Assembly (NCBI RefSeq): GCF_013177675.1
Contig: NZ_CP042652.1
Span: 2,294,001-2,358,000, forward strand
Reading direction: 5' to 3'
From: Arcobacter acticola
Lineage (GTDB): Bacteria; Campylobacterota; Campylobacteria; Campylobacterales; Arcobacteraceae
DNA: 64,000 nt
This document shows positions 1-64,000 of this stretch, piece after piece. The notes beneath the pieces were generated by a model that was not told the origin of the DNA, did not search any database, and worked only from the letters and a program-made list of their open reading frames with translations. How positions within the stretch are numbered: the first letter of the stretch is position 1; the number at the start of each line of letters is the position of its first letter. The position numbers and the translations under genes are program-made.

Positions 1-2
1 TC

Positions 3-260
3 GGTTCTCCTTTTCAAGTAAAAGCGTGGAAAGAACTATTAAATATTCCATATGGAAAAACAATATCTTATAAAGAACAAGCTTTAAATATACAACAAGA
101 TAAAGCCCATAGAGCAGTAGCAAATGCGAATGCACAAAATATGATAGCAATATTAGTTCCATGTCATAGAGTAATTGCAAGTAATGGAAAACTTAGTGGT
201 TACAATGGTGGAGTTGAGAAAAAAGAATTTTTATTAAAATTAGAATCAAATAATGATTAA
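3..260 (+). CDS. ogt: Methylated-DNA--protein-cysteine methyltransferase, C-terminal part
   Basis: The window opens inside this gene; 85 codons and the TAA stop are visible. The protein repairs O6-alkylguanine in DNA by moving the alkyl group to its own cysteine. The sequence shows the active-site motif VPCHRV (residues 52-57 of the visible part), preceded by a helix-turn-helix-like stretch containing RAVANANAQN and followed by LSGYNGG, which is the usual family order. The stop overlaps the start of the next gene by 8 bases, so the two are probably co-transcribed. The N-terminus and promoter lie outside the window. The choice between Ogt and the C-terminal domain of an Ada-type protein cannot be made from this fragment. 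Confidence 0.9.
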   Translation, partial: GSPFQVKAWKELLNIPYGKTISYKEQALNIQQDKAHRAVANANAQNMIAILVPCHRVIASNGKLSGYNGGVEKKEFLLKLESNND

Positions 261-1665
261 TAAAATTATTTTTAGACAATATGATATAAGAGGTATTGTT
301 AATAAACAACTAACAAAAGAAAATAGTAAATTAATAGGATATTATCTAGGTCTTACTATAAAAGAAAAATATCCTCAAATCACACCATATATAATAGTTG
401 GTTATGATATAAGAACTCACTCACAAATGCTTTTTGAAGCTTTGATTTCAGGAATAAATCTATCAAATTGTAAAGTTTTAGATATAGGACTTGTAGCAAC
501 TGGAGTAAACTATTTTGCTTCATTTCAAGAGTATGAAATAAATAATAAAACTATAAAACCAACTGCTTCTATTATGATAACAGGAAGTCACAATGCAAAA
601 AAATATAATGGCTTTAAAATAACAATAAACAATGAACCTTTTTTTGGTGATGAATTAATAGATTTATATGAAAAAATATCAAAAGACAGTGAAATAAAAA
701 TAGCTGATAATTTTGATGTGATTAAAATAGATGCAAAATCTTTATATATAGATTATATGTTAAATCAATTTTCACATTTAAAAGACTTCCCTATTCCTTT
801 TATAATTGATTGTGGGAATGGCGTAGCAAATACTGTTTTATGTGAAGTTTTAGATAAATTGAATCTAAATTATAAGGGTTTACACCTAGTTCCTGATGGA
901 GAATTTCCAAATCATCATCCAGATCCAACAAATGAAAAAAATCTTGAAGATTTAAAAGTATTACTAAAAGATGAATATAATCTGGGATTTGCCTATGATG
1001 GAGATGCAGATAGAATTGCAGTTTTAACTCAAAAATATAATATCAAAGGTGATATGTTAGCTTTACTTTTTTCAAAAACTATGAAAAATCCAGTTATTAT
1101 TGGGGAAGTTAGTTACTCGCAAAATATCTTTGATGAAATGAATCAAACAACAAAAACTATTATGGATAAAACAGGTTATTCAAATCTACGATTAAAACTA
1201 AAAGAGTTAAATGCAGACCTAGCAGCAGAAGTATCAGGACATATATTTTTCAATGACAGATATTATGGCTTTGATGATGCGATTTATGCAACATTTAGAG
1301 TATTAGAATTAATACAAAAAGGTATAGATTTAGACAAAGAACTAGATAAACTTCCAAAAGTGTATACAAGTTCTAATATAGAGATATCTGTGTCTGAAAG
1401 TAAAAAATTTTTAATCATTGAAAAAATTGAAAAGAAATTAAAAGAAGTTCAAAGGGGATTTCCAATTATCAAAGATATTTTACAAATAGATGGTCTTAGA
1501 ATAAATTTTGAATACGGCTGGGCTTTAGTTCGTGCTTCAAATACAAATGCTCTTATTATGACAAAATATGAAGCTACAACAGAAGCGACAGCTATTGGTT
1601 ATCAAAAAGCTGTTGAAAATTTAATACAAGAGGTAAGAGATGAACTTAATTGCATTACAAATTAA
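253..1665 (+). CDS. manB: Phosphomannomutase/phosphoglucomutase
   Basis: Alpha-D-phosphohexomutase of 470 residues that interconverts hexose 6-phosphates and 1-phosphates and supplies sugar nucleotides for LOS and glycan synthesis. All four family signatures are visible: the phosphoserine loop TGSHN (Ser112), the metal-binding DGDADR (249-254), the sugar-specificity loop EVSGH (326-330) and the phosphate-binding RASNTN (427-432). Length is normal for the PMM/PGM type (about 450-470). The start overlaps the upstream repair gene by 8 bases and the 3' end overlaps the nitrilase gene by 26 bases, indicating an operon. Substrate preference (mannose or glucose) is not decided by sequence; glucose-1-phosphate made here could feed GalU at 13.1 kb. 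Confidence 0.92.
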   Translation: MINKIIFRQYDIRGIVNKQLTKENSKLIGYYLGLTIKEKYPQITPYIIVGYDIRTHSQMLFEALISGINLSNCKVLDIGLVATGVNYFASFQEYEINNKTIKPTASIMITGSHNAKKYNGFKITINNEPFFGDELIDLYEKISKDSEIKIADNFDVIKIDAKSLYIDYMLNQFSHLKDFPIPFIIDCGNGVANTVLCEVLDKLNLNYKGLHLVPDGEFPNHHPDPTNEKNLEDLKVLLKDEYNLGFAYDGDADRIAVLTQKYNIKGDMLALLFSKTMKNPVIIGEVSYSQNIFDEMNQTTKTIMDKTGYSNLRLKLKELNADLAAEVSGHIFFNDRYYGFDDAIYATFRVLELIQKGIDLDKELDKLPKVYTSSNIEISVSESKKFLIIEKIEKKLKEVQRGFPIIKDILQIDGLRINFEYGWALVRASNTNALIMTKYEATTEATAIGYQKAVENLIQEVRDELNCITN

Positions 1666-2365
1666 AACAAGTCCTAATTTTGAAGAAAATCTAATACACT
1701 TAAAAGAGCTTATTAATTCATGTGAAGAAGATTCACTTATTTTAGCTCCTGAGTTAGCTTTAAGCGGGTTTTCTTATGACAGAATGATTGAAACTTCTAA
1801 CTTTTCATTAAAGGCTGTAGAGGATATAAAAGCCCTTAGTGTTAATAAAATCATCGCTTTAACATTTATAACTCAAAAAAATGATAGTTTTTTTAATACT
1901 TTACATATTTTTCATAATCAAAAAATTGTTCATACACAATCTAAAAGGCAACTTTTCCCACTTGGAAATGAACTTGAACATTTTAATGCAGGTAATGAAA
2001 ATGACATAAAAATCATAGAAATAAATGGAATTAAAATTGCTACATTAATATGCTTTGAACTTAGATTTCCAAGACTTTGGGAAAAGGTAAAAGGAGCTGA
2101 TATTATATTAAATCCTTCCATGTGGGGATTAAAAAGAAAAGATCATTATGAATCTATTTCAAAAGCTTTAGCTTTAGTAAATCAGTGTTTTGTTATTGCT
2201 TGCAATAGTGCTGATGATAATATGGCAAAAGGAAGTGCAATTATTAGTCCATTTGGAAATGTGATAAAAGATGATTTTTCTGAAATAATTAAAACAAAAT
2301 TTGATTTTGATGAGATTAAAAAAACAAGAAAGTATATCGATATTGGATTAAACCAAGAGCTTTGA
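1640..2365 (+). CDS. Carbon-nitrogen hydrolase (nitrilase superfamily)
   Basis: Cytoplasmic amidase-type hydrolase of 241 residues. The nitrilase catalytic triad can be placed at Glu38 (in LAPELALSGFSYD), Lys102 (in QSKRQLFPLG) and Cys138 (in TLICFELRFPRLW). The CFELRFP context resembles the Nit/omega-amidase branch rather than true nitrilases, so a metabolite-repair or deaminated-glutamine amidase role is possible; this is inference from family resemblance only. It overlaps the phosphohexomutase gene by 26 bases, in a different frame, and is the last gene of the leftmost operon. A GAATAAAT/ATTTATTC inverted repeat spans its stop codon and may act as a weak terminator towards the convergent gene. 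Confidence 0.85.
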   Translation: MNLIALQIKTSPNFEENLIHLKELINSCEEDSLILAPELALSGFSYDRMIETSNFSLKAVEDIKALSVNKIIALTFITQKNDSFFNTLHIFHNQKIVHTQSKRQLFPLGNELEHFNAGNENDIKIIEINGIKIATLICFELRFPRLWEKVKGADIILNPSMWGLKRKDHYESISKALALVNQCFVIACNSADDNMAKGSAIISPFGNVIKDDFSEIIKTKFDFDEIKKTRKYIDIGLNQEL

Positions 2366-2380
2366 ATAAATCAAATTTAT

Positions 2381-2587
2381 TCAAACTCTTAATGAATCTC
2401 TAATTTCATCTAAAGGAATACCATTTTGTTTAGCTAATAGAGCTAATCTTGTTATTCTTTTTATATGTGAAGGAATGATTTTATATGTTGTAAAAGTACT
2501 TGCTTTTACACCTATTTCTTCTGCAAATCTACCTTGAGAAGAAAATCCAATTTCTTTGATAATTTTTTTAAATTCTTTCTTTTCCAC
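2381..2587 (-). CDS. Small putative helix-turn-helix protein
   Basis: Sixty-eight residues, basic and helical. The segment GRFAEEIGVKASTFTTYK (18-35) has the spacing of a phage-repressor-like helix-turn-helix, with LARLAKQ-like helices after it (RLALLAKQNG). I do not recognise a named family. It begins with ATG close to a purine-rich stretch and stands alone, convergent to the nitrilase gene and divergent from the consensus promoter at 2685-2713. A role as a local DNA-binding regulator is plausible but unproven. Confidence 0.6.
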   Translation of the reverse strand: MEKKEFKKIIKEIGFSSQGRFAEEIGVKASTFTTYKIIPSHIKRITRLALLAKQNGIPLDEIRDSLRV

Positions 2588-2684
2588 TACTTTTTACTTC
2601 TGACAAAAATTTTTGAAATTATAGTTGCACCTACCTAAAAATCACATTAATCAGCCTTTAAATCCAAGTAAATTATAGGCAAAT

Positions 2685-2713
2685 TTGACAACTTTATACT
2701 TTTAAAGTATAAT
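2685..2713 (+). promoter_or_regulatory. Consensus sigma-70 promoter with overlapping 17-bp palindrome
   Basis: TTGACA (2685-2690), 17-base spacer and TATAAT (2708-2713) match consensus perfectly. A perfect palindrome, TATACTTT-T-AAAGTATA (2695-2711), fills most of the spacer and overlaps the -10 box. Reading on, AAGGAGAAAT at 2738-2747 is the same string that forms the ribosome site of the gene starting at 4020. This suggests the promoter belonged to that gene before an insertion sequence arrived. Confidence 0.8.
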
Positions 2714-2737
2714 TCCGACTTAATTTAAGAAAAAACA

Positions 2738-2747
2738 AAGGAGAAAT
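2738..2747 (+). repeat. Target-site duplication, left copy
   Basis: AAGGAGAAAT, identical to 4008-4017. The two copies flank the insertion sequence. Ten bases fits the 8-10 bp duplications known for the ISAs1 family. Confidence 0.75.
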
Positions 2748-2759
2748 TACTCCAATCCA

Positions 2760-3933
2760 CTAAAAACAAATTTTTAATAATAATCCTAAAGTAGTATCTA
2801 AATCCCATCTGTTTTCTAATAACTGATTTTTGATAGATTTAACTTTATTTAGGTGTAGAATATTTATAACAAAGCTTCTTAATATTGTCATAGTCATTGG
2901 ATTTATATTTGCAGTATGTAAATCTTCATAAAGTGATTTATCTTTATAAAAGTGCATTGTCTCCACTTTCCAATGATTGAGTTGAAGATTATGGAAAAAT
3001 TCTGCACTATTTTTAAAGTTTGCAATTGCAAATGATGTTGTTACTATTTCTTTTATCTCACCTGTTTTTTTATTATTTGAGTATATTGTTTTATCAATTT
3101 TAATTATAGTTTTTATATGTGTCATTCCATTATGGTAAAAGCAACTATCATTTGTAAAAGTAGACACTTTTCTTTGAACAAGATATTTACTTTCTTGTTT
3201 TAACGAAGATATATAGATATCTGTAGGTATTTGTGTATCGGATATTTTAATAGCTTTTTGCAAAAGCTTTTTTTGATTTCCTTTTAATTTAGAATAATAC
3301 TTATTATCATTTGTCTTTTCAATTTTATCAAGTGTTTTTTTTACTATTCATAGCATCAAAGGTATATATAAAGCTATCATCTAATTCATCAATAAGTTCT
3401 CTTAATGCGGGTACTTCATTTGATTTTTCTACAATTTTTTTATGAGCTAATATTATTCCACTATTTGCTAATACTGCATTTAGTACTTGTGTTGATTGTT
3501 TTGCATTTACACTACTACCATTCATAACTTTACCATCAACAGCTAATTGTGGTAAATTAGAAGTATCAACCAATTCATTTATCCATATTCTAAAAACTTT
3601 TTCTAACTCTAGATAATTAACTTCAGCTAAAATCTCTGCAATAGCACTTCTTCCTGGTGTTTTTATAAACTCTACACCTAAAAGTTTTTTAATTTTATCA
3701 TCTTGAATATGCTTTGTAATCCATACCCATATCTCTTTATAATTAACTGCTCCCATTAATTGTGCAATAACTGACAAAAACAAAATATGTTCCAATTTAT
3801 GAAGTTTACCTTGACCTTTTCTATGATCTGGTATCTCACCTAATAGTTGCAATAATCTATTTTTAGAAGCTATTTCCTTATAACCTTTTTTAGATCTTTT
3901 CTCTGCTAATTTCTCTCTAAATCTATTTGCCAT
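2760..3933 (-). pseudogene. ISAs1-family transposase, frameshifted
   Basis: The N-terminal part (3933 down to 3328) carries the DDE_Tnp_1-associated start with LGEIPDHRKGQGKLHKLEHI and the first catalytic Asp in LAVDGKVMNGS, then FDAMNSKK with the second Asp. The frame then stops at TGA. The remaining 167 codons (3263 down to 2760), including HWKVETMHFYKDKS with the third acidic residue, continue in the +1 frame. The break lies at a run of eight A on the coding strand (3335-3342 as T on the plus strand); removing one A restores a continuous protein of about 390 residues with FDAMNSKKTLDKIEKTND. A polymerase-slippage site or a sequencing error at the homopolymer are alternatives to true decay. 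Confidence 0.85.
3335..3342 (-). other. Homopolymer of eight A causing the transposase frameshift
   Basis: Plus strand shows eight T. With seven, the two transposase halves would read through. The required shift is +1, so the embedded A-AAA-AAC heptamer, which promotes -1 shifting, would not rescue it. Confidence 0.8.
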
Positions 3934-4007
3934 AATATCTCTTTTTTATGCTTATTATAGCTGATTTTATCTATTTACTTAATTAAGAGTTTTTGGTGGA
4001 TGAGGAT

Positions 4008-4017
4008 AAGGAGAAAT
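4008..4017 (+). repeat. Target-site duplication, right copy, containing a ribosome-binding site
   Basis: AAGGAGAAAT, identical to 2738-2747. AAGGAG (4008-4013) lies six bases before the ATG at 4020 and decides that start over the in-frame TTG at 3993, which would lie inside the insertion sequence. Confidence 0.75.
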
Positions 4018-4019
4018 CA

Positions 4020-4517
4020 ATGAAATTGAAAGTTTTTTTACTTATTCTAATGTTTATATCAAATATTTTTGCAGCAGATTTTGACATTAAAAAATTAACT
4101 CAAGATGAAATTGAAACGCTAAAAGAAATCAAAAGAGAAGGTCAAGAACACGGACTTAGTTACTCTTTAATGGCTATAGCAATAAAAGAATCTAGCCTAG
4201 GTAAATACTTAGTTAATGTTGATACTAAAGATTATGGTTTATACCAAGCACATTTAAAAACAGTTATCGACAGAGAAAATGTAAAAGATAATTCATGGAA
4301 TAGAAACAAATTTGCAATGAAATTAATTTCAGATTTTAAATTTGCAACTAAAAATGCAATAGACGAACTTGTATATTGGCAAAAAATTCATAAAAATGAT
4401 TGGTCAAAAGTTTGGAGTAGTTACAACGGCGGTTGGAAATACAATAGTAAAGCTGCGCGTGATTATTCACAAGAAATAGCTTCAATAATACGAGAATTAA
4501 AAAAAATCGACGTATAA
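4020..4517 (+). CDS. Exported lysozyme-like (SLT-fold) protein, probable lytic transglycosylase
   Basis: 165 residues. A Sec signal peptide covers about residues 1-18 (hydrophobic core KVFLLILMFISNIF, cleavage near FAA-D). The mature part has the lysozyme-like order: Glu57 in IAIKESSLGKYL as likely catalytic acid, then DTKDYGLYQAH, and near the C-terminus WSSYNGGWKYNSKAARDY, resembling the YNxG...Y motif of SLT domains. It probably acts on periplasmic peptidoglycan. The start chosen is ATG 4020, because it follows AAGGAG and begins the signal peptide; upstream codons come from the insertion sequence. The gene appears cut off from its promoter, so expression may be altered. Hairpin AACTAGGA-ATC-TCCTAGTT follows at 4528-4546. 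Confidence 0.75.
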   Translation: MKLKVFLLILMFISNIFAADFDIKKLTQDEIETLKEIKREGQEHGLSYSLMAIAIKESSLGKYLVNVDTKDYGLYQAHLKTVIDRENVKDNSWNRNKFAMKLISDFKFATKNAIDELVYWQKIHKNDWSKVWSSYNGGWKYNSKAARDYSQEIASIIRELKKIDV

Positions 4518-4527
4518 TACTTTTTTT

Positions 4528-4546
4528 AACTAGGAATCTCCTAGTT
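4528..4546 (+). terminator. Hairpin after the lysozyme-like gene
   Basis: AACTAGGA, loop ATC, TCCTAGTT, followed by a pyrimidine-rich ATTCCCTTCTTC. Located 11 bases after the stop. The weak U-run makes terminator function tentative. Confidence 0.45.
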
Positions 4547-4636
4547 ATTCCCTTCTTCTTTATCATCCACTATTAAAAATCTTTTTTATTTTAAACACAA
4601 ACAAAACAATCTTTATTAGCACATACTTAGTTTATT

Positions 4637-4705
4637 GATAATCATTCTTAATATTAATAATACTTTAAGATTACTTACTATACTATTCAATAATGATTAT
4701 CAATA
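4637..4705 (+). promoter_or_regulatory. Fur-box-like sites before the flavodoxin operon
   Basis: GATAATCATTCTTAATATT (4637-4655) and AATAATGATTATCAATA (4689-4705) each resemble the Fur consensus built from GATAAT/ATTATC half-sites. They bracket a likely promoter (TATACT near 4680). The second ends just before the ribosome site of the 19-codon gene at 4719. With fur and feoAB close by, iron control of the downstream genes is likely. Confidence 0.6.
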
Positions 4706-4718
4706 CGAAGGATTTAAA

Positions 4719-4778
4719 ATGATTGATTGTATAAAAAATAAAAATGACTTAGTAAAACCAACTGGTTGTACTTGTTAA
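4719..4778 (+). CDS. 19-residue Cys-containing peptide
   Basis: A very short gene, ATG to TAA, reading MIDCIKNKNDLVKPTGCTC. It has a good ribosome site (AAGGA at 4708-4712, six bases before ATG) and lies directly behind the Fur-like sites, 13 bases before the DUF2325 gene, which has its own AAGGA. Three cysteines, two in a terminal GCTC, suggest metal or redox chemistry, or a regulatory leader peptide whose translation affects the operon. No family recognised. Support is the ribosome site, position and composition only. Confidence 0.5.
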   Translation: MIDCIKNKNDLVKPTGCTC

Positions 4779-4791
4779 TAAAGGATTTGAA

Positions 4792-5133
4792 ATGAGTGTA
4801 TTAATTATTGGAGGAGATCAGATCTCTCAAATATCTTCAATGCTAGAGTCTTTAGGTGCTAAAACAATAAATCATTGGGATGCAAGAAAAAAGTCATCAG
4901 CTCCAAAGAAAAAAGTTCCATTAAATACTGATTGCATAGTAATGTTAACTTCTTTTTTAAATCACAATACTATGCTTAAATATAAAAATGAAGCAAAGAA
5001 GAAAAATATACCATTTATCTGTGCAAAAAGATCAATTTCTTGTGTGTATGAAGAATATGTAAAAATTATGGGTATTAAAGATTGTAAAGAGTGTTATGCA
5101 AATTGTAATTTTGGAGATAAAGATGTTAAATAA
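4792..5133 (+). CDS. DUF2325 family protein
   Basis: 113 residues. It begins with a Rossmann-like SVLIIGGDQISQISSMLES, has a central hydrophobic strand DCIVMLTSFLNHNTM and ends in a Cys-rich tail (CVYEEY, then CKECYANCNFG). This is the pattern of DUF2325 proteins. Function is unknown. In Campylobacter jejuni a DUF2325 gene, a second unknown gene and fldA lie together, as far as I recall, and the same order occurs here. ATG follows AAGGA by seven bases. The 3' end overlaps the next gene by 11 bases. The Fur-like sites upstream imply iron-responsive expression. Confidence 0.75.
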   Translation: MSVLIIGGDQISQISSMLESLGAKTINHWDARKKSSAPKKKVPLNTDCIVMLTSFLNHNTMLKYKNEAKKKNIPFICAKRSISCVYEEYVKIMGIKDCKECYANCNFGDKDVK

Positions 5134-5881
5134 AAATTTAATTGGATTTAGTGATAAAGAAGAATATTTACCAAAAGATTTTGATGAGTTTAATTCAATA
5201 ATTAGATTAAGACAAATGTTTTTAAATCTAAGTAATAATATTTTACATTCATATTGCCATTTTTCTAAATATGAACAAAAGAAATTATCAAGTTTATCTT
5301 TGCAAGATGCTTTTATATATAAAATAAAAAGTATGAGTCCAATTAGTTATATAAAAACACACAAATATAAAAATAGAAGTTTTAAACTTTGCATTAAGTC
5401 TACAAAAATAATTAATAACTATTTAAATGCAAATAATAAAAATTCAATTGTTATTTCAAATAATCATTTACTTCCCCTCGCAAAACTTATATCCCTTTGT
5501 TTTACAAACAATAAGATGCAAGTACTTATTGATAAGCATTTATTATTTCATGAGTTTGTATTAAAAAAGATAAAGAAACTTCATGCAGATAAAACTGTTA
5601 TTGATTTAGGAAATGCTATTTGTATTAAAACAAAAGATTTTGTTGGCTTGAAAATTTACACTTCATGGAAAGATATAATTGTAAATAAACCAAATATTCA
5701 AGACGAATTAGAAAGTGCAATAAAATCAATTAAAAAAGGTGAATATTATCAAATATATTTAGCTTATCCAAAAAACAATGACTTTAAAAAACAAATCCCT
5801 ATTTATGTGGATGAATTAAAAAATAAAGAGTATCAAATAAAAGCAATACCTTACTCTTTAAGATCAATTATAAAAAATTAA
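5123..5881 (+). CDS. Conserved hypothetical protein of the fldA-DUF2325 cluster
   Basis: 252 residues, no family recognised, no signal peptide and no membrane segment. The start at 5123 is preferred to the upstream in-frame TTG at 5096 because GGAG stands at 5113-5116 with suitable spacing. It overlaps the DUF2325 gene by 11 bases and ends 19 bases before flavodoxin, so the three are likely one transcript. The sequence is Lys/Ile/Asn-rich with helical stretches. Conserved adjacency to fldA and DUF2325 points to a role in iron-limited or redox metabolism, but no catalytic motif can be named. Confidence 0.65.
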   Translation: MLNKNLIGFSDKEEYLPKDFDEFNSIIRLRQMFLNLSNNILHSYCHFSKYEQKKLSSLSLQDAFIYKIKSMSPISYIKTHKYKNRSFKLCIKSTKIINNYLNANNKNSIVISNNHLLPLAKLISLCFTNNKMQVLIDKHLLFHEFVLKKIKKLHADKTVIDLGNAICIKTKDFVGLKIYTSWKDIIVNKPNIQDELESAIKSIKKGEYYQIYLAYPKNNDFKKQIPIYVDELKNKEYQIKAIPYSLRSIIKN

Positions 5882-5900
5882 TTAAAAATAAGGAAATAAA

Positions 5901-6398
5901 ATGGCAACAGCAATATTTTTTGCAAGTAGTACAGGGAACAGTGAAGAGATAGCTTCTAAAATAGCTTCTTCATTAAATAATATTGAAGTATTTGATTTAT
6001 CAGGAACAAAAATAGAAAAAATCAATGATTACGATAAAATAATTTTTGGTGGATCAACGTGGGGAGATGGAGAATTAAATGATGATTGGGAAGATGTTTG
6101 GGGTGATTTTTGTAAATTAGATTTTAGCTCTAAAACAATTGCATTATTTGGATTAGGTGATCAAGAAAGTTATAGTGACGAATTCTGTAGTGCTCTAGGA
6201 TTAATCTATGAGCAAGTAAAATCAATGAATGCAAATGTTATTGGTTTTACATCAAGCGAAGGTTATTATCATGATGCTTCAAAAGCACAAATTGATGATA
6301 AGTTTGTTGGATTAGTAATTGATGAAGATAATCAAAGTGATTTAACAGATGAAAGAATTAAAAATTGGGTAAATGAAATAAAAGAAGATATTTTATAA
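5901..6398 (+). CDS. fldA: Flavodoxin
   Basis: Long-chain flavodoxin of 165 residues, an FMN-containing electron carrier that replaces ferredoxin when iron is scarce. The phosphate-binding loop is FFASSTGNSEEIA (6-18), the FMN-flanking loop is GGSTWGDGELNDDW, and FGLGDQESYSDEF is the third flavin-contact loop. In this bacterial group flavodoxin is the usual acceptor of pyruvate and 2-oxoglutarate oxidoreductases. It is the last gene of the putative Fur-controlled operon and is convergent with fur. Start ATG follows AAGGA. Confidence 0.93.
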   Translation: MATAIFFASSTGNSEEIASKIASSLNNIEVFDLSGTKIEKINDYDKIIFGGSTWGDGELNDDWEDVWGDFCKLDFSSKTIALFGLGDQESYSDEFCSALGLIYEQVKSMNANVIGFTSSEGYYHDASKAQIDDKFVGLVIDEDNQSDLTDERIKNWVNEIKEDIL

Positions 6399-6411
6399 AA
6401 ATATTTTATCA

Positions 6412-6437
6412 AAGAGTAGTATAAATATACTACTCTT
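6412..6437. terminator. Hairpin between convergent fldA and fur
   Basis: AAGAGTAGTAT, loop AAAT, ATACTACTCTT: an 11-bp stem that includes the fur stop codon. Its place between convergent genes suggests a shared, bidirectional terminator, although U-runs are short. Confidence 0.6.
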
Positions 6438-6879
6438 GACAAGTTTCACAAGTTCCATATAACTGCATTGAATGACTAGTTATTTTAAACTTATTCTTTT
6501 TAGCTATTTTATCTTGTCTTTTTTCGATCTCATCATCAATAAACTCAATGATTTTACCACAATTTGTACAAATCAAATGATCATGATGTGATTTTGCATT
6601 ACTTTCATATTTTTTACCATCTGTACCAAAAGCAATAGAAGTAATCAAATCAACTTCTTCTAAAAAGCTAAGAGCTCTATAAACAGTAGCTATTCCAATA
6701 TTTGAGTCTGTGTGCTCTTTTTTAATCTCATTATATACTTCTTCAGCAGTTAAATGATCTTGAGCATCTAATAAGACACTTAAAACAATCTCTCTTTGTT
6801 CTGTATATTTAAGTCCTTTTTGTTTTACTATCTTTTTTAATTCATCTATTATTTCTTCATTACTATTTTCATTTAACAT
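6430..6879 (-). CDS. fur: Ferric uptake regulator Fur
   Basis: 149 residues, the usual Fur size. N-terminal winged-helix domain with LTAEEVYNEIKK and the recognition-helix stretch NIGIATVYRALSFLEE (60-75); metal-binding segment HHDH (98-101) with Cys104 and Cys107, and a second Cys pair at 144 and 147. With Fe(II) it would repress iron uptake genes such as feoAB beside it. A Zur or PerR assignment is less likely given flanking iron genes. The promoter region holds a perfect 17-bp palindrome (6902-6918) different from the Fur consensus. Confidence 0.9.
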   Translation of the reverse strand: MLNENSNEEIIDELKKIVKQKGLKYTEQREIVLSVLLDAQDHLTAEEVYNEIKKEHTDSNIGIATVYRALSFLEEVDLITSIAFGTDGKKYESNAKSHHDHLICTNCGKIIEFIDDEIEKRQDKIAKKNKFKITSHSMQLYGTCETCQE

Positions 6880-6901
6880 TAAAGTACACCTTAAAAAATT
6901 T

Positions 6902-6918
6902 TATACTGATTCAGTATA
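6902..6918 (-). promoter_or_regulatory. 17-bp palindrome in the fur promoter
   Basis: TATACTGA-T-TCAGTATA is a perfect inverted repeat. Read on the minus strand it runs into a TATAAAAT -10-like box, 23 bases before the fur start. The same geometry and outer bases (TATACT...AGTATA) occur at 2695-2711. Confidence 0.6.
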
Positions 6919-6985
6919 TCTAAAGTTAACAAAAATTACAAATATATTTTATTGATACACATCAAGTATTAAAAAGTTAAATTAT

Positions 6986-7006
6986 ATTATAATAATCATT
7001 ATTAAT
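6986..7006 (+). promoter_or_regulatory. Fur box before feoA
   Basis: ATTATAATAATCATTATTAAT contains ATAATAATCATTATT, a near-symmetric match to the Fur consensus half-sites, 19 bases before feoA. Repression of feoAB by Fe-Fur is the expected role. Confidence 0.7.
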
Positions 7007-7024
7007 ACTATAAAAGGTAAATGA

Positions 7025-7249
7025 ATGACATTAAATGAATTAAAAATTAAAGAAAGTGCTGAAGTCATATCTATAAATTGTGATAAAGTACTTAAGAATA
7101 GACTCTATTCATTTGGGATTATAAAAGGTGCTATTGTAAAAATAGAAGAATTAACCCTTACAAAAAGTACAATTGAAATAAAAATCAATCAATCTAAAAT
7201 AGCTCTTAGACTAAGTGAAGCTGAAAAAATTGAGGTTAAATATGCATAA
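7025..7249 (+). CDS. feoA: Ferrous iron transport protein A
   Basis: 74 residues, an SH3-like FeoA. It starts MTLNELKIKESAEVISINCD and carries the typical RLYSFGIIKGAIVKIEE turn; family members support FeoB at the inner membrane. The ATG at 7025 is used rather than 7021, whose frame stops after five codons. The 3' end overlaps feoB by 8 bases. A Fur box lies immediately upstream. Confidence 0.88.
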   Translation: MTLNELKIKESAEVISINCDKVLKNRLYSFGIIKGAIVKIEELTLTKSTIEIKINQSKIALRLSEAEKIEVKYA

Positions 7250-9350
7250 TAAAACAATAAAAATTGCTTTAGTTGGACAACCTAATGTTGGAAAATCTAT
7301 GCTTATTAATTCAATTTCAAATGCAAGACTAAGAGTTGGAAATTTCTCAGGTGTAACCGTTGCAAAAGAAGAAGTTTTTCTTAAATATAAAGACTATCAA
7401 ATTCAAATAACAGATTTACCAGGAGCTTACTCTTTAAATGATTATACTCTTGAAGAAAAAGTTACTAAAGAATTTCTAGATAAAGAAGATTATGACATTA
7501 TTTTAAATGTATTAGATTCAACAAATCTGCAAAGAAATCTTCTTTTAACCTCAGAATTATTAGCTCTTGATAAAAAAATGATACTTGCATTAAATATGAG
7601 TGATGAAGCTGATAAAGAATTAATAACTATTGATGAACTACAATTAAGTAAAATTCTTGGAAAACCTTGTATTAAAACAAGTGCTGCTAAAAAAAGTGGT
7701 ATAGATAGACTTTTAAATGAAATTGTTTCAAAATTTGAAAGTGAAAAACTTCCAACAAAATTATGCTTTTCAGATGTAATAGAAGAAGAGGTTGAAACTA
7801 TTTCAGCTTTATTACATGATTGTGGATACAAAACAACTCAAACATATAGACAAATAGCAATCAAACTATTAAAAGAAGATAAGCAAACATATAAGCAGTT
7901 CCATGATGAACCAATTTGGGTAAAACTGCAAGCTGTTTTAAATGAATCATTTGAGCACCTTTATATTCATTTTAATACAAAAAATATTGAAGATATTTTT
8001 AATGATGAGAAATTTGCTTTTGCAAGAGGTGCTGTAACTGAAACTGTAAAACAAAAAATTATTGAGAAAAAAACATTAACTGAAAAGGTAGATTCAATTT
8101 TAATAAATAAATTTGTTGGATTACCAATATTTTTATTTTTAATGTGGGGATTATTTCAATTAACATTTGAAATAGGAACCATTCCTATGGATATTATAGA
8201 TGCTTTTTTTGCAAGTATTATTGATTCAACAAAAGTAATTTTAGGAGATAATCAAATTTCTTCAATAATAGCAGATGGAGCAATAGCAGGTGTTGGTTCT
8301 GTTGTATTATTTCTACCAAATATTGTGATTTTATTTTTTGGTATTGCTTTACTTGAAACTACAGGTTATATGAGTAGAGTTGCCTTTTTACTTGATGGAT
8401 TTTTTCATAAATTTGGTCTTCATGGAAAATCATTTATTCCCTTAGTAACAGGGTTTGGATGTTCAGTTCCTGCATATATGGCAGCAAGAACACTTAAAAA
8501 TGAAAGAGATAGATTATTAACTTTATTTATTATAGGATTTATGTCTTGTGGTGCTAGACTTCCTATTTATGTACTTTTTGTTGGAGCATTTTTTGGTGAA
8601 AGTAATGCTGGGAATATACTATTTTTAATATATATAAGTGGTGCATTATTAGGATTATTTGCTGCAAAACTATTAAAAATTGTTGTATTTAAAAGTGAAG
8701 ATGAACCTTTTGTAATGGAAATGCCAAAATATAGACTTCCATCATTTAAACTAATTTGGCATACAGTTTCAAATCAAGCAATGATGTATTTAAAAAAAGC
8801 AGGAACATATATTTTAGCAGCATCTTTACTTATTTGGTTTGCAAGTAATTATCCAAAACATTTAGAGGTAGAAGAAACATTTAATCAAAAGATTGAATTA
8901 GCAAGCACAGAAGAAGAAAAACAAAACCTTACAAATGAATTAGGCTTATACAATCTAGAAAACTCTTATTTAGGATATATTGGAAAATCTACAGAAGTAT
9001 TTTTTGCACCTTTAGGATTTGACTGGAGAATGACAGTTGCCCTTGAAACTGGACTTGCTGCAAAAGAGATTGTGGTTTCTACATTATCTATTTTATATGG
9101 ATTAGGTGGAGAAAACGATGAAACATCAGATAGTTTAATTGATAAAATCAAAAACAATATTCCATTTGCATCTGCAATTGCATTTATTGTATTTGTTATG
9201 ATTTATTTGCCTTGTTTAGCTGCATCTATGGTTTTTGCAAAAGAGGCTGGAGGATGGAAGTATTTGGGATATTTATTTGTATTTACAACTACCACTGCAT
9301 GGGTTTTATCTTTTATCGCTTATAATGTAACAAAACTAATAATAAGTTAA
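7242..9350 (+). CDS. feoB: Ferrous iron transporter FeoB
   Basis: 702 residues. The N-terminal G-protein domain shows GQPNVGKS (12-19), the DLPGAYSL switch region and NMSD as nucleotide-specificity motif, followed by a helical GDI-like linker. The membrane part has about eight segments with the two gate motifs, CSVPAYMAARTL and SCGARLPIYVLF. It imports Fe(II) across the inner membrane, driven or gated by GTP hydrolysis. The start at 7242 overlaps feoA by 8 bases; the nine codons of upstream in-frame sequence lie inside feoA and are unlikely to be used. Iron repression through the upstream Fur box is expected. Confidence 0.95.
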   Translation: MHNKTIKIALVGQPNVGKSMLINSISNARLRVGNFSGVTVAKEEVFLKYKDYQIQITDLPGAYSLNDYTLEEKVTKEFLDKEDYDIILNVLDSTNLQRNLLLTSELLALDKKMILALNMSDEADKELITIDELQLSKILGKPCIKTSAAKKSGIDRLLNEIVSKFESEKLPTKLCFSDVIEEEVETISALLHDCGYKTTQTYRQIAIKLLKEDKQTYKQFHDEPIWVKLQAVLNESFEHLYIHFNTKNIEDIFNDEKFAFARGAVTETVKQKIIEKKTLTEKVDSILINKFVGLPIFLFLMWGLFQLTFEIGTIPMDIIDAFFASIIDSTKVILGDNQISSIIADGAIAGVGSVVLFLPNIVILFFGIALLETTGYMSRVAFLLDGFFHKFGLHGKSFIPLVTGFGCSVPAYMAARTLKNERDRLLTLFIIGFMSCGARLPIYVLFVGAFFGESNAGNILFLIYISGALLGLFAAKLLKIVVFKSEDEPFVMEMPKYRLPSFKLIWHTVSNQAMMYLKKAGTYILAASLLIWFASNYPKHLEVEETFNQKIELASTEEEKQNLTNELGLYNLENSYLGYIGKSTEVFFAPLGFDWRMTVALETGLAAKEIVVSTLSILYGLGGENDETSDSLIDKIKNNIPFASAIAFIVFVMIYLPCLAASMVFAKEAGGWKYLGYLFVFTTTTAWVLSFIAYNVTKLIIS

Positions 9351-9387
9351 GATTTTATCTTAGCTTATTATTTCTACTATAATTTAT

Positions 9388-9756
9388 TTACTTTAATTCA
9401 AAAGAAGAACTATATTCATTTTGGTTATAAAGGATTTTAAAATTCCATTTACCACCTTCTCTACCATCAAGATATCTATAATCATAAGCTGAGACATCTC
9501 CTGCTGGAATGTTCATTTCTCTAGTTCTTGAGATTTCTCCTGTTGGGCTAACCCAATTTATAACTATTTGCTGATCTTTTGTATCTCTAATAACTTCAAA
9601 TTTACAAATAATTGAATTTTCATCTTCTAAAATCAAACAATCTACATTTGGATTATATACTTGTGTAACTTCTATTGTTTTTTCTTCTTCTACTATTGCA
9701 TTTTCTGCAAACATTACATTTGCTAATAGTAAAAAAGAAACCATATATTTAATCAT
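9388..9756 (-). CDS. Exported hypothetical protein
   Basis: 122 residues with a signal peptide (MIKYMVSFLLLANVMFA, cleavage near residue 17) and a soluble, probably beta-rich mature part with motifs VDCLILED, VINWVSPTGEISR and DGREGGKWNFKIL. The pattern of a single C-terminal beta domain that ends EYSSSFELK suggests an immunoglobulin-like periplasmic domain, but no family can be named. It overlaps the small membrane protein gene upstream by 8 bases and is last in the trpA-bpt group. Confidence 0.65.
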   Translation of the reverse strand: MIKYMVSFLLLANVMFAENAIVEEEKTIEVTQVYNPNVDCLILEDENSIICKFEVIRDTKDQQIVINWVSPTGEISRTREMNIPAGDVSAYDYRYLDGREGGKWNFKILYNQNEYSSSFELK

Positions 9757-9976
9757 TTTTTTCTCTTTCTTCCTGTTCTATATCCATAAATTTCATTAAT
9801 AAATATTTAATTGGAGCATAAAATGTTGTCATTGAAACTATTGTAATTATTAATTGAGCTATTTTAAATAAAGAACTATTCTCCCCCAAAATAAATAACA
9901 CTAAATAGTAACTAATAAGCATAGAGATTATAGCACAAATTACAATACTTATTATTACAATAATATTATAATTCAT
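9749..9976 (-). CDS. Small membrane protein, two transmembrane segments
   Basis: 75 residues from the ATG at 9976, which follows GGAG by six bases; the longer in-frame reading from 10000 lacks this. Two hydrophobic segments (IIVIISIVICAIISMLISYYLVLFIL and FKIAQLIITIVSMTTFYA, quoted only in part of their extent) are followed by a charged tail, MDIEQEEREKND. No family recognised. It overlaps the 3' end of bpt by 11 bases and the exported-protein gene by 8, so it is translationally coupled to both. Confidence 0.62.
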   Translation of the reverse strand: MNYNIIVIISIVICAIISMLISYYLVLFILGENSSLFKIAQLIITIVSMTTFYAPIKYLLMKFMDIEQEEREKND

Positions 9977-10703
9977 TTTTTCTCCATATAGGTCTTTCAT
10001 CCAAATAAGCCCTATTCTCTAAAACTTCAAAAGGTTCATATGCTTTTTTATATCCCATTGAAAAATGGTCTTTTATCCAATATCCCAAATAAATATAAGG
10101 AATATTAAGCTCTTTTGCAATTTTTATTTGTGCTAAAATAGAAAATTTTCCTATTGATAAATCTGCATAATCATGATCATAATAACAATAAATCGAAGAT
10201 ATTGACTTATCTAAAATATCAACTAAGGCAACACCAATTAATTTATCATCTCGTACATATAAAAATTCTTTTGCGAAATTTTCTTTTCCTTCAACATAAG
10301 ATTTTATGTAATCATTTGGATCAATAGGACTATAAGGCCAATCTTTTTTATCATTCATAAATTTATGATACTTATCATAAAGACTTAGATGTTCCATAGT
10401 CAAAGATGGTGGTCTTATATAAAGTTTAGTTTCTTTATTTTTAGCAATTACTCTTTTTTCTGATCTAGAAAATTTATAGTTAGCAACATCAATTCTTATA
10501 GAAACACATTTTGTACAAGATTTACATTCTGGTACAAAATGCATCTTACCAAATCTTCTCCACCCTCTTTCTAACATACCTTGGTATTGAATTGAAGAGC
10601 AAGAATGAATATATTTGTATCTAATATCAGATATTTTTTCATCAAAATAAGAGCATGTTCTATTCTCTTCTAAGAATTCAATATCTGGACTTTGAGTAAA
10701 CAT
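9966..10703 (-). CDS. bpt: Aspartate/glutamate leucyltransferase (arginyltransferase-like)
   Basis: 245 residues. Transfers leucine from Leu-tRNA to proteins with N-terminal Asp or Glu, marking them for degradation in the N-end rule pathway. The N-terminal ATE domain has CSYFDEKISDIRY and FVPECKSCTKCVSIRI, whose cysteines are typical; the C-terminal domain has SIYCYYDHDY and IYLGYWIKDHFSMGYK. It lies two bases after trpA and is followed by two coupled envelope genes. Family assignment is firm; the acceptor and donor specificity follow from the bacterial subfamily. Confidence 0.88.
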   Translation of the reverse strand: MFTQSPDIEFLEENRTCSYFDEKISDIRYKYIHSCSSIQYQGMLERGWRRFGKMHFVPECKSCTKCVSIRIDVANYKFSRSEKRVIAKNKETKLYIRPPSLTMEHLSLYDKYHKFMNDKKDWPYSPIDPNDYIKSYVEGKENFAKEFLYVRDDKLIGVALVDILDKSISSIYCYYDHDYADLSIGKFSILAQIKIAKELNIPYIYLGYWIKDHFSMGYKKAYEPFEVLENRAYLDERPIWRKNEL

Positions 10704-10705
10704 AA

Positions 10706-11446
10706 TTATTCGTTTATTTTTTCTTTTATCTCTTTTGCAATAGCACTAATTTTCTTAATTTTTTCATCGTTTGATAAACTATCATCAAGTATGTGTTTTA
10801 CAAAAGCACTTCCAACTATAACTCCATCAACCCCAACAATTTTCTCTTTACAAGTCTTTTCATCAACACCAAAACCAATATATAAAGGTGTATCTGAATA
10901 TTTTCTTACATTATTAATAATTGAAGTTAAATCCTCTTTTTGACCACTTCCTGTGATTCCAGCATAAGCAACCATATAAATAAATTTTTTAGCATCTGCT
11001 ACTATTAATTTTATTCTTTCTTCACTATCTGTTGGTGCTACAAATGAAATATTTGCTTTATTGTATTTATCAAATAAGCCTTGGAAATTTTGAGCCATTT
11101 CATAAGGAAGATCAGGAATAATTGTTCCTTGAATATTATATTCTTGAGCATTTTGTAAAAATTTTTCCATACCATAATGATAAAACGGATTTAAATAACC
11201 CATCCATAAAGTATCAATATCTTTTGCAATTTTTGAAGATACTTCAAATAAATCTTTTAATTTAAAACCATTATTTAAAGCAATTAAATTTGCTTTTTCA
11301 ATAATTGGACCATCTGCTACAGGATCAGAGAAAGGTATTCCTAACTCCAGTGTATCAACACCTGCATCTTTCATACTATATGCTAAATCAATTGTAAAAT
11401 TGTTATTTGGAAGCGACGACGTAATATAACCTACTAATTTTTTCAA
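10706..11446 (-). CDS. trpA: Tryptophan synthase alpha chain
   Basis: 246 residues, a TIM barrel that cleaves indole-3-glycerol phosphate to indole and glyceraldehyde 3-phosphate and passes indole to TrpB. Catalytic Glu34 and Asp45 are in LELGIPFSDPVADGP, and phosphate-binding loops are YAGITGSG and IGFGV. trpB and the other trp genes are not in this window, so the pathway is scattered or lies elsewhere. It is followed two bases later by bpt. Confidence 0.93.
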   Translation of the reverse strand: MKKLVGYITSSLPNNNFTIDLAYSMKDAGVDTLELGIPFSDPVADGPIIEKANLIALNNGFKLKDLFEVSSKIAKDIDTLWMGYLNPFYHYGMEKFLQNAQEYNIQGTIIPDLPYEMAQNFQGLFDKYNKANISFVAPTDSEERIKLIVADAKKFIYMVAYAGITGSGQKEDLTSIINNVRKYSDTPLYIGFGVDEKTCKEKIVGVDGVIVGSAFVKHILDDSLSNDEKIKKISAIAKEIKEKINE

Positions 11447-11508
11447 AATCGTAATCCTATCTTTAAAATTTAAATTATTTTATCTAAAATCTACTTTTAA
11501 ACTATTAA

Positions 11509-12924
11509 TTATTCTTTTTTATCTTCTGTATTTTCTTTAGTATCTTTTTTACTTCTTTTTAAAAGTACATTAATAATATTTTGAATATTAATAAAAAATC
11601 TTGTTGTATATGAAGTTTGGCTATTTATAATTTCTTGCCCTAGTTTTATATCTATCGCTTCTGATTTTTTCATTGATAAAAGCTGAGAAGGAAATACACT
11701 TCTATGTCCTGTCATTAAAAAAGCAATAATAATTGAAATAGCAGCATAATGCCCAACATCCATCCCAAAAAGCTCAACTGCCATTATCATAGCAGCAATT
11801 GGGGCACTTGTTGTTCCTGCTAAAACACTTACAAAGCCAAGTGCTGCAAATAATGGAATATATCCATCTACTAAATATCCAAAGAAATTTCCACTTGTTG
11901 CACCAACATAAAATATGGGCGTGATAACTCCACCACTTCCACCAAAAGCCAAGGTTATAGAAGTGAAAATAGTTTTCATAATAAAAGCATACCAAGGTAC
12001 ATTTTCATAGGCTTCAATGTTATAGGATAAGGAGTCTTTTATTGTATGAAAACCAAGTCCTAGATAATCTTCTCCAATAATTAAAGTTAAAATTACAAGA
12101 AGCATTCCTCCAAAAAAAGCTTTTAAAATATAATTAATTTTTATCTTATCAACATATTTATGTAAAGTACTCAAGGTAGTGATAATAAAATCTGCAACTA
12201 GTCCAAAAAATATTCCACCTAAAATAATTTTTGATAATAAAACATAATTAAAATCAAAACTTGAATAAAAAGCAATATAAAAATATGTATAATTAATACC
12301 AAGCATCTTTGCTACTAAAAATGCAGAAAAACCAGCCACAATTGAAGGTAATAAAATATCATACATTAAAGCACCAACAATTAATATCTCAACTCCAAAA
12401 ATAGCACCTGCAAGTGGAGTTCCAAATACAGAAGCAAATCCTGCACTAATTCCACAAATTACAATTTTTTTTCTATCTCTATTTGAAAAATTTAGTTTCA
12501 TTGCAATAAAAGAAGCTAATGATGCTCCAATTTGAGCACCAGGACCTTCTTTACCAACAGAACCACCTGCAAAAATAGTAAGTACCGTTGCAAAAAGTTT
12601 TGTAGGAACAACACTAATATTTATTTTTCCAGAATTTTTATGAACAGCTTCAATTACTTTTTCTGTTCCATGACCTTGGGCACTTGGAGCAAATTTTTTC
12701 ACAATAAAAACCGTTATTGCTAAAGCAAAAGGCAAAGTATAGTAATAATTAAAAGGTAATAATTCCCTAGAATTTTCACAATATTCTAAAAGTTTTAGAA
12801 ATAAAGAAACAACTGCACCAATCAAGGCACCAATTAAAGATGATAAGATTATCCATTTTGAGATACTGGCAAATAAAATAGTTTGTTCGGCTAAGTGTTT
12901 TGGGATATTTAAGTCATTTTTCAT
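11509..12924 (-). CDS. ClC-family chloride channel or Cl-/H+ antiporter
   Basis: 471 residues, polytopic inner-membrane protein. Selectivity motifs of the ClC family are visible: the first helix end FAPSAQGHGTEKV, the gate motif GGSVGKEGPGAQIGA with gating Glu126, and GSGGVITPIF. The retained gate glutamate favours an antiporter over a pure channel, which is an inference. A hydrophilic Lys/Glu-rich tail of about 40 residues replaces CBS domains. It lies 62 bases before trpA on the same strand. Roles in this family include acid resistance and ion balance. Confidence 0.88.
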   Translation of the reverse strand: MKNDLNIPKHLAEQTILFASISKWIILSSLIGALIGAVVSLFLKLLEYCENSRELLPFNYYYTLPFALAITVFIVKKFAPSAQGHGTEKVIEAVHKNSGKINISVVPTKLFATVLTIFAGGSVGKEGPGAQIGASLASFIAMKLNFSNRDRKKIVICGISAGFASVFGTPLAGAIFGVEILIVGALMYDILLPSIVAGFSAFLVAKMLGINYTYFYIAFYSSFDFNYVLLSKIILGGIFFGLVADFIITTLSTLHKYVDKIKINYILKAFFGGMLLVILTLIIGEDYLGLGFHTIKDSLSYNIEAYENVPWYAFIMKTIFTSITLAFGGSGGVITPIFYVGATSGNFFGYLVDGYIPLFAALGFVSVLAGTTSAPIAAMIMAVELFGMDVGHYAAISIIIAFLMTGHRSVFPSQLLSMKKSEAIDIKLGQEIINSQTSYTTRFFINIQNIINVLLKRSKKDTKENTEDKKE

Positions 12925-13042
12925 AAGAAAGCTTTATATTTATTTTAAATTTATATTTAGTATTTAATTTTAACTAAAGACTTATTTACTTGTACTTTAA
13001 AATAGTTCTTTTTATACTAAATATTCAAATTCTAATTTTTAA

Positions 13043-13070
13043 TAGGCTAAGATAATCAAACCTCAGCCTA
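13043..13070. terminator. Hairpin downstream of galU
   Basis: TAGGCTAAG and CTCAGCCTA pair with one mismatch around a ten-base loop. It lies 16 bases after galU; T-rich sequence is stronger on the plus-strand side, so function as the operon terminator is tentative. Confidence 0.4.
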
Positions 13071-13085
13071 AATTTTTTTATTAAA

Positions 13086-13922
13086 CTATTTTTTTGCTTT
13101 TTTTTCTAAATCATAAAAGTAATTTGTGGCTTCTACAAAACCATCAACACTTCCACAGTCAAATCTCTTACCTTTAAATTTATAAGCTAATACCATGCCA
13201 CTTTTAGCTTGGGTACATAAAGCATCTGTTATTTGAAGTTCACCGTTTTTACCAGGTTTAGTTTTAGATATTACTTCAAAAATACTTGGCGTTAAAATAT
13301 ATCTTCCAATAACAGCTAAATTTGAAGGAGCTTTATCATTATTAGGTTTTTCAACCATATTTGATACCATAAAAACTCCATCTTCAATTTTACTTCCTTC
13401 AATAACACCATACTTATGAACATCCTCTTTTGGAACTTCCATACAAGCTACTATACAACATTTATATTTCTCATATAATTTTATCATTTGAGTTAAAACA
13501 CCATCACCTTTTGGATTAACACATAAATCATCTGCAAGAATTACAGCAAATGGATCCGTTTCACCCACTAACATTCTTCCTTTATATATTGCATCACCTA
13601 GACCTTTCATCTCATTTTGTCTAGTATAAGTAAATGTACATTTTTCAATAATTTTTCTAATGTCATTTAACATCTCTTCTTTAGATGAACCTTTTATTTG
13701 ATGTTCTAACTCATATGATATATCAAAGTGATCTGTTATGGCTCTTTTACCTCTTCCTGTAATAATAGACATAACATCACATCCACCTGCAATAGCTTCT
13801 TCAACTCCATACTGAATCAACGGCTTTGTAAGTACCGGTAACATCTCTTTTGGCATTGCCTTTGTTGCTGGTAAAAATCTTGTACCATAACCTGCTGCTG
13901 GGAATAAACATTTCTTAATCAT
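13086..13922 (-). CDS. galU: UTP--glucose-1-phosphate uridylyltransferase
   Basis: 278 residues, makes UDP-glucose. The nucleotide-binding signature AAGYGTRFLPATKAMPKEML (7-26) and the later VEKPNNDKAP and LQITDA motifs identify GalU. It is the last gene of the glucosylglycerate operon, 30 bases after the GH13 gene. In this context it would recharge the glucose-1-phosphate released by phosphorolysis into UDP-glucose for the synthase two genes upstream, besides serving LOS synthesis. Confidence 0.94.
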   Translation of the reverse strand: MIKKCLFPAAGYGTRFLPATKAMPKEMLPVLTKPLIQYGVEEAIAGGCDVMSIITGRGKRAITDHFDISYELEHQIKGSSKEEMLNDIRKIIEKCTFTYTRQNEMKGLGDAIYKGRMLVGETDPFAVILADDLCVNPKGDGVLTQMIKLYEKYKCCIVACMEVPKEDVHKYGVIEGSKIEDGVFMVSNMVEKPNNDKAPSNLAVIGRYILTPSIFEVISKTKPGKNGELQITDALCTQAKSGMVLAYKFKGKRFDCGSVDGFVEATNYFYDLEKKAKK

Positions 13923-13952
13923 TCTTTCTCCTTTATTTGTTTAATTATTTAT

Positions 13953-15692
13953 TTAAATTGTTCCTTTTAACCACATAATTTGATATGGTGCGAGTTTAAA
14001 TTCTCTTTTTTGCTCATTTTCTTCTTGTGATAAAACTCCATAATTTGTAGATAAAATATCATACAAAGGAAGTTTTATATTTTTAGGAAGGATACAAATT
14101 ACTTCCTCATTTGAAAAATTATGAATAGCTATAATTCTTTCAACACCTTTAGCACATACATTATCTATGGCAAATATTTTTTCACCCATATCTAGAAAAT
14201 TAAATTTTCCAAAAGGGTTAAAAGCTTCTTCATTTATTCTTATGGATATTAATCTTTTATAACTATCAAAAACACTTTTTGCCAAGCTTCCTTGTTTTGA
14301 TAATTCATTTTCTAACCAATCAATATGATATTTTTCACGATTTATAGTTCTATTTACACCTGTATGCTTCACACCATCTCGATAATTTCTAGACCCAACT
14401 AATGAATGAAAATAAATACCTGGAACTCCTGGCATTGCCAAAACTGTAGCTTGAGTTACTAATAATCTTTTTAATCTAATTGCATCATCTTCATTTGGAT
14501 TAGTAAGAGCATCTATGTAAGAACAATTTAGCTCATAAGGAGTTTTTGTTCCATCTTCTTCTGCTCTAAAAGATACTAATCCACCATGCTCTTGTACTTT
14601 TTGTACAATAAAATCAACTTCTTCATCTTTTAAAATATCTTTTACAGGTCTAAGGCCTATACCATCATGACTAGCCGTAAAATTAAAGAAACATACCTTA
14701 TCACTTGGAAGTGTTAAAGTCTTTGCCCAAGAATTTAAAGTTTTTGTATTTCCATTTAAAATAGAATGAACTAAAAGTGGAGGAAGAGCAAAGTTATAAA
14801 CCATTTGCGCTTCATCATCACCACTTCCGAAGTATGATACATTTTCATGGTGTGGTACGTTTGTTTCTGTGATTATTATAACTTCAGGTGCAACCTCATG
14901 TAAAACATCTCGCATTAGCTGTATTAACTCATGGGTTTGAGGAAGGTGAACACATTGTGTTCCTATTTCTTTCCAAATAAAAGCAATGGCATCAAGTCTT
15001 ATTAGTGTTGCACCTTTTTCTATATAATAAAAAAGTGCATCTAGAACATTTCGTAAAACCCTATGACTTTTGTAATTTAAATCAACCTGATCCTTACTAA
15101 AAGTAGTCCAAATATTATGAATTTTTCCATCATCATCTACAAATTCACTTAACAGTGGACTAGCCCTTGGACGTACAACTTTACTTAAATCAATAGATGG
15201 ATCCAAATCAATAAAAAAGTCTTGAAAATAAGGGTCTCCACTTAAATATGCTCTAAACCAATCTGAAAATTGAGAAATATGATTTATAACACCATCTACC
15301 ATAAGTCTATAATTTTTACTTATCTCTTCAATTTCTCGCCAAGATCCCATATGAGGATCAACAGCACTATAATTTACAACTGAAAAACCATCATCTGAAG
15401 AATAAGGATAAAAAGGAAGAATATGAACTGAATTAATTACACCTTTTAAATGATTATCCATAAAATCATTTAATGTTTTAAGTGAAGCTTCATGATTTTT
15501 ACTTACTTGGTCTCCATAAGTTATCAATACTATATCTTTTTGACTTAAGTGATATTCTTGGGATTTGATTCTTTGTTTGTATTTAAAGATTAAGTCTATA
15601 ATATCATTGATAGCAAGTTCAGCAATAGAAGGTGGATAGAGTTTGTTTAGTCTTTTATTTATTTTATGATTGGGGCTTGATATATGTTTCAT
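13953..15692 (-). CDS. GH13_18 glycoside phosphorylase, probable glucosylglycerate phosphorylase
   Basis: 579 residues, sucrose-phosphorylase type of glycoside hydrolase family 13. Conserved regions: DGVINH (133-138), nucleophile Asp234 in IRLDAIAFIW, acid/base Glu276 in IITETNVPHH, and the His342-Asp343 pair in NFTASHDGIG. Related enzymes phosphorolyse sucrose, glucosylglycerol or glucosylglycerate. Here the gene overlaps a glucosylglycerate-synthase gene by 4 bases and shares an operon with glycerate kinase, so the predicted reaction is glucosylglycerate plus phosphate to glucose-1-phosphate plus glycerate. Sucrose phosphorylase is the main alternative, but no sucrose gene is nearby. Cytoplasmic; no signal peptide. 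Confidence 0.85.
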   Translation of the reverse strand: MKHISSPNHKINKRLNKLYPPSIAELAINDIIDLIFKYKQRIKSQEYHLSQKDIVLITYGDQVSKNHEASLKTLNDFMDNHLKGVINSVHILPFYPYSSDDGFSVVNYSAVDPHMGSWREIEEISKNYRLMVDGVINHISQFSDWFRAYLSGDPYFQDFFIDLDPSIDLSKVVRPRASPLLSEFVDDDGKIHNIWTTFSKDQVDLNYKSHRVLRNVLDALFYYIEKGATLIRLDAIAFIWKEIGTQCVHLPQTHELIQLMRDVLHEVAPEVIIITETNVPHHENVSYFGSGDDEAQMVYNFALPPLLVHSILNGNTKTLNSWAKTLTLPSDKVCFFNFTASHDGIGLRPVKDILKDEEVDFIVQKVQEHGGLVSFRAEEDGTKTPYELNCSYIDALTNPNEDDAIRLKRLLVTQATVLAMPGVPGIYFHSLVGSRNYRDGVKHTGVNRTINREKYHIDWLENELSKQGSLAKSVFDSYKRLISIRINEEAFNPFGKFNFLDMGEKIFAIDNVCAKGVERIIAIHNFSNEEVICILPKNIKLPLYDILSTNYGVLSQEENEQKREFKLAPYQIMWLKGTI

Positions 15693-16900
15693 TGGTTATC
15701 CTCACTGACGTATTTTGCGAACTTATCTGAAAACTCAGGTAAAACAGAACGAACTGTAATCCAAGGAGATAATGCTGGAATTCCCATAGGATCTTCGTAA
15801 TACTCTTTTGAAGCTTCTTTTATGGCTTTTTCAAACTCCATTACTGCTTGTATTTCTTTTTCTCTTATGTACTCTAAGTTATTTAATTTACTTAAAGCAT
15901 TGTATTTTGATATTTCAAATCTTGCTTCTTGGAAATAAGTTGCTAATAATGTTTTAAAAGATGCTTCACTAAAAACAACTCCTTCTTGAGCCATAACTCT
16001 AAAAAGTGTTTTAGCTATATCATTGGCCATTTTATATATTCCACCGCCACTATCAGAATTTCCTAATTCTTGATGTTTATGTTCATAACTTTCCATAATT
16101 TCAGTTTGACATATTCTTCTATTTGAAGTATTTTTATAGACCTCACTTAAAGTTGAAACTTCTAATCCCCAAGTGGGGGAAATAGCAATACCTCTTCCTA
16201 AACTTCTTATAAAAGAGAATTCACCCGATAAGGCATATCTAAAACTTTCCATATAATCTAAATATCTACTAGAACCATAAACCTTTGTAAGTGAATTTAT
16301 TAAAGGTGTGTATAAAAGCCTTGTAGCTCTTCCATGTAGTTTATTTGTTACCCTTGAATAAAATCCTTTATTAAATTCAAAATCAAGTCCAGGATGAATA
16401 ATAGGATAAAAAAGTCGTGCAGGAATTTCTCTATTATAATTTACAATATCACAGTCATGAAGTGCAAAAGCATAAGCATCTTTATCTGTTAATCCATAAC
16501 CAATCATTGTCCAAACATTTCTTCCTTTTCCAGGAGTATTAAGTCCGGGAAAACCTTCATTTGTCAAATCTTTATATAATTCTTGAATTTTAGGTCCATC
16601 ATTCCATAACACATCAACCCTACAAGGTAAAACTGACATTAGTTGCTTAACTTCTTCAAACTGCTCTTTTGTTGCCTTATCTAAACCTAATATAATTTTA
16701 TATAAATATTTTACACCCTTTAATTCTTCAATAATTTTATGCATCGCAGGAGTTTGGAACTCTGAATATAATGCAGGTAAAAGAAGAACCATTTGATGTC
16801 TTTTACCAAATTCTTCAAGTTCACTTTCCATATGTTCTATACTTCTATTTCCAAGATCTTGTAAAGTTGTTATAACTCCATTTTGAAAAAAATCAGCCAT
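15689..16900 (-). CDS. gpgS: Glucosyl-3-phosphoglycerate synthase (GT81)
   Basis: 403 residues. Transfers glucose from a nucleotide-glucose to 3-phosphoglycerate, the first committed step to glucosylglycerate. Family motifs seen: NDGPKIQELYKDL (100-112), GKGRNVWTMIGYGL (124-137), the metal-binding ALHDCDIVNY with Asp149 and Asp151, the SFRYALSGEF segment near 219-228, WGLEV (244-248) and YEHKHQ (272-277) with the C-terminal metal-ligand His. It overlaps its neighbours by 4 and 8 bases, giving translational coupling. Glucosylglycerate is a compatible solute in salt-stressed, nitrogen-limited marine bacteria. A mannosyl-donor variant is possible, but the phosphorylase and GalU in the operon favour glucose. 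Confidence 0.88.
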   Translation of the reverse strand: MADFFQNGVITTLQDLGNRSIEHMESELEEFGKRHQMVLLLPALYSEFQTPAMHKIIEELKGVKYLYKIILGLDKATKEQFEEVKQLMSVLPCRVDVLWNDGPKIQELYKDLTNEGFPGLNTPGKGRNVWTMIGYGLTDKDAYAFALHDCDIVNYNREIPARLFYPIIHPGLDFEFNKGFYSRVTNKLHGRATRLLYTPLINSLTKVYGSSRYLDYMESFRYALSGEFSFIRSLGRGIAISPTWGLEVSTLSEVYKNTSNRRICQTEIMESYEHKHQELGNSDSGGGIYKMANDIAKTLFRVMAQEGVVFSEASFKTLLATYFQEARFEISKYNALSKLNNLEYIREKEIQAVMEFEKAIKEASKEYYEDPMGIPALSPWITVRSVLPEFSDKFAKYVSEDNQ

Positions 16901-18056
16901 TGTTTTTCTCCTTTAAAACTATTATAAAATCCATTACATTTGTACCCGTAATTCCAGTTACAAAATCATATGAAAGCTTATTAAAAAATGTATTACTATC
17001 ACAATTTTTTAAATACTCATTTGCATTAAGATTTAATTTTTTTATTTTTTCAGAAATCTCAAAATCAACAAAAGCTCCATTTGCATCACTATTTCCATCA
17101 ATTCCATCACTTCCTGAACATAAAATAGAAATATTTTTATTAAATTTATTATCAATTAACAATCGTAAAGCCAATTCTTGATTTCGTCCACCTTTTCCAT
17201 TTGCTTCAACTATAGTTGTAGTTTCACCACCAAATAATAAACAAAAACTTTCATATTTTTTATCATATTCTTTAATTATATTTGATATGTAAGAACTAGC
17301 TTCTATAGAGTTTTTATCAAGGGAAGTAGTTATAATTTTTGTCTTATCTACTTTTTTATCTATATATTTTTTGGCTTTCTTTAAAGCTATTTTATTATTT
17401 CCTATAATGTAGTGTTTGAATTTTCCATTATTCATAGGAGCAGAGCCAATTGTATTTAAGTCATCTCCAATAACATCACTTAAAACTAAAACAGAACCTT
17501 GAGCTTTAATACTATTAGCTAGTTTTCCGCCTTTTATTTGTGAAATAGATTTTCTTACACTATTTAAAGCTTTAATATCTATACCACTTGATAATAGTGC
17601 TTTTGATATTTTTGAAAAGTCATCTAAATTTAATCCATCAATTGGTTTTTCAATCATTGCAGAAGCACCACCTGAAAGCAAAAATATAAAATAATCATCT
17701 TCTTGCAAATTAGATACTTCATCAAGTAATAAAGTTCCAGCTTTTATACTTTTTTTAGAAACTAAAGGATGACTTGACTTAAAATGTTTTATGTATTTTA
17801 ATTTTCCTTTTGATGTAGAAATTGCTAAACCACCTTTTATTTTATCTTCTAAAATTTTTTCACACTCTTTAGCCATTGAAAAACCAGCTTTTCCAACAGA
17901 GAATATATATAATTTTTTGATTTTATTTAAATCTATTTTCTCATCTACTATATTTAAGATATTCTCTTTAATAGATACATTATCTTTAATAATTGTTTTT
18001 GCTTTTACCTTATTCAAGGCTTTAAAATATATTTTTTCTAATTCTTTTCTAGACAT
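16893..18056 (-). CDS. gckA: Glycerate 2-kinase (MOFRL/GckA family)
   Basis: 387 residues. Phosphorylates D-glycerate to 2-phosphoglycerate. Seen: FSVGKAGFSMAKECE near the N-terminus, the phosphate loop LLSGGASAMIEKP, and the MOFRL-domain motifs FGGETTTIVEANGKGGRNQE and CSGSDGIDGNSDANG. It overlaps gpgP upstream and gpgS downstream by 8 bases each. In this operon it would capture the glycerate released by glucosylglycerate phosphorolysis and return it to glycolysis. Hydroxypyruvate-pathway glycerate is the usual substrate source elsewhere; no such genes are nearby. Confidence 0.88.
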   Translation of the reverse strand: MSRKELEKIYFKALNKVKAKTIIKDNVSIKENILNIVDEKIDLNKIKKLYIFSVGKAGFSMAKECEKILEDKIKGGLAISTSKGKLKYIKHFKSSHPLVSKKSIKAGTLLLDEVSNLQEDDYFIFLLSGGASAMIEKPIDGLNLDDFSKISKALLSSGIDIKALNSVRKSISQIKGGKLANSIKAQGSVLVLSDVIGDDLNTIGSAPMNNGKFKHYIIGNNKIALKKAKKYIDKKVDKTKIITTSLDKNSIEASSYISNIIKEYDKKYESFCLLFGGETTTIVEANGKGGRNQELALRLLIDNKFNKNISILCSGSDGIDGNSDANGAFVDFEISEKIKKLNLNANEYLKNCDSNTFFNKLSYDFVTGITGTNVMDFIIVLKEKNNG

Positions 18057-18843
18057 TTTTTAACACCATTTCGCTCCAACCTGTAGAGCCTTTGTAAGTT
18101 GATTTTTGAATATTTTTAATTTTACAGTTTATATATCCACCTTTGTGGTTTTTAATTATAATTGGAACATCCACATTTTCAAGCATAGCAATATCATTTT
18201 GTCCATCACCTAAGGCAATTGTTTTAGTTTTTGTATTAAATACCTTTTCAAATATTTTTACTGTTTCACTAACTGCTCTTCCTTTATCTTGATTAATTCC
18301 AATTAAATGATAAAATCTTCCACCTTTAGTAATTTTTATTCCATATTCGAAAGCAATTTTTTCTAAAGCTTTTAATTTAGATTCATCCTTTAAAATAAAT
18401 GGCTCTGTGAAATCTCTTTGTTTTGCTAAATCTGCAATAGTAGAGTCTAATTTTGTGTATTTCATTAGCTCCCATTTATTCATATCCGAGAAACCTAAAA
18501 TCTCAAATTCTTCTTTATATTTATTATAAAATTCTAAAATTTTCTCATAGGATAATCCCAATTGATAAATATAATAATTTTCATACTCATCTAAAAATGA
18601 AAAGTCCAATTCTTTATAATTTTTTGGAATAAATAATGCAGCACCATTTTCTATAATAAATGGCTCATTGATTTTCAACCTTTCATGTAAGGTCTCAACC
18701 TCGACTTTTGTTTTACTTGTAGTAAATATTAAAGGTATATTTTCACTTAAAACTTTTCTAACTCCAAGAAGGGAATCATTATAAGAATAGTCATCATGAT
18801 TTAAAAATGTACCATCTAAATCTGTAAATATTATGATTTTCAT
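18049..18843 (-). CDS. gpgP: Glucosyl/mannosyl-3-phosphoglycerate phosphatase (HAD-IIB)
   Basis: 264 residues from ATG 18843; an in-frame ATG at 18858 would add five residues, and neither has a strong ribosome site. HAD motif I is FTDLDGTFL (Asp8 nucleophile, Asp10), motif II the FTTSKTKVEVETL segment typical of the mannosylphosphoglycerate-phosphatase family, and motif IV LGDGQNDIAML. It would remove phosphate from glucosyl-3-phosphoglycerate made by the coupled synthase. It is the first gene of the five-gene operon and overlaps glycerate kinase by 8 bases. The operon promoter should lie in 18844-18991, shared divergently with panB. Confidence 0.85.
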   Translation of the reverse strand: MKIIIFTDLDGTFLNHDDYSYNDSLLGVRKVLSENIPLIFTTSKTKVEVETLHERLKINEPFIIENGAALFIPKNYKELDFSFLDEYENYYIYQLGLSYEKILEFYNKYKEEFEILGFSDMNKWELMKYTKLDSTIADLAKQRDFTEPFILKDESKLKALEKIAFEYGIKITKGGRFYHLIGINQDKGRAVSETVKIFEKVFNTKTKTIALGDGQNDIAMLENVDVPIIIKNHKGGYINCKIKNIQKSTYKGSTGWSEMVLKNV

Positions 18844-18991
18844 AATTAATAATAGCATTTAATAACCAAAATTAAAAGTTATCCTTGTATAAAGAATATA
18901 CAGTAGCAAAATGCGCACTTATGTTATTTTATTTATTAAAAAGATTTTTGTGATAGAATATCTATCTAGATAAAGTACAGGAAATTATATT

Positions 18992-19801
18992 ATGAGCATA
19001 ATTACAAACGATTTTGAGAAAATGAATATTACAAAAATCAAAAATTCAAAAAATAATAAAAAATTAACAATGATTACAGCATACGATGCACTATTTTCAA
19101 AGCTTTTTGCAGAAATTGCAGATATGATTTTAGTGGGTGATAGTTTAAATATGAGCTTTGCAGGGAAAGCAGATACGCTTTCAGCAACACTAGAACAAAT
19201 GATATATCACACAAATGCAGTATGTGCAGGAGCACCAAAAGCTTTTGTTATTTTAGATATGCCATTTGGAACATACATAAATAAAAATGAAGCCCTAAAA
19301 AATGCAGTTGAAGTTTATAGACAAACAAAAGCAGCAGCCATTAAAATAGAAGGCGGAGCAGATAGAGCTGATATTATAGAACACTTAACATCAAACTCAA
19401 TTGCTGTTATGGGACACATTGGTCTTATGCCACAATATGTGAGAAGTGAAGGTGGATATAAAGTAAGAGGAAAAAATAAAGAAGATGAAGAACAGTTAAT
19501 AAAAGATGCCATTGCAGTTGAAAAAGCAGGAGCATTTGCTATTGTTGTAGAAGGTGTAATGAGTGATGTTGCAAAAAAAATCACTGAAGCTGTAAATGTG
19601 CCTATTATTGGAATTGGAGCAGGAAATGTAACTGATGGTCAAGTTTTAGTTTGGTCAGATATGTTAGGTTTCTTTGAAGATTTCAAACCAAAATTTGTAA
19701 GACATTATATGCAAGGAGCTTCAATGGTTAAAGAAGCAATAAACCAATATAGAAGTGATGTTCAAGATAGTTCATTTCCTTCAAAAGAAGAAGAATATTA
19801 A
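18992..19801 (+). CDS. panB: 3-Methyl-2-oxobutanoate hydroxymethyltransferase
   Basis: 269 residues, first committed step to pantothenate. Metal and substrate motifs: TMITAYDALFSKLF, VGDSLNMSFAGK (metal-binding Asp), LDMPFGTY, IKIEGG, GHIGLMPQ and IGIGAG. Length is normal. It is divergent from the glucosylglycerate operon and 30 bases before ruvB on the same strand. panC and panD are not in the window. A short palindrome TATCTAGATA lies about 20 bases before its start. Confidence 0.94.
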   Translation: MSIITNDFEKMNITKIKNSKNNKKLTMITAYDALFSKLFAEIADMILVGDSLNMSFAGKADTLSATLEQMIYHTNAVCAGAPKAFVILDMPFGTYINKNEALKNAVEVYRQTKAAAIKIEGGADRADIIEHLTSNSIAVMGHIGLMPQYVRSEGGYKVRGKNKEDEEQLIKDAIAVEKAGAFAIVVEGVMSDVAKKITEAVNVPIIGIGAGNVTDGQVLVWSDMLGFFEDFKPKFVRHYMQGASMVKEAINQYRSDVQDSSFPSKEEEY

Positions 19802-19831
19802 CATGGCAAAATTTAAAGGATTACTTTAAAA

Positions 19832-20869
19832 ATGGAAAGAATAGTAGAAGTTGAGTCAGTATCTTTTGAAGAAGATAATGCAGAAGTAAGCTTACGTCCT
19901 TCAAATTGGGACGATTATATAGGTCAAGAAAAAATCAAAAAAAATTTAAAAGTATTTATTGAAGCCTCTAAAAAAAGAAAAGAAGCATTAGATCATATAC
20001 TTTTTTATGGACCGCCAGGACTTGGGAAAACAACTTTGTCATATCTTATTTCAAATGAAATGAATACAAATATTAAAGTAACAGCTGGGCCTATGATTGA
20101 AAAATCAGGTGATTTAGCAGCAATATTAACAAACCTTGAAGAAGGAGATATTTTATTTATAGATGAAATTCATAGACTTTCACCAACTGTTGAAGAGATA
20201 CTTTATCCTGCAATGGAAGATTATAGATTAGATATTATAATTGGTTCAGGACCAGCTGCACAAACTGTAAAAATTGATTTGCCAAGATTTACTTTAATTG
20301 GAGCTACAACAAGAGCTGGAATGTTATCAAATCCTTTAAGAGAAAGATTTGGTATGCATTTTAGAATGCAATTTTATAATCACGATGAGTTATCAAAAAT
20401 TGTTAGAAAAGCAGCAGATAAACTTTCAAAATCATGTGAGAATGATGCAGCGTTTGAAATTTCAAGAAGAAGTAGAGGAACTCCAAGGGTAGCACTTCGA
20501 CTTTTAAAAAGAGTAAGAGACTTTGCAGAAGTTGAAAATGAAGATTTTATTCATATTTCAAGATGTAAATATGCCTTAGATGAATTAGGAGTAAATGAAA
20601 GTGGCTTTGATGAAATGGATATAAATCTTCTTGAACTATTAATTTCAAATCGAGGAAAACCAATGGGACTTTCTACAATGGCTGCTGCTCTTAGTGAAGA
20701 TGAAGGAACAATTGAAGATGCTATTGAGCCTTATTTACTTGCAAATGGATATATAGAAAGAACTGCACGTGGAAGAGTAGCTTCATTAAAAACTTATGAA
20801 ATGTTTAGACTTTCATATCCAGGAAGTGAAAAATTAGATGATAATGTAAACCAAGGAAAATTATTTTGA
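19832..20869 (+). CDS. ruvB: Holliday junction helicase subunit RuvB
   Basis: 345 residues, hexameric AAA+ motor for branch migration with RuvA. Walker [10 protein letters not shown] (60-68), Walker [12 protein letters not shown], sensor 1 GATTRAG, arginine finger in NPLRERFG, and the C-terminal winged helix ending around [11 protein letters not shown]-like sequence (YIERTARGR). It overlaps the permease gene by 4 bases. ruvA and ruvC are elsewhere. Confidence 0.96.
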
Positions 20870-21918
20870 AAGCAGTTTACTTTTTAGTTGCTATTGCTAT
20901 TGTTATGATATTTTTTATGGTGGAATTATTTAGTCCATTTTTAAAATCGATTTTCGTATCTGTTTTACTAGCAGTTGCAACAAGTACTGCAACCCTATAT
21001 TTAGAAAACAGACTAAAAAGTAGAATAATTGCAAGTTCAATTATGACTATAGGGCTAACAGCACTATTTTTTATTCCAATTTTATATTGTATTTTTTCAT
21101 TTGCAAACTTTTTTAATCAAGTGGATCAACAAGTATTGATTAATAATTTAAGTGATATGAAAATCTTCGTTCAAAAAATGATATCTGATTTAGTTTTTCT
21201 AAATGATTTTTTAAATGATTTAACTTCAAAAATTGATATTGGTAAAACTGTAGAAAATATATTATCAATTAGTGCATTCTTAGGAAAAAACTCTGCTAAA
21301 TTTATGATAGATATGGTAATGATATTAATATTTTTCTTTTTCTTCACTTTGTATTCAACTTCAATTGCAACTTTTATGAAAGAATTATTACCAATAAAAA
21401 AAGACGACTCTACTATTTTATTTTATGAGTCATCAAATGTAATGACTGTTGTACTTTATTCTATTTTAATTACAGCTATATTTGAAGGATTTTTATTTGG
21501 GTTTTTCTTAACATTTTTCGGATATGATGGATTACTTTTCGGAGTTTTATATGGTTTTGCATCACTAATTCCAGTTGTTGGAGGGGTTATAATGTGGCTT
21601 CCAATTGTAATTTATGAAGCAACAACAAACTCATTACCAAATGCAATAATTATTGCAGTATATTCCATAGTGGTAATTTCTATAATTGCAGATACATTTA
21701 TAAAACCAATGATTATCAAATATATAAATCAAAAAGTAGTAAAAACACCAACAAGTGTAAATGAACTTTTAATTTTCTTTTCAATAGTAGCTGGTCTTTC
21801 GACTTTTGGTTTTTGGGGAATGATTATAGGGCCGGCAATGGTGACATTTTTCATATCAATTATGCATCTATTAAAAAAATATTCAGATGACTTTAAAGAG
21901 CATGTATCCTATGACTAG
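20866..21918 (+). CDS. AI-2E family transporter (PerM-like membrane protein)
   Basis: 350 residues with about seven membrane segments, including two at the N-terminus, a long soluble loop (about 85-140) and the conserved [16 protein letters not shown] motif followed by DTFIKPMII. Members of this family are assigned transport of autoinducer-2 or ions; the substrate is not predictable. It starts with TTG at 20866, supported by AAGGA about nine bases upstream and by the 4-base overlap with the ruvB stop. No ATG gives a better start. Confidence 0.82.
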
Positions 21919-21936
21919 AATACATAATCAAAGAAA

Positions 21937-22683
21937 TTAATTATCTCCACTTTCTCTTTGTCCACCAAAAGATGAAATACCGTAATCTAAATTAGCAACA
22001 GATTTAAATCCTAAATCTTTCATAATTCTTTGACAATAAGCGCTTCTACTTCCGCTATGACAATAAACTACTACTGAAGTACTTTTTTGATCTGTGATTC
22101 TTTCTAAGGCTTGATAAAATGAAGTTGTAGGAATTAAATAATCTGTACCTTTTATTCTTGTTCCAACCCATTCCATCCATTCTCTTGTATCAACTAAATT
22201 AAACTTTACAAAACCTAATTCTCTAGCTTCTAATAATGATTCTAACTCTTGAGAATTAACTTCATTTTTAGTTAAAAGTTTTTCACATTCATCTTTTGAT
22301 AAACCTCTTGAGTGTGTAGCAATAGCATCATGTGTATCATTTTCTTTTTCAATCTCTTGTGCTTTTTCAACAGTACAAAAAATTCCACAGTGACATGAAC
22401 CTTTTGATGGTATTTCATTTGTAAGAGCTGGAGTACACGGACATAATCTATTTTCACTTGTTTCTTGCTCTTTTGCAGTTTCACCAATAACCATAAAACA
22501 TGGACAAAATCTTTTTCCATAAATCATTTTATTTCTAGAAAGACCCATTTGAATAGATTCATTAATCTCATCATCTGGATTATAAGAGAATCCATGATCA
22601 GCAACTACTTTATCTGTAAATTGTTTTGTTAACTCAAGTTCCAATTGAAATTCTTCACTATTTATATCTATTTTTCTAATCAT
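21937..22683 (-). CDS. Ferredoxin-thioredoxin reductase catalytic domain fused to rhodanese
   Basis: 248 residues. N-terminal half: a thiol-reductase FeS motif series CPC (60-62), CPC (81-83), CHC (97-99) and Cys103, as in the catalytic subunit of ferredoxin-thioredoxin reductase, but with spacers of 18 and 13 instead of the classic 16 and 8. C-terminal half: a rhodanese domain with LVDTREWMEW and active loop CHSGSRS (Cys208). The combination suggests ferredoxin- or flavodoxin-driven disulfide or persulfide reduction in sulfur transfer. It is convergent with the AI-2E gene by 18 bases and 37 bases after the VF530 gene. Domain calls are firm, substrate unknown. Confidence 0.82.
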   Translation of the reverse strand: MIRKIDINSEEFQLELELTKQFTDKVVADHGFSYNPDDEINESIQMGLSRNKMIYGKRFCPCFMVIGETAKEQETSENRLCPCTPALTNEIPSKGSCHCGIFCTVEKAQEIEKENDTHDAIATHSRGLSKDECEKLLTKNEVNSQELESLLEARELGFVKFNLVDTREWMEWVGTRIKGTDYLIPTTSFYQALERITDQKSTSVVVYCHSGSRSAYCQRIMKDLGFKSVANLDYGISSFGGQRESGDN

Positions 22684-22720
22684 TTTTTATCCTAGTATTT
22701 TCTTATTTTATATTCTTAAC

Positions 22721-22948
22721 TTAAATATCTTTTTTAATAAAAGTATTTAAATATAATTTTTCAACTTTTTCTCTAGCCCATGGAGTTTTTCTAAGAAATT
22801 TTAAACTCGATTTCACAGAAGGCTCATAGTTAAAACTATTAATATTTATCAATCTTCCTAATTCGTTCCATCCATAGTATTCTACTAATGAATTTATTAT
22901 CATTTCTAACTTAATTCCATGTAATGGATTATTTGGGTTTTCATTCAA
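22721..22948 (-). CDS. VF530 family (DUF2132) protein
   Basis: 75 residues with the family core [20 protein letters not shown], then [19 protein letters not shown] and [13 protein letters not shown] structure known as VF530 suggests DNA binding; the cellular role is unknown. It lies upstream of the reductase-rhodanese gene on the same strand and may share its transcript. Confidence 0.85.
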
Positions 22949-22996
22949 TTCATTTTCCTAGTTAATATTTTCTTATAATAAAAGTATAACATAAAG

Positions 22997-23072
22997 TGGT
23001 GCTCACAATCGGAGTTGAACCGATAACCTCTTCCTTACCATGGAATTGCTCTACCATTGGAGCTATGCAAGC
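22997..23072 (-). tRNA. tRNA-Thr (GGT)
   Basis: 76 nt including encoded CCA. Acceptor GCTTGCA pairs with TGTGAGC; D arm AGCTC...GAGC; anticodon loop ATGGTAA gives anticodon GGT; T arm ATCGG-TTCAACT-CCGAT. The top anticodon-stem pair is an A-G mismatch. Confidence 0.93.
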
Positions 23073-23236
23073 GTGTAAAAATAGGAATGTAAAAGGATGG
23101 GAATTGTAGCAAAAAAGAGCATAAGGAGTTATAAAATCAGTAATGAGTATCTAAATTAGTATAGTTAAAAAAGTTTGTTTAGAAGAAAGAAGAATAGTTA
23201 GACTTAAAAGCCTAACTATTAAAATTAATGTGTAAA

Positions 23237-23383
23237 CTACTTCTTGTAAATAGTACCAGTATTAACTTGTACGCCAATTACATAACCATCTAACATAATG
23301 TATGATTTAGTCTTGTCTTTTTCGTCTGGAATAATAGATACACCATATGAATTGTGTTTGCTAACTTTGTATAAAGGTTCCAT
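23237..23383 (-). CDS. 48-residue conserved-looking small protein
   Basis: ATG at 23383 to TAG at 23237. The protein begins MEPLYKVSKHNSYGVSIIPD and ends GVQVNTGTIYKK. AAGGA stands eight bases before the ATG, separated by a run of A. Composition is balanced, with alternating hydrophobic residues suggestive of a small beta fold (YGVSII, SYIMLDGYVIGVQV). No family recognised. It stands alone between tRNA-Thr and the rRNA terminator region, on the same strand as both. Shortness limits certainty. Confidence 0.6.
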   Translation of the reverse strand: MEPLYKVSKHNSYGVSIIPDEKDKTKSYIMLDGYVIGVQVNTGTIYKK

Positions 23384-23690
23384 TTTTTTTTCCTTTTTAA
23401 TTTAATTGTACTTTATAATTGTTAAAATTATATAATAAATTAGACATAATAAGGTTACTTAATAGATTATTTTATATACAGTAATTAGAAATTATGCTTA
23501 GAAGTCAGAATTTAGAGTAGAGTAATGTAGTTAGTTTATTGGTGTATATTGGTCTATTAGTGTATTAAAGACCTGTGCTAAGTATTAAGCGCTAAGTAAA
23601 AAACCAGAATTCAGTGCTCAGAATTCAGTGCTCAGAGTTCAGTGCTCAGAAAGTCAAGCCAAAAAAGATAAAACCCAAAAAAACAAACTA
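23384..23690. other. Gene-free stretch with short repeats
   Basis: AT-rich spacer between the 48-residue gene and the rRNA terminator. It contains three heptamers TGCTAAG-TATTAAG-CGCTAAG (23576-23596) and three 14-mers AGAATTCAGTGCTC (23606-23647). No coding sequence or RNA gene is seen. Confidence 0.7.
23606..23647 (+). repeat. Three tandem 14-bp repeats
   Basis: Units AGAATTCAGTGCTC, AGAATTCAGTGCTC and AGAGTTCAGTGCTC without gaps. The third unit recurs inverted at 27491-27504 beside tRNA-Ala. Confidence 0.9.
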
Positions 23691-23745
23691 AAAAAAAAGC
23701 TTCTACCTAAAAATACTTTTTAAAGTATGAATAAGTAAAAGCTTT
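23691..23745 (-). terminator. rRNA operon terminator
   Basis: On the minus strand AAAGCTTTTAC pairs with GTAGAAGCTTT, enclosing a second hairpin (ATACTTT/AAAGTAT, 23713-23728), and is followed by eight T (23691-23698 as A on plus). It lies 16 bases past the 5S gene. Confidence 0.8.
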
Positions 23746-23761
23746 GATTAATAAACTCAAG

Positions 23762-23878
23762 AGCTGGCAGCGGCCTACGTTTCCACCAGGGGACCCGGCA
23801 GTATTATCGGCGATGAAGTGCTTGACTTCCAGGTTCGGAATGGGACTGGGTATTTCCACTTCTCTATAGCCACCAGCA
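23762..23878 (-). rRNA. rrf: 5S ribosomal RNA
   Basis: About 117 nt. Terminal helix TGCTGGTGGC with GCTGCCAGC, and the conserved core CCCATTCCGAACCTGGAAG. Last gene of the operon. Ends are estimated to within a few bases. Confidence 0.92.
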
Positions 23879-23880
23879 AA

Positions 23881-23965
23881 GTTGAGTGTTAAATTTAATT
23901 TTGAATGCTTAATTTTGAATTTTGAATTAAAACCCAAATTAAGTAAATTATACTTAACACTCAAC
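23881..23965 (-). repeat. 5S-23S spacer stem enclosing heptamer repeats
   Basis: GTTGAGTGTTAA (23881-23892) and TTAACACTCAAC (23954-23965) form a perfect 12-bp stem. Between them TTTTGAA-TGCTTAA-TTTTGAA-TTTTGAA (23899-23926) repeats with 7-base period. A small hairpin AACTCTA-TAC-TAGAGTT follows at 23963-23979 and another, AAAAGTGAA-GCAG-TTCACTTTT, at 24079-24100. Confidence 0.75.
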
Positions 23966-24118
23966 TCTATACTAGAGTTAAGAAAAAATAATGTTAAAGT
24001 CTTAAAATAAACACAATTTGTTTATTAAATATATCCTGCGCTTATGCATAACCATAAAAGCTACGGTTCCGAAACTATAAAAGTGAAGCAGTTCACTTTT
24101 AATAACGTTTCTCATATA

Positions 24119-24145
24119 TTTAATAAGATAGTAAACCAAAGAATA
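24119..24145 (-). other. 23S processing stem, 3' arm
   Basis: TTTAATAAGATAGTA followed by CCAAAGAA is complementary to 27139-27163 on the other side of the 23S gene, with one two-base bulge. This is the usual RNase III precursor stem. Confidence 0.75.
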
Positions 24146-24147
24146 TA

Positions 24148-27100
<2,953 letters not shown>

Positions 27101-27138
27101 AATAAACAGAATTAAATTCTGTCGCATTTTTGATAATT

Positions 27139-27163
27139 ATTCTTTGGCTACTATCTTATTAAA
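27139..27163 (-). other. 23S processing stem, 5' arm
   Basis: ATTCTTTGGCTACTATCTTA and the following TTAAA pair with 24119-24145. Confidence 0.75.
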
Positions 27164-27490
27164 CATATTTAAATTAATGAATCTAATCATCAACTCTTAC
27201 ATCTTAATAAAATTAGTTGTGTTCTATCTATTTCAAATTATCTTAAAAAAACAAGTTTTTTCAAGGTAACAATTTTTAGATAATTAAATTTTTGTTTTTA
27301 AATTATGTTCTTTCGAACGTAAATTAAACGAAAAAATTAAAGACTTTAACATTATATTTTTAAATATCATTTTAGATTTCTCTAAAAGTTTTGATTCGAA
27401 AATCAAATATAAATTCAAACTAATTTGAACTTATATTTAATTTTACTCTCAAGCTAAATTATTATAACTGAACTTTAAATTCTATCTTCT

Positions 27491-27518
27491 GAGCACTGAA
27501 CTCTGATTACTGAACTCT
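27491..27518 (-). repeat. Two 14-bp repeats, inverted relative to 23606-23647
   Basis: GAGCACTGAACTCT is the exact complement of AGAGTTCAGTGCTC; GATTACTGAACTCT is a second, diverged unit. Confidence 0.85.
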
Positions 27519-27526
27519 AAAATAGG

Positions 27527-27602
27527 TGGTGGAGAATAGCGGGATCGAACCGCTGACCTCCTGCGTGCAAAGCAGGCGCTCTCCCAGCTGAGCTAATTCC
27601 CC
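27527..27602 (-). tRNA. tRNA-Ala (TGC)
   Basis: 76 nt with encoded CCA. Acceptor GGGGAAT pairs with ATTCTCC (one G-T pair), anticodon loop TTTGCAC gives TGC, T loop TTCGATC. In the 16S-23S spacer. Confidence 0.96.
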
Positions 27603-27614
27603 TGGGACTAATAA

Positions 27615-27685
27615 TTTTGAATTCTAAATTCTGAATTTTGAATTAAAAAAATTAATTCAACATTTAAAATTTAACATTCAACATT
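27615..27685. repeat. Heptanucleotide arrays between the two spacer tRNAs
   Basis: TTTTGAA-TTCTAAA-TTCTGAA-TTTTGAA (27615-27642) and TTCAACA-TTTAAAA-TTTAACA-TTCAACA (27656-27683), each with strict 7-base period. The first array matches the one at 23899-23926 at most positions. Confidence 0.8.
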
Positions 27686-27697
27686 ATAAGATTATCA

Positions 27698-27774
27698 TGG
27701 TGGGCCTACCAGGACTTGAACCTGGGACCTCACGATTATCAGTCGAGCGCTCTAGCCAGCTGAGCTATAGGCCC
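27698..27774 (-). tRNA. tRNA-Ile (GAT)
   Basis: 77 nt with encoded CCA. Acceptor GGGCCTA pairs with TAGGCCC, anticodon loop CTGATAA gives GAT, T arm CCAGG-TTCAAGT-CCTGG. Follows 16S in the standard order. Confidence 0.96.
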
Positions 27775-27789
27775 CTACTACCTATTTAA

Positions 27790-27811
27790 ATAATCTTTAT
27801 AAACCGAATAT
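27790..27811 (-). other. 16S processing stem, 3' arm
   Basis: Twenty of 22 bases are complementary to 29569-29590 upstream of 16S, centred on AAACCGAATAT. Confidence 0.8.
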
Positions 27812-27878
27812 ATAAAATCTTTGCCATTTTCTTTATTTGATATTTGAAATCAGAAACGAATCTGATCTCTTATCTCTG

Positions 27879-29393
<1,515 letters not shown>

Positions 29394-29568
29394 AATTGAA
29401 GTTTTTGAACTTGACTTCTTCTGTATTATTTTACTAATTACAAAATTATCACTCATAAGTTAATAGACAAGTTTAATATGTTTTACCATACTTTTCTTGT
29501 TTTATATATTTAACATTATTCTTATTTTTAATCTGAATAAATTGACAGATTTAAACAACAAGAATTAC

Positions 29569-29590
29569 ATATTCGGTTTACAAAGATTAC
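29569..29590 (-). other. 16S processing stem, 5' arm
   Basis: ATATTCGGTTTACAAAGATT and two more bases pair with 27790-27811, 20 of 22 positions. Confidence 0.8.
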
Positions 29591-29688
29591 TTTATAAACG
29601 TTATAATTTATTTTAAAGATCATCACATTCAAACTATCTCGTTACCATCACACTTTCGTTTGATGCGTTCCAGTCAAATTGGACGGGA

Positions 29689-29717
29689 ATTATAATAGAT
29701 TCCTCTGGGTTTGTCAA
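29689..29717 (-). promoter_or_regulatory. rRNA operon promoter
   Basis: Minus strand TTGACA (29717-29712), 17-base spacer, TATAAT (29694-29689): full consensus, followed by the start of the leader. No growth-rate GC-discriminator is obvious; ATTCCCG follows the -10. Confidence 0.88.
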
Positions 29718-29844
29718 GACCTTTTAGCTGAAATTTGGCTTAAATTTTTGGATTCAATTTCTTCTTTGTGTTTTTTTGGGGTTTTACTTGCTTTTTATTG
29801 GGTTATAATGGGATTTGAGTGTTTTTATTTGGTTTTTTATGGAT

Positions 29845-30180
29845 TTAATTAGTCAAATCATATAAATATGAACTTATTTCTTCTAATGTTTCTTTGTCAT
29901 AACCTAACATTGGCATTAATTTATATTTTTCTATTGCATCATCCATAAGTGATGTTTCTTTATTTGGATTTAGTACCCAGGTACTCATATAATGTATAAA
30001 ATCTTTTTTCAAAGGAAAAGAACTTTTATATATTTTTTGTATTTCTATTATAGTAGGAGCTGATTTATTTAACTCATTTGTACTGTGACAGGTAATGCAG
30101 TTTCCATTAAATAACAACTCACCATATGATGAAGCAAATAAGTTTATTGATAAAAGTAATATTAGTAGTTTAATTTTCAT
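29845..30180 (-). CDS. Periplasmic cytochrome c
   Basis: 111 residues. Signal peptide MKIKLLILLLSINLFASS, then a single class-I haem site CITCH at about residues 28-32 and a Met-containing loop YKLMPMLGYD that can supply the sixth ligand, with a C-terminal helix LEEISSYLYDLTN. A small electron carrier of the periplasm; partner unknown. It stands alone, between the rRNA promoter and proVWX, and is divergent from the latter. Confidence 0.85.
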   Translation of the reverse strand: MKIKLLILLLSINLFASSYGELLFNGNCITCHSTNELNKSAPTIIEIQKIYKSSFPLKKDFIHYMSTWVLNPNKETSLMDDAIEKYKLMPMLGYDKETLEEISSYLYDLTN

Positions 30181-30290
30181 ACATAAAGTTTATAACAAGT
30201 AGGTTTAAAAAATTATTTAATGTATTCAATTTTAATCTTAATGATATTAGAACAAATTGTTATTTACCTCTAATATTTTGGATTATTTTT

Positions 30291-30330
30291 ACATTATTTA
30301 TGTATAATATTTACATAATTAATGTATAAT
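30291..30330 (+). promoter_or_regulatory. Tandem palindromes before proVWX
   Basis: ACATTATTTATGT (30291-30303) and ACATAATTAATGT (30313-30325), both ACAT-N5-ATGT, 22 bases apart on the same helix face. Each is followed by TATAAT (30303-30308 and 30325-30330), so a dimeric regulator here would cover the promoter. Confidence 0.55.
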
Positions 30331-30397
30331 TTAATCTTTTTGTAAGGAAATTTTCACAATAATGTAGTAACAAATAAATATACAGGAGCAAGAAAAC

Positions 30398-31600
30398 ATT
30401 AATTCAATAAATAAAAAACTTGTTATAAAGAATGTTTTTAAAGTCTTTGGAGAAAATCCTAAAAAAGCTTTAAAAATGCTAGAAAGCGGTTTATCTAAAG
30501 ATGAAATCTTTAAGAAAACAGGAATGACAATAGGTGTTCAAGACGCTAGTTTTGAAATAAATGAAGGTGAAATTTTCGTAATTATGGGCTTATCGGGCTC
30601 AGGTAAATCTACGCTTGTAAGACTACTTAATAGATTGATTGAGCCAAGCTCAGGAAAAATCTATATTGATGAAACTGATGTAACAAATTTAAATGATAAA
30701 GAACTAATAGATATCAGAAGAAAAAAAATATCAATGGTTTTTCAATCTTTTGCACTGATGCCACATATGAATATTATAGATAATACATCTTTTGGATTAG
30801 AATTAAGTGGAATATCAAAAACAGAAAGATATACAGCTGCACAAAATGCCTTAGAGCAAGTGGGACTTGGCAATTATGCAGAATCTTATCCAGATGAATT
30901 AAGTGGTGGAATGCAACAAAGAGTTGGGCTTGCTAGAGCTTTAGCTAACAATCCTGATATTATGCTTATGGATGAAGCATTTTCAGCATTAGATCCATTA
31001 ATTCGAACAGAAATGCAAGATGAACTTTTAGTGCTTCAAGAAAAAGCTAAAAGAACTATTGTCTTTATTTCACATGATTTAGATGAAGCAATAAGAATCG
31101 GTGACAGAATTGCTATTATGCAAAATGGTGAAGTTTGCCAAGTAGGAACTCCTGAAGAAATTATTAATCAACCTGCTAATGATTATGTTAGATCATTTTT
31201 TAAAGGTGTTGATGTAACTTCAGTTTTAACAGCATCACATATTGTTAAAAAATCACACTCTACAATCATAAATAAAGAAAGTACTGGAATAAAATCCGCT
31301 TTACAATATATATCAGATTTCGATGAAGACTACTGTTACTTTGTTGAGAAAAGTGGAAAATATATAGGATTACTTACCTTAGAATCATTGAAAAAACAAC
31401 AAAAATCAAATGGTACTATTCATGATGCGATAATCAATGAACAAACTATTAATGAAAATCTTCCAATTTCTGAGTTTATATCAGATATTGCTAACAATAT
31501 TTATCCTACTGCTGTTATTGATAATAATGGTAAATATAAAGGAACAATTTCTAAAAGTAGATTACTAAAAGTTTTTGATGAAGGAGTAGATAATGAGTAA
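30398..31600 (+). CDS. proV: Glycine betaine/proline ABC transporter, ATP-binding protein
   Basis: 400 residues if translation starts at ATT 30398. Walker [10 protein letters not shown] (64-72), signature LSGGMQQR, Walker [13 protein letters not shown], and a C-terminal regulatory CBS pair (from about residue 275). The first ATG is at 30476, but the 26 codons before it read [20 protein letters not shown] and belong to the normal ProV N-terminus. The only upstream in-frame candidates are ATT and ATA; AGGAG (30384-30388) lies nine bases before the ATT, and an in-frame TAA closes the frame further up. It overlaps proW by 8 bases. Osmoprotectant uptake, likely salt-induced. Confidence 0.88.
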
Positions 31601-32621
31601 TGATCCATGGGGAAATGCCTCAACTGCACAAGAAAATAAAGAATCCTCTGTTAACTGGATGGAAGCTGAAACTAATGTTCCTATTGAAGAAGTGAAAGAT
31701 TTTGATATATTAAATCCTTTTAAAGATGCAGTAATTCCTTTTGATGATTGGACAAATAAAGGGATTGACTGGCTTGTTGAAAATTTTAGAGAAGTTTTTT
31801 TAGCTGCTAAAGCACCTGTTGATATTGTATTAAGATCAATTGAAAGTTTTTTATTATTTTTAAATCCATATGTAGTGATTCTCTTTTTTATACTTTTAGC
31901 TTTACAATTTTCAACAAAAAAGCTAGCTCTTGGAACTTTGATTTCCTTTCTAATTATTGGATTTATTGGTGCTTGGGATGAAGCTATGATTACATTATCT
32001 TTAGTTATAACAGCTGTTCTTTTTTCTATAATAATAGGTCTTCCCCTTGGAATTTGGAGTGCAAGAAGTGATACTGTCAATAAAATACTAAGACCAATAC
32101 TTGATGCAATGCAAACAACACCAGCTTTCGTATATTTGATTCCAATTGTAATGCTATTTGGAATTGGAAATGTACCTGGAGTAATTGTTACAATTATCTT
32201 TGCTCTTCCACCTTTGATTAGATTAACTAATTTAGGTATTAGACAAGTTCCTGCTGATTTAATCGAAGCTTCAAGATCATTTGGGGCAAGTTCTTCTCAA
32301 ATGCTTTGGAAAGTTCAAATTCCTGTTGCTATGCCTACAATTATGGCAGGAGTAAATCAAACTCTTATGCTTGCACTTTCTATGGTAGTAATCGCATCAA
32401 TGATTGCAGTTGGTGGTTTAGGACAAATGGTTTTAAGAGGAATTGGAAGATTGGATGTAGGACTTGCAGCTGTTGGTGGATTAGGTATTGTTTTATTAGC
32501 CGTAATCTTAGATAGATTAACCCAAGCAATGGGACAAAAAGATAAAAATGACAAAACTAAATGGTTTCAAAAAGGACCAATTGGTTTTATGTATAAATTA
32601 ACAAATAAAGGAAAAAAATGA
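31593..32621 (+). CDS. proW: Glycine betaine/proline ABC transporter permease
   Basis: 342 residues, inner-membrane. A soluble acidic N-terminus of about 90 residues, as in ProW, precedes the membrane domain. The permease coupling loop is in [20 protein letters not shown], and [10 protein letters not shown] and [19 protein letters not shown] are family hallmarks. It overlaps proV by 8 and proX by 4 bases. Confidence 0.93.
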
Positions 32622-33595
32622 TTAGTAAAAAAATATTAATAGGTGGATTAAGTTCATTACTACTTGCTTCAAGTTTATTTGGAGCAAAAGTTACGGCACT
32701 TAAATCAAATATTGCAGAAGAAACATTTCAAATGTTAGTAGTAAATGGAATTTTAGAAAAGATGGGTCATGAAATTGTAAGTACAAATGATGTGAATTAT
32801 GATATCGCATTTCAAACAATTGCAAATAATGCAAATAGCGAAGATGTATATTTCCTAGCTTCTATGTGGGATCCTTTGCATAATTCAAAATTAGAAGCTC
32901 TAGGTGGAGATAAAAATATTGTTACATATGATAAATTTATTGCTAATTGTGCGCAAGGTTACCTAATTGATAAAAAAACTGCAGATAAATATAATATCAA
33001 ATACTATAATGATCTTAAAAAACCAGAAATAGCTAAACTTTTTGATACTGATGGAAATGGAAAAGCAAACTTAACAGGATGTAATGCTGGTTGGGGATGT
33101 GAAAAAGTTATTGAACATCAATTAGATGCTTATAATTTGAGAGATACTGTTGAACATAATCAAGGTGAATATTCTGCATTAATTGCAAATACTATTGCAA
33201 ATTACAAAACAGGTAAGCCAATTTTATATTACACTTGGACTCCATATTGGGTGAGTGGTAAATTAGTTCCTGGTAAAGATGTTGTATTTTTACAAGTAAC
33301 TCATTCGGCTAATCCTAATACTCCTTCTACAAAACTTTCAAATGGTGCTGATTATGGATTTAATGTAAATAATCAAAGAATTGCTTCAAATGCAAGTGTA
33401 AAAACTAAGCATAAAGATATTGCGAAACTATTTGATATTATTAAATTAGATGTAAATGATATTAGTGGTCAAAACATGCTTATGGCAAATGGTCAAAATA
33501 AAGAAAAAGACATAGAAAGACACGTAAAACTTTGGTTAGAAAACAATTCAGAAAAAGTTGATGCTTGGATAAAAGAAGCTAAAGCTGCTAAATAA
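32618..33595 (+). CDS. proX: Glycine betaine/proline-binding periplasmic protein
   Basis: 325 residues. Signal peptide [23 protein letters not shown], then a type-II binding protein. The ligand and disulfide segment [11 protein letters not shown] is typical of ProX, and tryptophans for the aromatic ligand box are present ([17 protein letters not shown]). Final gene of the proVWX operon, followed by a clear terminator at 33604-33631. Binds glycine betaine or proline betaine outside the inner membrane. Confidence 0.92.
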
Positions 33596-33603
33596 GTACT
33601 CAT

Positions 33604-33631
33604 AAAACAAGAGTTATTCAACTCTTGTTTT
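33604..33631 (+). terminator. proVWX terminator
   Basis: AAAACAAGAGTT, loop ATTC, AACTCTTGTTTT: a perfect 12-bp stem eight bases after the proX stop, ending in T. Confidence 0.85.
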
Positions 33632-33667
33632 ACCTCCTTTAAATAATAACTCAAAATAATCTCAAAT

Positions 33668-34387
33668 ATTAAAGCTATAATTTTAAAAGCTAATGATGAC
33701 TACGATCAACTTGAATATGTAAAAAACTACACATGCCCTATTCCAAAAGATACTGAGGTTTTAATTGAAGACGCACATAAAATTAATAGCTCTTTTACTA
33801 ATAGCCAACTAGCTTCTTTTCCTTGTTCTTATTCAACTGCTGAAAATCTTTTAACAAGGGCCAATGTAAATCAAAATGATGTGGTTTTGATTTCAGGAGC
33901 TTCAGGTGGAGTTGGAAGTGCAGCAATTCAATTAGCTAAGGCAAGAGGTGCAAAAGTTATAGCCATAACTAGCCCTTCAAAATTTGATGAAATAAAATCA
34001 TTAGGAGCTTCACAAGTTATCTCAAGACATGATGACATAGTTGAAGTCTTAGGAAAAAGTAGTATTAATGTAGTTATTGATTTAGTTGCAGGTGAAGCAT
34101 GGGGTAAATTCTTAGAAGTTTTAAAACCCAAAGGAAGATATGCAGTTTCAGGAGCTATTGCTGGGCCTATAGTTGAACTTGATATTAGAACACTTTATTT
34201 AAAAGATTTAAGCTTTTTTGGTTGTACTGTTTTAGAAGCTGAAGTTTTTGGGAATTTGATAAAAAGAATTGAAAATAAAGATATTAAACCTTTAGTTGCA
34301 AAAATATATCCTTTAGAAAACATCGTTGATGCTCAAAAAGAATTTCTAAAAAAGAAACATATTGGAAAGATAGTTTTTTCAATATAA
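33668..34387 (+). pseudogene. Zinc-type alcohol dehydrogenase/quinone oxidoreductase remnant
   Basis: An open frame of 239 codons runs from ATT 33668 (reading KAIILKANDDYDQLE, where ATG would be expected) to TAA. Residues up to about 43 match the start of an MDR oxidoreductase, then the frame jumps straight to ASFPCSYSTAENLL. The family normally has roughly 100 more residues between, holding most of the catalytic domain. The cofactor domain is intact, with ISGASGGVGSAAIQLAK and the C-terminal AKIYPLENIVDAQKEF. An in-frame internal deletion plus loss of the start codon indicates a decayed gene. A shortened protein from GTG 33881 is possible but unlikely to be active. Confidence 0.75.
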
Positions 34388-34432
34388 TTTTGAAAATCTA
34401 ATAAGCCAATCTTTATCATATATGCTGACTCA

Positions 34433-35056
34433 CTAATAATCAAGAGCTAGTTTTATACCTAAGGCTGCTAGTAAAGTCCCGGCAACTCTATCAATATATT
34501 TTTTAAACCGTAAATAAATTTTTTGAGATTTTTGCGTAGATAATAAAACTACAACCAGACAATACCAAATTGCATCTATAAAAAAAGCAATCAAGCATAA
34601 TAATAGTTCGCTATAAACAGGTAATTCTTTTGGTAATAATGCTGCAAAAATACTTCCTATTATAATTGCTGTTTTTGGATTACTGATTTGTGTTATAAAA
34701 CCAAATAAAACCGCTTTAAAAAAACCTTTTTTACTTTGCTCTAGTTTCATATCCATTGATAATGATTCATGTGAGTATTTCCAAATTTTATATGCTAAAT
34801 ATATTAAATATATTCCACCTAAAAGTTTAAATATTCCATATAAAAAAGGCACTGTTTCAAATAAGGCATATAATCCAAAAATTGCTAATAATGTAAAGCA
34901 AACAGCTCCTATTGATAATCCAATAGAAACGCCAATTCCTTCATTAAAAGGCTTTGAAACAGCAGTTTTTGCAACAAGAATAAAACTAGGTCCTGGGCTC
35001 ATTGTTCCAAACATAAAGACAATGGCAATCGCCAAAAGAAAAGAATATTCACCCAT
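34433..35056 (-). CDS. LysE/RhtB family amino-acid exporter
   Basis: 207 residues with six predicted membrane segments. The family start is visible as GTMSPGPSFILVAKTAV (17-33), with the later GFITQISNPKTAIIIGSIF motif. Exports amino acids or related metabolites; substrate unknown. Single gene, convergent to the oxidoreductase remnant and 43 bases after the VOC gene on the same strand. Confidence 0.87.
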   Translation of the reverse strand: MGEYSFLLAIAIVFMFGTMSPGPSFILVAKTAVSKPFNEGIGVSIGLSIGAVCFTLLAIFGLYALFETVPFLYGIFKLLGGIYLIYLAYKIWKYSHESLSMDMKLEQSKKGFFKAVLFGFITQISNPKTAIIIGSIFAALLPKELPVYSELLLCLIAFFIDAIWYCLVVVLLSTQKSQKIYLRFKKYIDRVAGTLLAALGIKLALDY

Positions 35057-35099
35057 AAAATCAAACCTCTGTTTTTGTTTTATTATAGTATAAATTTTC

Positions 35100-35597
35100 T
35101 TATTTGTAAGAAGCCGAATATACTAATTCGTAAGAATGTGTATAAATTTCTACGATATTTCCAAATGGATCTTCACAATATACCATTTTATATGGTTTTT
35201 CACCTGGGAAATATTCCCTAATTGGCATTCTTTGTTTTCCACCTGCTGCTACAATTTTTTCAACTAATCCTTCAATATCTGGATCTTTTACACAAAAGTG
35301 GAAAATTCCTGTTTGATATGGATTGAATTCATGTTTTGGTGTTAAATTTTGAGGGAATTCAAATAACTCAATACCTATAGTATCACTTGTTGATAAGTGT
35401 GCTATTTTAAAACTTCCCCAACCTTTTCCAAAAACATCAATGCACATTTGACCAATTGCTGTACTATTTTCTTCTAAAACTTCTGTTGGGCCCATCATTA
35501 TATACCAACCCATAACATCACTATAAAATTTCACTGCCTCTTCTAAATTTGGAACTGTTATTCCTATATGTGAAAAAGCTCTTGGATAATTACTCAT
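35100..35597 (-). CDS. VOC (glyoxalase/dioxygenase superfamily) protein
   Basis: 165 residues with the vicinal-oxygen-chelate pattern: first metal ligand in FSHIGITVPNLEEAVKFY, HFCVKDPDIEG in the second half, and EDPFGNIVEIYTHS near the end with the final Glu ligand. Could be a lyase or dioxygenase; reaction not predictable. Divergent from the HxlR regulator, which may control it. Confidence 0.82.
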   Translation of the reverse strand: MSNYPRAFSHIGITVPNLEEAVKFYSDVMGWYIMMGPTEVLEENSTAIGQMCIDVFGKGWGSFKIAHLSTSDTIGIELFEFPQNLTPKHEFNPYQTGIFHFCVKDPDIEGLVEKIVAAGGKQRMPIREYFPGEKPYKMVYCEDPFGNIVEIYTHSYELVYSASYK

Positions 35598-35666
35598 TTT
35601 TTTTCCTCCTTTAATTTATGTTATAATTCAAGAAATAATAACTAGATAATAATACTTTTGGAAGAC

Positions 35667-35690
35667 GTAACCTTTAAGTTATTAGGTTAC
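35667..35690. promoter_or_regulatory. Inverted repeat between the VOC and HxlR genes
   Basis: GTAACCT (35667-35673) and AGGTTAC (35684-35690) with ten bases between. Position between the divergent genes suggests the operator of the HxlR protein. Confidence 0.6.
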
Positions 35691-35759
35691 CTAAAAGTTT
35701 CTCTTAGGAAATAATCTATTAGAAATAGTAATAAAAAATTTACAAATTTAGGAAAAAAT

Positions 35760-36107
35760 ATGACTAGAGGCAATGAAAAAATCTACAAATACAATGAAAA
35801 AGAGTATAAATGTCCATTGGAAGCATCAATGGATTTATTAGCAGGTAAATGGAGAGCTCTAATTATATGGCATTTAATAAAAGAAGATTTAAGATTTTCA
35901 CAAATACAAAAAATAGTTCCTGGTATTTCAAAAAAAGTTTTATCTGAACATTTAAGAATTATGGAACAAAACGAGTTAATAGAAAGAACTGTATTTCCAG
36001 AAGTTCCACCTAGAGTTGAATACAATATTACAGCAAAAGGTAAAACACTTTTTGAGCCCTTAAATTATCTTGAAAATTGGGCTCGAAAAAATATGAAGAA
36101 AAAATAA
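35760..36107 (+). CDS. HxlR-family transcriptional regulator
   Basis: 115 residues, winged helix. Family core CPLEASMDLLAGKWRALII (19-37) with its conserved N-terminal Cys, recognition region GISKKVLSEHLRIMEQNELI, and wing VEYNITAKGK. Members often sense thiol-reactive compounds through this Cys. Divergent from the VOC gene across a 162-base region holding a GTAACCT/AGGTTAC repeat. Confidence 0.88.
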   Translation: MTRGNEKIYKYNEKEYKCPLEASMDLLAGKWRALIIWHLIKEDLRFSQIQKIVPGISKKVLSEHLRIMEQNELIERTVFPEVPPRVEYNITAKGKTLFEPLNYLENWARKNMKKK

Positions 36108-36121
36108 ATTTTAATATTTTT

Positions 36122-36199
36122 TTATAAACTAACAATATCTTCTAAATAAATTAATTTTCTGCATCTTTTCTTTTTCACTTCATCTAACAACTCGTGATG
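36122..36199 (-). pseudogene. Possible gene-end remnant
   Basis: On the minus strand a short frame reads HHELLDEVKKKRCRKLIYLE and ends DIVSL-stop. Composition looks protein-like, but it is closed by stops after about 25 codons and has no start signal. It could be the tail of a lost gene or chance. Confidence 0.25.
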
Positions 36200-36265
36200 C
36201 TATAAGCTCTAATTTGATAAAATAGAATTCTTAAAAGAGTATCAAAATCAAAAGGTTTAATAATA

Positions 36266-38527
36266 ATGAGTGAAAGTAAAGATTTTTTACGTACAATAGT
36301 TGAAGAAGACTTAAAGGCAGGGAAGTATAAAGAAGTAATTACAAGATTTCCACCGGAACCTAATGGATTTCCACACATTGGACATGCTAAATCTATTTGT
36401 ATAAATTTTGGAATTGCAAAGGATTATAATGGTCATTGCAACCTTAGAATGGATGATACAAATCCAACTAAAGAAGATACAAAATATGTAGAAGCTTTAA
36501 AAGACGCTGTTCAATGGCTTGGATTTAACTGGGGAGAAAATGTATATTTTACTTCTGATTATTTTTCTAAAATATACGATTATGCAGTTAAACTAATTAA
36601 AATGAATAAAGCATATGTTGATAGCTTAACAGAAGAAGAAATAAGAGAATATCGTGGAACTGTTACACAAGCTGGAAAACGTAGCATTTATGCACAGCGT
36701 ACAGTTGAAGAAAATCTAGACCTTTTAGAGCGAATGAAAAACGGTGAATTTAAAGATGGGGAACATGTATTAAGAGCAAAGATTGATATGAGTGCTGCTA
36801 ATATGAAAATGAGAGATCCACTTTTATATAGAATCAGACATGCGCATCATTTCAGAACAGGCGATGATTGGTGTATTTATCCAATGTATGACTTTGCCCA
36901 TTGTTTATCTGACTATATTGAAGGTGTTTCTCACTCTATTTGTACACTTGAATTTGAAAATAATCGAGATATTTATGATTGGTTACTAGATACTCTTGAG
37001 CTTAAATTACCTCGTCCTTATCAGCATGAGTTTGCAAGACTAGGAATTAACTACACTGTTATGAGTAAAAGAAAACTTTTAGACTTAGTTAATGGTGAGT
37101 ATGTTAGTGGTTGGGATGACCCAAGAATGCCAACAATTGCTGGATATAAAAGAAGAGGATATACAAAAGAATCAATTTTAAACTTCTGTGACCAAATTGG
37201 AATTGCAAAAGCAAATTCAATGGTTGATGTTGCACAACTAGAATTTTGTATTAGGGATGATTTAAATCAAAAAGTACCTCGTGTATTATGTGTAATGGAT
37301 CCACTAAAAGTAACAATTGAAAATTATGAAGGTAGTGAAGAAATTGATGCTCCATATTACCCTCATGATGTACCAAAAGATGGTTCAAGAAAATTACCTT
37401 TTTCTAAAGATATTTATATTGAAAGAGATGACTTTATGGAAAATCCTCCAAAAGGATACTTCCGTCTTACACCTGAACAACCTGTTCGTCTAAGACATGG
37501 TTATATAATTGCTTGTAAAGAGGTTATAAAAAACTTAGATGGAAAGATAATAGAAATTAAAGCAGAGTATTACCCTGAATCAAAAAGTGGCTCAGATACA
37601 AGCGGTATAAAAGTTAATAGTGCAATTCAATGGGTAAGTGCAAAAGAAGCAAAAACAGTAGAACTAAGAGTTTATGATAGATTATTCAAAAATGAAGCAC
37701 CGGAAGGGTTAGAAGATTTAAATCCAGATTCTTTAAAAATTATCAAAAATGCACTTGTTGAACCTGCAGTTATTACAGATAAAATTGATGAGAGATTTCA
37801 GTTTGAAAGACAAGGATATTTTTATGCTGATCCTATTGATTATACAAATGAAAAACCAGTATTTAATAAAATTGTAGGATTAAAAGATTCTTGGGCTAAA
37901 AAAACAAAAATAGTAGAACCAGAAGTTAAAAATACGCAAAAAGTACAAATGCAAAAAGTACAAGTTGTAGGCTCTATGGAACCTATGAATGAAGATCAAA
38001 AAGCAGCATTTGAAAAATATACAAATACACTTGGATTAAATAGCGAAGTAGCAAATATTCTTGCAAGAGATGAACATCTTTCTCATTTCTATGAAGAAGC
38101 ACAAATACTAGTTAATAGCCCTATAACATTAGCTAATATTGTTGTAAATGAAGTAGCTAGAGAATTAAAACAAATGGAATTAAGTCAAGTAAAATTTACT
38201 CCATCACAAATTGCAGAACTTGTTAAAATGATTGATGATGAAACTATTTCTAGTAAAATAGCTAAAGACGTATTTGAAGAGATGGTAAAATCTGGAATTA
38301 ATCCAACACAAATTGTAAAAGATAAAGGATTAGTTCAAATAAGCGACCCTTCCGAAATTTCACCTATTATTGATGAGATAATTGCGAAAAACCCAGATAA
38401 TGTTGCAAAATTCAAAGCAGGTAATACTAAACTATTAGGCTTCTTTGTAGGGCAAGTATTAAAAAGTACTGGTGGAAAAGCAAATCCACAAGTTGTAAAT
38501 GAACTTGTAGCTCTTAAATTAAAATAA
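36266..38527 (+). CDS. glnS: Glutaminyl-tRNA synthetase fused to a YqeY-like domain
   Basis: 753 residues, about 200 longer than Escherichia coli GlnRS. Class-I signatures: HIGH at 37-40 in NGFPHIGHAKS and the KMSKS equivalent VMSKRKL near residue 265; the anticodon-binding beta barrels follow to about 560. The last 150 residues (from about EDQKAAFEKYTNTLG to LGFFVGQVLKSTGGKANPQV) form a YqeY/GatB-tail domain, thought to help tRNA binding. A direct Gln-charging enzyme means the cell does not depend only on the Glu-tRNA(Gln) amidation route. A strong terminator follows at 38546-38580. Confidence 0.93.
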   Translation: MSESKDFLRTIVEEDLKAGKYKEVITRFPPEPNGFPHIGHAKSICINFGIAKDYNGHCNLRMDDTNPTKEDTKYVEALKDAVQWLGFNWGENVYFTSDYFSKIYDYAVKLIKMNKAYVDSLTEEEIREYRGTVTQAGKRSIYAQRTVEENLDLLERMKNGEFKDGEHVLRAKIDMSAANMKMRDPLLYRIRHAHHFRTGDDWCIYPMYDFAHCLSDYIEGVSHSICTLEFENNRDIYDWLLDTLELKLPRPYQHEFARLGINYTVMSKRKLLDLVNGEYVSGWDDPRMPTIAGYKRRGYTKESILNFCDQIGIAKANSMVDVAQLEFCIRDDLNQKVPRVLCVMDPLKVTIENYEGSEEIDAPYYPHDVPKDGSRKLPFSKDIYIERDDFMENPPKGYFRLTPEQPVRLRHGYIIACKEVIKNLDGKIIEIKAEYYPESKSGSDTSGIKVNSAIQWVSAKEAKTVELRVYDRLFKNEAPEGLEDLNPDSLKIIKNALVEPAVITDKIDERFQFERQGYFYADPIDYTNEKPVFNKIVGLKDSWAKKTKIVEPEVKNTQKVQMQKVQVVGSMEPMNEDQKAAFEKYTNTLGLNSEVANILARDEHLSHFYEEAQILVNSPITLANIVVNEVARELKQMELSQVKFTPSQIAELVKMIDDETISSKIAKDVFEEMVKSGINPTQIVKDKGLVQISDPSEISPIIDEIIAKNPDNVAKFKAGNTKLLGFFVGQVLKSTGGKANPQVVNELVALKLK

Positions 38528-38545
38528 AAAACAAATAATCAGGCA

Positions 38546-38580
38546 AAAAAAAAGCTTAGTAGAAATACTAAGCTTTTTTT
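38546..38580 (+). terminator. glnS terminator
   Basis: AAGCTTAGTA, GAAA tetraloop, TACTAAGCTT, then a T run; the A tract before the stem extends pairing. Starts about 18 bases after the stop. Confidence 0.9.
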
Positions 38581-38604
38581 ATATCAATTTTTTTAATCAA
38601 AAGA

Positions 38605-38715
38605 TTATCTATGCATTCCATGACCTGGTCCACCATGATGGTGATGAAAAGGAAAACATCCGCTTATTATAAATGTTGTAAAAATTGTTAGAGTTAATAA
38701 AAATATTTTTTTCAT
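38605..38715 (-). CDS. His-rich micro-lipoprotein
   Basis: 36 residues: MKKIFLLTLTIFTTFIISGC is a lipoprotein signal with lipobox ISGC, followed by FPFHHHHGGPGHGMHR. AAGGA lies eight bases before the ATG. The mature peptide of about 17 residues has six His and could bind Ni, Zn or Cu at the membrane face. No larger family recognised. It lies convergent with glnS, downstream of the tRNA-Asn genes. Too short for most gene finders, but start, signal and ribosome site agree. Confidence 0.65.
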   Translation of the reverse strand: MKKIFLLTLTIFTTFIISGCFPFHHHHGGPGHGMHR

Positions 38716-38830
38716 AGTAAGTCCTTTATTTATTATTCAAAATTATTGCATAATCTTTTTAACGAAACATTAATAATAAATTTTTAAATGATAAATTATT
38801 TAGAATAGTTTTTAGGGGTTTTATTTGAAG

Positions 38831-38905
38831 TGGCTCCGGCACCTGGATTCGAACCAGGGACCAAATGATTAACAGTCATCTACTCTACCGCTGAGCTATG
38901 CCGGA
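38831..38905 (-). tRNA. tRNA-Asn (GTT), copy 3
   Basis: 75 nt with encoded CCA. Acceptor TCCGGCA with TGCCGGA, anticodon loop CTGTTAA, T loop TTCGAAT. Identical to the next two. Confidence 0.96.
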
Positions 38906-38938
38906 ACTTAAAAAGGTTTTGTATCTTAAATTTATAAA

Positions 38939-39013
38939 TGGCTCCGGCACCTGGATTCGAACCAGGGACCAAATGATTAACAGTCATCTACTCTACCGCT
39001 GAGCTATGCCGGA
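38939..39013 (-). tRNA. tRNA-Asn (GTT), copy 2
   Basis: 75 nt, identical to copies 1 and 3. Spacers of 33 and 29 bases separate the copies and are unrelated to each other. Confidence 0.96.
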
Positions 39014-39042
39014 ATCTATAAATTTACATTAAATTGAAGTAA

Positions 39043-39117
39043 TGGCTCCGGCACCTGGATTCGAACCAGGGACCAAATGATTAACAGTCATCTACTCTAC
39101 CGCTGAGCTATGCCGGA
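39043..39117 (-). tRNA. tRNA-Asn (GTT), copy 1
   Basis: 75 nt, first in transcription order, 30 bases after a consensus -10 box. Confidence 0.96.
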
Positions 39118-39146
39118 TTATATGACTTCAACTTTAATGGGTCCGA

Positions 39147-39175
39147 ATTATAGTAAAAAATGACTTTATTGTCAA
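39147..39175 (-). promoter_or_regulatory. tRNA-Asn array promoter
   Basis: Minus strand TTGACA (39175-39170), 17-base spacer, TATAAT (39152-39147). Same perfect form as the rRNA promoter. Confidence 0.88.
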
Positions 39176-39187
39176 GGGTAAAAGAAT

Positions 39188-40111
39188 CTATTTTTGTAAA
39201 TTCTTATAAAACTCAACTCCACTACTGTTAACAAGAGAAATAAACTTATTTTCAAGTAAATCATTTAAGATTAATTTTGATTCTTCATCAAACATATTTT
39301 GTATATCTTCTTTAGTTAAAGGTCTTCTTTTTAACATTGACTTTATTTCATCTTTATCATAATATTGAATAGACTTTGGTCTATTTTTATATATGATATT
39401 GGTATTAATATTTTCAAATCTATCTGCAACGCTCTCTAAGAACTCATAAGAGACAGGTTTAACATCATATGCAGGCGGTCTATCAATTGTTCCTATATCA
39501 ACTCTTTTTGGATTGATTTTCTTTACTGCATCATATAGTAAAACAATTTCATCTTCTTTATCATTTAAATCTTTTACAAACAATATTTCTAATACAAAAT
39601 CATTTTTTGTCTCTATTGAAAAGTTAACCATTGAAGGAATAATTTTTTCTATTTCAACATTTTTATTTACTCTATCTAATTTTTTAAAACATTTCTCACT
39701 AACACAATCTAAAGATAATTTAACAGTATCAATTTTCAAAAGTGCATCATATATTTCTTTTTTATAAATTGTGCTTCCATTTGATAGAATCAAAGTTTTT
39801 GTATCACCTTTAATTTTATTAATTTCATCTATTAGTTCATTTAAGTTTGGATATAAAGTTGGTTCACCATTTGCTGTTAATGTAATCACATCAATTTTTG
39901 GATGTTTATCAAAACTCTCTTTTATTGCATTTATTATTTCAGTAATACTTGGATTAGTATCCATTTTATCAACTGTTTTTGCACCTTCAAGTTCACAATA
40001 TAAACAATCAAAATTGCACTGTTTTTTAGAGGGAGATAAATCTACACCTAAAGATATACCAAATCTTCGAGAAGGAATTGGTCCAAAAATAATAGAGTTT
40101 GAATATGACAT
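39188..40111 (-). CDS. Radical SAM protein (COG0731-like)
   Basis: 307 residues from ATG 40111, which has GGAAAG seven bases upstream; an ATG at 40126 would add five. N-terminal FGPIPSRRFGISLGVDLSP is followed by the 4Fe-4S motif CNFDCLYC (Cys-X3-Cys-X2-Cys), and the SAM region follows with TANGEPTLYPN. Similar proteins are annotated as uncharacterised Fe-S oxidoreductases related to wybutosine-type enzymes. Substrate unknown. Lies 54 bases downstream of hemE on the same strand. Confidence 0.82.
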   Translation of the reverse strand: MSYSNSIIFGPIPSRRFGISLGVDLSPSKKQCNFDCLYCELEGAKTVDKMDTNPSITEIINAIKESFDKHPKIDVITLTANGEPTLYPNLNELIDEINKIKGDTKTLILSNGSTIYKKEIYDALLKIDTVKLSLDCVSEKCFKKLDRVNKNVEIEKIIPSMVNFSIETKNDFVLEILFVKDLNDKEDEIVLLYDAVKKINPKRVDIGTIDRPPAYDVKPVSYEFLESVADRFENINTNIIYKNRPKSIQYYDKDEIKSMLKRRPLTKEDIQNMFDEESKLILNDLLENKFISLVNSSGVEFYKNLQK

Positions 40112-40165
40112 GATTTTTCTTTCCATAGAATAAGTAGGAGAGCTCCTACTTAATTTTTTGTTAGA

Positions 40166-41197
40166 TTATTTTTTACTTACTCTTTGACACTCTTTTACAA
40201 AGTGAATAGCATTTTCAACAGGCACATCAGGAAGAATTCCATGCCCTAAATTAAAGATATGACCTTCCCCTTGCATTATATTCTGTAAAGCTTCAACACA
40301 CATAGTTGTAGCTTCCTTTGAATATAATCTACATGGCTCCATATTTCCTTGAAGAACATATTTACTTCCAAGTTTTTCTTTTGCAAGAGCCATAGGTGTT
40401 CCCCAATCTACACCAAATACATCAAAGTTTCCATATACTTTATCTAAAAATGCTGGGATTCCTTTTGGGAACATAATAACTGGAATATGAGGATATTTTT
40501 CTTTTAAATATTCTGCAATTTCAACCATATAAGACCATGAAAATTCATCATATCTAGCTGGTTCTATTGCTGCTGCCCATGAATCAAAGATTTGAACAAC
40601 ATCTGCACCTGCAAGTATTTGTTTTTCCATATAAAACTTCACAACTTCAGTTACTTTTCTTAGTATTTTATGTAAAAGTTCAGGATTTGAATACATCATT
40701 TTTTTACAAATATTGTATGTTTTTGTCCCCTGCCCTTCAATCATATACGTAGCAAGAGTCCAAGGTGCTCCTGTAAAGCCTATAAGTGCTTTATCATCTG
40801 GTAATTGTTGTTTTAATAACTTGATTGTTTCATAAACGTAAGTTAACTTATCAGCAGCAGCCTCACCACCAAGTAATGCATCAACATCAGCTTCAGTAAC
40901 AATAGGATCTTTAAAAAGAGGACCTTCCCCTTTGATAAAATCTAAATGCATTCCCATTTCATTTGGAATTACTAAAATATCAGAAAATAAAATAGCTGCA
41001 TCAACTCCAACTATATCTAAAGGCTGAATTGTAACTTCAGCAGCAAGTTCTGGATTATGACAAAGATTTAAAAAGTTCCCAGCTTGAGCTCTTACTTTCA
41101 TATATTCAGGAAGATATCTTCCTGCTTGTCTCATCATCCATACAGGTGTATAGGGAGTTGGTTTTCTAAAACATGCATCTACAAATATTTTTGACAT
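40166..41197 (-). CDS. hemE: Uroporphyrinogen decarboxylase
   Basis: 343 residues, converts uroporphyrinogen III to coproporphyrinogen III in haem synthesis. Signature [11 protein letters not shown] near residue 24, catalytic Asp in [30 protein letters not shown] and GHGILPDVP at the end. Normal length. Follows yqhA by 75 bases. Confidence 0.96.
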
Positions 41198-41272
41198 TTT
41201 TTATCCTTAAAATAGTCCCTATTCCAAGGGACTAATATTTATATATTTACTTTTTCAAAAGTAACAAAAAAT

Positions 41273-41785
41273 TTAATGTTTTCCTACTTTTCCTAAAAAG
41301 AAAAGTCCTGCTGATAATATTCCAATTGATAATGCAAAATAAAGCATTTGTAATGCTCCATCATAACTTGTATGTAATACCTTTTGGAAAAAACTAACAA
41401 TTAATACCATTACAATAACTTTTGCTATTTTATCTTTTAATTGATCTAAAGAGTGAATAGCTAGGATATTATTCCCTGATTTACTATTTTCAGCCGCATC
41501 AATTTTTGAAATAAATAGTTCATATAAACCAAAAGCAAAAATTAACATAACAACTGCAATCAAATATAAATCAACCGCACCAATAATTTTACTTACAATC
41601 TCTTCATGAAAATTTTCGGGATGTAAGCCATTTAAATATACATCTAATGTATAAACTAAAACTTCAAAAATATCTACTGAAGCTACAATAAAAAGTATTA
41701 TAGCTCCAATAAGCCCAAAAACGACTGGGAACAAGACAAAAAGCCTTGTTTTCCACATTGCATTTTCAAAAAATTTTTCTAACAT
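41273..41785 (-). CDS. yqhA: YqhA family (UPF0114) membrane protein
   Basis: 170 residues with about four membrane segments: RLFVLFPVVFGLIGAIILF, a segment at 70-90 (YLIAVVMLIFAFGLYELFI) and two near the C-terminus. FGLYELFISKID is the family hallmark. Function unknown. Its ATG follows the asd stop directly with no gap. Confidence 0.82.
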   Translation of the reverse strand: MLEKFFENAMWKTRLFVLFPVVFGLIGAIILFIVASVDIFEVLVYTLDVYLNGLHPENFHEEIVSKIIGAVDLYLIAVVMLIFAFGLYELFISKIDAAENSKSGNNILAIHSLDQLKDKIAKVIVMVLIVSFFQKVLHTSYDGALQMLYFALSIGILSAGLFFLGKVGKH

Positions 41786-42823
41786 TTAGATTTCATTTTC
41801 CAAAGCGATCCATTTAAGACCAATTCTTACTGCATTTGTTGCAGCTCCAACTCTTACTTGATCAGCTACGTTAAAATAATGAATTACATTTGGTGAATAA
41901 ATATCTTTTCTAATTCTTCCAACATAAGTAATATCTGTGTCAGTTGAAATAATTGGCATTGGATATCTATTATTTGCTAAGTCATCTATAACTTCAACAT
42001 TTTCAAAATTATTTAATACTTCTCTTACTTTTTCAACATCAACATCAACATTTTCATTAAATGTAACTGTTAGTGATTCACTGTGAGATCTTAAAACTGG
42101 TACTCTTACACAAGTTGCTGCAATTTGCATTTCTTTGTGCATAATTTTTTGAGTTTCTTTTACCATTTTCATCTCTTCTTTAGTAAATCCATTATCAGTG
42201 GCAACATCAATTTGAGGGATTACATTAAGTGCAATCTGATGAGGGAAAGCTTTAACATCTGATTCATCTAATTTAAATGCAAAGAATGCTTGCATTTGTT
42301 TTACAAGCTCTTCCATACCTTTTTTCCCAGCACCTGAAACTGCTTGATAAGTTGAAACATCAACTCTTTTAATTCCATATAATTCATCTAATGGTTTTAA
42401 TGATAAAACCATTTGAATAGTTGAACAATTTGGATTTGCAATAATTCCTGTTTCTCTCCATAGTTTTATATCTTCTGGATTTACTTCAGGAACAACTAAA
42501 GGAACTTTTGGGTCCATTCTAAAGTGACTTGTATTATCAATTACAACAGCACCTGCCTCAACTGCAAATTTTGCAAATTGCTCTGAAACACTTCCCCCTG
42601 CACTAAAAAATGCGATTTCCACATCATTTTCTTCAAAACAAGTTTCAGTTAATTCTAAAACTGTAATCTCTTTGTTCATAAATTCGATTTTTGAACCAGC
42701 ACTTCTTGAACTTGCTAATGGTATTAATTTATTAATAGGGAAGTTATATTCTTCTAAAACTCTAAATAACTCTTCACCAACTGCACCAGTAGCTCCAACA
42801 ACTGCAACATTAAACTTTCTCAT
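41786..42823 (-). CDS. asd: Aspartate-semialdehyde dehydrogenase
   Basis: 345 residues. Makes aspartate semialdehyde for lysine/diaminopimelate, methionine and threonine. NADP site GATGAVGEELFRVLEE (10-25), active Cys in NPNCSTIQ, substrate Arg/His region in VRVPVLRSHSE. Four bases after gyrA and directly abutting yqhA. Confidence 0.96.
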   Translation of the reverse strand: MRKFNVAVVGATGAVGEELFRVLEEYNFPINKLIPLASSRSAGSKIEFMNKEITVLELTETCFEENDVEIAFFSAGGSVSEQFAKFAVEAGAVVIDNTSHFRMDPKVPLVVPEVNPEDIKLWRETGIIANPNCSTIQMVLSLKPLDELYGIKRVDVSTYQAVSGAGKKGMEELVKQMQAFFAFKLDESDVKAFPHQIALNVIPQIDVATDNGFTKEEMKMVKETQKIMHKEMQIAATCVRVPVLRSHSESLTVTFNENVDVDVEKVREVLNNFENVEVIDDLANNRYPMPIISTDTDITYVGRIRKDIYSPNVIHYFNVADQVRVGAATNAVRIGLKWIALENEI

Positions 42824-42827
42824 TTTT

Positions 42828-45416
42828 CTACTCTTCCTCTTCTTCTAAATTATCTTTTTCTACAATATCTAACAGTGTAGATGGTTTATTTACTTCAGGA
42901 CTAACTGAAATTGATTCTAAAATTTCACCATCTTCTGTATATCTTATAATATTTCCATTTTCGTCTAATTCAATTTCTTCATCTTCTTTTGGACATTTAG
43001 CAATAGATACAACTTTATCATTTTTATCAACATTTACGATAATTACACCAGCTGTATTTCTTCCTGCTTTTCTAATTGCTTGCATATCAACTCTAATCAT
43101 TTTTCCAATTGAAGTTAATAACATTAAGTCTTGAGTATCATCTACTAGAACTTCTCCAACAACATTACCTGTTTTTGGTGATAATTTCATTGATATAACT
43201 CCAGAACCTGCTCTATTTGTAAGTCTATATTCACTTACTGTTGTTCTTTTTCCAATACCTTTTTCAGATACTGTTAATAATTCTTGTTCTTCATTACTTA
43301 CAACATCCGCATCTACAACAAAGTCAATATCATGTTTGAACTTGATACCTCTAACCCCTCTTGTGCTTCTTCCTTGATCTCTTGTTTTCTCGATTTCAAA
43401 TCTGATACATTGTCCCATACTTGTAAAAATCATTAAATATTGTGTTTCAACATCAGCAATTTTTGCAGTTACAATTTCATCTAAATCATCAAGTACAATT
43501 GCTCTTACACCATTTGATCTAATGTTAGAGAATTCACTTAATGAAGTTCTTTTAATTACACCATTTCTTGTAAAGAATACTAATGATTTTGATTCATCAA
43601 AATCAGGTGTTGGAATTATTTCCATAATTTTTTCATCAGGTCTTAAATTGATTAAGTTAACTACCGCTTTACCTTTTGCTGTTCTACTTCCTTCAGGAAT
43701 TTTGTAAACTTTCAACCAGTATAATTGTCCCATATTTGTAACAAACATCAAAGTATCGTGAGTATTACTAACAAAGAATTTCTCAATAAAGTCATCATCG
43801 TGAGTAGTAACGGCTACTTTACCTTTTCCACCACGTCTTTGTTTTTCATAAGATTTAATTGGAACTCTTTTTACATAACCATTATGAGTAATTGTAACTA
43901 CCATTGGTTCATTTGGAATTAAATCTTCAATATCGATTTCGTCATAAGAATCTTCAATATCAGTTCTTCTATCACTTGAGAATCTTTCTTGAATTTCTGT
44001 TAATTCTTCTTTGATAATCTCATTTAATTTATCTTCAGATTTTAAAATAGATTCAAGTTCAGCAATTAATATCATTAATTCTTGATATTCAGCTTCTAAT
44101 TTATCCCTTTGAAGACCTGTTAATCTTCCTAATCTCATATCTAAAATAGCTTGAGATTGAATAGGACTTAATCCAAATCTGTTTTGTAAACTATCTTTTG
44201 CTTCTTGATCATTAGCACTTGCTCGAATGATTTTTACAACTTCATCGATATTATCTAAGGCAATTTTTAAACCTTCTAAAATATGGGCTCTAGCTTTCGC
44301 TTTTTCTAAATCAAAAATTGTTCTTCTAATAATTACAGTTTTTCTATGAGATAAGAAAATATTTAATAATTGTGGTAAATTAAATACTTTTGGTTCTTTG
44401 TTATAAACAGCTAATAAAATAATACCAAATGTGGTTTCCATAGGTGTTGATTTGTATAAGTTATTTAATACTATTTCACTCATAGCATCTTTTTTAAGCT
44501 CAATTACAACTCTGATACCTTCTCTATCTGACTCATCTCTAACTTCAGAAATACCATCGATTTGCTTATCTTTTGCAAGAGTTGCAATAAGTTCTATTAA
44601 TCTTGATTTATTAACTTGATAAGGTAATTCATCAAGAACAATAATCTCTTTTTTCCCTCTTGTTTCAATATGATGTTTAGCTCTTATTCTTACTCGACCT
44701 CGACCTGTATTATAAGCATCAATAATTCCACGTCTTCCAAAGATTGTTCCACCTGTTGGAAAATCTGGTCCTTTAATAAATTGCATTAATTCATCTGCTG
44801 TAACATCTGGATTATCAATCGTATATAAAACAGCTTCTAAAAGCTCATTTATATTATGTGGAGGAATTTTTGTAGCCATACCAACAGCGATTCCTTCACT
44901 TCCATTTAATAAAAGGGTTGGTACACGAGTAGGAAGAACAGATGGTTCTTTCATTGTATCATCGTAGTTAGGAGTAAAATTAACTGTATCTTTATCTAAA
45001 TCTCTTAGTACCTCTTCAGCTATTTTTGTCATTCTAGCTTCTGTATATCTCATAGCAGCTGCACTATCACCATCAATAGAACCGAAGTTTCCTTGACCAT
45101 CTACTAATGGAGCTCTCATTGAGAATGTTTGAGCCATTCTAACTAAAGCATCATAAACAGAAGTATCCCCGTGTGGGTGGTACTTACCAATAACATCTCC
45201 AACAATTCTTGCTGATTTCTTGTAAGCTGATTTTGAAGTAATATTCAAATCATGCATTGCAAATAGAATTCTTCTATGCACAGGCTTTAAACCATCTTTT
45301 GCATCTGGTAATGCACGACCAATAATAACACTCATAGAGTAATCTAAATACGAAGCTTTAACTGAGTTCTCAATATTTATGTCTATAATATCTTGATTTT
45401 CGAAAAGGTTTTCCAT
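42828..45416 (-). CDS. gyrA: DNA gyrase subunit A
   Basis: 862 residues. Catalytic Tyr124 in [11 protein letters not shown]; quinolone-determining region [17 protein letters not shown] with Thr85 and Asp89, the residues normally found in susceptible Campylobacter-type GyrA. The GyrA box QRRGGKG lies at the start of the C-terminal beta-pinwheel, and the tail is acidic (EEEEE end). Opens the gyrA-asd-yqhA group. Confidence 0.97.
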
Positions 45417-45502
45417 AAAAAAAGGCCTTTGTAATATAAAATTGTATTATTTTATCTAAAAAGGACTTAGTATAAGTTGTAATAGATTTTTTTACTAAAA
45501 AA

Positions 45503-45534
45503 AAAGGGATAAAAGTCGAAACTTTTATCCCTTT
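45503..45534 (-). terminator. Terminator after the DUF465 gene
   Basis: AAAGGGATAAAAGT, loop read TTCG on the minus strand, ACTTTTATCCCTTT: a perfect 14-bp stem with a UUCG tetraloop and a T run after it. Confidence 0.9.
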
Positions 45535-45560
45535 ATATGAACTTTATTTGAAAATTAGTT

Positions 45561-45770
45561 TTATGCTTTGTAATTAACTAATATAGAATAAATTTCATCT
45601 TTTAATTTTAACTTTTCTTTTTTCTTAGATTCAATTTCAAACTGATCTGCGTGAGATTTCTCAAGTTTTGCAATTGAGTCATCTAAAGCATTATGTGCTT
45701 CAAAAAGTTTATGGAAATGCCCATCTTTTTGTTTTAGTTCTGTGATTAGATCTCTATATTCATGAAACAT
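45561..45770 (-). CDS. DUF465 (YdcH-like) small coiled protein
   Basis: 69 residues, wholly helical, with the family pattern LITELKQKDGHFHKLFEAHN, DDSIAKLEK and KKEKLKLKDEIYSIL. Function unknown. Single gene with its own UUCG-loop terminator, 71 bases downstream of argJ. Confidence 0.85.
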   Translation of the reverse strand: MFHEYRDLITELKQKDGHFHKLFEAHNALDDSIAKLEKSHADQFEIESKKKEKLKLKDEIYSILVNYKA

Positions 45771-45841
45771 TTTACATCCTGTTAATTTAATTTAGTCTTA
45801 TTATACTCTTGGACTACTTAATATTTTATAAAATTATTAAA

Positions 45842-47032
45842 TTAACTTCGATAGTCCGCATTAATTTTCACATACTCATAACCTAAGTCACAACCGTATG
45901 CTGTAAATTTTCCATCACCTAAACCAATATCACAAATTATTTTGTATTTATCTTTTTTAAGAACTTCACCAGCTTGTGCTTCAGTGTTTGCATCAAAACA
46001 AATTTCACCTTTATTAAATACAACAACATCATTATAAGATATAACTAGTTTTTCATCATCACAATCAATTCTTGAAGCACCAATTGTTGAAGCTATTCTT
46101 CCAAAATTTGGATCTTCTCCAAAAAGTGCTGTTTTTACTAGTAATGAATTAGATAGTGCTTTTGCAGCAATCATAGCTTGCTCATTTGTAGCTGCGTTTA
46201 TAACTTCAAAAGCAGCTACTTTATTTGCACCTTCACCATCTGCTACCATTAACATAGCCATATCAAACATTACTAATCTTAGAACTTCTGCAAATGCTTC
46301 TTTATCATATGCATTTGAGTTTCCATTAGCTAAAACCATAACTGTATCATTTGTTGAAGTATCACCATCAACTGATATTGCATTAAAAGTTGTTTCACTA
46401 TTTATTTTTAAAGCTTCCATAATATCAGAATAAGGAGCAGCTGCATCTGTACAAATAAAACAAAGCATAGTTGCAAGATTTGGGTTTATCATTCCAGCAC
46501 CTTTTGCAACTGCACCTATTTTGAATGAGCTTCCATTTTCAAGTTTTACTTCATACATACAAGATTTAGCATAGGCATCAGTTGTCATAATTGCTTTTGA
46601 AAGATTTTCCCCACTTTTTGCACTTAAGTTAAATCTTTTCGCACCTGCAACTAATTTTTCTATAGGTAATCTGTTTCCAATTACACCTGTTGAACTCATA
46701 ATTGGATTTACCAATTTCAAAGAGCCAAAATCTAATTGAGAAAATAAAGTATCAATATCAGCAATACCTTTTCTTCCTGTTAATGCATTTGCATTTTTAG
46801 AATTGATTAAAACAAAATTTGTTTTAAAATCTTCGTCATATTGTAAAAAATGCTTTAAAGGAGCAGCTTGAAATTTATTTTCTGTAAAAATAGCAGCAAC
46901 AGTACAAGGTTTATCACTATAAATAAATCCTAAATCATTATTTCCATTTGGCTTAAGTCCAGCATGAATTCCATCACAATAAAATCCATCTATTTGATCA
47001 AAGTAACCTTTAATTGGCAAAATTGTAAACAT
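45842..47032 (-). CDS. argJ: Glutamate N-acetyltransferase / ornithine acetyltransferase
   Basis: 396 residues. Cyclic arginine synthesis, moving acetyl from N-acetylornithine to glutamate; whether it also uses acetyl-CoA is not decided. The self-cleavage motif is MTTDAYAK, giving alpha and beta chains, preceded by STGVIGNRLPI. GDGKFTAYGCDLGYEYVKIN at the end is typical. Two bases after the channel gene. Confidence 0.94.
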   Translation of the reverse strand: MFTILPIKGYFDQIDGFYCDGIHAGLKPNGNNDLGFIYSDKPCTVAAIFTENKFQAAPLKHFLQYDEDFKTNFVLINSKNANALTGRKGIADIDTLFSQLDFGSLKLVNPIMSSTGVIGNRLPIEKLVAGAKRFNLSAKSGENLSKAIMTTDAYAKSCMYEVKLENGSSFKIGAVAKGAGMINPNLATMLCFICTDAAAPYSDIMEALKINSETTFNAISVDGDTSTNDTVMVLANGNSNAYDKEAFAEVLRLVMFDMAMLMVADGEGANKVAAFEVINAATNEQAMIAAKALSNSLLVKTALFGEDPNFGRIASTIGASRIDCDDEKLVISYNDVVVFNKGEICFDANTEAQAGEVLKKDKYKIICDIGLGDGKFTAYGCDLGYEYVKINADYRS

Positions 47033-47034
47033 TT

Positions 47035-48162
47035 TTATATATCCTCTGGTTGTTTAGTTAAATTTATAATTCTTTTAGCTCTAGCAATACCTTTTTGCGA
47101 TCCAACTAACAATAACTTGCAATTTGCATTTATTGACATTGTTCCCTTTGGCATTTGAATAAACTTGCCTTTTTCTTCTGTAATTCCTATAATTGAAACT
47201 TTCAATCTATCTCTTAAATGTAAATCTTTTATTTCTCTATTTACTGTCCACGATTGTTCATCAACAAATACTTCTTCCATATCAATAGGAGTATCTCTTT
47301 TATATAAAAATTCATCTAAAACATTTTCCATATCAGGTCTTATTGCCATTGCACTTACTCTTTTTGCCATAAGTGATGGAGTTGCAACAACTTTGTCAGC
47401 TCCAAGTTTCATAAGTCTGATTTTTTCATTTTGTGTTTCTGCATTTGAAATAATTAAAAAAGGACTTCTACCTAACTCTTTTTCATAAAGTCTTACAGAT
47501 GCTATTAATGTAATATTATCTGAAATATTTTTTGATAAAGATATTGCACCTTTAGCAGAAGATAAATGTGACTTCAAAAAAGCCGTTTCTTTATAGGGTT
47601 CATCTTTTACATAATATGGATAGCCATTTTCTTTTGCAATTTCTTCAATTTCTTCAGATGGGTCAACAACTACAAATGGAATATGATTTTCCCTAAATTG
47701 TTTAGCTAATTGTGCAGTATATTCATTATGATAAAAAATTACAAAATGTCTTCTTAGTCTTGCTATTTTATAAAGCATTTTTCTTTCCTTTAGTAATTCA
47801 CGCAAAGGTCCATTTGAAATAACATCGATTACAATACCTACAGCGAAAATTAAACTCGCAAACCCAGCTAACATTAACCATACAGTAAATACTATTGTTT
47901 CATTTTTAAAATTTGATTCGTTTAATGCCCCAAATCCCGTATTTGTAAGTGTATATGCTGATTGAAAAATTGCATGCATTATTGTGTAGTCTTCAAGATA
48001 AACATATCCTAAAGTCCCTATCATCATAACAATTTGAATTAATATTAAGGGTAACCTTAAAGGTTTAAGTTGTGAGTATATTAGTGGATTTAAATCGTAT
48101 TGAGGTTTGACTGTTCTAATTTCCCAGCCGATGGCCCTCTTCACCCTAGTAAAGATGCTCAT
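47035..48162 (-). CDS. Potassium-channel-like protein with TrkA/RCK domains
   Basis: 375 residues. Two membrane helices (about 36-56 and 90-112) flank a pore loop with filter-like TLTNTGFG (71-78). A TrkA-N-like domain follows (about 135-260), then a TrkA-C-like domain ending LLLVGSQKGIARAK. The nucleotide-binding GxGxxG expected after HFVIF is replaced by YHNEYT, so NAD or nucleotide binding may be lost. Likely a gated K+ channel of the inner membrane. Lies between rpmB and argJ with short gaps. Confidence 0.75.
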   Translation of the reverse strand: MSIFTRVKRAIGWEIRTVKPQYDLNPLIYSQLKPLRLPLILIQIVMMIGTLGYVYLEDYTIMHAIFQSAYTLTNTGFGALNESNFKNETIVFTVWLMLAGFASLIFAVGIVIDVISNGPLRELLKERKMLYKIARLRRHFVIFYHNEYTAQLAKQFRENHIPFVVVDPSEEIEEIAKENGYPYYVKDEPYKETAFLKSHLSSAKGAISLSKNISDNITLIASVRLYEKELGRSPFLIISNAETQNEKIRLMKLGADKVVATPSLMAKRVSAMAIRPDMENVLDEFLYKRDTPIDMEEVFVDEQSWTVNREIKDLHLRDRLKVSIIGITEEKGKFIQMPKGTMSINANCKLLLVGSQKGIARAKRIINLTKQPEDI

Positions 48163-48185
48163 GAAAGCACTTTTCTAGCGCCTTC

Positions 48186-48374
48186 TTATGAGTGTTTTTT
48201 AAGAGTTCTTAACTCTTTTGCAGAAACTTTTAATTTAGTTGTAGTTCCATCTTCTAATGTAACTCTAACTGTTCTAATGTTTGGTAAAAATCTTCTTTTT
48301 GTTCTGTTTTTAGCATGACTTACGTTGTTTCCAGACATAGGTCCTTTTCCTGAAATTGCACATCTTCTTGACAT
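48186..48374 (-). CDS. rpmB: 50S ribosomal protein L28
   Basis: 62 residues. Starts [20 protein letters not shown] and is basic throughout; the [24 protein letters not shown] pattern of L28 is visible. First gene of the rpmB-channel-argJ group. Confidence 0.95.
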
Positions 48375-48436
48375 TTTGTCTTCCTTCTGTAGTGAAAAAT
48401 ATTTGCGTATTCTACCTTAATTTTCTTAAGTTTAAT

Positions 48437-49321
48437 TTAAATATTGTCTATTATTGCATTAAATTTCAATAAATTATTTGCTAAACTAAACTCTGATGCA
48501 AGTTTTCTATTCTCTTTTTTAATTAATTTAAGGTCATCTTTCCCTTTTAATACGGCATCTAATTTGAAACTCATGCTTGAATCACTAGGTGAATCCATCG
48601 AAGCAAACACATCAACAATCTCTTTTGCATCGTTATTAATACTCAAAAATACGGCACATCTACAAAACATTGCTTTTATTACATTGCTAGCAAAAGTTTT
48701 ATTATATGTAGGCAAGATAAATATATCTGAAGCCAAAAACAAGTCATCCATATTTTTATAATCTTCTAATAGAATTATTTTATCTTGGAGATTTTGATAT
48801 TTTGGAATTTGAAATTGCAATGTTCTTATTTGTTGTTTTTCACCTGCAACTATAACTTTAAAGTTTTCATATGAAATTGATGAGCATATATCTAAGAATT
48901 CTTTTATACCAGAAGATTTGAAATTTTTTGCAGTAAATAAGATAATCTTATTTTTTACATCAATTTGTAATTCTTCACAAAGTTTTTCTTTTACATCTTT
49001 GTTTTTTTTATACTCAAGATCAACACTTGGATATATTACCTTTACTTTTTCATGAGAAATCTTTGTTTTTGCTATGATTTCATTCATAGATGAAAAACAA
49101 TTAGCAATTGTCATTTTTGCATTTAATATATTTTCAATTGAATTTTCATCTAAACTACCACTATGAAAATATACATCTGCATACTTTTTCTTTGAGAAAA
49201 ATTTTGAAAAGAAGTTTCCTTCTCTTAAAACCTCAATATTATCTTGATGTGATAACTTATCAATTAGGATATTCTTTGTTTTGTATGATATTGTTGTTTT
49301 ATGGTTCATATTTATCTTCAC
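48437..49321 (-). CDS. Glycosyltransferase, family 4-like
   Basis: 294 residues. The C-terminal GT-B half is seen as IILFTAKNFKSSGIKEFLDI and the nucleotide-sugar site DIFILPTYNKTFASNVIKAM; the N-terminal half is shorter than usual. Probably adds a core sugar to LOS. A second Met at residue 5 is an alternative start. Divergent from the heptose genes across 68 bases. Confidence 0.72.
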   Translation of the reverse strand: MKINMNHKTTISYKTKNILIDKLSHQDNIEVLREGNFFSKFFSKKKYADVYFHSGSLDENSIENILNAKMTIANCFSSMNEIIAKTKISHEKVKVIYPSVDLEYKKNKDVKEKLCEELQIDVKNKIILFTAKNFKSSGIKEFLDICSSISYENFKVIVAGEKQQIRTLQFQIPKYQNLQDKIILLEDYKNMDDLFLASDIFILPTYNKTFASNVIKAMFCRCAVFLSINNDAKEIVDVFASMDSPSDSSMSFKLDAVLKGKDDLKLIKKENRKLASEFSLANNLLKFNAIIDNI

Positions 49322-49392
49322 TTTAAATTTTGTTATTATACTTAAAAGTGCTTTATGATAATATTTAAAGACTAATAAGAAAAGGATACATT

Positions 49393-49920
49393 ATTTCAAA
49401 CTTAACAAAAAAAATTATATTTCTTGATAGAGATGGTGTTATAAACTATGACCATGGATACGTTGGAGAAATAGAAAAGTTTGAATTTATAGATGGTGTA
49501 TTTGAAGCTTGTAATCATTTTTCTAAACTTGGATATGAAATAATTGTAATTACGAATCAATCAGGAATAGGAAGAGGCTATTATTCAGAAGAAGATTTTA
49601 TAAATCTTACAAATTGGATGAAAGATGAATTCAAAAAAAATGGTATAAATATCTTAAAAGTTTATTATTGCCCTCACTCACCTGATAAAGATTGTGAATG
49701 TAGAAAACCAAAAATAGGAATGATTACTCAAGCAATTAATGATTTTAATATTGACTTAGAAAAATCTTGGTTAATTGGAGATAAAATTTCAGATATACAA
49801 ACAGCTGTAAATGCGAATATAAAAAACACTATTTTGATAAAAGAAGACAAGAAAATTGCTTCATTTACTGCTAATAGCTTATTTCACACAATAAATATAA
49901 TTAAAAAACAAGGTAAATAA
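49393..49920 (+). CDS. gmhB: D-glycero-D-manno-heptose-1,7-bisphosphate phosphatase
   Basis: 175 residues if translation begins at ATT 49393. HAD motif FLDRDGVIN with Asp12 and Asp14, ITNQSGIGRG, the zinc loop CPHSPDKDCECRKPK and GDKISDIQTA identify GmhB. The first ATG is inside the gene (49618), past the catalytic motif. An in-frame TAA at 49366-49368 limits the start; codons between contain no ATG, GTG or TTG. AAGGA (49382-49386) is six bases before the ATT. The stop shares its last base with hldD. Removes the 7-phosphate in ADP-heptose synthesis. Confidence 0.85.
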   Translation: MSNLTKKIIFLDRDGVINYDHGYVGEIEKFEFIDGVFEACNHFSKLGYEIIVITNQSGIGRGYYSEEDFINLTNWMKDEFKKNGINILKVYYCPHSPDKDCECRKPKIGMITQAINDFNIDLEKSWLIGDKISDIQTAVNANIKNTILIKEDKKIASFTANSLFHTINIIKKQGK

Positions 49921-50927
49921 TGACTTTCAACGATATCGATTTTAATAGTAAGACTATTTTAATAACAGGTGGTGCTGGATTTATTGGTTCTAATTTAGCA
50001 TTCTACTTTCAAAACAATTTTCCAATGGCAAAAGTTGTTGTTGTTGATTGTTTTAGAAGTGGAGAAATATTTTCAAATGGAAATTTAAAAAGTTTTGGTC
50101 ATTTTAAAAATTTATTAGGATTCAAAGGAATTGTAATAAGTGGAGATATTAACGACAAAAAATTATTAAAGAACTTAAAATTAAACTATAAATTCGATTA
50201 TATTTTTCATCAAGCAGCAATTTCAGATACAACAGTTAGTGAGCAAGATTTGATGATAAAAACAAATGTAAATGCCTATGAAGATTTATTAAAAATTGCC
50301 ATTAATCATAAAGCAAATATGATATATGCAAGTAGTGCTGCAACTTATGGAGATAGCGATAGATTTGAAGTAGGATATGAGCGAGCAAATAATGCATATG
50401 GATTTTCAAAAGTAATGATGGATAATATTACTTATGAGTATTTAAAAAAAGATTTAGATATTTCAATTGTTGGACTAAAGTATTTCAATGTATATGGACC
50501 AAAAGAATTTTATAAAAATAAAACAGCTTCAATGGTTGTACAATTTGCACATCAAATATTAAAAGGTTTAACTCCAAAATTATTTGAAGGAAGTGATAAA
50601 ATATTAAGAGACTTTATTTATATTGAAGATGTTATTCAAGCAAATATTAAGGCTTGTAATCCTAAACAATCTGGTATTTACAATGTAGGAACGGGAAAAG
50701 CTAGAAGTTTTGAAGATATCGTAAATATTTTACAAAAAGAGTTAGAAATAGATAAGGGGAAAGAGTATATTCCCAATCCTTTTATTGGTGCTTACCAATT
50801 CTTCACTGAGGCAAATATCGAATCTACAAAAGAGAATTTAGGGTATAAACCAAGATATGAAATGGAAGATGGGATAAAATCCTATATACCAGAAATAAAA
50901 AGATTATTCAAAGAAGAAGTTAAATAA
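49920..50927 (+). CDS. hldD: ADP-L-glycero-D-manno-heptose 6-epimerase
   Basis: 335 residues, extended SDR. NADP site TGGAGFIGSN (16-25), YASSAATYGD, catalytic NAYGFSKVMMDN with Tyr and Lys, and KYFNVYGP. Last step of ADP-heptose synthesis for the LOS inner core. Overlaps gmhB and hldE by one base each. Confidence 0.95.
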   Translation: MTFNDIDFNSKTILITGGAGFIGSNLAFYFQNNFPMAKVVVVDCFRSGEIFSNGNLKSFGHFKNLLGFKGIVISGDINDKKLLKNLKLNYKFDYIFHQAAISDTTVSEQDLMIKTNVNAYEDLLKIAINHKANMIYASSAATYGDSDRFEVGYERANNAYGFSKVMMDNITYEYLKKDLDISIVGLKYFNVYGPKEFYKNKTASMVVQFAHQILKGLTPKLFEGSDKILRDFIYIEDVIQANIKACNPKQSGIYNVGTGKARSFEDIVNILQKELEIDKGKEYIPNPFIGAYQFFTEANIESTKENLGYKPRYEMEDGIKSYIPEIKRLFKEEVK

Positions 50928-52362
50928 TGATTAATTTTAAAAATAAAATTCCTAAAATATTAGTAATTGGTGATTTAATGATAGACCATTACTTATGGGG
51001 GAAATGTGAAAGAATTTCACCTGAAGCTCCTGTACAAATAGTGAATATAGATAAAGAGAACTCAGTTTTAGGAGGCGCGGGAAATGTTATAAATAATCTT
51101 CGTGCACTTGAATCTAATGTAGATGTATTAAGTGTTATTGGAAATGACACTACAGCAAAAGAGTTAGAGGCTTTATTAGAAAGTATAGAAGTTAAATCAG
51201 ATATGTTGATTATTGAACAAAATAGAAAAACATCTAAAAAAAGTCGTTTAATAGCTTCTCAACAACAAGTTCTTCGATATGATAATGAAAGTATCGAAGA
51301 TATTTCAAGTAGTAGTGAAACACAAATTATTAATAAATTATCAGCAATTATTTTAAATTATGATGTTGTGATACTGTCAGATTATGGTAAAGGTGTTTTA
51401 ACAACAAAATTAACTCAAGAGATTATTTCTATTTCAAATAAAAATAATGTAAAAGTCTTTGTTGATCCAAAAGGTAAAGATTATAGTAAATACAAAGGTG
51501 CTTATACTCTAACTCCAAATAAAAAAGAAGCCATAGAAGCAACCAATATTCTTATAAACGATAATGAAAGTTTAGAAAATGCAATCAAAAAACTAAAAGA
51601 TGAATGTGAATTAGAAGTTTCACTTATTACACTTAGTGAAAGTGGAATTGCAATATTTGATGATAATCTTAGAATTAAACCAACAGTTGCAAGAGAAGTT
51701 TATGATGTAACAGGAGCCGGAGATACAGTTATTGCTTCTATTGCATTTGCTATTGCAAATCATATGAAAATAGATGATGCAATACAATTTGCAAATCTTG
51801 CAGCTGGTGTTGTTGTAGGGAAAATTGGAAGTGCAACTGCCTCACTTGATGAAATCTATAAATATGAATCAAGTTTAAATAAATCAAACTCTTCTTCTCA
51901 TATAAAATCATTTGAAGAAATTGAAATTTTGGCTAAAAACTTCATGATAAAAGAAAGAAAATCATATTTACAAATGGTTGTTTTGATATTTTACACGCAG
52001 GTCATGTTAAATATCTTGAAGAGGCTAAAAGTTATGGGGATATTTTAATTTTAGGATTAAATGCAGATTCTTCAGTAAGAAAACTAAAAGGCCCAACAAG
52101 ACCTATAAACAATCAAGATGATAGAGCATATATTCTGGCCTCTTTAGAATCTGTTGATTATGTGGTGATTTTTGAAGAAGAAACTCCCTATGAACTAATA
52201 AAATTAATACAACCTCATGTTTTAGTAAAAGGTGGAGATTATGAAGGTAAAGAAGTAGTAGGACAAGATATTGCTCAAGAATTAAGACTAGTTCAATTTG
52301 TAAATGGGAAAAGTACAAGTAAAATAATCCAAAGGATTCAAAATAATGAAACAAACAATTAA
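50927..52362 (+). pseudogene. hldE: Bifunctional heptose kinase/adenylyltransferase, frameshifted
   Basis: The kinase domain is complete: DLMIDHYLWGKCERISPEAP at the start, GGAGNVINNL, and the anion hole TGAGDTVIA near residue 264. After KNFMIKER the frame goes wrong and stops at 52048. The adenylyltransferase domain (FTNGCFDILHAGHVKYLEE, LNADSSVRKLKG, VKGGDYEGKEVVG) continues in the -1 frame to TAA 52362. The shift lies in AAAGAAAGAAAATC at about 51950-51963; one extra base there would restore the protein (about 478 residues). No new start is visible for the second domain. Either the gene is damaged, the domains are made by recoding, or there is a sequence error. Confidence 0.8.
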
Positions 52363-52912
52363 AAACGAATTTTTATCTCACCTCGAAGTTATAAATTTAA
52401 CAATTGAAACTATGCAAGATAAACTTGAACAAGCTTCTTTATTAGTAGTAGAAACACTAAAAAATGGTAATAAAATTCTTTTATGTGGAAATGGTGGAAG
52501 TGCAGCTGATGCACAACACATAGCAGCTGAACTAGTAGGAAGATATAAAAGTGATAGACGAGGTCTTCCTGCGATTGCACTTACAACTGATACAAGCATA
52601 TTAACATCTGTTGGAAATGATTATGGATATGAAAAAATTTTTGACAGACAAGTTGAAGCACTAGCAAATAAAGGTGATTTAATTATTGGGATTAGTACAA
52701 GCGGAAATAGTAAAAATATTGTTAATGTATTAAAACTTGGACGAGAGTTAGATTGTAAAACAGTAGGTTTTTCTGGATATAAGGGAGGAATTATGAATGA
52801 ATTTTGTGATATAAATTTAATCGTTCCTTCAAATAATACTCCTCGCATTCAGGAGATGCATATTTTATTTGGACATATTATTTGTCAGATTGTGGATGAT
52901 GAATTGAGTTAA
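52346..52912 (+). CDS. gmhA: Phosphoheptose isomerase
   Basis: 188 residues, SIS fold. Converts sedoheptulose 7-phosphate to D-glycero-D-manno-heptose 7-phosphate, the first heptose step. [20 protein letters not shown], then [29 protein letters not shown] and [10 protein letters not shown] with metal-ligand His. Overlaps hldE by 17 bases. A hairpin AATTAAGAT-TATT-ATCTTAATT follows. Confidence 0.95.
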
Positions 52913-52921
52913 TATAAATAA

Positions 52922-52943
52922 AATTAAGATTATTATCTTAATT
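52922..52943 (+). terminator. Hairpin after gmhA
   Basis: AATTAAGAT, loop TATT, ATCTTAATT, ten bases past the stop, followed by ATTTGAT. AT-only stem, so weak. Confidence 0.5.
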
Positions 52944-53077
52944 ATTTGATAAGTAAATAGAACAGTTTCTCAATTTTATTTCTTGACAAAGATATTATCT
53001 TATTCTTAAAATATTTATAATAGCTGAATAATTATTATGATAATATTCCAACCATTTAACTTTAAAAGATTATAAAA

Positions 53078-54322
53078 ATGCCCATAATATTACAAAAATT
53101 AAAAAATATTCCTAGAATCGACTATATAAACTATTTAATATTACTTTATGCTTTTACTTTAAGTTTTCCAAGTGAAATAAAAAGAGTAATTGCAATATTT
53201 ATGATAATACTATGGATTACAGACAAAACAAAATATGATTTTAAATTACCAAAAACAAATATATTTTTATTTTTTTGGATATTTATAGGATATTGTTTAG
53301 TATCTTACTTCTGGAGTGATGTTAGTTTTCATGAAGCATTAAAATATATTAAAAGATATTGGTACTATTTACCTATATTTATAATTTTCAAATATCTAAA
53401 AAAAGAATATTTTGAATATGCAATAAGTTTTTTTCTTTTTGGAATGTTTATTAGTGAAATTTTGTCTTATGGAAATTTTTTTTCTTTTTGGAAAATTGGT
53501 TTTGGTAGACCACATGATCCTACTGTATTTATGCAACATACACTTTATAGTATATTTTTATCTGTATGTGCTATTTTTTTACTTTCTAAAATAATTTATG
53601 AAGAAGACACTAAAAAGAGGATGATTTATTTATTCTTTTTTACTACAGTAACAATAAACTTACTTATAGGTTCTGGAAGAACAGGTTATTTTACTTTATC
53701 TATTACTTTAATTATTGTTATAATTTTTATTTATAAAACTAAATTAAAAATAATTCTTACCACGATCGTTCTCCTTTCAATAGTGTTATTTTTATCATAC
53801 AATCTATCACCAAATTTCAAAAATAGAATTTCTTCTATTAACTCTGATATTACAAAAGTAATTAACAATTCTAACTACAGTACTCCAATTGGAGCAAGAA
53901 TTGGTTTATGGATTATTGCAAAAGAAATAACAAAAGATAATTTATTATTTGGGTTAGGCATAGCCGATAATATAAATAAAAAAAATGAATATATAACAAC
54001 TAACAAATTAACAAATTTTAATTATGTTGAAGAGTTAGTACATTTTCACAATAATTTTCTTGAGATAATTACTCAATTTGGGATAGTAGGATTAGCTTTA
54101 TTTATTTATTTATTTTTTTTGATTGCTAAAATCGAAATAAAAGATAAAACTATTTATGTATTAAAAATTTCAACTCTAAGCATTTTTTTATTAGGTAGCT
54201 TGAGTGATATGTTATTTTATTTAAATGATACAATGTTCTTATTTTCATTTGCTATTGGAATTATACTAGCAAAATATAAATTAGAAGATCAAGATAGAAA
54301 ATTACTTATTAATCAAGGATAA
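53078..54322 (+). CDS. O-antigen ligase / Wzy-like membrane protein
   Basis: 414 residues, about ten membrane segments, with a large external loop (about 250-315) containing SSINSDITK and YSTPIGARIGLW and the conserved VHFHNNFLEIITQFGIVGL, as in WaaL-type ligases. It would join glycan to lipid A core or polymerise it. Convergent with and overlapping the next gene by 21 bases. A promoter-like TTGACA (52983-52988) and TAAAAT pair lies upstream. Confidence 0.8.
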   Translation: MPIILQKLKNIPRIDYINYLILLYAFTLSFPSEIKRVIAIFMIILWITDKTKYDFKLPKTNIFLFFWIFIGYCLVSYFWSDVSFHEALKYIKRYWYYLPIFIIFKYLKKEYFEYAISFFLFGMFISEILSYGNFFSFWKIGFGRPHDPTVFMQHTLYSIFLSVCAIFLLSKIIYEEDTKKRMIYLFFFTTVTINLLIGSGRTGYFTLSITLIIVIIFIYKTKLKIILTTIVLLSIVLFLSYNLSPNFKNRISSINSDITKVINNSNYSTPIGARIGLWIIAKEITKDNLLFGLGIADNINKKNEYITTNKLTNFNYVEELVHFHNNFLEIITQFGIVGLALFIYLFFLIAKIEIKDKTIYVLKISTLSIFLLGSLSDMLFYLNDTMFLFSFAIGIILAKYKLEDQDRKLLINQG

Positions 54323-55414
54323 ATACTGATTAATAACATTATCTTCATTAAACTTACTAATGTATTCAGCTTTTATATTGATAGTATTTTCTATAACTTG
54401 ATTCATTTTTAATGCTAAATCATCAGAATCATTAACTTTTACTAAATACTTTGATAATTCTCCAACTAAAATTTCACTTGGACCTGATATACAGTTTGTT
54501 GAAACAACAGGGGTATCTAAGATTAAAGATTCAATTAATACTGTTGGTAGACCTTCTCTTTCAGAAGATAAAACTAAAAATTTTGCTTTTTTAATAATTG
54601 GATAAGGATTTCTTTTAAATCCCAAAATTATTACTTTATTTTGTAATCCTCTATTATTAATCATTTCAATTATCTCTTTTGTTGGATTACATAATAAAAT
54701 TAATTTTAATTTAATTTCAGATTTTTTATAAGCATCAAGAAGAATATCATATCGTTTAACTGGCCTGAATGCTGAAGCACTTAATATATAATCCTCTTCA
54801 ATTATATCAATCTTCTCATTGGCTTTTTTTATAATTTCTCCAAAATTAAAAGGATTATATATGCATATAATAGACTTATATTCAACTTCTAATTTATTTA
54901 AATCTTCTTCAATTTTATTTGAAACAATAATTAATTTTTTATTTTTATATATTTGTCTATAAAGTTCATATTTTTTCTTAGCACGAGCATATTTTCCTTT
55001 TGATTTAAATTCTTCAATTTCTTGAAAATAAGAAGTATGTATGCAAAAATAAACATTGTTTCTAGTTGAATATTGTAAAACTCTATCAGATCCCGGTAAA
55101 TTTGATAGTATTAGATCAAAATTCTGATTTTCTTCTTTTTCAATAAAGACTATCTTCTTTTCTAGAAGATAATGTAATCTTTGATCACCCATAAATGAAA
55201 ATAGTTTATGATATTTCCTATTCGTTGTTAAACTTATGATTTTACTTTTTTCCTTCTCTAATAAATCATAACAAATAATATCTTCCAATAAAAAAATATA
55301 CACATTATGTCCAAATTTCTCAAACATATTAAATAAATTTAAAACTACTTTTTCAGCTCCACTTCCTGCAAGATTTGTAACAACTAATCCAATTAATTTA
55401 TTATTTTGCATCAT
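54302..55414 (-). CDS. Glycosyltransferase family 4
   Basis: 370 residues, GT-B fold. N-terminal NLAGSGAEKVVLNLFNMFEK, linker YILSASAFRPVKRYDILLDA, and the donor site SSEREGLPTVLIESLILDTP. Last gene of the long minus-strand glycan operon, overlapping its upstream neighbour by 14 bases. Confidence 0.85.
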   Translation of the reverse strand: MMQNNKLIGLVVTNLAGSGAEKVVLNLFNMFEKFGHNVYIFLLEDIICYDLLEKEKSKIISLTTNRKYHKLFSFMGDQRLHYLLEKKIVFIEKEENQNFDLILSNLPGSDRVLQYSTRNNVYFCIHTSYFQEIEEFKSKGKYARAKKKYELYRQIYKNKKLIIVSNKIEEDLNKLEVEYKSIICIYNPFNFGEIIKKANEKIDIIEEDYILSASAFRPVKRYDILLDAYKKSEIKLKLILLCNPTKEIIEMINNRGLQNKVIILGFKRNPYPIIKKAKFLVLSSEREGLPTVLIESLILDTPVVSTNCISGPSEILVGELSKYLVKVNDSDDLALKMNQVIENTINIKAEYISKFNEDNVINQYLSLINK

Positions 55415-56429
55415 ATTTTCCTAAAATTAAATTTATTTCATCAAACATAAATTCTATTTGTTGATTAGCCGTAATAATATAATCATCAATTTTATTTAGT
55501 TCTTCTTTTGAAAAAGAATTATAATCATTTTTTACTCTTTCAATATCATTTAGTTTTTTTATATCAATAATTCTTATTTTATCCAAACCTATATCACTCA
55601 ATAATGATTCAATTTTAAAAGTATTTGAAGATAACGCAATAAAAGGTACTTGAAAATGTAAAGATAAACAAATTGCATGAAATCTTGCAGATATTAAAAA
55701 ATTAGAATTTCTAATATTTTTTAATAAATCATCTTCATTATTTACAAGTATAAATCTTTTATATTTATATTTAAGACTCATAAATTTCTCGATGAAAGAT
55801 CCATAATAATTAAAAAAATTAAATTTTAATTTTTTTAAAAAACCATTTAAGTTACTATATTTTTTAAATGGTGCAATTATTGGAATAAAAACTATTTCAT
55901 TGTTTTCTGCAATTCTATATAATTCTTCTGATTTTTTAATATCATGGCTATCCGTAATATATATCTTTTTTTCATTTAATTGTTGATAATTTTTTTTCAA
56001 AGTATAAAAAGTCATATCAGGTACAACTACAGAATCAATGTTGTTTTTTTCTAACTCTTTTTTGCTAAATGTTTCTCTAACATAAATTTTCTCAAATTTT
56101 GAAACTAATTTTGAAAATTTTTCAGAATTATTCTGATAAGTCATATTTATCAAAAAACAAGGCTTATTCGTATAATCTACAATTTCTAATAAAGAATATG
56201 CATAATCACTATCATCATGTATTGTTCCCTCTGCATTTATTATTACTCCATCAGATTGATTCAAACTATTTAAAAAAGTTTTATTACTCTTCCAATCTTT
56301 TCCTATTGGATTTGTAGCAAGTAATTTTATATCTCTTTTTTCTAAATTTCTTTTTATATTTTCTATAACTATATTACAACCATGATGATTTTCAAATGAA
56401 GTATCATTTAATAAAACTACACTTTTCAA
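55401..56429 (-). CDS. Polysaccharide pyruvyl transferase family protein
   Basis: 342 residues. N-terminal LLNDTSFENHHGCNIVIENI and VIINAEGTIHDDS, and C-terminal LISARFHAICLSLHFQVPFI are features of the PssM/WcaK pyruvyltransferase family. It could add pyruvate or another acidic group to the surface glycan. Coupled to both neighbours. Confidence 0.75.
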   Translation of the reverse strand: MKSVVLLNDTSFENHHGCNIVIENIKRNLEKRDIKLLATNPIGKDWKSNKTFLNSLNQSDGVIINAEGTIHDDSDYAYSLLEIVDYTNKPCFLINMTYQNNSEKFSKLVSKFEKIYVRETFSKKELEKNNIDSVVVPDMTFYTLKKNYQQLNEKKIYITDSHDIKKSEELYRIAENNEIVFIPIIAPFKKYSNLNGFLKKLKFNFFNYYGSFIEKFMSLKYKYKRFILVNNEDDLLKNIRNSNFLISARFHAICLSLHFQVPFIALSSNTFKIESLLSDIGLDKIRIIDIKKLNDIERVKNDYNSFSKEELNKIDDYIITANQQIEFMFDEINLILGKYDAK

Positions 56430-56430
56430 A

Positions 56431-57417
56431 TTAATTTACCTTTATTAATGGGATTTTTTTCTCTATATAATTTTTATATAAATTTGTATACTCTAAAATT
56501 TGATTCTCTTTTTGTAATTGTGTTTTATCTAATTCAATCACATTAAGAAATTTTATATCATACAAATAGCCTAATGTTTCTAGAGCTGTTGATCGAATTG
56601 TTATTAAACCTAAAGGTTTCTTTTGATGTTGGGAAATTGCTAATTCTAAAATTGTAAGAAATTTTTTCAATTCAAAGCCATATTTTATAGATAATTCTCT
56701 TAAATAATCTATATCTTCATATCTATGAGGAACATAAATTATTTTATATTCTTTAAAATATTCTATTGTATTTTTTAATATATCTTCGAAATACTCTTTT
56801 TTTATATAACTATTAATTAAGTTTGAGCCTATAAAAAATATCTCCTTATTTTCAAGTAAATTATCAATTGATTTTTTAAAATCTCTATAATCATTTTTTA
56901 TGATTTTATTGTTTAATAAATAAGAATCTAAATCAAAAAATGTAAAAATTTTTAATTTTTCAATAAAATTTAAATTAAATTTTCTTCCTAGTATATTATT
57001 TACTATAGTATTTTTAAATTTATTTTTATAAGTACTATTTTTAATATTATTTGCAATTAAAAATGTTTCATTCCCATCATCAATTAATATGTTATTTTTT
57101 GATTTTATCTGATTTACTGAATGTATAATATAAGATGTAATTAAGCCAAAAAAACAATATTCAACATTTTTATATTTTCTTAATAAATTAGTTAATATAA
57201 AAGAGTAAAAAATCCTAGTAAAAAAATTTAATTTAATAAAATAGACTTTTTCCCATGACAACTCTTTTAAAATTTCTTGAAAAAGATTTTTATCTACTTC
57301 ATTTTTATATATACATATCAAAATATTGGAACCATTTATATTAAATCTCTTAATTGCTTCAATACAATTAAATAATTGAAAAGGAGTTCTTATTAAAGAA
57401 ATTGATTGTTTATTCAT
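56431..57417 (-). CDS. Putative GT52/polysialyltransferase-like glycosyltransferase
   Basis: 328 residues, not securely recognised. SLIRTPFQLFNCIEAIKRF at the start, ILIDDGNETF near residue 111 and YVPHRYEDIDYL with TIRSTALETLGYLY further on recall the D/E-D-G and HP motifs of sialyltransferase-type enzymes (GT52 and polysialyltransferase-like). No sialic-acid synthesis genes are in the window, so the sugar is unknown. One base before the pyruvyltransferase-like gene and overlapping the ELM1 gene by 4. Confidence 0.5.
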   Translation of the reverse strand: MNKQSISLIRTPFQLFNCIEAIKRFNINGSNILICIYKNEVDKNLFQEILKELSWEKVYFIKLNFFTRIFYSFILTNLLRKYKNVEYCFFGLITSYIIHSVNQIKSKNNILIDDGNETFLIANNIKNSTYKNKFKNTIVNNILGRKFNLNFIEKLKIFTFFDLDSYLLNNKIIKNDYRDFKKSIDNLLENKEIFFIGSNLINSYIKKEYFEDILKNTIEYFKEYKIIYVPHRYEDIDYLRELSIKYGFELKKFLTILELAISQHQKKPLGLITIRSTALETLGYLYDIKFLNVIELDKTQLQKENQILEYTNLYKNYIEKKIPLIKVN

Positions 57418-58418
57418 CTAAATTCTTTCTTAATAAAATTTCTAAATTCACAATTAATATTTTTATTATTAAATTCATGTCTATTATCGTGTAAAGAGAA
57501 ATTTTTTATTCTTATAATTTGATTATTTAATTCAAATTTTTTTAATATACTTTTATAATTTTCATCTGCATCTGAATATTCATTTCCAATTGTAAAAACC
57601 TTTTTTGATGAAGAAATAGCTTCACTTATCATTGAAGAACTTTCTTCTGTAACAAAAATAGCTTCACTTAAACCAAAGAAAGGTAACAAAATTTTTTCCT
57701 CTTTCTTGTTATATGCTACAAAATAAGAGTAATATTCTTTTAACATTTTCTCTAACTTATTCTCTATTTCAAGCGGCGTTCTTCTTGAAGTTGTGATAAG
57801 CCATTTAATATTCTTATCTTTTGATATTTTTTTTACAAAATTTATTAAATCATCATAAAATTTATTATCATATTTGTACCCAGCACCATTTCCACCTATT
57901 AACAAAGTATAATATTTTTGATTTATATCTAAATTATTTAATTTTAAAAACTCATTTGATTTTTCTAATAACTTCTCTTTTGTTATTGTATTTGGTGCAA
58001 CATCTAAAATAATTTGATTTTTATACCCCAAATCAATTACAGTTGTAATATTTGTAAAAAGTTCTTCTTTTAAGCCTCTTAATGCTCCATTTAAAATATT
58101 TTTACATTTATAAATTTTTGCAAACCATGCGTTTAAATTTGAAGTATTTCCACCTGTTGAAATAATTAAATCTGGTATATTTTTTGGTATAGAATAATTC
58201 TTATAAAAAAAAGAAAGATATTTTAAACTATTTTGTGTAAAAAGCTTAGGAAAAGTATTTAATAAAAATCTCAATATTTTTCTAGTCAATTTTGATTTTA
58301 TTTCTATTTGTATATACTCAACTTCTAAATCATTAGACATTTCTTTTAAATATAATACCAATCCCTCTGTTTGATTGTAGTGACCTGGTTTGTCATCTTT
58401 TATTACTAATACTTTCAT
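57414..58418 (-). CDS. ELM1/DUF1022 family protein, paralogue 1
   Basis: 334 residues. Family motifs: KDDKPGHYNQTEG at the start, ISTGGNTS, LLIGGNGAGYKYD, TTSRRTPLEIE and VTEESSSMISEAI. This GT-B-like family includes the plant mitochondrial ELM1 and uncharacterised bacterial proteins in envelope-glycan loci. Activity unproven; a glycosyltransferase role is likely here. A second member lies at 62644-63522. Confidence 0.78.
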   Translation of the reverse strand: MKVLVIKDDKPGHYNQTEGLVLYLKEMSNDLEVEYIQIEIKSKLTRKILRFLLNTFPKLFTQNSLKYLSFFYKNYSIPKNIPDLIISTGGNTSNLNAWFAKIYKCKNILNGALRGLKEELFTNITTVIDLGYKNQIILDVAPNTITKEKLLEKSNEFLKLNNLDINQKYYTLLIGGNGAGYKYDNKFYDDLINFVKKISKDKNIKWLITTSRRTPLEIENKLEKMLKEYYSYFVAYNKKEEKILLPFFGLSEAIFVTEESSSMISEAISSSKKVFTIGNEYSDADENYKSILKKFELNNQIIRIKNFSLHDNRHEFNNKNINCEFRNFIKKEFR

Positions 58419-59434
58419 TATCTTAAAACTTTTTTATAAACTGAAATAGTTTCATTTACCATATTTTCTATTGTAAATTTATTTTGTGCATAATCAAATT
58501 TCTCTTGAAAATCTGCTACTACTTCATTATAATTATCTTTTACATATCCTATTTTACTTGAAAGATCATTTACATCTGAAAAATGAGTAATATATTTTTT
58601 TCCAAGAAGTTTTTCCATATCAGAAACAGGAGTTGAAATAAATGGAGTTTTACAAAACATAGTTTCAACAAATGTGTAAGGAAATCCTTCATTATCAGAA
58701 GACATAACAAATAATGATGATGATGAAATAATTTCTTTAACTTCATTATTTACTAAATTACCAGTGAAAGTTACTTTATTCTCAATATTTAATCTTGTTA
58801 CTTCATTTCTTAAATTATTTTCTTCTTCTCCTGAACCTACTAAAATCAAGTGTAAATCTAAATTCTTGATAGCTGATAATATTAATTCAAATCTTTTTAC
58901 CTTTGTCAATCTTGCAACACTACAAATTATAAATTTATCTTTTTCAATATTATATTTAGAATAAAGATCTATTTTTAAATTTTCATCATAATTAAATGAA
59001 ATTCCGTTGTATATAGTAACTTTATTTTTTGTTTTCAGATTTTTTCCAATATTATCTGAAACAGTAATCACAAAATTACTTTTTTCAAACGCTGATAAAT
59101 TCTTTTTATAATTATGTAAAGTAGAAACTATTTTAGTGTTAATAAATGATTTTATTTTAGTCACCATTGAAGTTGCTTTATTAGCTTGAGTATGAATAAT
59201 GTCAAAATTCTCTTTTTTTAGTATTTTATAAAGTTTAAATAAAATAAAAAAATTATTTCTGCTTTTTGATAAATCAAGGGGAATGAATTTTATATTTTCA
59301 AAAGATTCTTTAAAATCTTCATGAGCAATTACAGTTACATCAAAACCTCTATTTACTAACTGTTTTGATAATTCTATAGTGTGTTTTTCTAAACCACCAT
59401 CTTCATTTCCTGCAAGAATTTGACATATTTTCAT
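58418..59434 (-). CDS. Glycosyltransferase family 4
   Basis: 338 residues. ILAGNEDGGLEKHTIELSKQ at the start, ICSVARLTKVKRFELILSAI as linker and SSDNEGFPYTFVETMFCKTP as donor site. Coupled to its neighbours by overlaps of 1 and 4 bases. Confidence 0.87.
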   Translation of the reverse strand: MKICQILAGNEDGGLEKHTIELSKQLVNRGFDVTVIAHEDFKESFENIKFIPLDLSKSRNNFFILFKLYKILKKENFDIIHTQANKATSMVTKIKSFINTKIVSTLHNYKKNLSAFEKSNFVITVSDNIGKNLKTKNKVTIYNGISFNYDENLKIDLYSKYNIEKDKFIICSVARLTKVKRFELILSAIKNLDLHLILVGSGEEENNLRNEVTRLNIENKVTFTGNLVNNEVKEIISSSSLFVMSSDNEGFPYTFVETMFCKTPFISTPVSDMEKLLGKKYITHFSDVNDLSSKIGYVKDNYNEVVADFQEKFDYAQNKFTIENMVNETISVYKKVLR

Positions 59435-60249
59435 TTTAGCAAACCTCTTAATCCTCTTTTTAATTTAATTTTAAAGGCAAACATATTATCTTTACCGCTT
59501 ATTGTAATTCTTTTTAACTCAAATAAATCTAATTTTGTCAAATCATCTATACCTTTTGTTGTAGTCGTTGCATTTGTATAAGCCAATTCTACAACTAACT
59601 TTATATCTTCTTTATCATACAAACCAAAAGGATAACAAAAGGAATTACATTTTGTATTGAACTTCTTTTCTATTTCTAATTTAGAATTTCTTATTTCATC
59701 TATTTTTTGTTCTTTATCTAAAGTTGGTAAATTATCATGTGTCATAGTATGAGAACCAATTTCAATCAAACCAGAATTTATTAATTCAACAATTTGTTCA
59801 TCCAATAATTTTGGTTCATTTTTCAATTCACCAGTACTATTTTTCTTTTTCCTTTTTGATGACCACTCCCTATCATGTCTGTCAATAACAAGATAAATTG
59901 TAGCTTTAGCATTATATTTTTTTAAAATAGGGAAAGCATTTGTAAAATTATCTTCATAACCATCATCAAAAGTTATTGCAATTGATTTACTTGGTAAATT
60001 ATCTTTTTTTTCTATTAATTCGCTCATAGTAAAAAAAGTCCAATTATTATAACTCAAATATTTTATCTGATTTTCGAACTCTGTAGGTGTTACTCTAAGA
60101 CCATTAAATTTTGCATTTTTTTTATGCTTAGAAATCATATGATACATTAAAATTCTAGGATAATTATAATCTATAGTTTTAGTCCACCAGGCATACTTAT
60201 ATGAATAATATATAAAAATAAATACTGGTATTAAAAGTAATATCTCCAA
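59431..60249 (-). CDS. Membrane-anchored polysaccharide deacetylase
   Basis: 272 residues. An N-terminal membrane helix (3-20), then a NodB domain: RILMYHMI, ITFDDGYEDN with Asp95 and Asp96, and IGSHTMTHDNL with metal-binding His167 and His171, later SFCYPFGLYD. Likely removes acetyl groups from the glycan at the periplasmic side of the membrane. An insert rich in Lys (about 130-146) is unusual. Confidence 0.85.
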   Translation of the reverse strand: MEILLLIPVFIFIYYSYKYAWWTKTIDYNYPRILMYHMISKHKKNAKFNGLRVTPTEFENQIKYLSYNNWTFFTMSELIEKKDNLPSKSIAITFDDGYEDNFTNAFPILKKYNAKATIYLVIDRHDREWSSKRKKKNSTGELKNEPKLLDEQIVELINSGLIEIGSHTMTHDNLPTLDKEQKIDEIRNSKLEIEKKFNTKCNSFCYPFGLYDKEDIKLVVELAYTNATTTTKGIDDLTKLDLFELKRITISGKDNMFAFKIKLKRGLRGLLK

Positions 60250-60250
60250 A

Positions 60251-61336
60251 TTATATTAACCTTTTATAAACTTCTATTGTTCTATTCACCATATTCCCTA
60301 AAGAAAAATTGTTAGAAATATAATTATATCCATCAAATTCTAAATTTCTAGCTTTTAAAATATTATTTGCTAACTCTTTTTCATCACCTACTTCGAAGAA
60401 AAATCCATTTTCATTTTCAATAATTATATCTTTTACACCACCATGATTTGTAGCAATTACTGGTTTATTCATACAAATAGCTTCAGCAACTGCTCGACCG
60501 AAGCTTTCTGGTTTTTTTGAACTGCTTACAATGACATCACTTAAAGCATAGATTTGTTCTATCTTGCTTTGACTTCCTGTAAATGTAATATTATCTTCTA
60601 AATTTAATTCTTTTATTAAATTCTTCAAAGAGTTTAAATAATCTTCTTTATCGCTTCTAACGCCACCAACTATTAAGCCTACTATATTTGGAAGCTCTTT
60701 TTTTACTAAAGAAATAGCTTTTATAAATGTTTCATAATCTTTTAGTTGAGTTACTCTTCCAACACTTGAAACTATAAATTTATTTTCTAAATGAAACTCT
60801 TTTTTAAAAGTATTAATAAAATCATTATCAATATTTTTTGGATTAAAAAGTTCTAAATCTATTCCTCGAGGGATTACTGTTATTTTAGATTCACTTGTTT
60901 TATAATGTTTTTGTATGTACTCTTTTATACTATTACTCACGCATATAACTGCATCTGCTTTTTGCATGATAGAGCTATAAAATCCAACACTGTTGAAACC
61001 ATGAACAGTACTCACAACTTTGATCTTTAAACTTTTATTTGCAAAATATATAAGCCAAGCAGGAACCCGACTTCTTACATGAATAATATCTGGTTTTATT
61101 TCTTTTAGTATTTTTTTTAGTTTTGCTACTCTTGTGAAAACTGTAAAAATATTTTTACTACATACATCAAATTTTATGTGCTTTCCACCATCAAGATTTA
61201 TTTGATTTTCTAGTTTTCCCCCTGCACTAATAACATATGACTCAATTTTTAGTTTCACATATTCACGGTTTAGTTCAACAACCCCTCGTTCAACTCCACC
61301 TTCATTTAGTTCAGGAAGTAACTGCACAATTCTCAT
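60251..61336 (-). CDS. Glycosyltransferase family 4
   Basis: 361 residues. LLPELNEGGVERGVVELNRE, STVHGFNSVGFYS, VSSVGRVTQLKDYETFIKAI and SSSKKPESFGRAVAEAICMN. One base separates it from the deacetylase gene and three from the dehydrogenase. Confidence 0.88.
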   Translation of the reverse strand: MRIVQLLPELNEGGVERGVVELNREYVKLKIESYVISAGGKLENQINLDGGKHIKFDVCSKNIFTVFTRVAKLKKILKEIKPDIIHVRSRVPAWLIYFANKSLKIKVVSTVHGFNSVGFYSSIMQKADAVICVSNSIKEYIQKHYKTSESKITVIPRGIDLELFNPKNIDNDFINTFKKEFHLENKFIVSSVGRVTQLKDYETFIKAISLVKKELPNIVGLIVGGVRSDKEDYLNSLKNLIKELNLEDNITFTGSQSKIEQIYALSDVIVSSSKKPESFGRAVAEAICMNKPVIATNHGGVKDIIIENENGFFFEVGDEKELANNILKARNLEFDGYNYISNNFSLGNMVNRTIEVYKRLI

Positions 61337-61339
61337 ATA

Positions 61340-62608
61340 TTATAATTTCCAAGAAGGATGTGGAACTATTCCTTTTACATCAATAATAATTTTTTCATCT
61401 TTTATCAAAGAATCATACTGTTCTTGAGTTATTGTTTTAAATTTATCATGTCCAACAGCAACTACAATAGCATCATATTTTTTACTATTTTCAAATGGGT
61501 TTTCAACAAAGTTATAATCATAATAGTCTTTATCTTTTTCATCTATCCAAGGTTCATATACATCAATATTTGAGCCATAGTCTTTAATCTCTTTTATTAT
61601 ATCTACTACTTTTGTATTTCTAATATCTGGGCAATTTTCTTTAAAAGTTAATCCCATTATTAAGATATTTGAGTCTTTGATTATTTTTCCAGATTTAATC
61701 ATAAGTTTGATTGTTTTTTCAGCGATATATTTACCCATACCATTATTGATTTGTCTTGCACCTAAAATAAGGTTTGGTTTGTATCCTAGTTCTTCTGCTT
61801 TATGTGTTAAATAATATGGATCTACACCAATACAATGTCCACCTACTAATCCTGGCTTTAGTTTAATAAAATTCCATTTAGTTGCTGCTGCTTCTATTAC
61901 ATCATTTGTACTTATATTCATAGTATCAAAGATTAATGCTAATTCATTTATTAAAGCTATATTTACATCTCTTTGAGTATTTTCTATAACTTTTGCTGCT
62001 TCTGCTACTTTTATTGAGCTTGCTTTATGAGTACCTGCTGTTATAATTGATTTATATAAATCATCAACTACATCAGCTATTTGGGGAGTTGAACCAGCTG
62101 TTATTTTAAGTATCTTAGTAACTGTATGTTCTTTATCTCCTGGATTAATTCGCTCAGGTGAATATCCACAAAAGAAATCTTTATTGAAAGTCATTCCTGA
62201 TACAAGTTCTAGTTGTGGAACACAAACTTCTTCTGTAACACCTGGATAAACTGTTGATTCATAAATAACAATATCATCTTTTTTTAGAACTTTTCCAATA
62301 GTTTGTGAAGATTTAATTAAAGGAGTTAAATCAGGTCTATTTGAAGAATCTATTGGTGTTGGAACCGTTACGATATAAACATTACAATCTTTAATATCTT
62401 CCATATTAGTTGAATAAACCATACCATTTTCTATAGATTCTTTTACTTCAGTTTCTGTTAATTCTAAAGTTCTATCAAAACCTGAATTTAATTCATCAAC
62501 TCTTGGTTTATTAATATCAAAACCTACTACAGAATATTTTTTACTAAAAGCATGTGCTAGGGGAAGACCTACATATCCTAGCCCTATTATGCATATTTTT
62601 TTATTCAA
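61340..62608 (-). CDS. Nucleotide-sugar dehydrogenase (TviB/WbpO type)
   Basis: 422 residues. NAD site GLGYVGLPLA (GxGxxG at 9-14), the TviB-like DRTLELT, CGYSPERINPGDKEH, KVIENTQRDVNIAL and catalytic Cys in GGHCIGVDPYYL. Family members oxidise UDP-N-acetylgalactosamine or UDP-N-acetylglucosamine to uronic acids, giving an acidic glycan. Start of the tightly packed glycan segment, 35 bases after the second ELM1 gene. Confidence 0.87.
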   Translation of the reverse strand: MNKKICIIGLGYVGLPLAHAFSKKYSVVGFDINKPRVDELNSGFDRTLELTETEVKESIENGMVYSTNMEDIKDCNVYIVTVPTPIDSSNRPDLTPLIKSSQTIGKVLKKDDIVIYESTVYPGVTEEVCVPQLELVSGMTFNKDFFCGYSPERINPGDKEHTVTKILKITAGSTPQIADVVDDLYKSIITAGTHKASSIKVAEAAKVIENTQRDVNIALINELALIFDTMNISTNDVIEAAATKWNFIKLKPGLVGGHCIGVDPYYLTHKAEELGYKPNLILGARQINNGMGKYIAEKTIKLMIKSGKIIKDSNILIMGLTFKENCPDIRNTKVVDIIKEIKDYGSNIDVYEPWIDEKDKDYYDYNFVENPFENSKKYDAIVVAVGHDKFKTITQEQYDSLIKDEKIIIDVKGIVPHPSWKL

Positions 62609-62643
62609 ATTTTTTCCTTTAAATTAATTACTTTTAAAAACTT

Positions 62644-63522
62644 TTATATTTTCACTTTTTTAAGTAATTTCGCAAAATTAACTTTTTCATCATCCATATC
62701 TTCTATTATTTTTACTAATCTATGGTATTTTGTATTTTCTTTTTTAGAGTCTAAATCTACTATGTTTATTATTGCATTACTATTAGCTCTGACTTCACTT
62801 AACATTGATGTAGAATCTGTTGTAATGAAAAACTCATCACAAACAGCTATAAAATCTCCAATAGGATTTATATTTGGTTCTTCTGAGTATATAAGTTTAT
62901 AGTCAAATTTATATTCATTAATTAAATTTTCAATCTCTTTTGACGTTCTTCTTGAAGTGGTTATATATTTCAAATAATCAGGATATTTCTCAAAAATATC
63001 ATCTAACTCATCTTTTATAAGCTCATGTTCCATATCAAAAACATCATTATCTCCACCTATTATTATAGCTAAAGATTTTTTTCCTTCAACTTTTTTTACA
63101 TATCCTTTTTCTCTAGGGAAAGAAAGATTTAAAGGAAGTGTTAAAATATTATCTAGTCTTACTGGATTATCATGTTCTTGCGCAATAATATAATAAAAAT
63201 CTTTGTATTTATAAGATTTTGGAAGCATAAGAGCTATTGCTTTTTTATTATATTTTTTTGAGATGTATTTATTAAAATAATAAGTTCCTGAACCAGCACT
63301 TATTACAGCATCATAGAAATCACCATAATACTTTTTATAATCTGTAAATAAGAAATCTGTGTAATAACCTAGTTTATCAAAAAGATATGATAAAGCTTTA
63401 TGAAATTTTGATTTAAATTTAACTTCCAAAATATCATAACTAACATCTTTTATTTTACAAAAAGCGATTGATTGATTTAGGTGACCGGGCTTCCCATCAC
63501 TTATTATTAGGATTCTTTTCAT
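62644..63522 (-). CDS. ELM1/DUF1022 family protein, paralogue 2
   Basis: 292 residues. ISDGKPGHLNQSIAF, ISAGSGTYYFNKY, IIGGDNDVFD, TTSRRTSKEIE and TTDSTSMLSEVRA match paralogue 1 in order. It overlaps the acyltransferase gene by 26 bases. Probably a glycosyltransferase of LOS assembly; not demonstrated. Confidence 0.78.
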   Translation of the reverse strand: MKRILIISDGKPGHLNQSIAFCKIKDVSYDILEVKFKSKFHKALSYLFDKLGYYTDFLFTDYKKYYGDFYDAVISAGSGTYYFNKYISKKYNKKAIALMLPKSYKYKDFYYIIAQEHDNPVRLDNILTLPLNLSFPREKGYVKKVEGKKSLAIIIGGDNDVFDMEHELIKDELDDIFEKYPDYLKYITTSRRTSKEIENLINEYKFDYKLIYSEEPNINPIGDFIAVCDEFFITTDSTSMLSEVRANSNAIINIVDLDSKKENTKYHRLVKIIEDMDDEKVNFAKLLKKVKI

Positions 63523-64000
63523 ATATTTCCCTATAATGACTTTTAAATCTTTTATGTGGCCAAAACCACTGTTTTTTATCTTCCAAAATTATATCAGATA
63601 TTGCATTAGCTTCTAATTGGGAAATATGTTTTAAATCCTCTATTTCGTTATCAGTTTTTATTGGTATTATTGGTTCATATACTTTTATCTTATATTTATA
63701 ATCATCTTGATTAAAAACAGCAATAGGTACAATATACGCACCAAACTTTCTTGCTAGCAAAGCACTTGAAGAAGTTTGGTAAGCACGTTTGCCTAAGAAT
63801 TCTACTTCTTTTCCATCTTTTGAATTTGTGTTTTGATCAATTATCAAAGAAACAGATTCCTTTTTCATCATAGCTTTTACAAGTGTTTTTAAAGCACCAC
63901 TTTTAAAAACTATTTTACTACCTGATGCTTCCCTTGCTTTTATTAAAAATTCATCAATTTCATTAAAATTTGATTCACGTGCTACTTGGTAAACAGGAAA
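63497..64000 (-). CDS. lpxL: Kdo2-lipid A acyltransferase, C-terminal part
   Basis: Frame open from the window edge; 167 codons visible. VKAMMKKESVSLIIDQNTNS followed by VEFLGKRAYQTSSSALLARK and IVPIAVFNQDD is the LABLAT acyltransferase pattern, and KKQWFWPHKRFK is the typical end (WxWxHRRW-like). The HxxxxD motif lies beyond the window. Adds a secondary acyl chain to lipid A at the inner membrane. First visible gene of the minus-strand glycan operon. lpxL or a paralogue cannot be separated. Confidence 0.85.
   Translation of the reverse strand, partial: FPVYQVARESNFNEIDEFLIKAREASGSKIVFKSGALKTLVKAMMKKESVSLIIDQNTNSKDGKEVEFLGKRAYQTSSSALLARKFGAYIVPIAVFNQDDYKYKIKVYEPIIPIKTDNEIEDLKHISQLEANAISDIILEDKKQWFWPHKRFKSHYREIYEKNPNNK

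Follow-up and report, generated by a model that had tools for sequence, protein, structure and literature searches.

Genes of the locus and their predicted activities

In the window (the whole stretch of 64,000 nucleotides of Arcobacter acticola DNA that was analyzed), the open reading frames give a five-gene run on the minus strand, from 18843 to 13086, preceded by a palindrome:

18886..18902, no strand assigned: palindromic operator candidate TGTATA-N5-TATACA, perfect, 42 bp before the ATG at 18843
18049..18843, minus strand: gpgP-type HAD-IIB phosphatase (TIGR01486); the longest open reading frame runs from 18858
16893..18056, minus strand: putative glycerate kinase, DUF4147/MOFRL (glycerate 2-kinase type; PF13660 and PF05161)
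15689..16900, minus strand: putative glucosyl-3-phosphoglycerate synthase (GpgS type; NF040724, below the equivalog cut-off)
13953..15692, minus strand: predicted GH13_18 glucosylglycerate phosphorylase (TETN, Glu387, identity to YcjM)
13086..13922, minus strand: galU, the genome's second copy (TIGR01099)

Consecutive genes overlap by 8, 8 and 4 bases, and a 30-base gap precedes galU; genes, order, overlaps and gap are all present in the open reading frame list as the original prediction gave them. We also prefer its phosphatase start (18843) to that at 18858, because the palindrome then lies 42 bases upstream, as it does in four relatives, rather than 27. No terminator-like sites were found on the same strand between the five genes, in a scan that itself found no more sites than its shuffles (2 versus 1.6, no clear excess). 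The sigma-70 scan likewise gave no clear excess (33 sites versus 39.7 in shuffles), and the RNA element scan of 12000-20000 returned no Rfam family at the gathering threshold. We infer a single transcript for the five genes.

Family matches support the five enzyme assignments made previously, from which each activity is predicted. The phosphatase passed TIGR01486 (HAD-IIB MPGP family; 193.9 bits, cut-off 164.75); models for a single activity stayed below their cut-offs, so the score covers glucose or mannose alike, and the top three solved relatives bear the name mannosyl-3-phosphoglycerate phosphatase. The kinase lies above the cut-offs for DUF4147 (191.3 bits) and MOFRL (114.3 bits) and below those of NF040791 and NF041176, and its solved relative 2b8n is a putative glycerate kinase; these domains mark a class II glycerate kinase, with 2-phosphoglycerate as the expected product if one goes by how the matching models are named, although their equivalog cut-offs were missed. 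GalU passed TIGR01099 (390.5 bits, cut-off 326.8). The other galU copy, 75% identical, lies at G000:C1:1057446 beside a pgi-like gene, and we counted the presence of a second, operon-borne copy in favor of an osmolyte operon.

For the synthase, a strong E-value against the GpgS model NF040724 (7.9e-94) shows kinship with GpgS at the sequence level, at a score of 314.7 bits that misses the equivalog cut-off of 700; against PRK13915 it scored 41.1 bits (cut-off 262). The segment H148-D-C-D151 is invariant across 16 sequences. The structure model is of low confidence (mean pLDDT 65.8), and its best structural matches, mycobacterial GpgS, are weak (E 1.7e-3 or worse, TM about 0.2-0.5, from that low-confidence model); this comparison, made for a GT-A fold of the mycobacterial GpgS kind, served as weak support only.

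The specificity of the GH13 enzyme was read from its active site. Published marks of glucosylglycerate phosphorylase (GGaP, EC 2.4.1.352) are a (T/S)ETN motif at strand beta5 (as described in PMC7178133) and a Glu in place of Gln in loop A (as described in PMC7178133 and PMC6720575). Both are present here: TETN at 275-278 and Glu387 in loop A, each conserved in 66 of 66 aligned proteins, Escherichia coli YcjM included, whereas the five solved relatives that were displayed in alignment have Gln at the loop A position. That the enzyme is a sucrose or glucosylglycerol phosphorylase merely located in the operon is in our judgment very improbable. NCBIfam's top model for it is sucrose phosphorylase (TIGR03852) and its closest solved relative bears that name, but the score of 239.9 bits does not reach the cut-off of 334.4 (PF00128 is above cut-off), and the enzyme is 42% identical (237 of 568 columns) to YcjM, a characterized GGaP. 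Sucrose, sucrose-6-phosphate and glucosylglycerol phosphorylase identities were ruled out by the active-site marks; the predicted substrate is glucosylglycerate, as had been proposed.

A palindrome common to nitrogen genes

The palindrome is the only match in the window at up to one mismatch, and is not significant alone (shuffled sequence gives 0.52 on average, and 37 of 100 shuffles contain a match). Among 72 related operon promoters it is exact in 12 (shuffle mean 0.015) and present with at most one mismatch in 20 (shuffle mean 0.315), and all 12 exact sites found in 93 loci (1.65 Mb) lie at the operon promoter. The remaining 52 promoters lack it even at one mismatch, which means that nitrogen control does not extend to operons of this kind in general. 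All 7 Flavobacteria and 4 Psychrobacter loci are among them, as are most loci of the Sulfurimonas and f7 types and three of the Arcobacteraceae type (L120 and L042 with two mismatches, L132 with four).

Across the window's genome (3 Mb) we found seven exact copies, versus none of a reversed control pattern. They precede three amtB-glnK pairs, glnA, gltB, a porin and this operon; five of the seven thus stand before genes for ammonium transporters (three), glutamine synthetase and glutamate synthase, which argues against a general promoter element. Eighteen other genomes of the family hold 118 exact sites versus 21 for the reversed pattern, and exact copies are absent altogether from G027, a genome of the family. 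Outside the operon 85 sites were examined, of which 49 adjoin genes that we class as nitrogen genes (two of them only through the promoter of a candidate regulator) and 36 were not assigned to nitrogen genes. Representatives of amt (one of three), glnA, gltB, nirB and urtA scored over curated cut-offs, and those of nirC and eutB over Pfam cut-offs; nifA and glnQ representatives fell just under or under theirs, and nasA and nrtA are interpretive names (best models formate dehydrogenase alpha and the SsuA family, both below cut-off). The candidate regulator is a small NtrC-like protein without a receiver domain or GAFTGA (C1:361065-361814 in the window's genome), encoded roughly 6 kb away from the first amtB and itself preceded by an operator with one mismatch.

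Because the palindrome is common to ammonium and glutamine/glutamate genes, a nitrogen-limitation regulon most likely includes this operon. The original prediction had left control solely to salt, phosphate or enzyme regulation; the shared palindrome points instead to a transcriptional signal. Membership fits the nitrogen-free nature of glucosylglycerate, which typically accumulates under high salinity and nitrogen starvation (as reported in PMC11009771). Judged by title, none of the papers listed in our literature searches deals with an operator or regulator for nitrogen control in this group.

Proposed cycle and alternative explanations

We consider it probable that the operon makes, holds and recovers 2-O-glucosylglycerate, a nitrogen-free anionic osmolyte, most likely within the nitrogen-limitation regulon. 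GalU would supply UDP-glucose, the synthase would couple glucose to 3-phosphoglycerate, and the phosphatase would then free glucosylglycerate. When demand for the solute ceases, the phosphorylase would use phosphate to release glucose-1-phosphate and glycerate; the kinase would convert glycerate to 2-phosphoglycerate, and glucose-1-phosphate could be reactivated by GalU or enter hexose-phosphate metabolism through phosphoglucomutase. A nitrogen regulator would bind the palindrome, and the presumed sign of control is induction at nitrogen shortage, with glucosylglycerate replacing glutamate.

A closed cycle had been proposed for these genes. Such a recycling loop is chemically plausible, but with a kinase of the glycerate 2-kinase type it would close through 2-phosphoglycerate and need phosphoglycerate mutase, which the genome encodes. 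The small net cost claimed for it needs correcting: by a stoichiometric estimate each full turn uses up roughly two nucleoside triphosphates, ATP in the kinase step and UTP in the GalU step, which would make the cycle futile if unregulated.

The operon could alternatively be a plain salt-response osmolyte cassette, the palindrome being a generic promoter element or the site of an unrelated regulator, with nitrogen irrelevant. Among 18 genomes in the window's genus just one carries the operon, many operons have no palindrome, and the titles alone of several named carriers suggest a marine origin (two Modern_marine biofilm MAGs and Poseidonibacter ostreae). We nevertheless regard this as unlikely, given a palindrome with seven copies in the window's genome, five of them before ammonium and glutamine/glutamate genes. 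More improbable still is that the phosphorylase, run in reverse, offers a second route of synthesis from glucose-1-phosphate and glycerate. Phosphorolysis is favored by cell phosphate, which counts against the reverse route, and the glycerate kinase of the same operon would drain its acceptor; in its favor, GGaP reactions are reversible, with a KM for D-glycerate of 1-5 mM (as given in PMC11009771).

A further role, compatible with the preferred nitrogen-regulated osmolyte cycle, is that glucosylglycerate also stores carbon, its glucose being consumed through the Entner-Doudoroff pathway upon nitrogen return; we hold this to be possible but somewhat doubtful. Same-strand copies of edd, in most cases accompanied by zwf, pgl and eda, were located downstream in 12 loci and upstream in a further 6. 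In seven sister (Arcobacteraceae) genomes with this linkage that were searched, only one zwf was found in each, linked to the operon with Entner-Doudoroff genes (in G225 via an inferred contig join). In four of them (G070, G252, G290 and G386) searches for Glk, ROK kinase, mannitol dehydrogenase and PTS EIIC returned nothing; there the pathway may thus be supplied with glucose from the osmolyte. The other three (G225, G356 and G374) have glucokinase, however, and G338 carries zwf-pgl-edd-eda yet lacks the operon, and likewise glucokinase, ROK kinase, mannitol dehydrogenase and PTS. No edd lies near 32 of the 50 GH13-bearing loci judged, and in three of the upstream cases (L133-L135) an opposite-strand pgm intervenes, so that no transcript would be shared. 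We looked for Entner-Doudoroff genes beside the operon in the window's genome and found none; they lie elsewhere, one set beside a mannitol-type operon and a second with a truncated zwf. Arcobacter anaerophilus IR-1 is described as not using glucose and as lacking hexokinase while encoding the Entner-Doudoroff pathway (PMC4584990); operon-fed glucose might explain that pathway, if the operon is assumed to be present there.

More tentatively, nitrogen limitation in the Arcobacteraceae may be served by a so far undescribed regulon, with TGTATA-N5-TATACA as operator and perhaps the NtrC-like protein in charge, that recruits osmolyte synthesis and lets cells swap glutamate for glucosylglycerate, while in sister species the solute's glucose would be the main feed of an Entner-Doudoroff pathway without a sugar kinase. 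If true, nitrogen control in this group would gain an operator together with a candidate regulator. A 2020 review describes the exact metabolic function of glucosylglycerate phosphorylase as not experimentally confirmed (PMC7178133); the shared operator and the linkage to the only zwf found in relatives suggest two testable roles, nitrogen-sparing osmoprotection and glucose recovery.

Known systems and distribution

The cluster type is already known, and the gene arrangement is not new as a kind: GGaP specificity was itself derived from such neighborhoods, among them those of Meiothermus silvanus and Spirochaeta thermophila, in which GGaP is often beside glycerate kinase, synthase or phosphatase genes, as here (Franceus et al. 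2017, according to PMC7178133). Going by those descriptions, the present locus may differ in having all four in one tight run, with a dedicated galU and a palindrome common to nitrogen genes. Synechococcus sp. PCC 7002 similarly has synthase, phosphorylase and phosphatase under consecutive tags (A2021-A2023: GPGS, GGAP and GPGP); unlike here, kinase and galU are absent among the three tags named in PMC10873239. E. coli YcjM, likewise a GGaP with the same active-site marks, sits among sugar ABC transporter and kojibiose phosphorylase genes, in a stretch shown without a synthase. Persephonella-type synthase loci (Aquificota; GpgS 58-63% identical, second-type kinase in most) have an extra glycosyltransferase between kinase and synthase (mannosylglycerate-synthase-like in L173, the one scanned) and, unlike the present locus, no GGaP within the flanks examined.

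Comparison of gene order across genomes, as had been suggested, found phosphatase-kinase-synthase-GH13 again at numerous loci of Campylobacterota as well as in Flavobacteria; as read from gene order, this recurrence is more than chance. In the 93 loci two types of kinase occupy the kinase position (27 and 48 loci), with none seen in 18. A tree of 70 kinases separates the types by a single split, but they require at least four changes on the synthase tree, so the operon is a mosaic. Seven Bacteroidota and four Psychrobacter synthases are nested in a mainly Campylobacterota set (on a quick tree, whose branching is less sure), and transfer across phyla was considered; the loci with names are the best 80 of 248.

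The downstream ClC gene (11509-12924) was rejected as a sixth member of the run: it lies 161 bases away, and none of the genes at the other loci fell into a group with it. Distant ClC homologues occur near gpgS in L185 and L172.

Enzyme assignments of the operon

Gene calling bears out the five minus-strand genes at window positions 18843 to 13086 (phosphatase, glycerate kinase, synthase, GH13_18 phosphorylase and galU) of the original prediction, with its overlaps of 8, 8 and 4 bases and its 30-base gap. Profile scans assign the phosphatase to the HAD-IIB mannosyl/glucosyl-3-phosphoglycerate phosphatase family, the kinase to the MOFRL glycerate kinases (2-kinase type), the third gene to the GpgS-type synthases, the fourth to GH13 and the fifth to GalU. 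Least certain among these predicted assignments is the synthase: it matches the GpgS model strongly (E 7.9e-94) yet scores under the equivalog cut-off, it has no Pfam match in the profile scan and no sequence match among solved structures, and its predicted structure is poor (leading matches to mycobacterial GpgS, weak). A gene for a ClC-type chloride channel follows galU on the same strand (11509-12924); homologues also lie near gpgS in two other loci, L185 and L172 (43% and 28% identity, respectively).

In their review, Franceus and Desmet (PMC7178133) describe two marks of glucosylglycerate phosphorylase (GGaP), namely (T/S)ETN at strand 5 and a Glu in loop A. Both are present in the window's GH13 protein and in all 66 aligned proteins, including the characterised Escherichia coli GGaP, YcjM, with which the window's protein is identical at 237 of 568 alignment columns (42%). 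They also name glycerate kinase, synthase or phosphatase genes as frequent companions of GGaP genes, and the gene cluster as such is therefore a further example of an already known type.

A promoter palindrome shared with nitrogen genes

One block is conserved in the aligned sequence before the first gene (alignment judged by eye): the palindrome TGTATA-N5-TATACA, a candidate operator. The window contains a single match within one mismatch, at 18886-18902, 42 bases before the ATG at 18843; because 37 of 100 shuffles of the window also contain such a match, its lone occurrence is no surprise, and the weight of the palindrome lies in its conservation. Twelve of 72 upstream regions carry it exactly and eight more with one mismatch, as compared with means of 0.015 exact and 0.315 within one mismatch (maxima 1 and 3) over 200 rounds of shuffling these regions. 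Across the 93 loci extracted for comparison, each of the 12 exact sites is at the operon promoter. Eight of them are 41 to 44 bases from the start codon and the window's is at 42 bases; in the remaining three the predicted start differs. No match within one mismatch was found in 52 of the 72 regions, including all seven from Flavobacteria and three Arcobacteraceae-type loci (L120, L042 and L132).

Genome-wide, the window's genome has seven exact palindromes and no match to a reversed control pattern. The seven lie beside three amtB-glnK pairs, glnA, gltB (with a divergent gene that we read as TRAP-type), a porin gene (with a divergent gene that we read as prs) and the glucosylglycerate operon. 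Eighteen further genomes of the family contain 118 palindromes versus 21 reversed controls, and two genomes of other families contain none. Among 85 sites in 18 genomes (a subset of all sites, with the operon's own excluded), 49 adjoin nitrogen genes and 36 were not assigned, a count that is descriptive and no test, in that several query genes were picked from the site neighbours themselves; two of the 49 are adjacent only via the promoter of the candidate regulator described below. Representatives of nirB and urtA exceed curated cut-offs and those of nirC and eutB exceed Pfam cut-offs; the nifA representative is just under its cut-off (517.2 versus 528.85), the glnQ representative is also under, and the names nasA and nrtA are our reading. 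In one genome, G070, the palindrome precedes nirB and genes for a formate/nitrite transporter, urtA, eutB, a nifA-like protein and an amino-acid-type ABC ATPase (L293, L295, L297, L289 and L302), which is a wide nitrogen-scavenging set.

According to a review abstract (PMC11009771), glucosylglycerate is associated with both salinity and nitrogen starvation, and the titles of cited works say the same for cyanobacteria and Mycobacterium smegmatis. Most likely, the operon lets the cell swap glutamate for a nitrogen-free anion: glucosylglycerate would replace glutamate when nitrogen is short, and glucose and glycerate would be recovered from it afterwards. The open-licence literature searched yielded no paper on glucosylglycerate in Arcobacter and no description of the palindrome or of the Entner-Doudoroff linkage reported below, which is no proof of novelty.

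As to what acts at the palindrome, our guess is a protein of 249-250 amino acids encoded near amtB genes in six genomes, including that of the window. It has a weak sigma-54-activator AAA domain (PF14532, 30.1 bits versus a cut-off of 25), a sub-threshold helix-turn-helix match and no NCBIfam model match; the copy in the window's genome lacks GAFTGA and has a one-mismatch palindrome 83 bases upstream.

Distribution and probable transfer

GpgS was found in 46 and GH13 (threshold E 1e-60) in 45 of 398 genomes of the order, an even draw from a larger group; within the window's genus, only the window's own genome, one of 18, has the operon. The gene-order comparison proposed with the original prediction showed that phosphatase-kinase-synthase-GH13, mostly together with galU, is found not only in Arcobacteraceae but also in loci of the Sulfurovum and Sulfurimonas types. 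Loci of Flavobacteria (Wenyingzhuangia, Flavicella and Ochrovirga) have the four genes in this order with no galU alongside. Two distant types occupy the kinase slot across loci. In a quick tree of 93 synthases, seven from Bacteroidota and four from Psychrobacter are nested in a set of 43 that is otherwise Campylobacterota except for one unplaced MAG, a placement that implies transfer between phyla.

Several loci depart from the common arrangement. L038 has no visible glycerate kinase gene (its phosphatase and synthase genes are consecutive, 47 bases apart) and keeps the phosphorylase, galU and Entner-Doudoroff genes. In most of L052-L071 (family f7) a glucose-6-phosphate-isomerase-like gene is directly upstream of the phosphatase. 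The cluster of L074 (genome G329) looks decayed, because its gpgS is broken across two reading frames and the search for GH13 gave no hit. In L115/L040 (the MAG G386) the phosphatase gene is two open reading frames, preceded by an exact palindrome. The Aquificota loci L173 and L175-L179 have a gene of about 415 codons between kinase and synthase, and the only one scanned, in L173, encodes a mannosylglycerate-synthase-like glycosyltransferase.

Linkage to Entner-Doudoroff genes

Labels for neighbouring genes come from BLAST comparison with proteins of the loci, with curated models applied to representatives only. On the same strand, edd is downstream in 12 of the 93 loci and upstream in six others; it is absent from 44 loci with sufficient flank, and for 31 no call could be made. 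The typical downstream run is zwf-pgl-edd-eda, beginning 1 to 100 bases past galU (past GH13 in L035). Synthase and zwf occur together in nine sampled Arcobacteraceae genomes. In six of them the linkage is direct, and in a seventh, G225, it spans a contig end at galU; only one zwf was found in each of these seven. Four linked genomes (G070, G252, G290 and G386; L038 belongs to G252) gave no match for glucokinase, ROK kinase, mannitol dehydrogenase or PTS EIIC; the remaining three have glucokinase. Among eleven genomes searched, mannitol dehydrogenase was found only in the two that are unlinked (the window's and G314), and in both the Entner-Doudoroff genes adjoin it. The link is not a rule, because G338 has the pathway genes but neither the operon nor any of those kinases, mannitol dehydrogenase or PTS EIIC, and in G380 the operon is present with no zwf found.

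The operon of G290 is flanked as in the window, by panB-ruvB and trpA, with Entner-Doudoroff genes at the place held in the window by galU and the ClC gene. The window's genome has two Entner-Doudoroff clusters. The first (L103, contig positions 1872000-1891900) is preceded by genes for a sugar ABC transporter, a mannitol-type dehydrogenase and a PfkB kinase whose best match is a fructokinase. The second (L104, contig positions 268000-287900) has at 9770-11035 a zwf without its first approximately 50 residues, followed by pgl-edd-eda, pgi, aldehyde dehydrogenase and pyruvate kinase genes.
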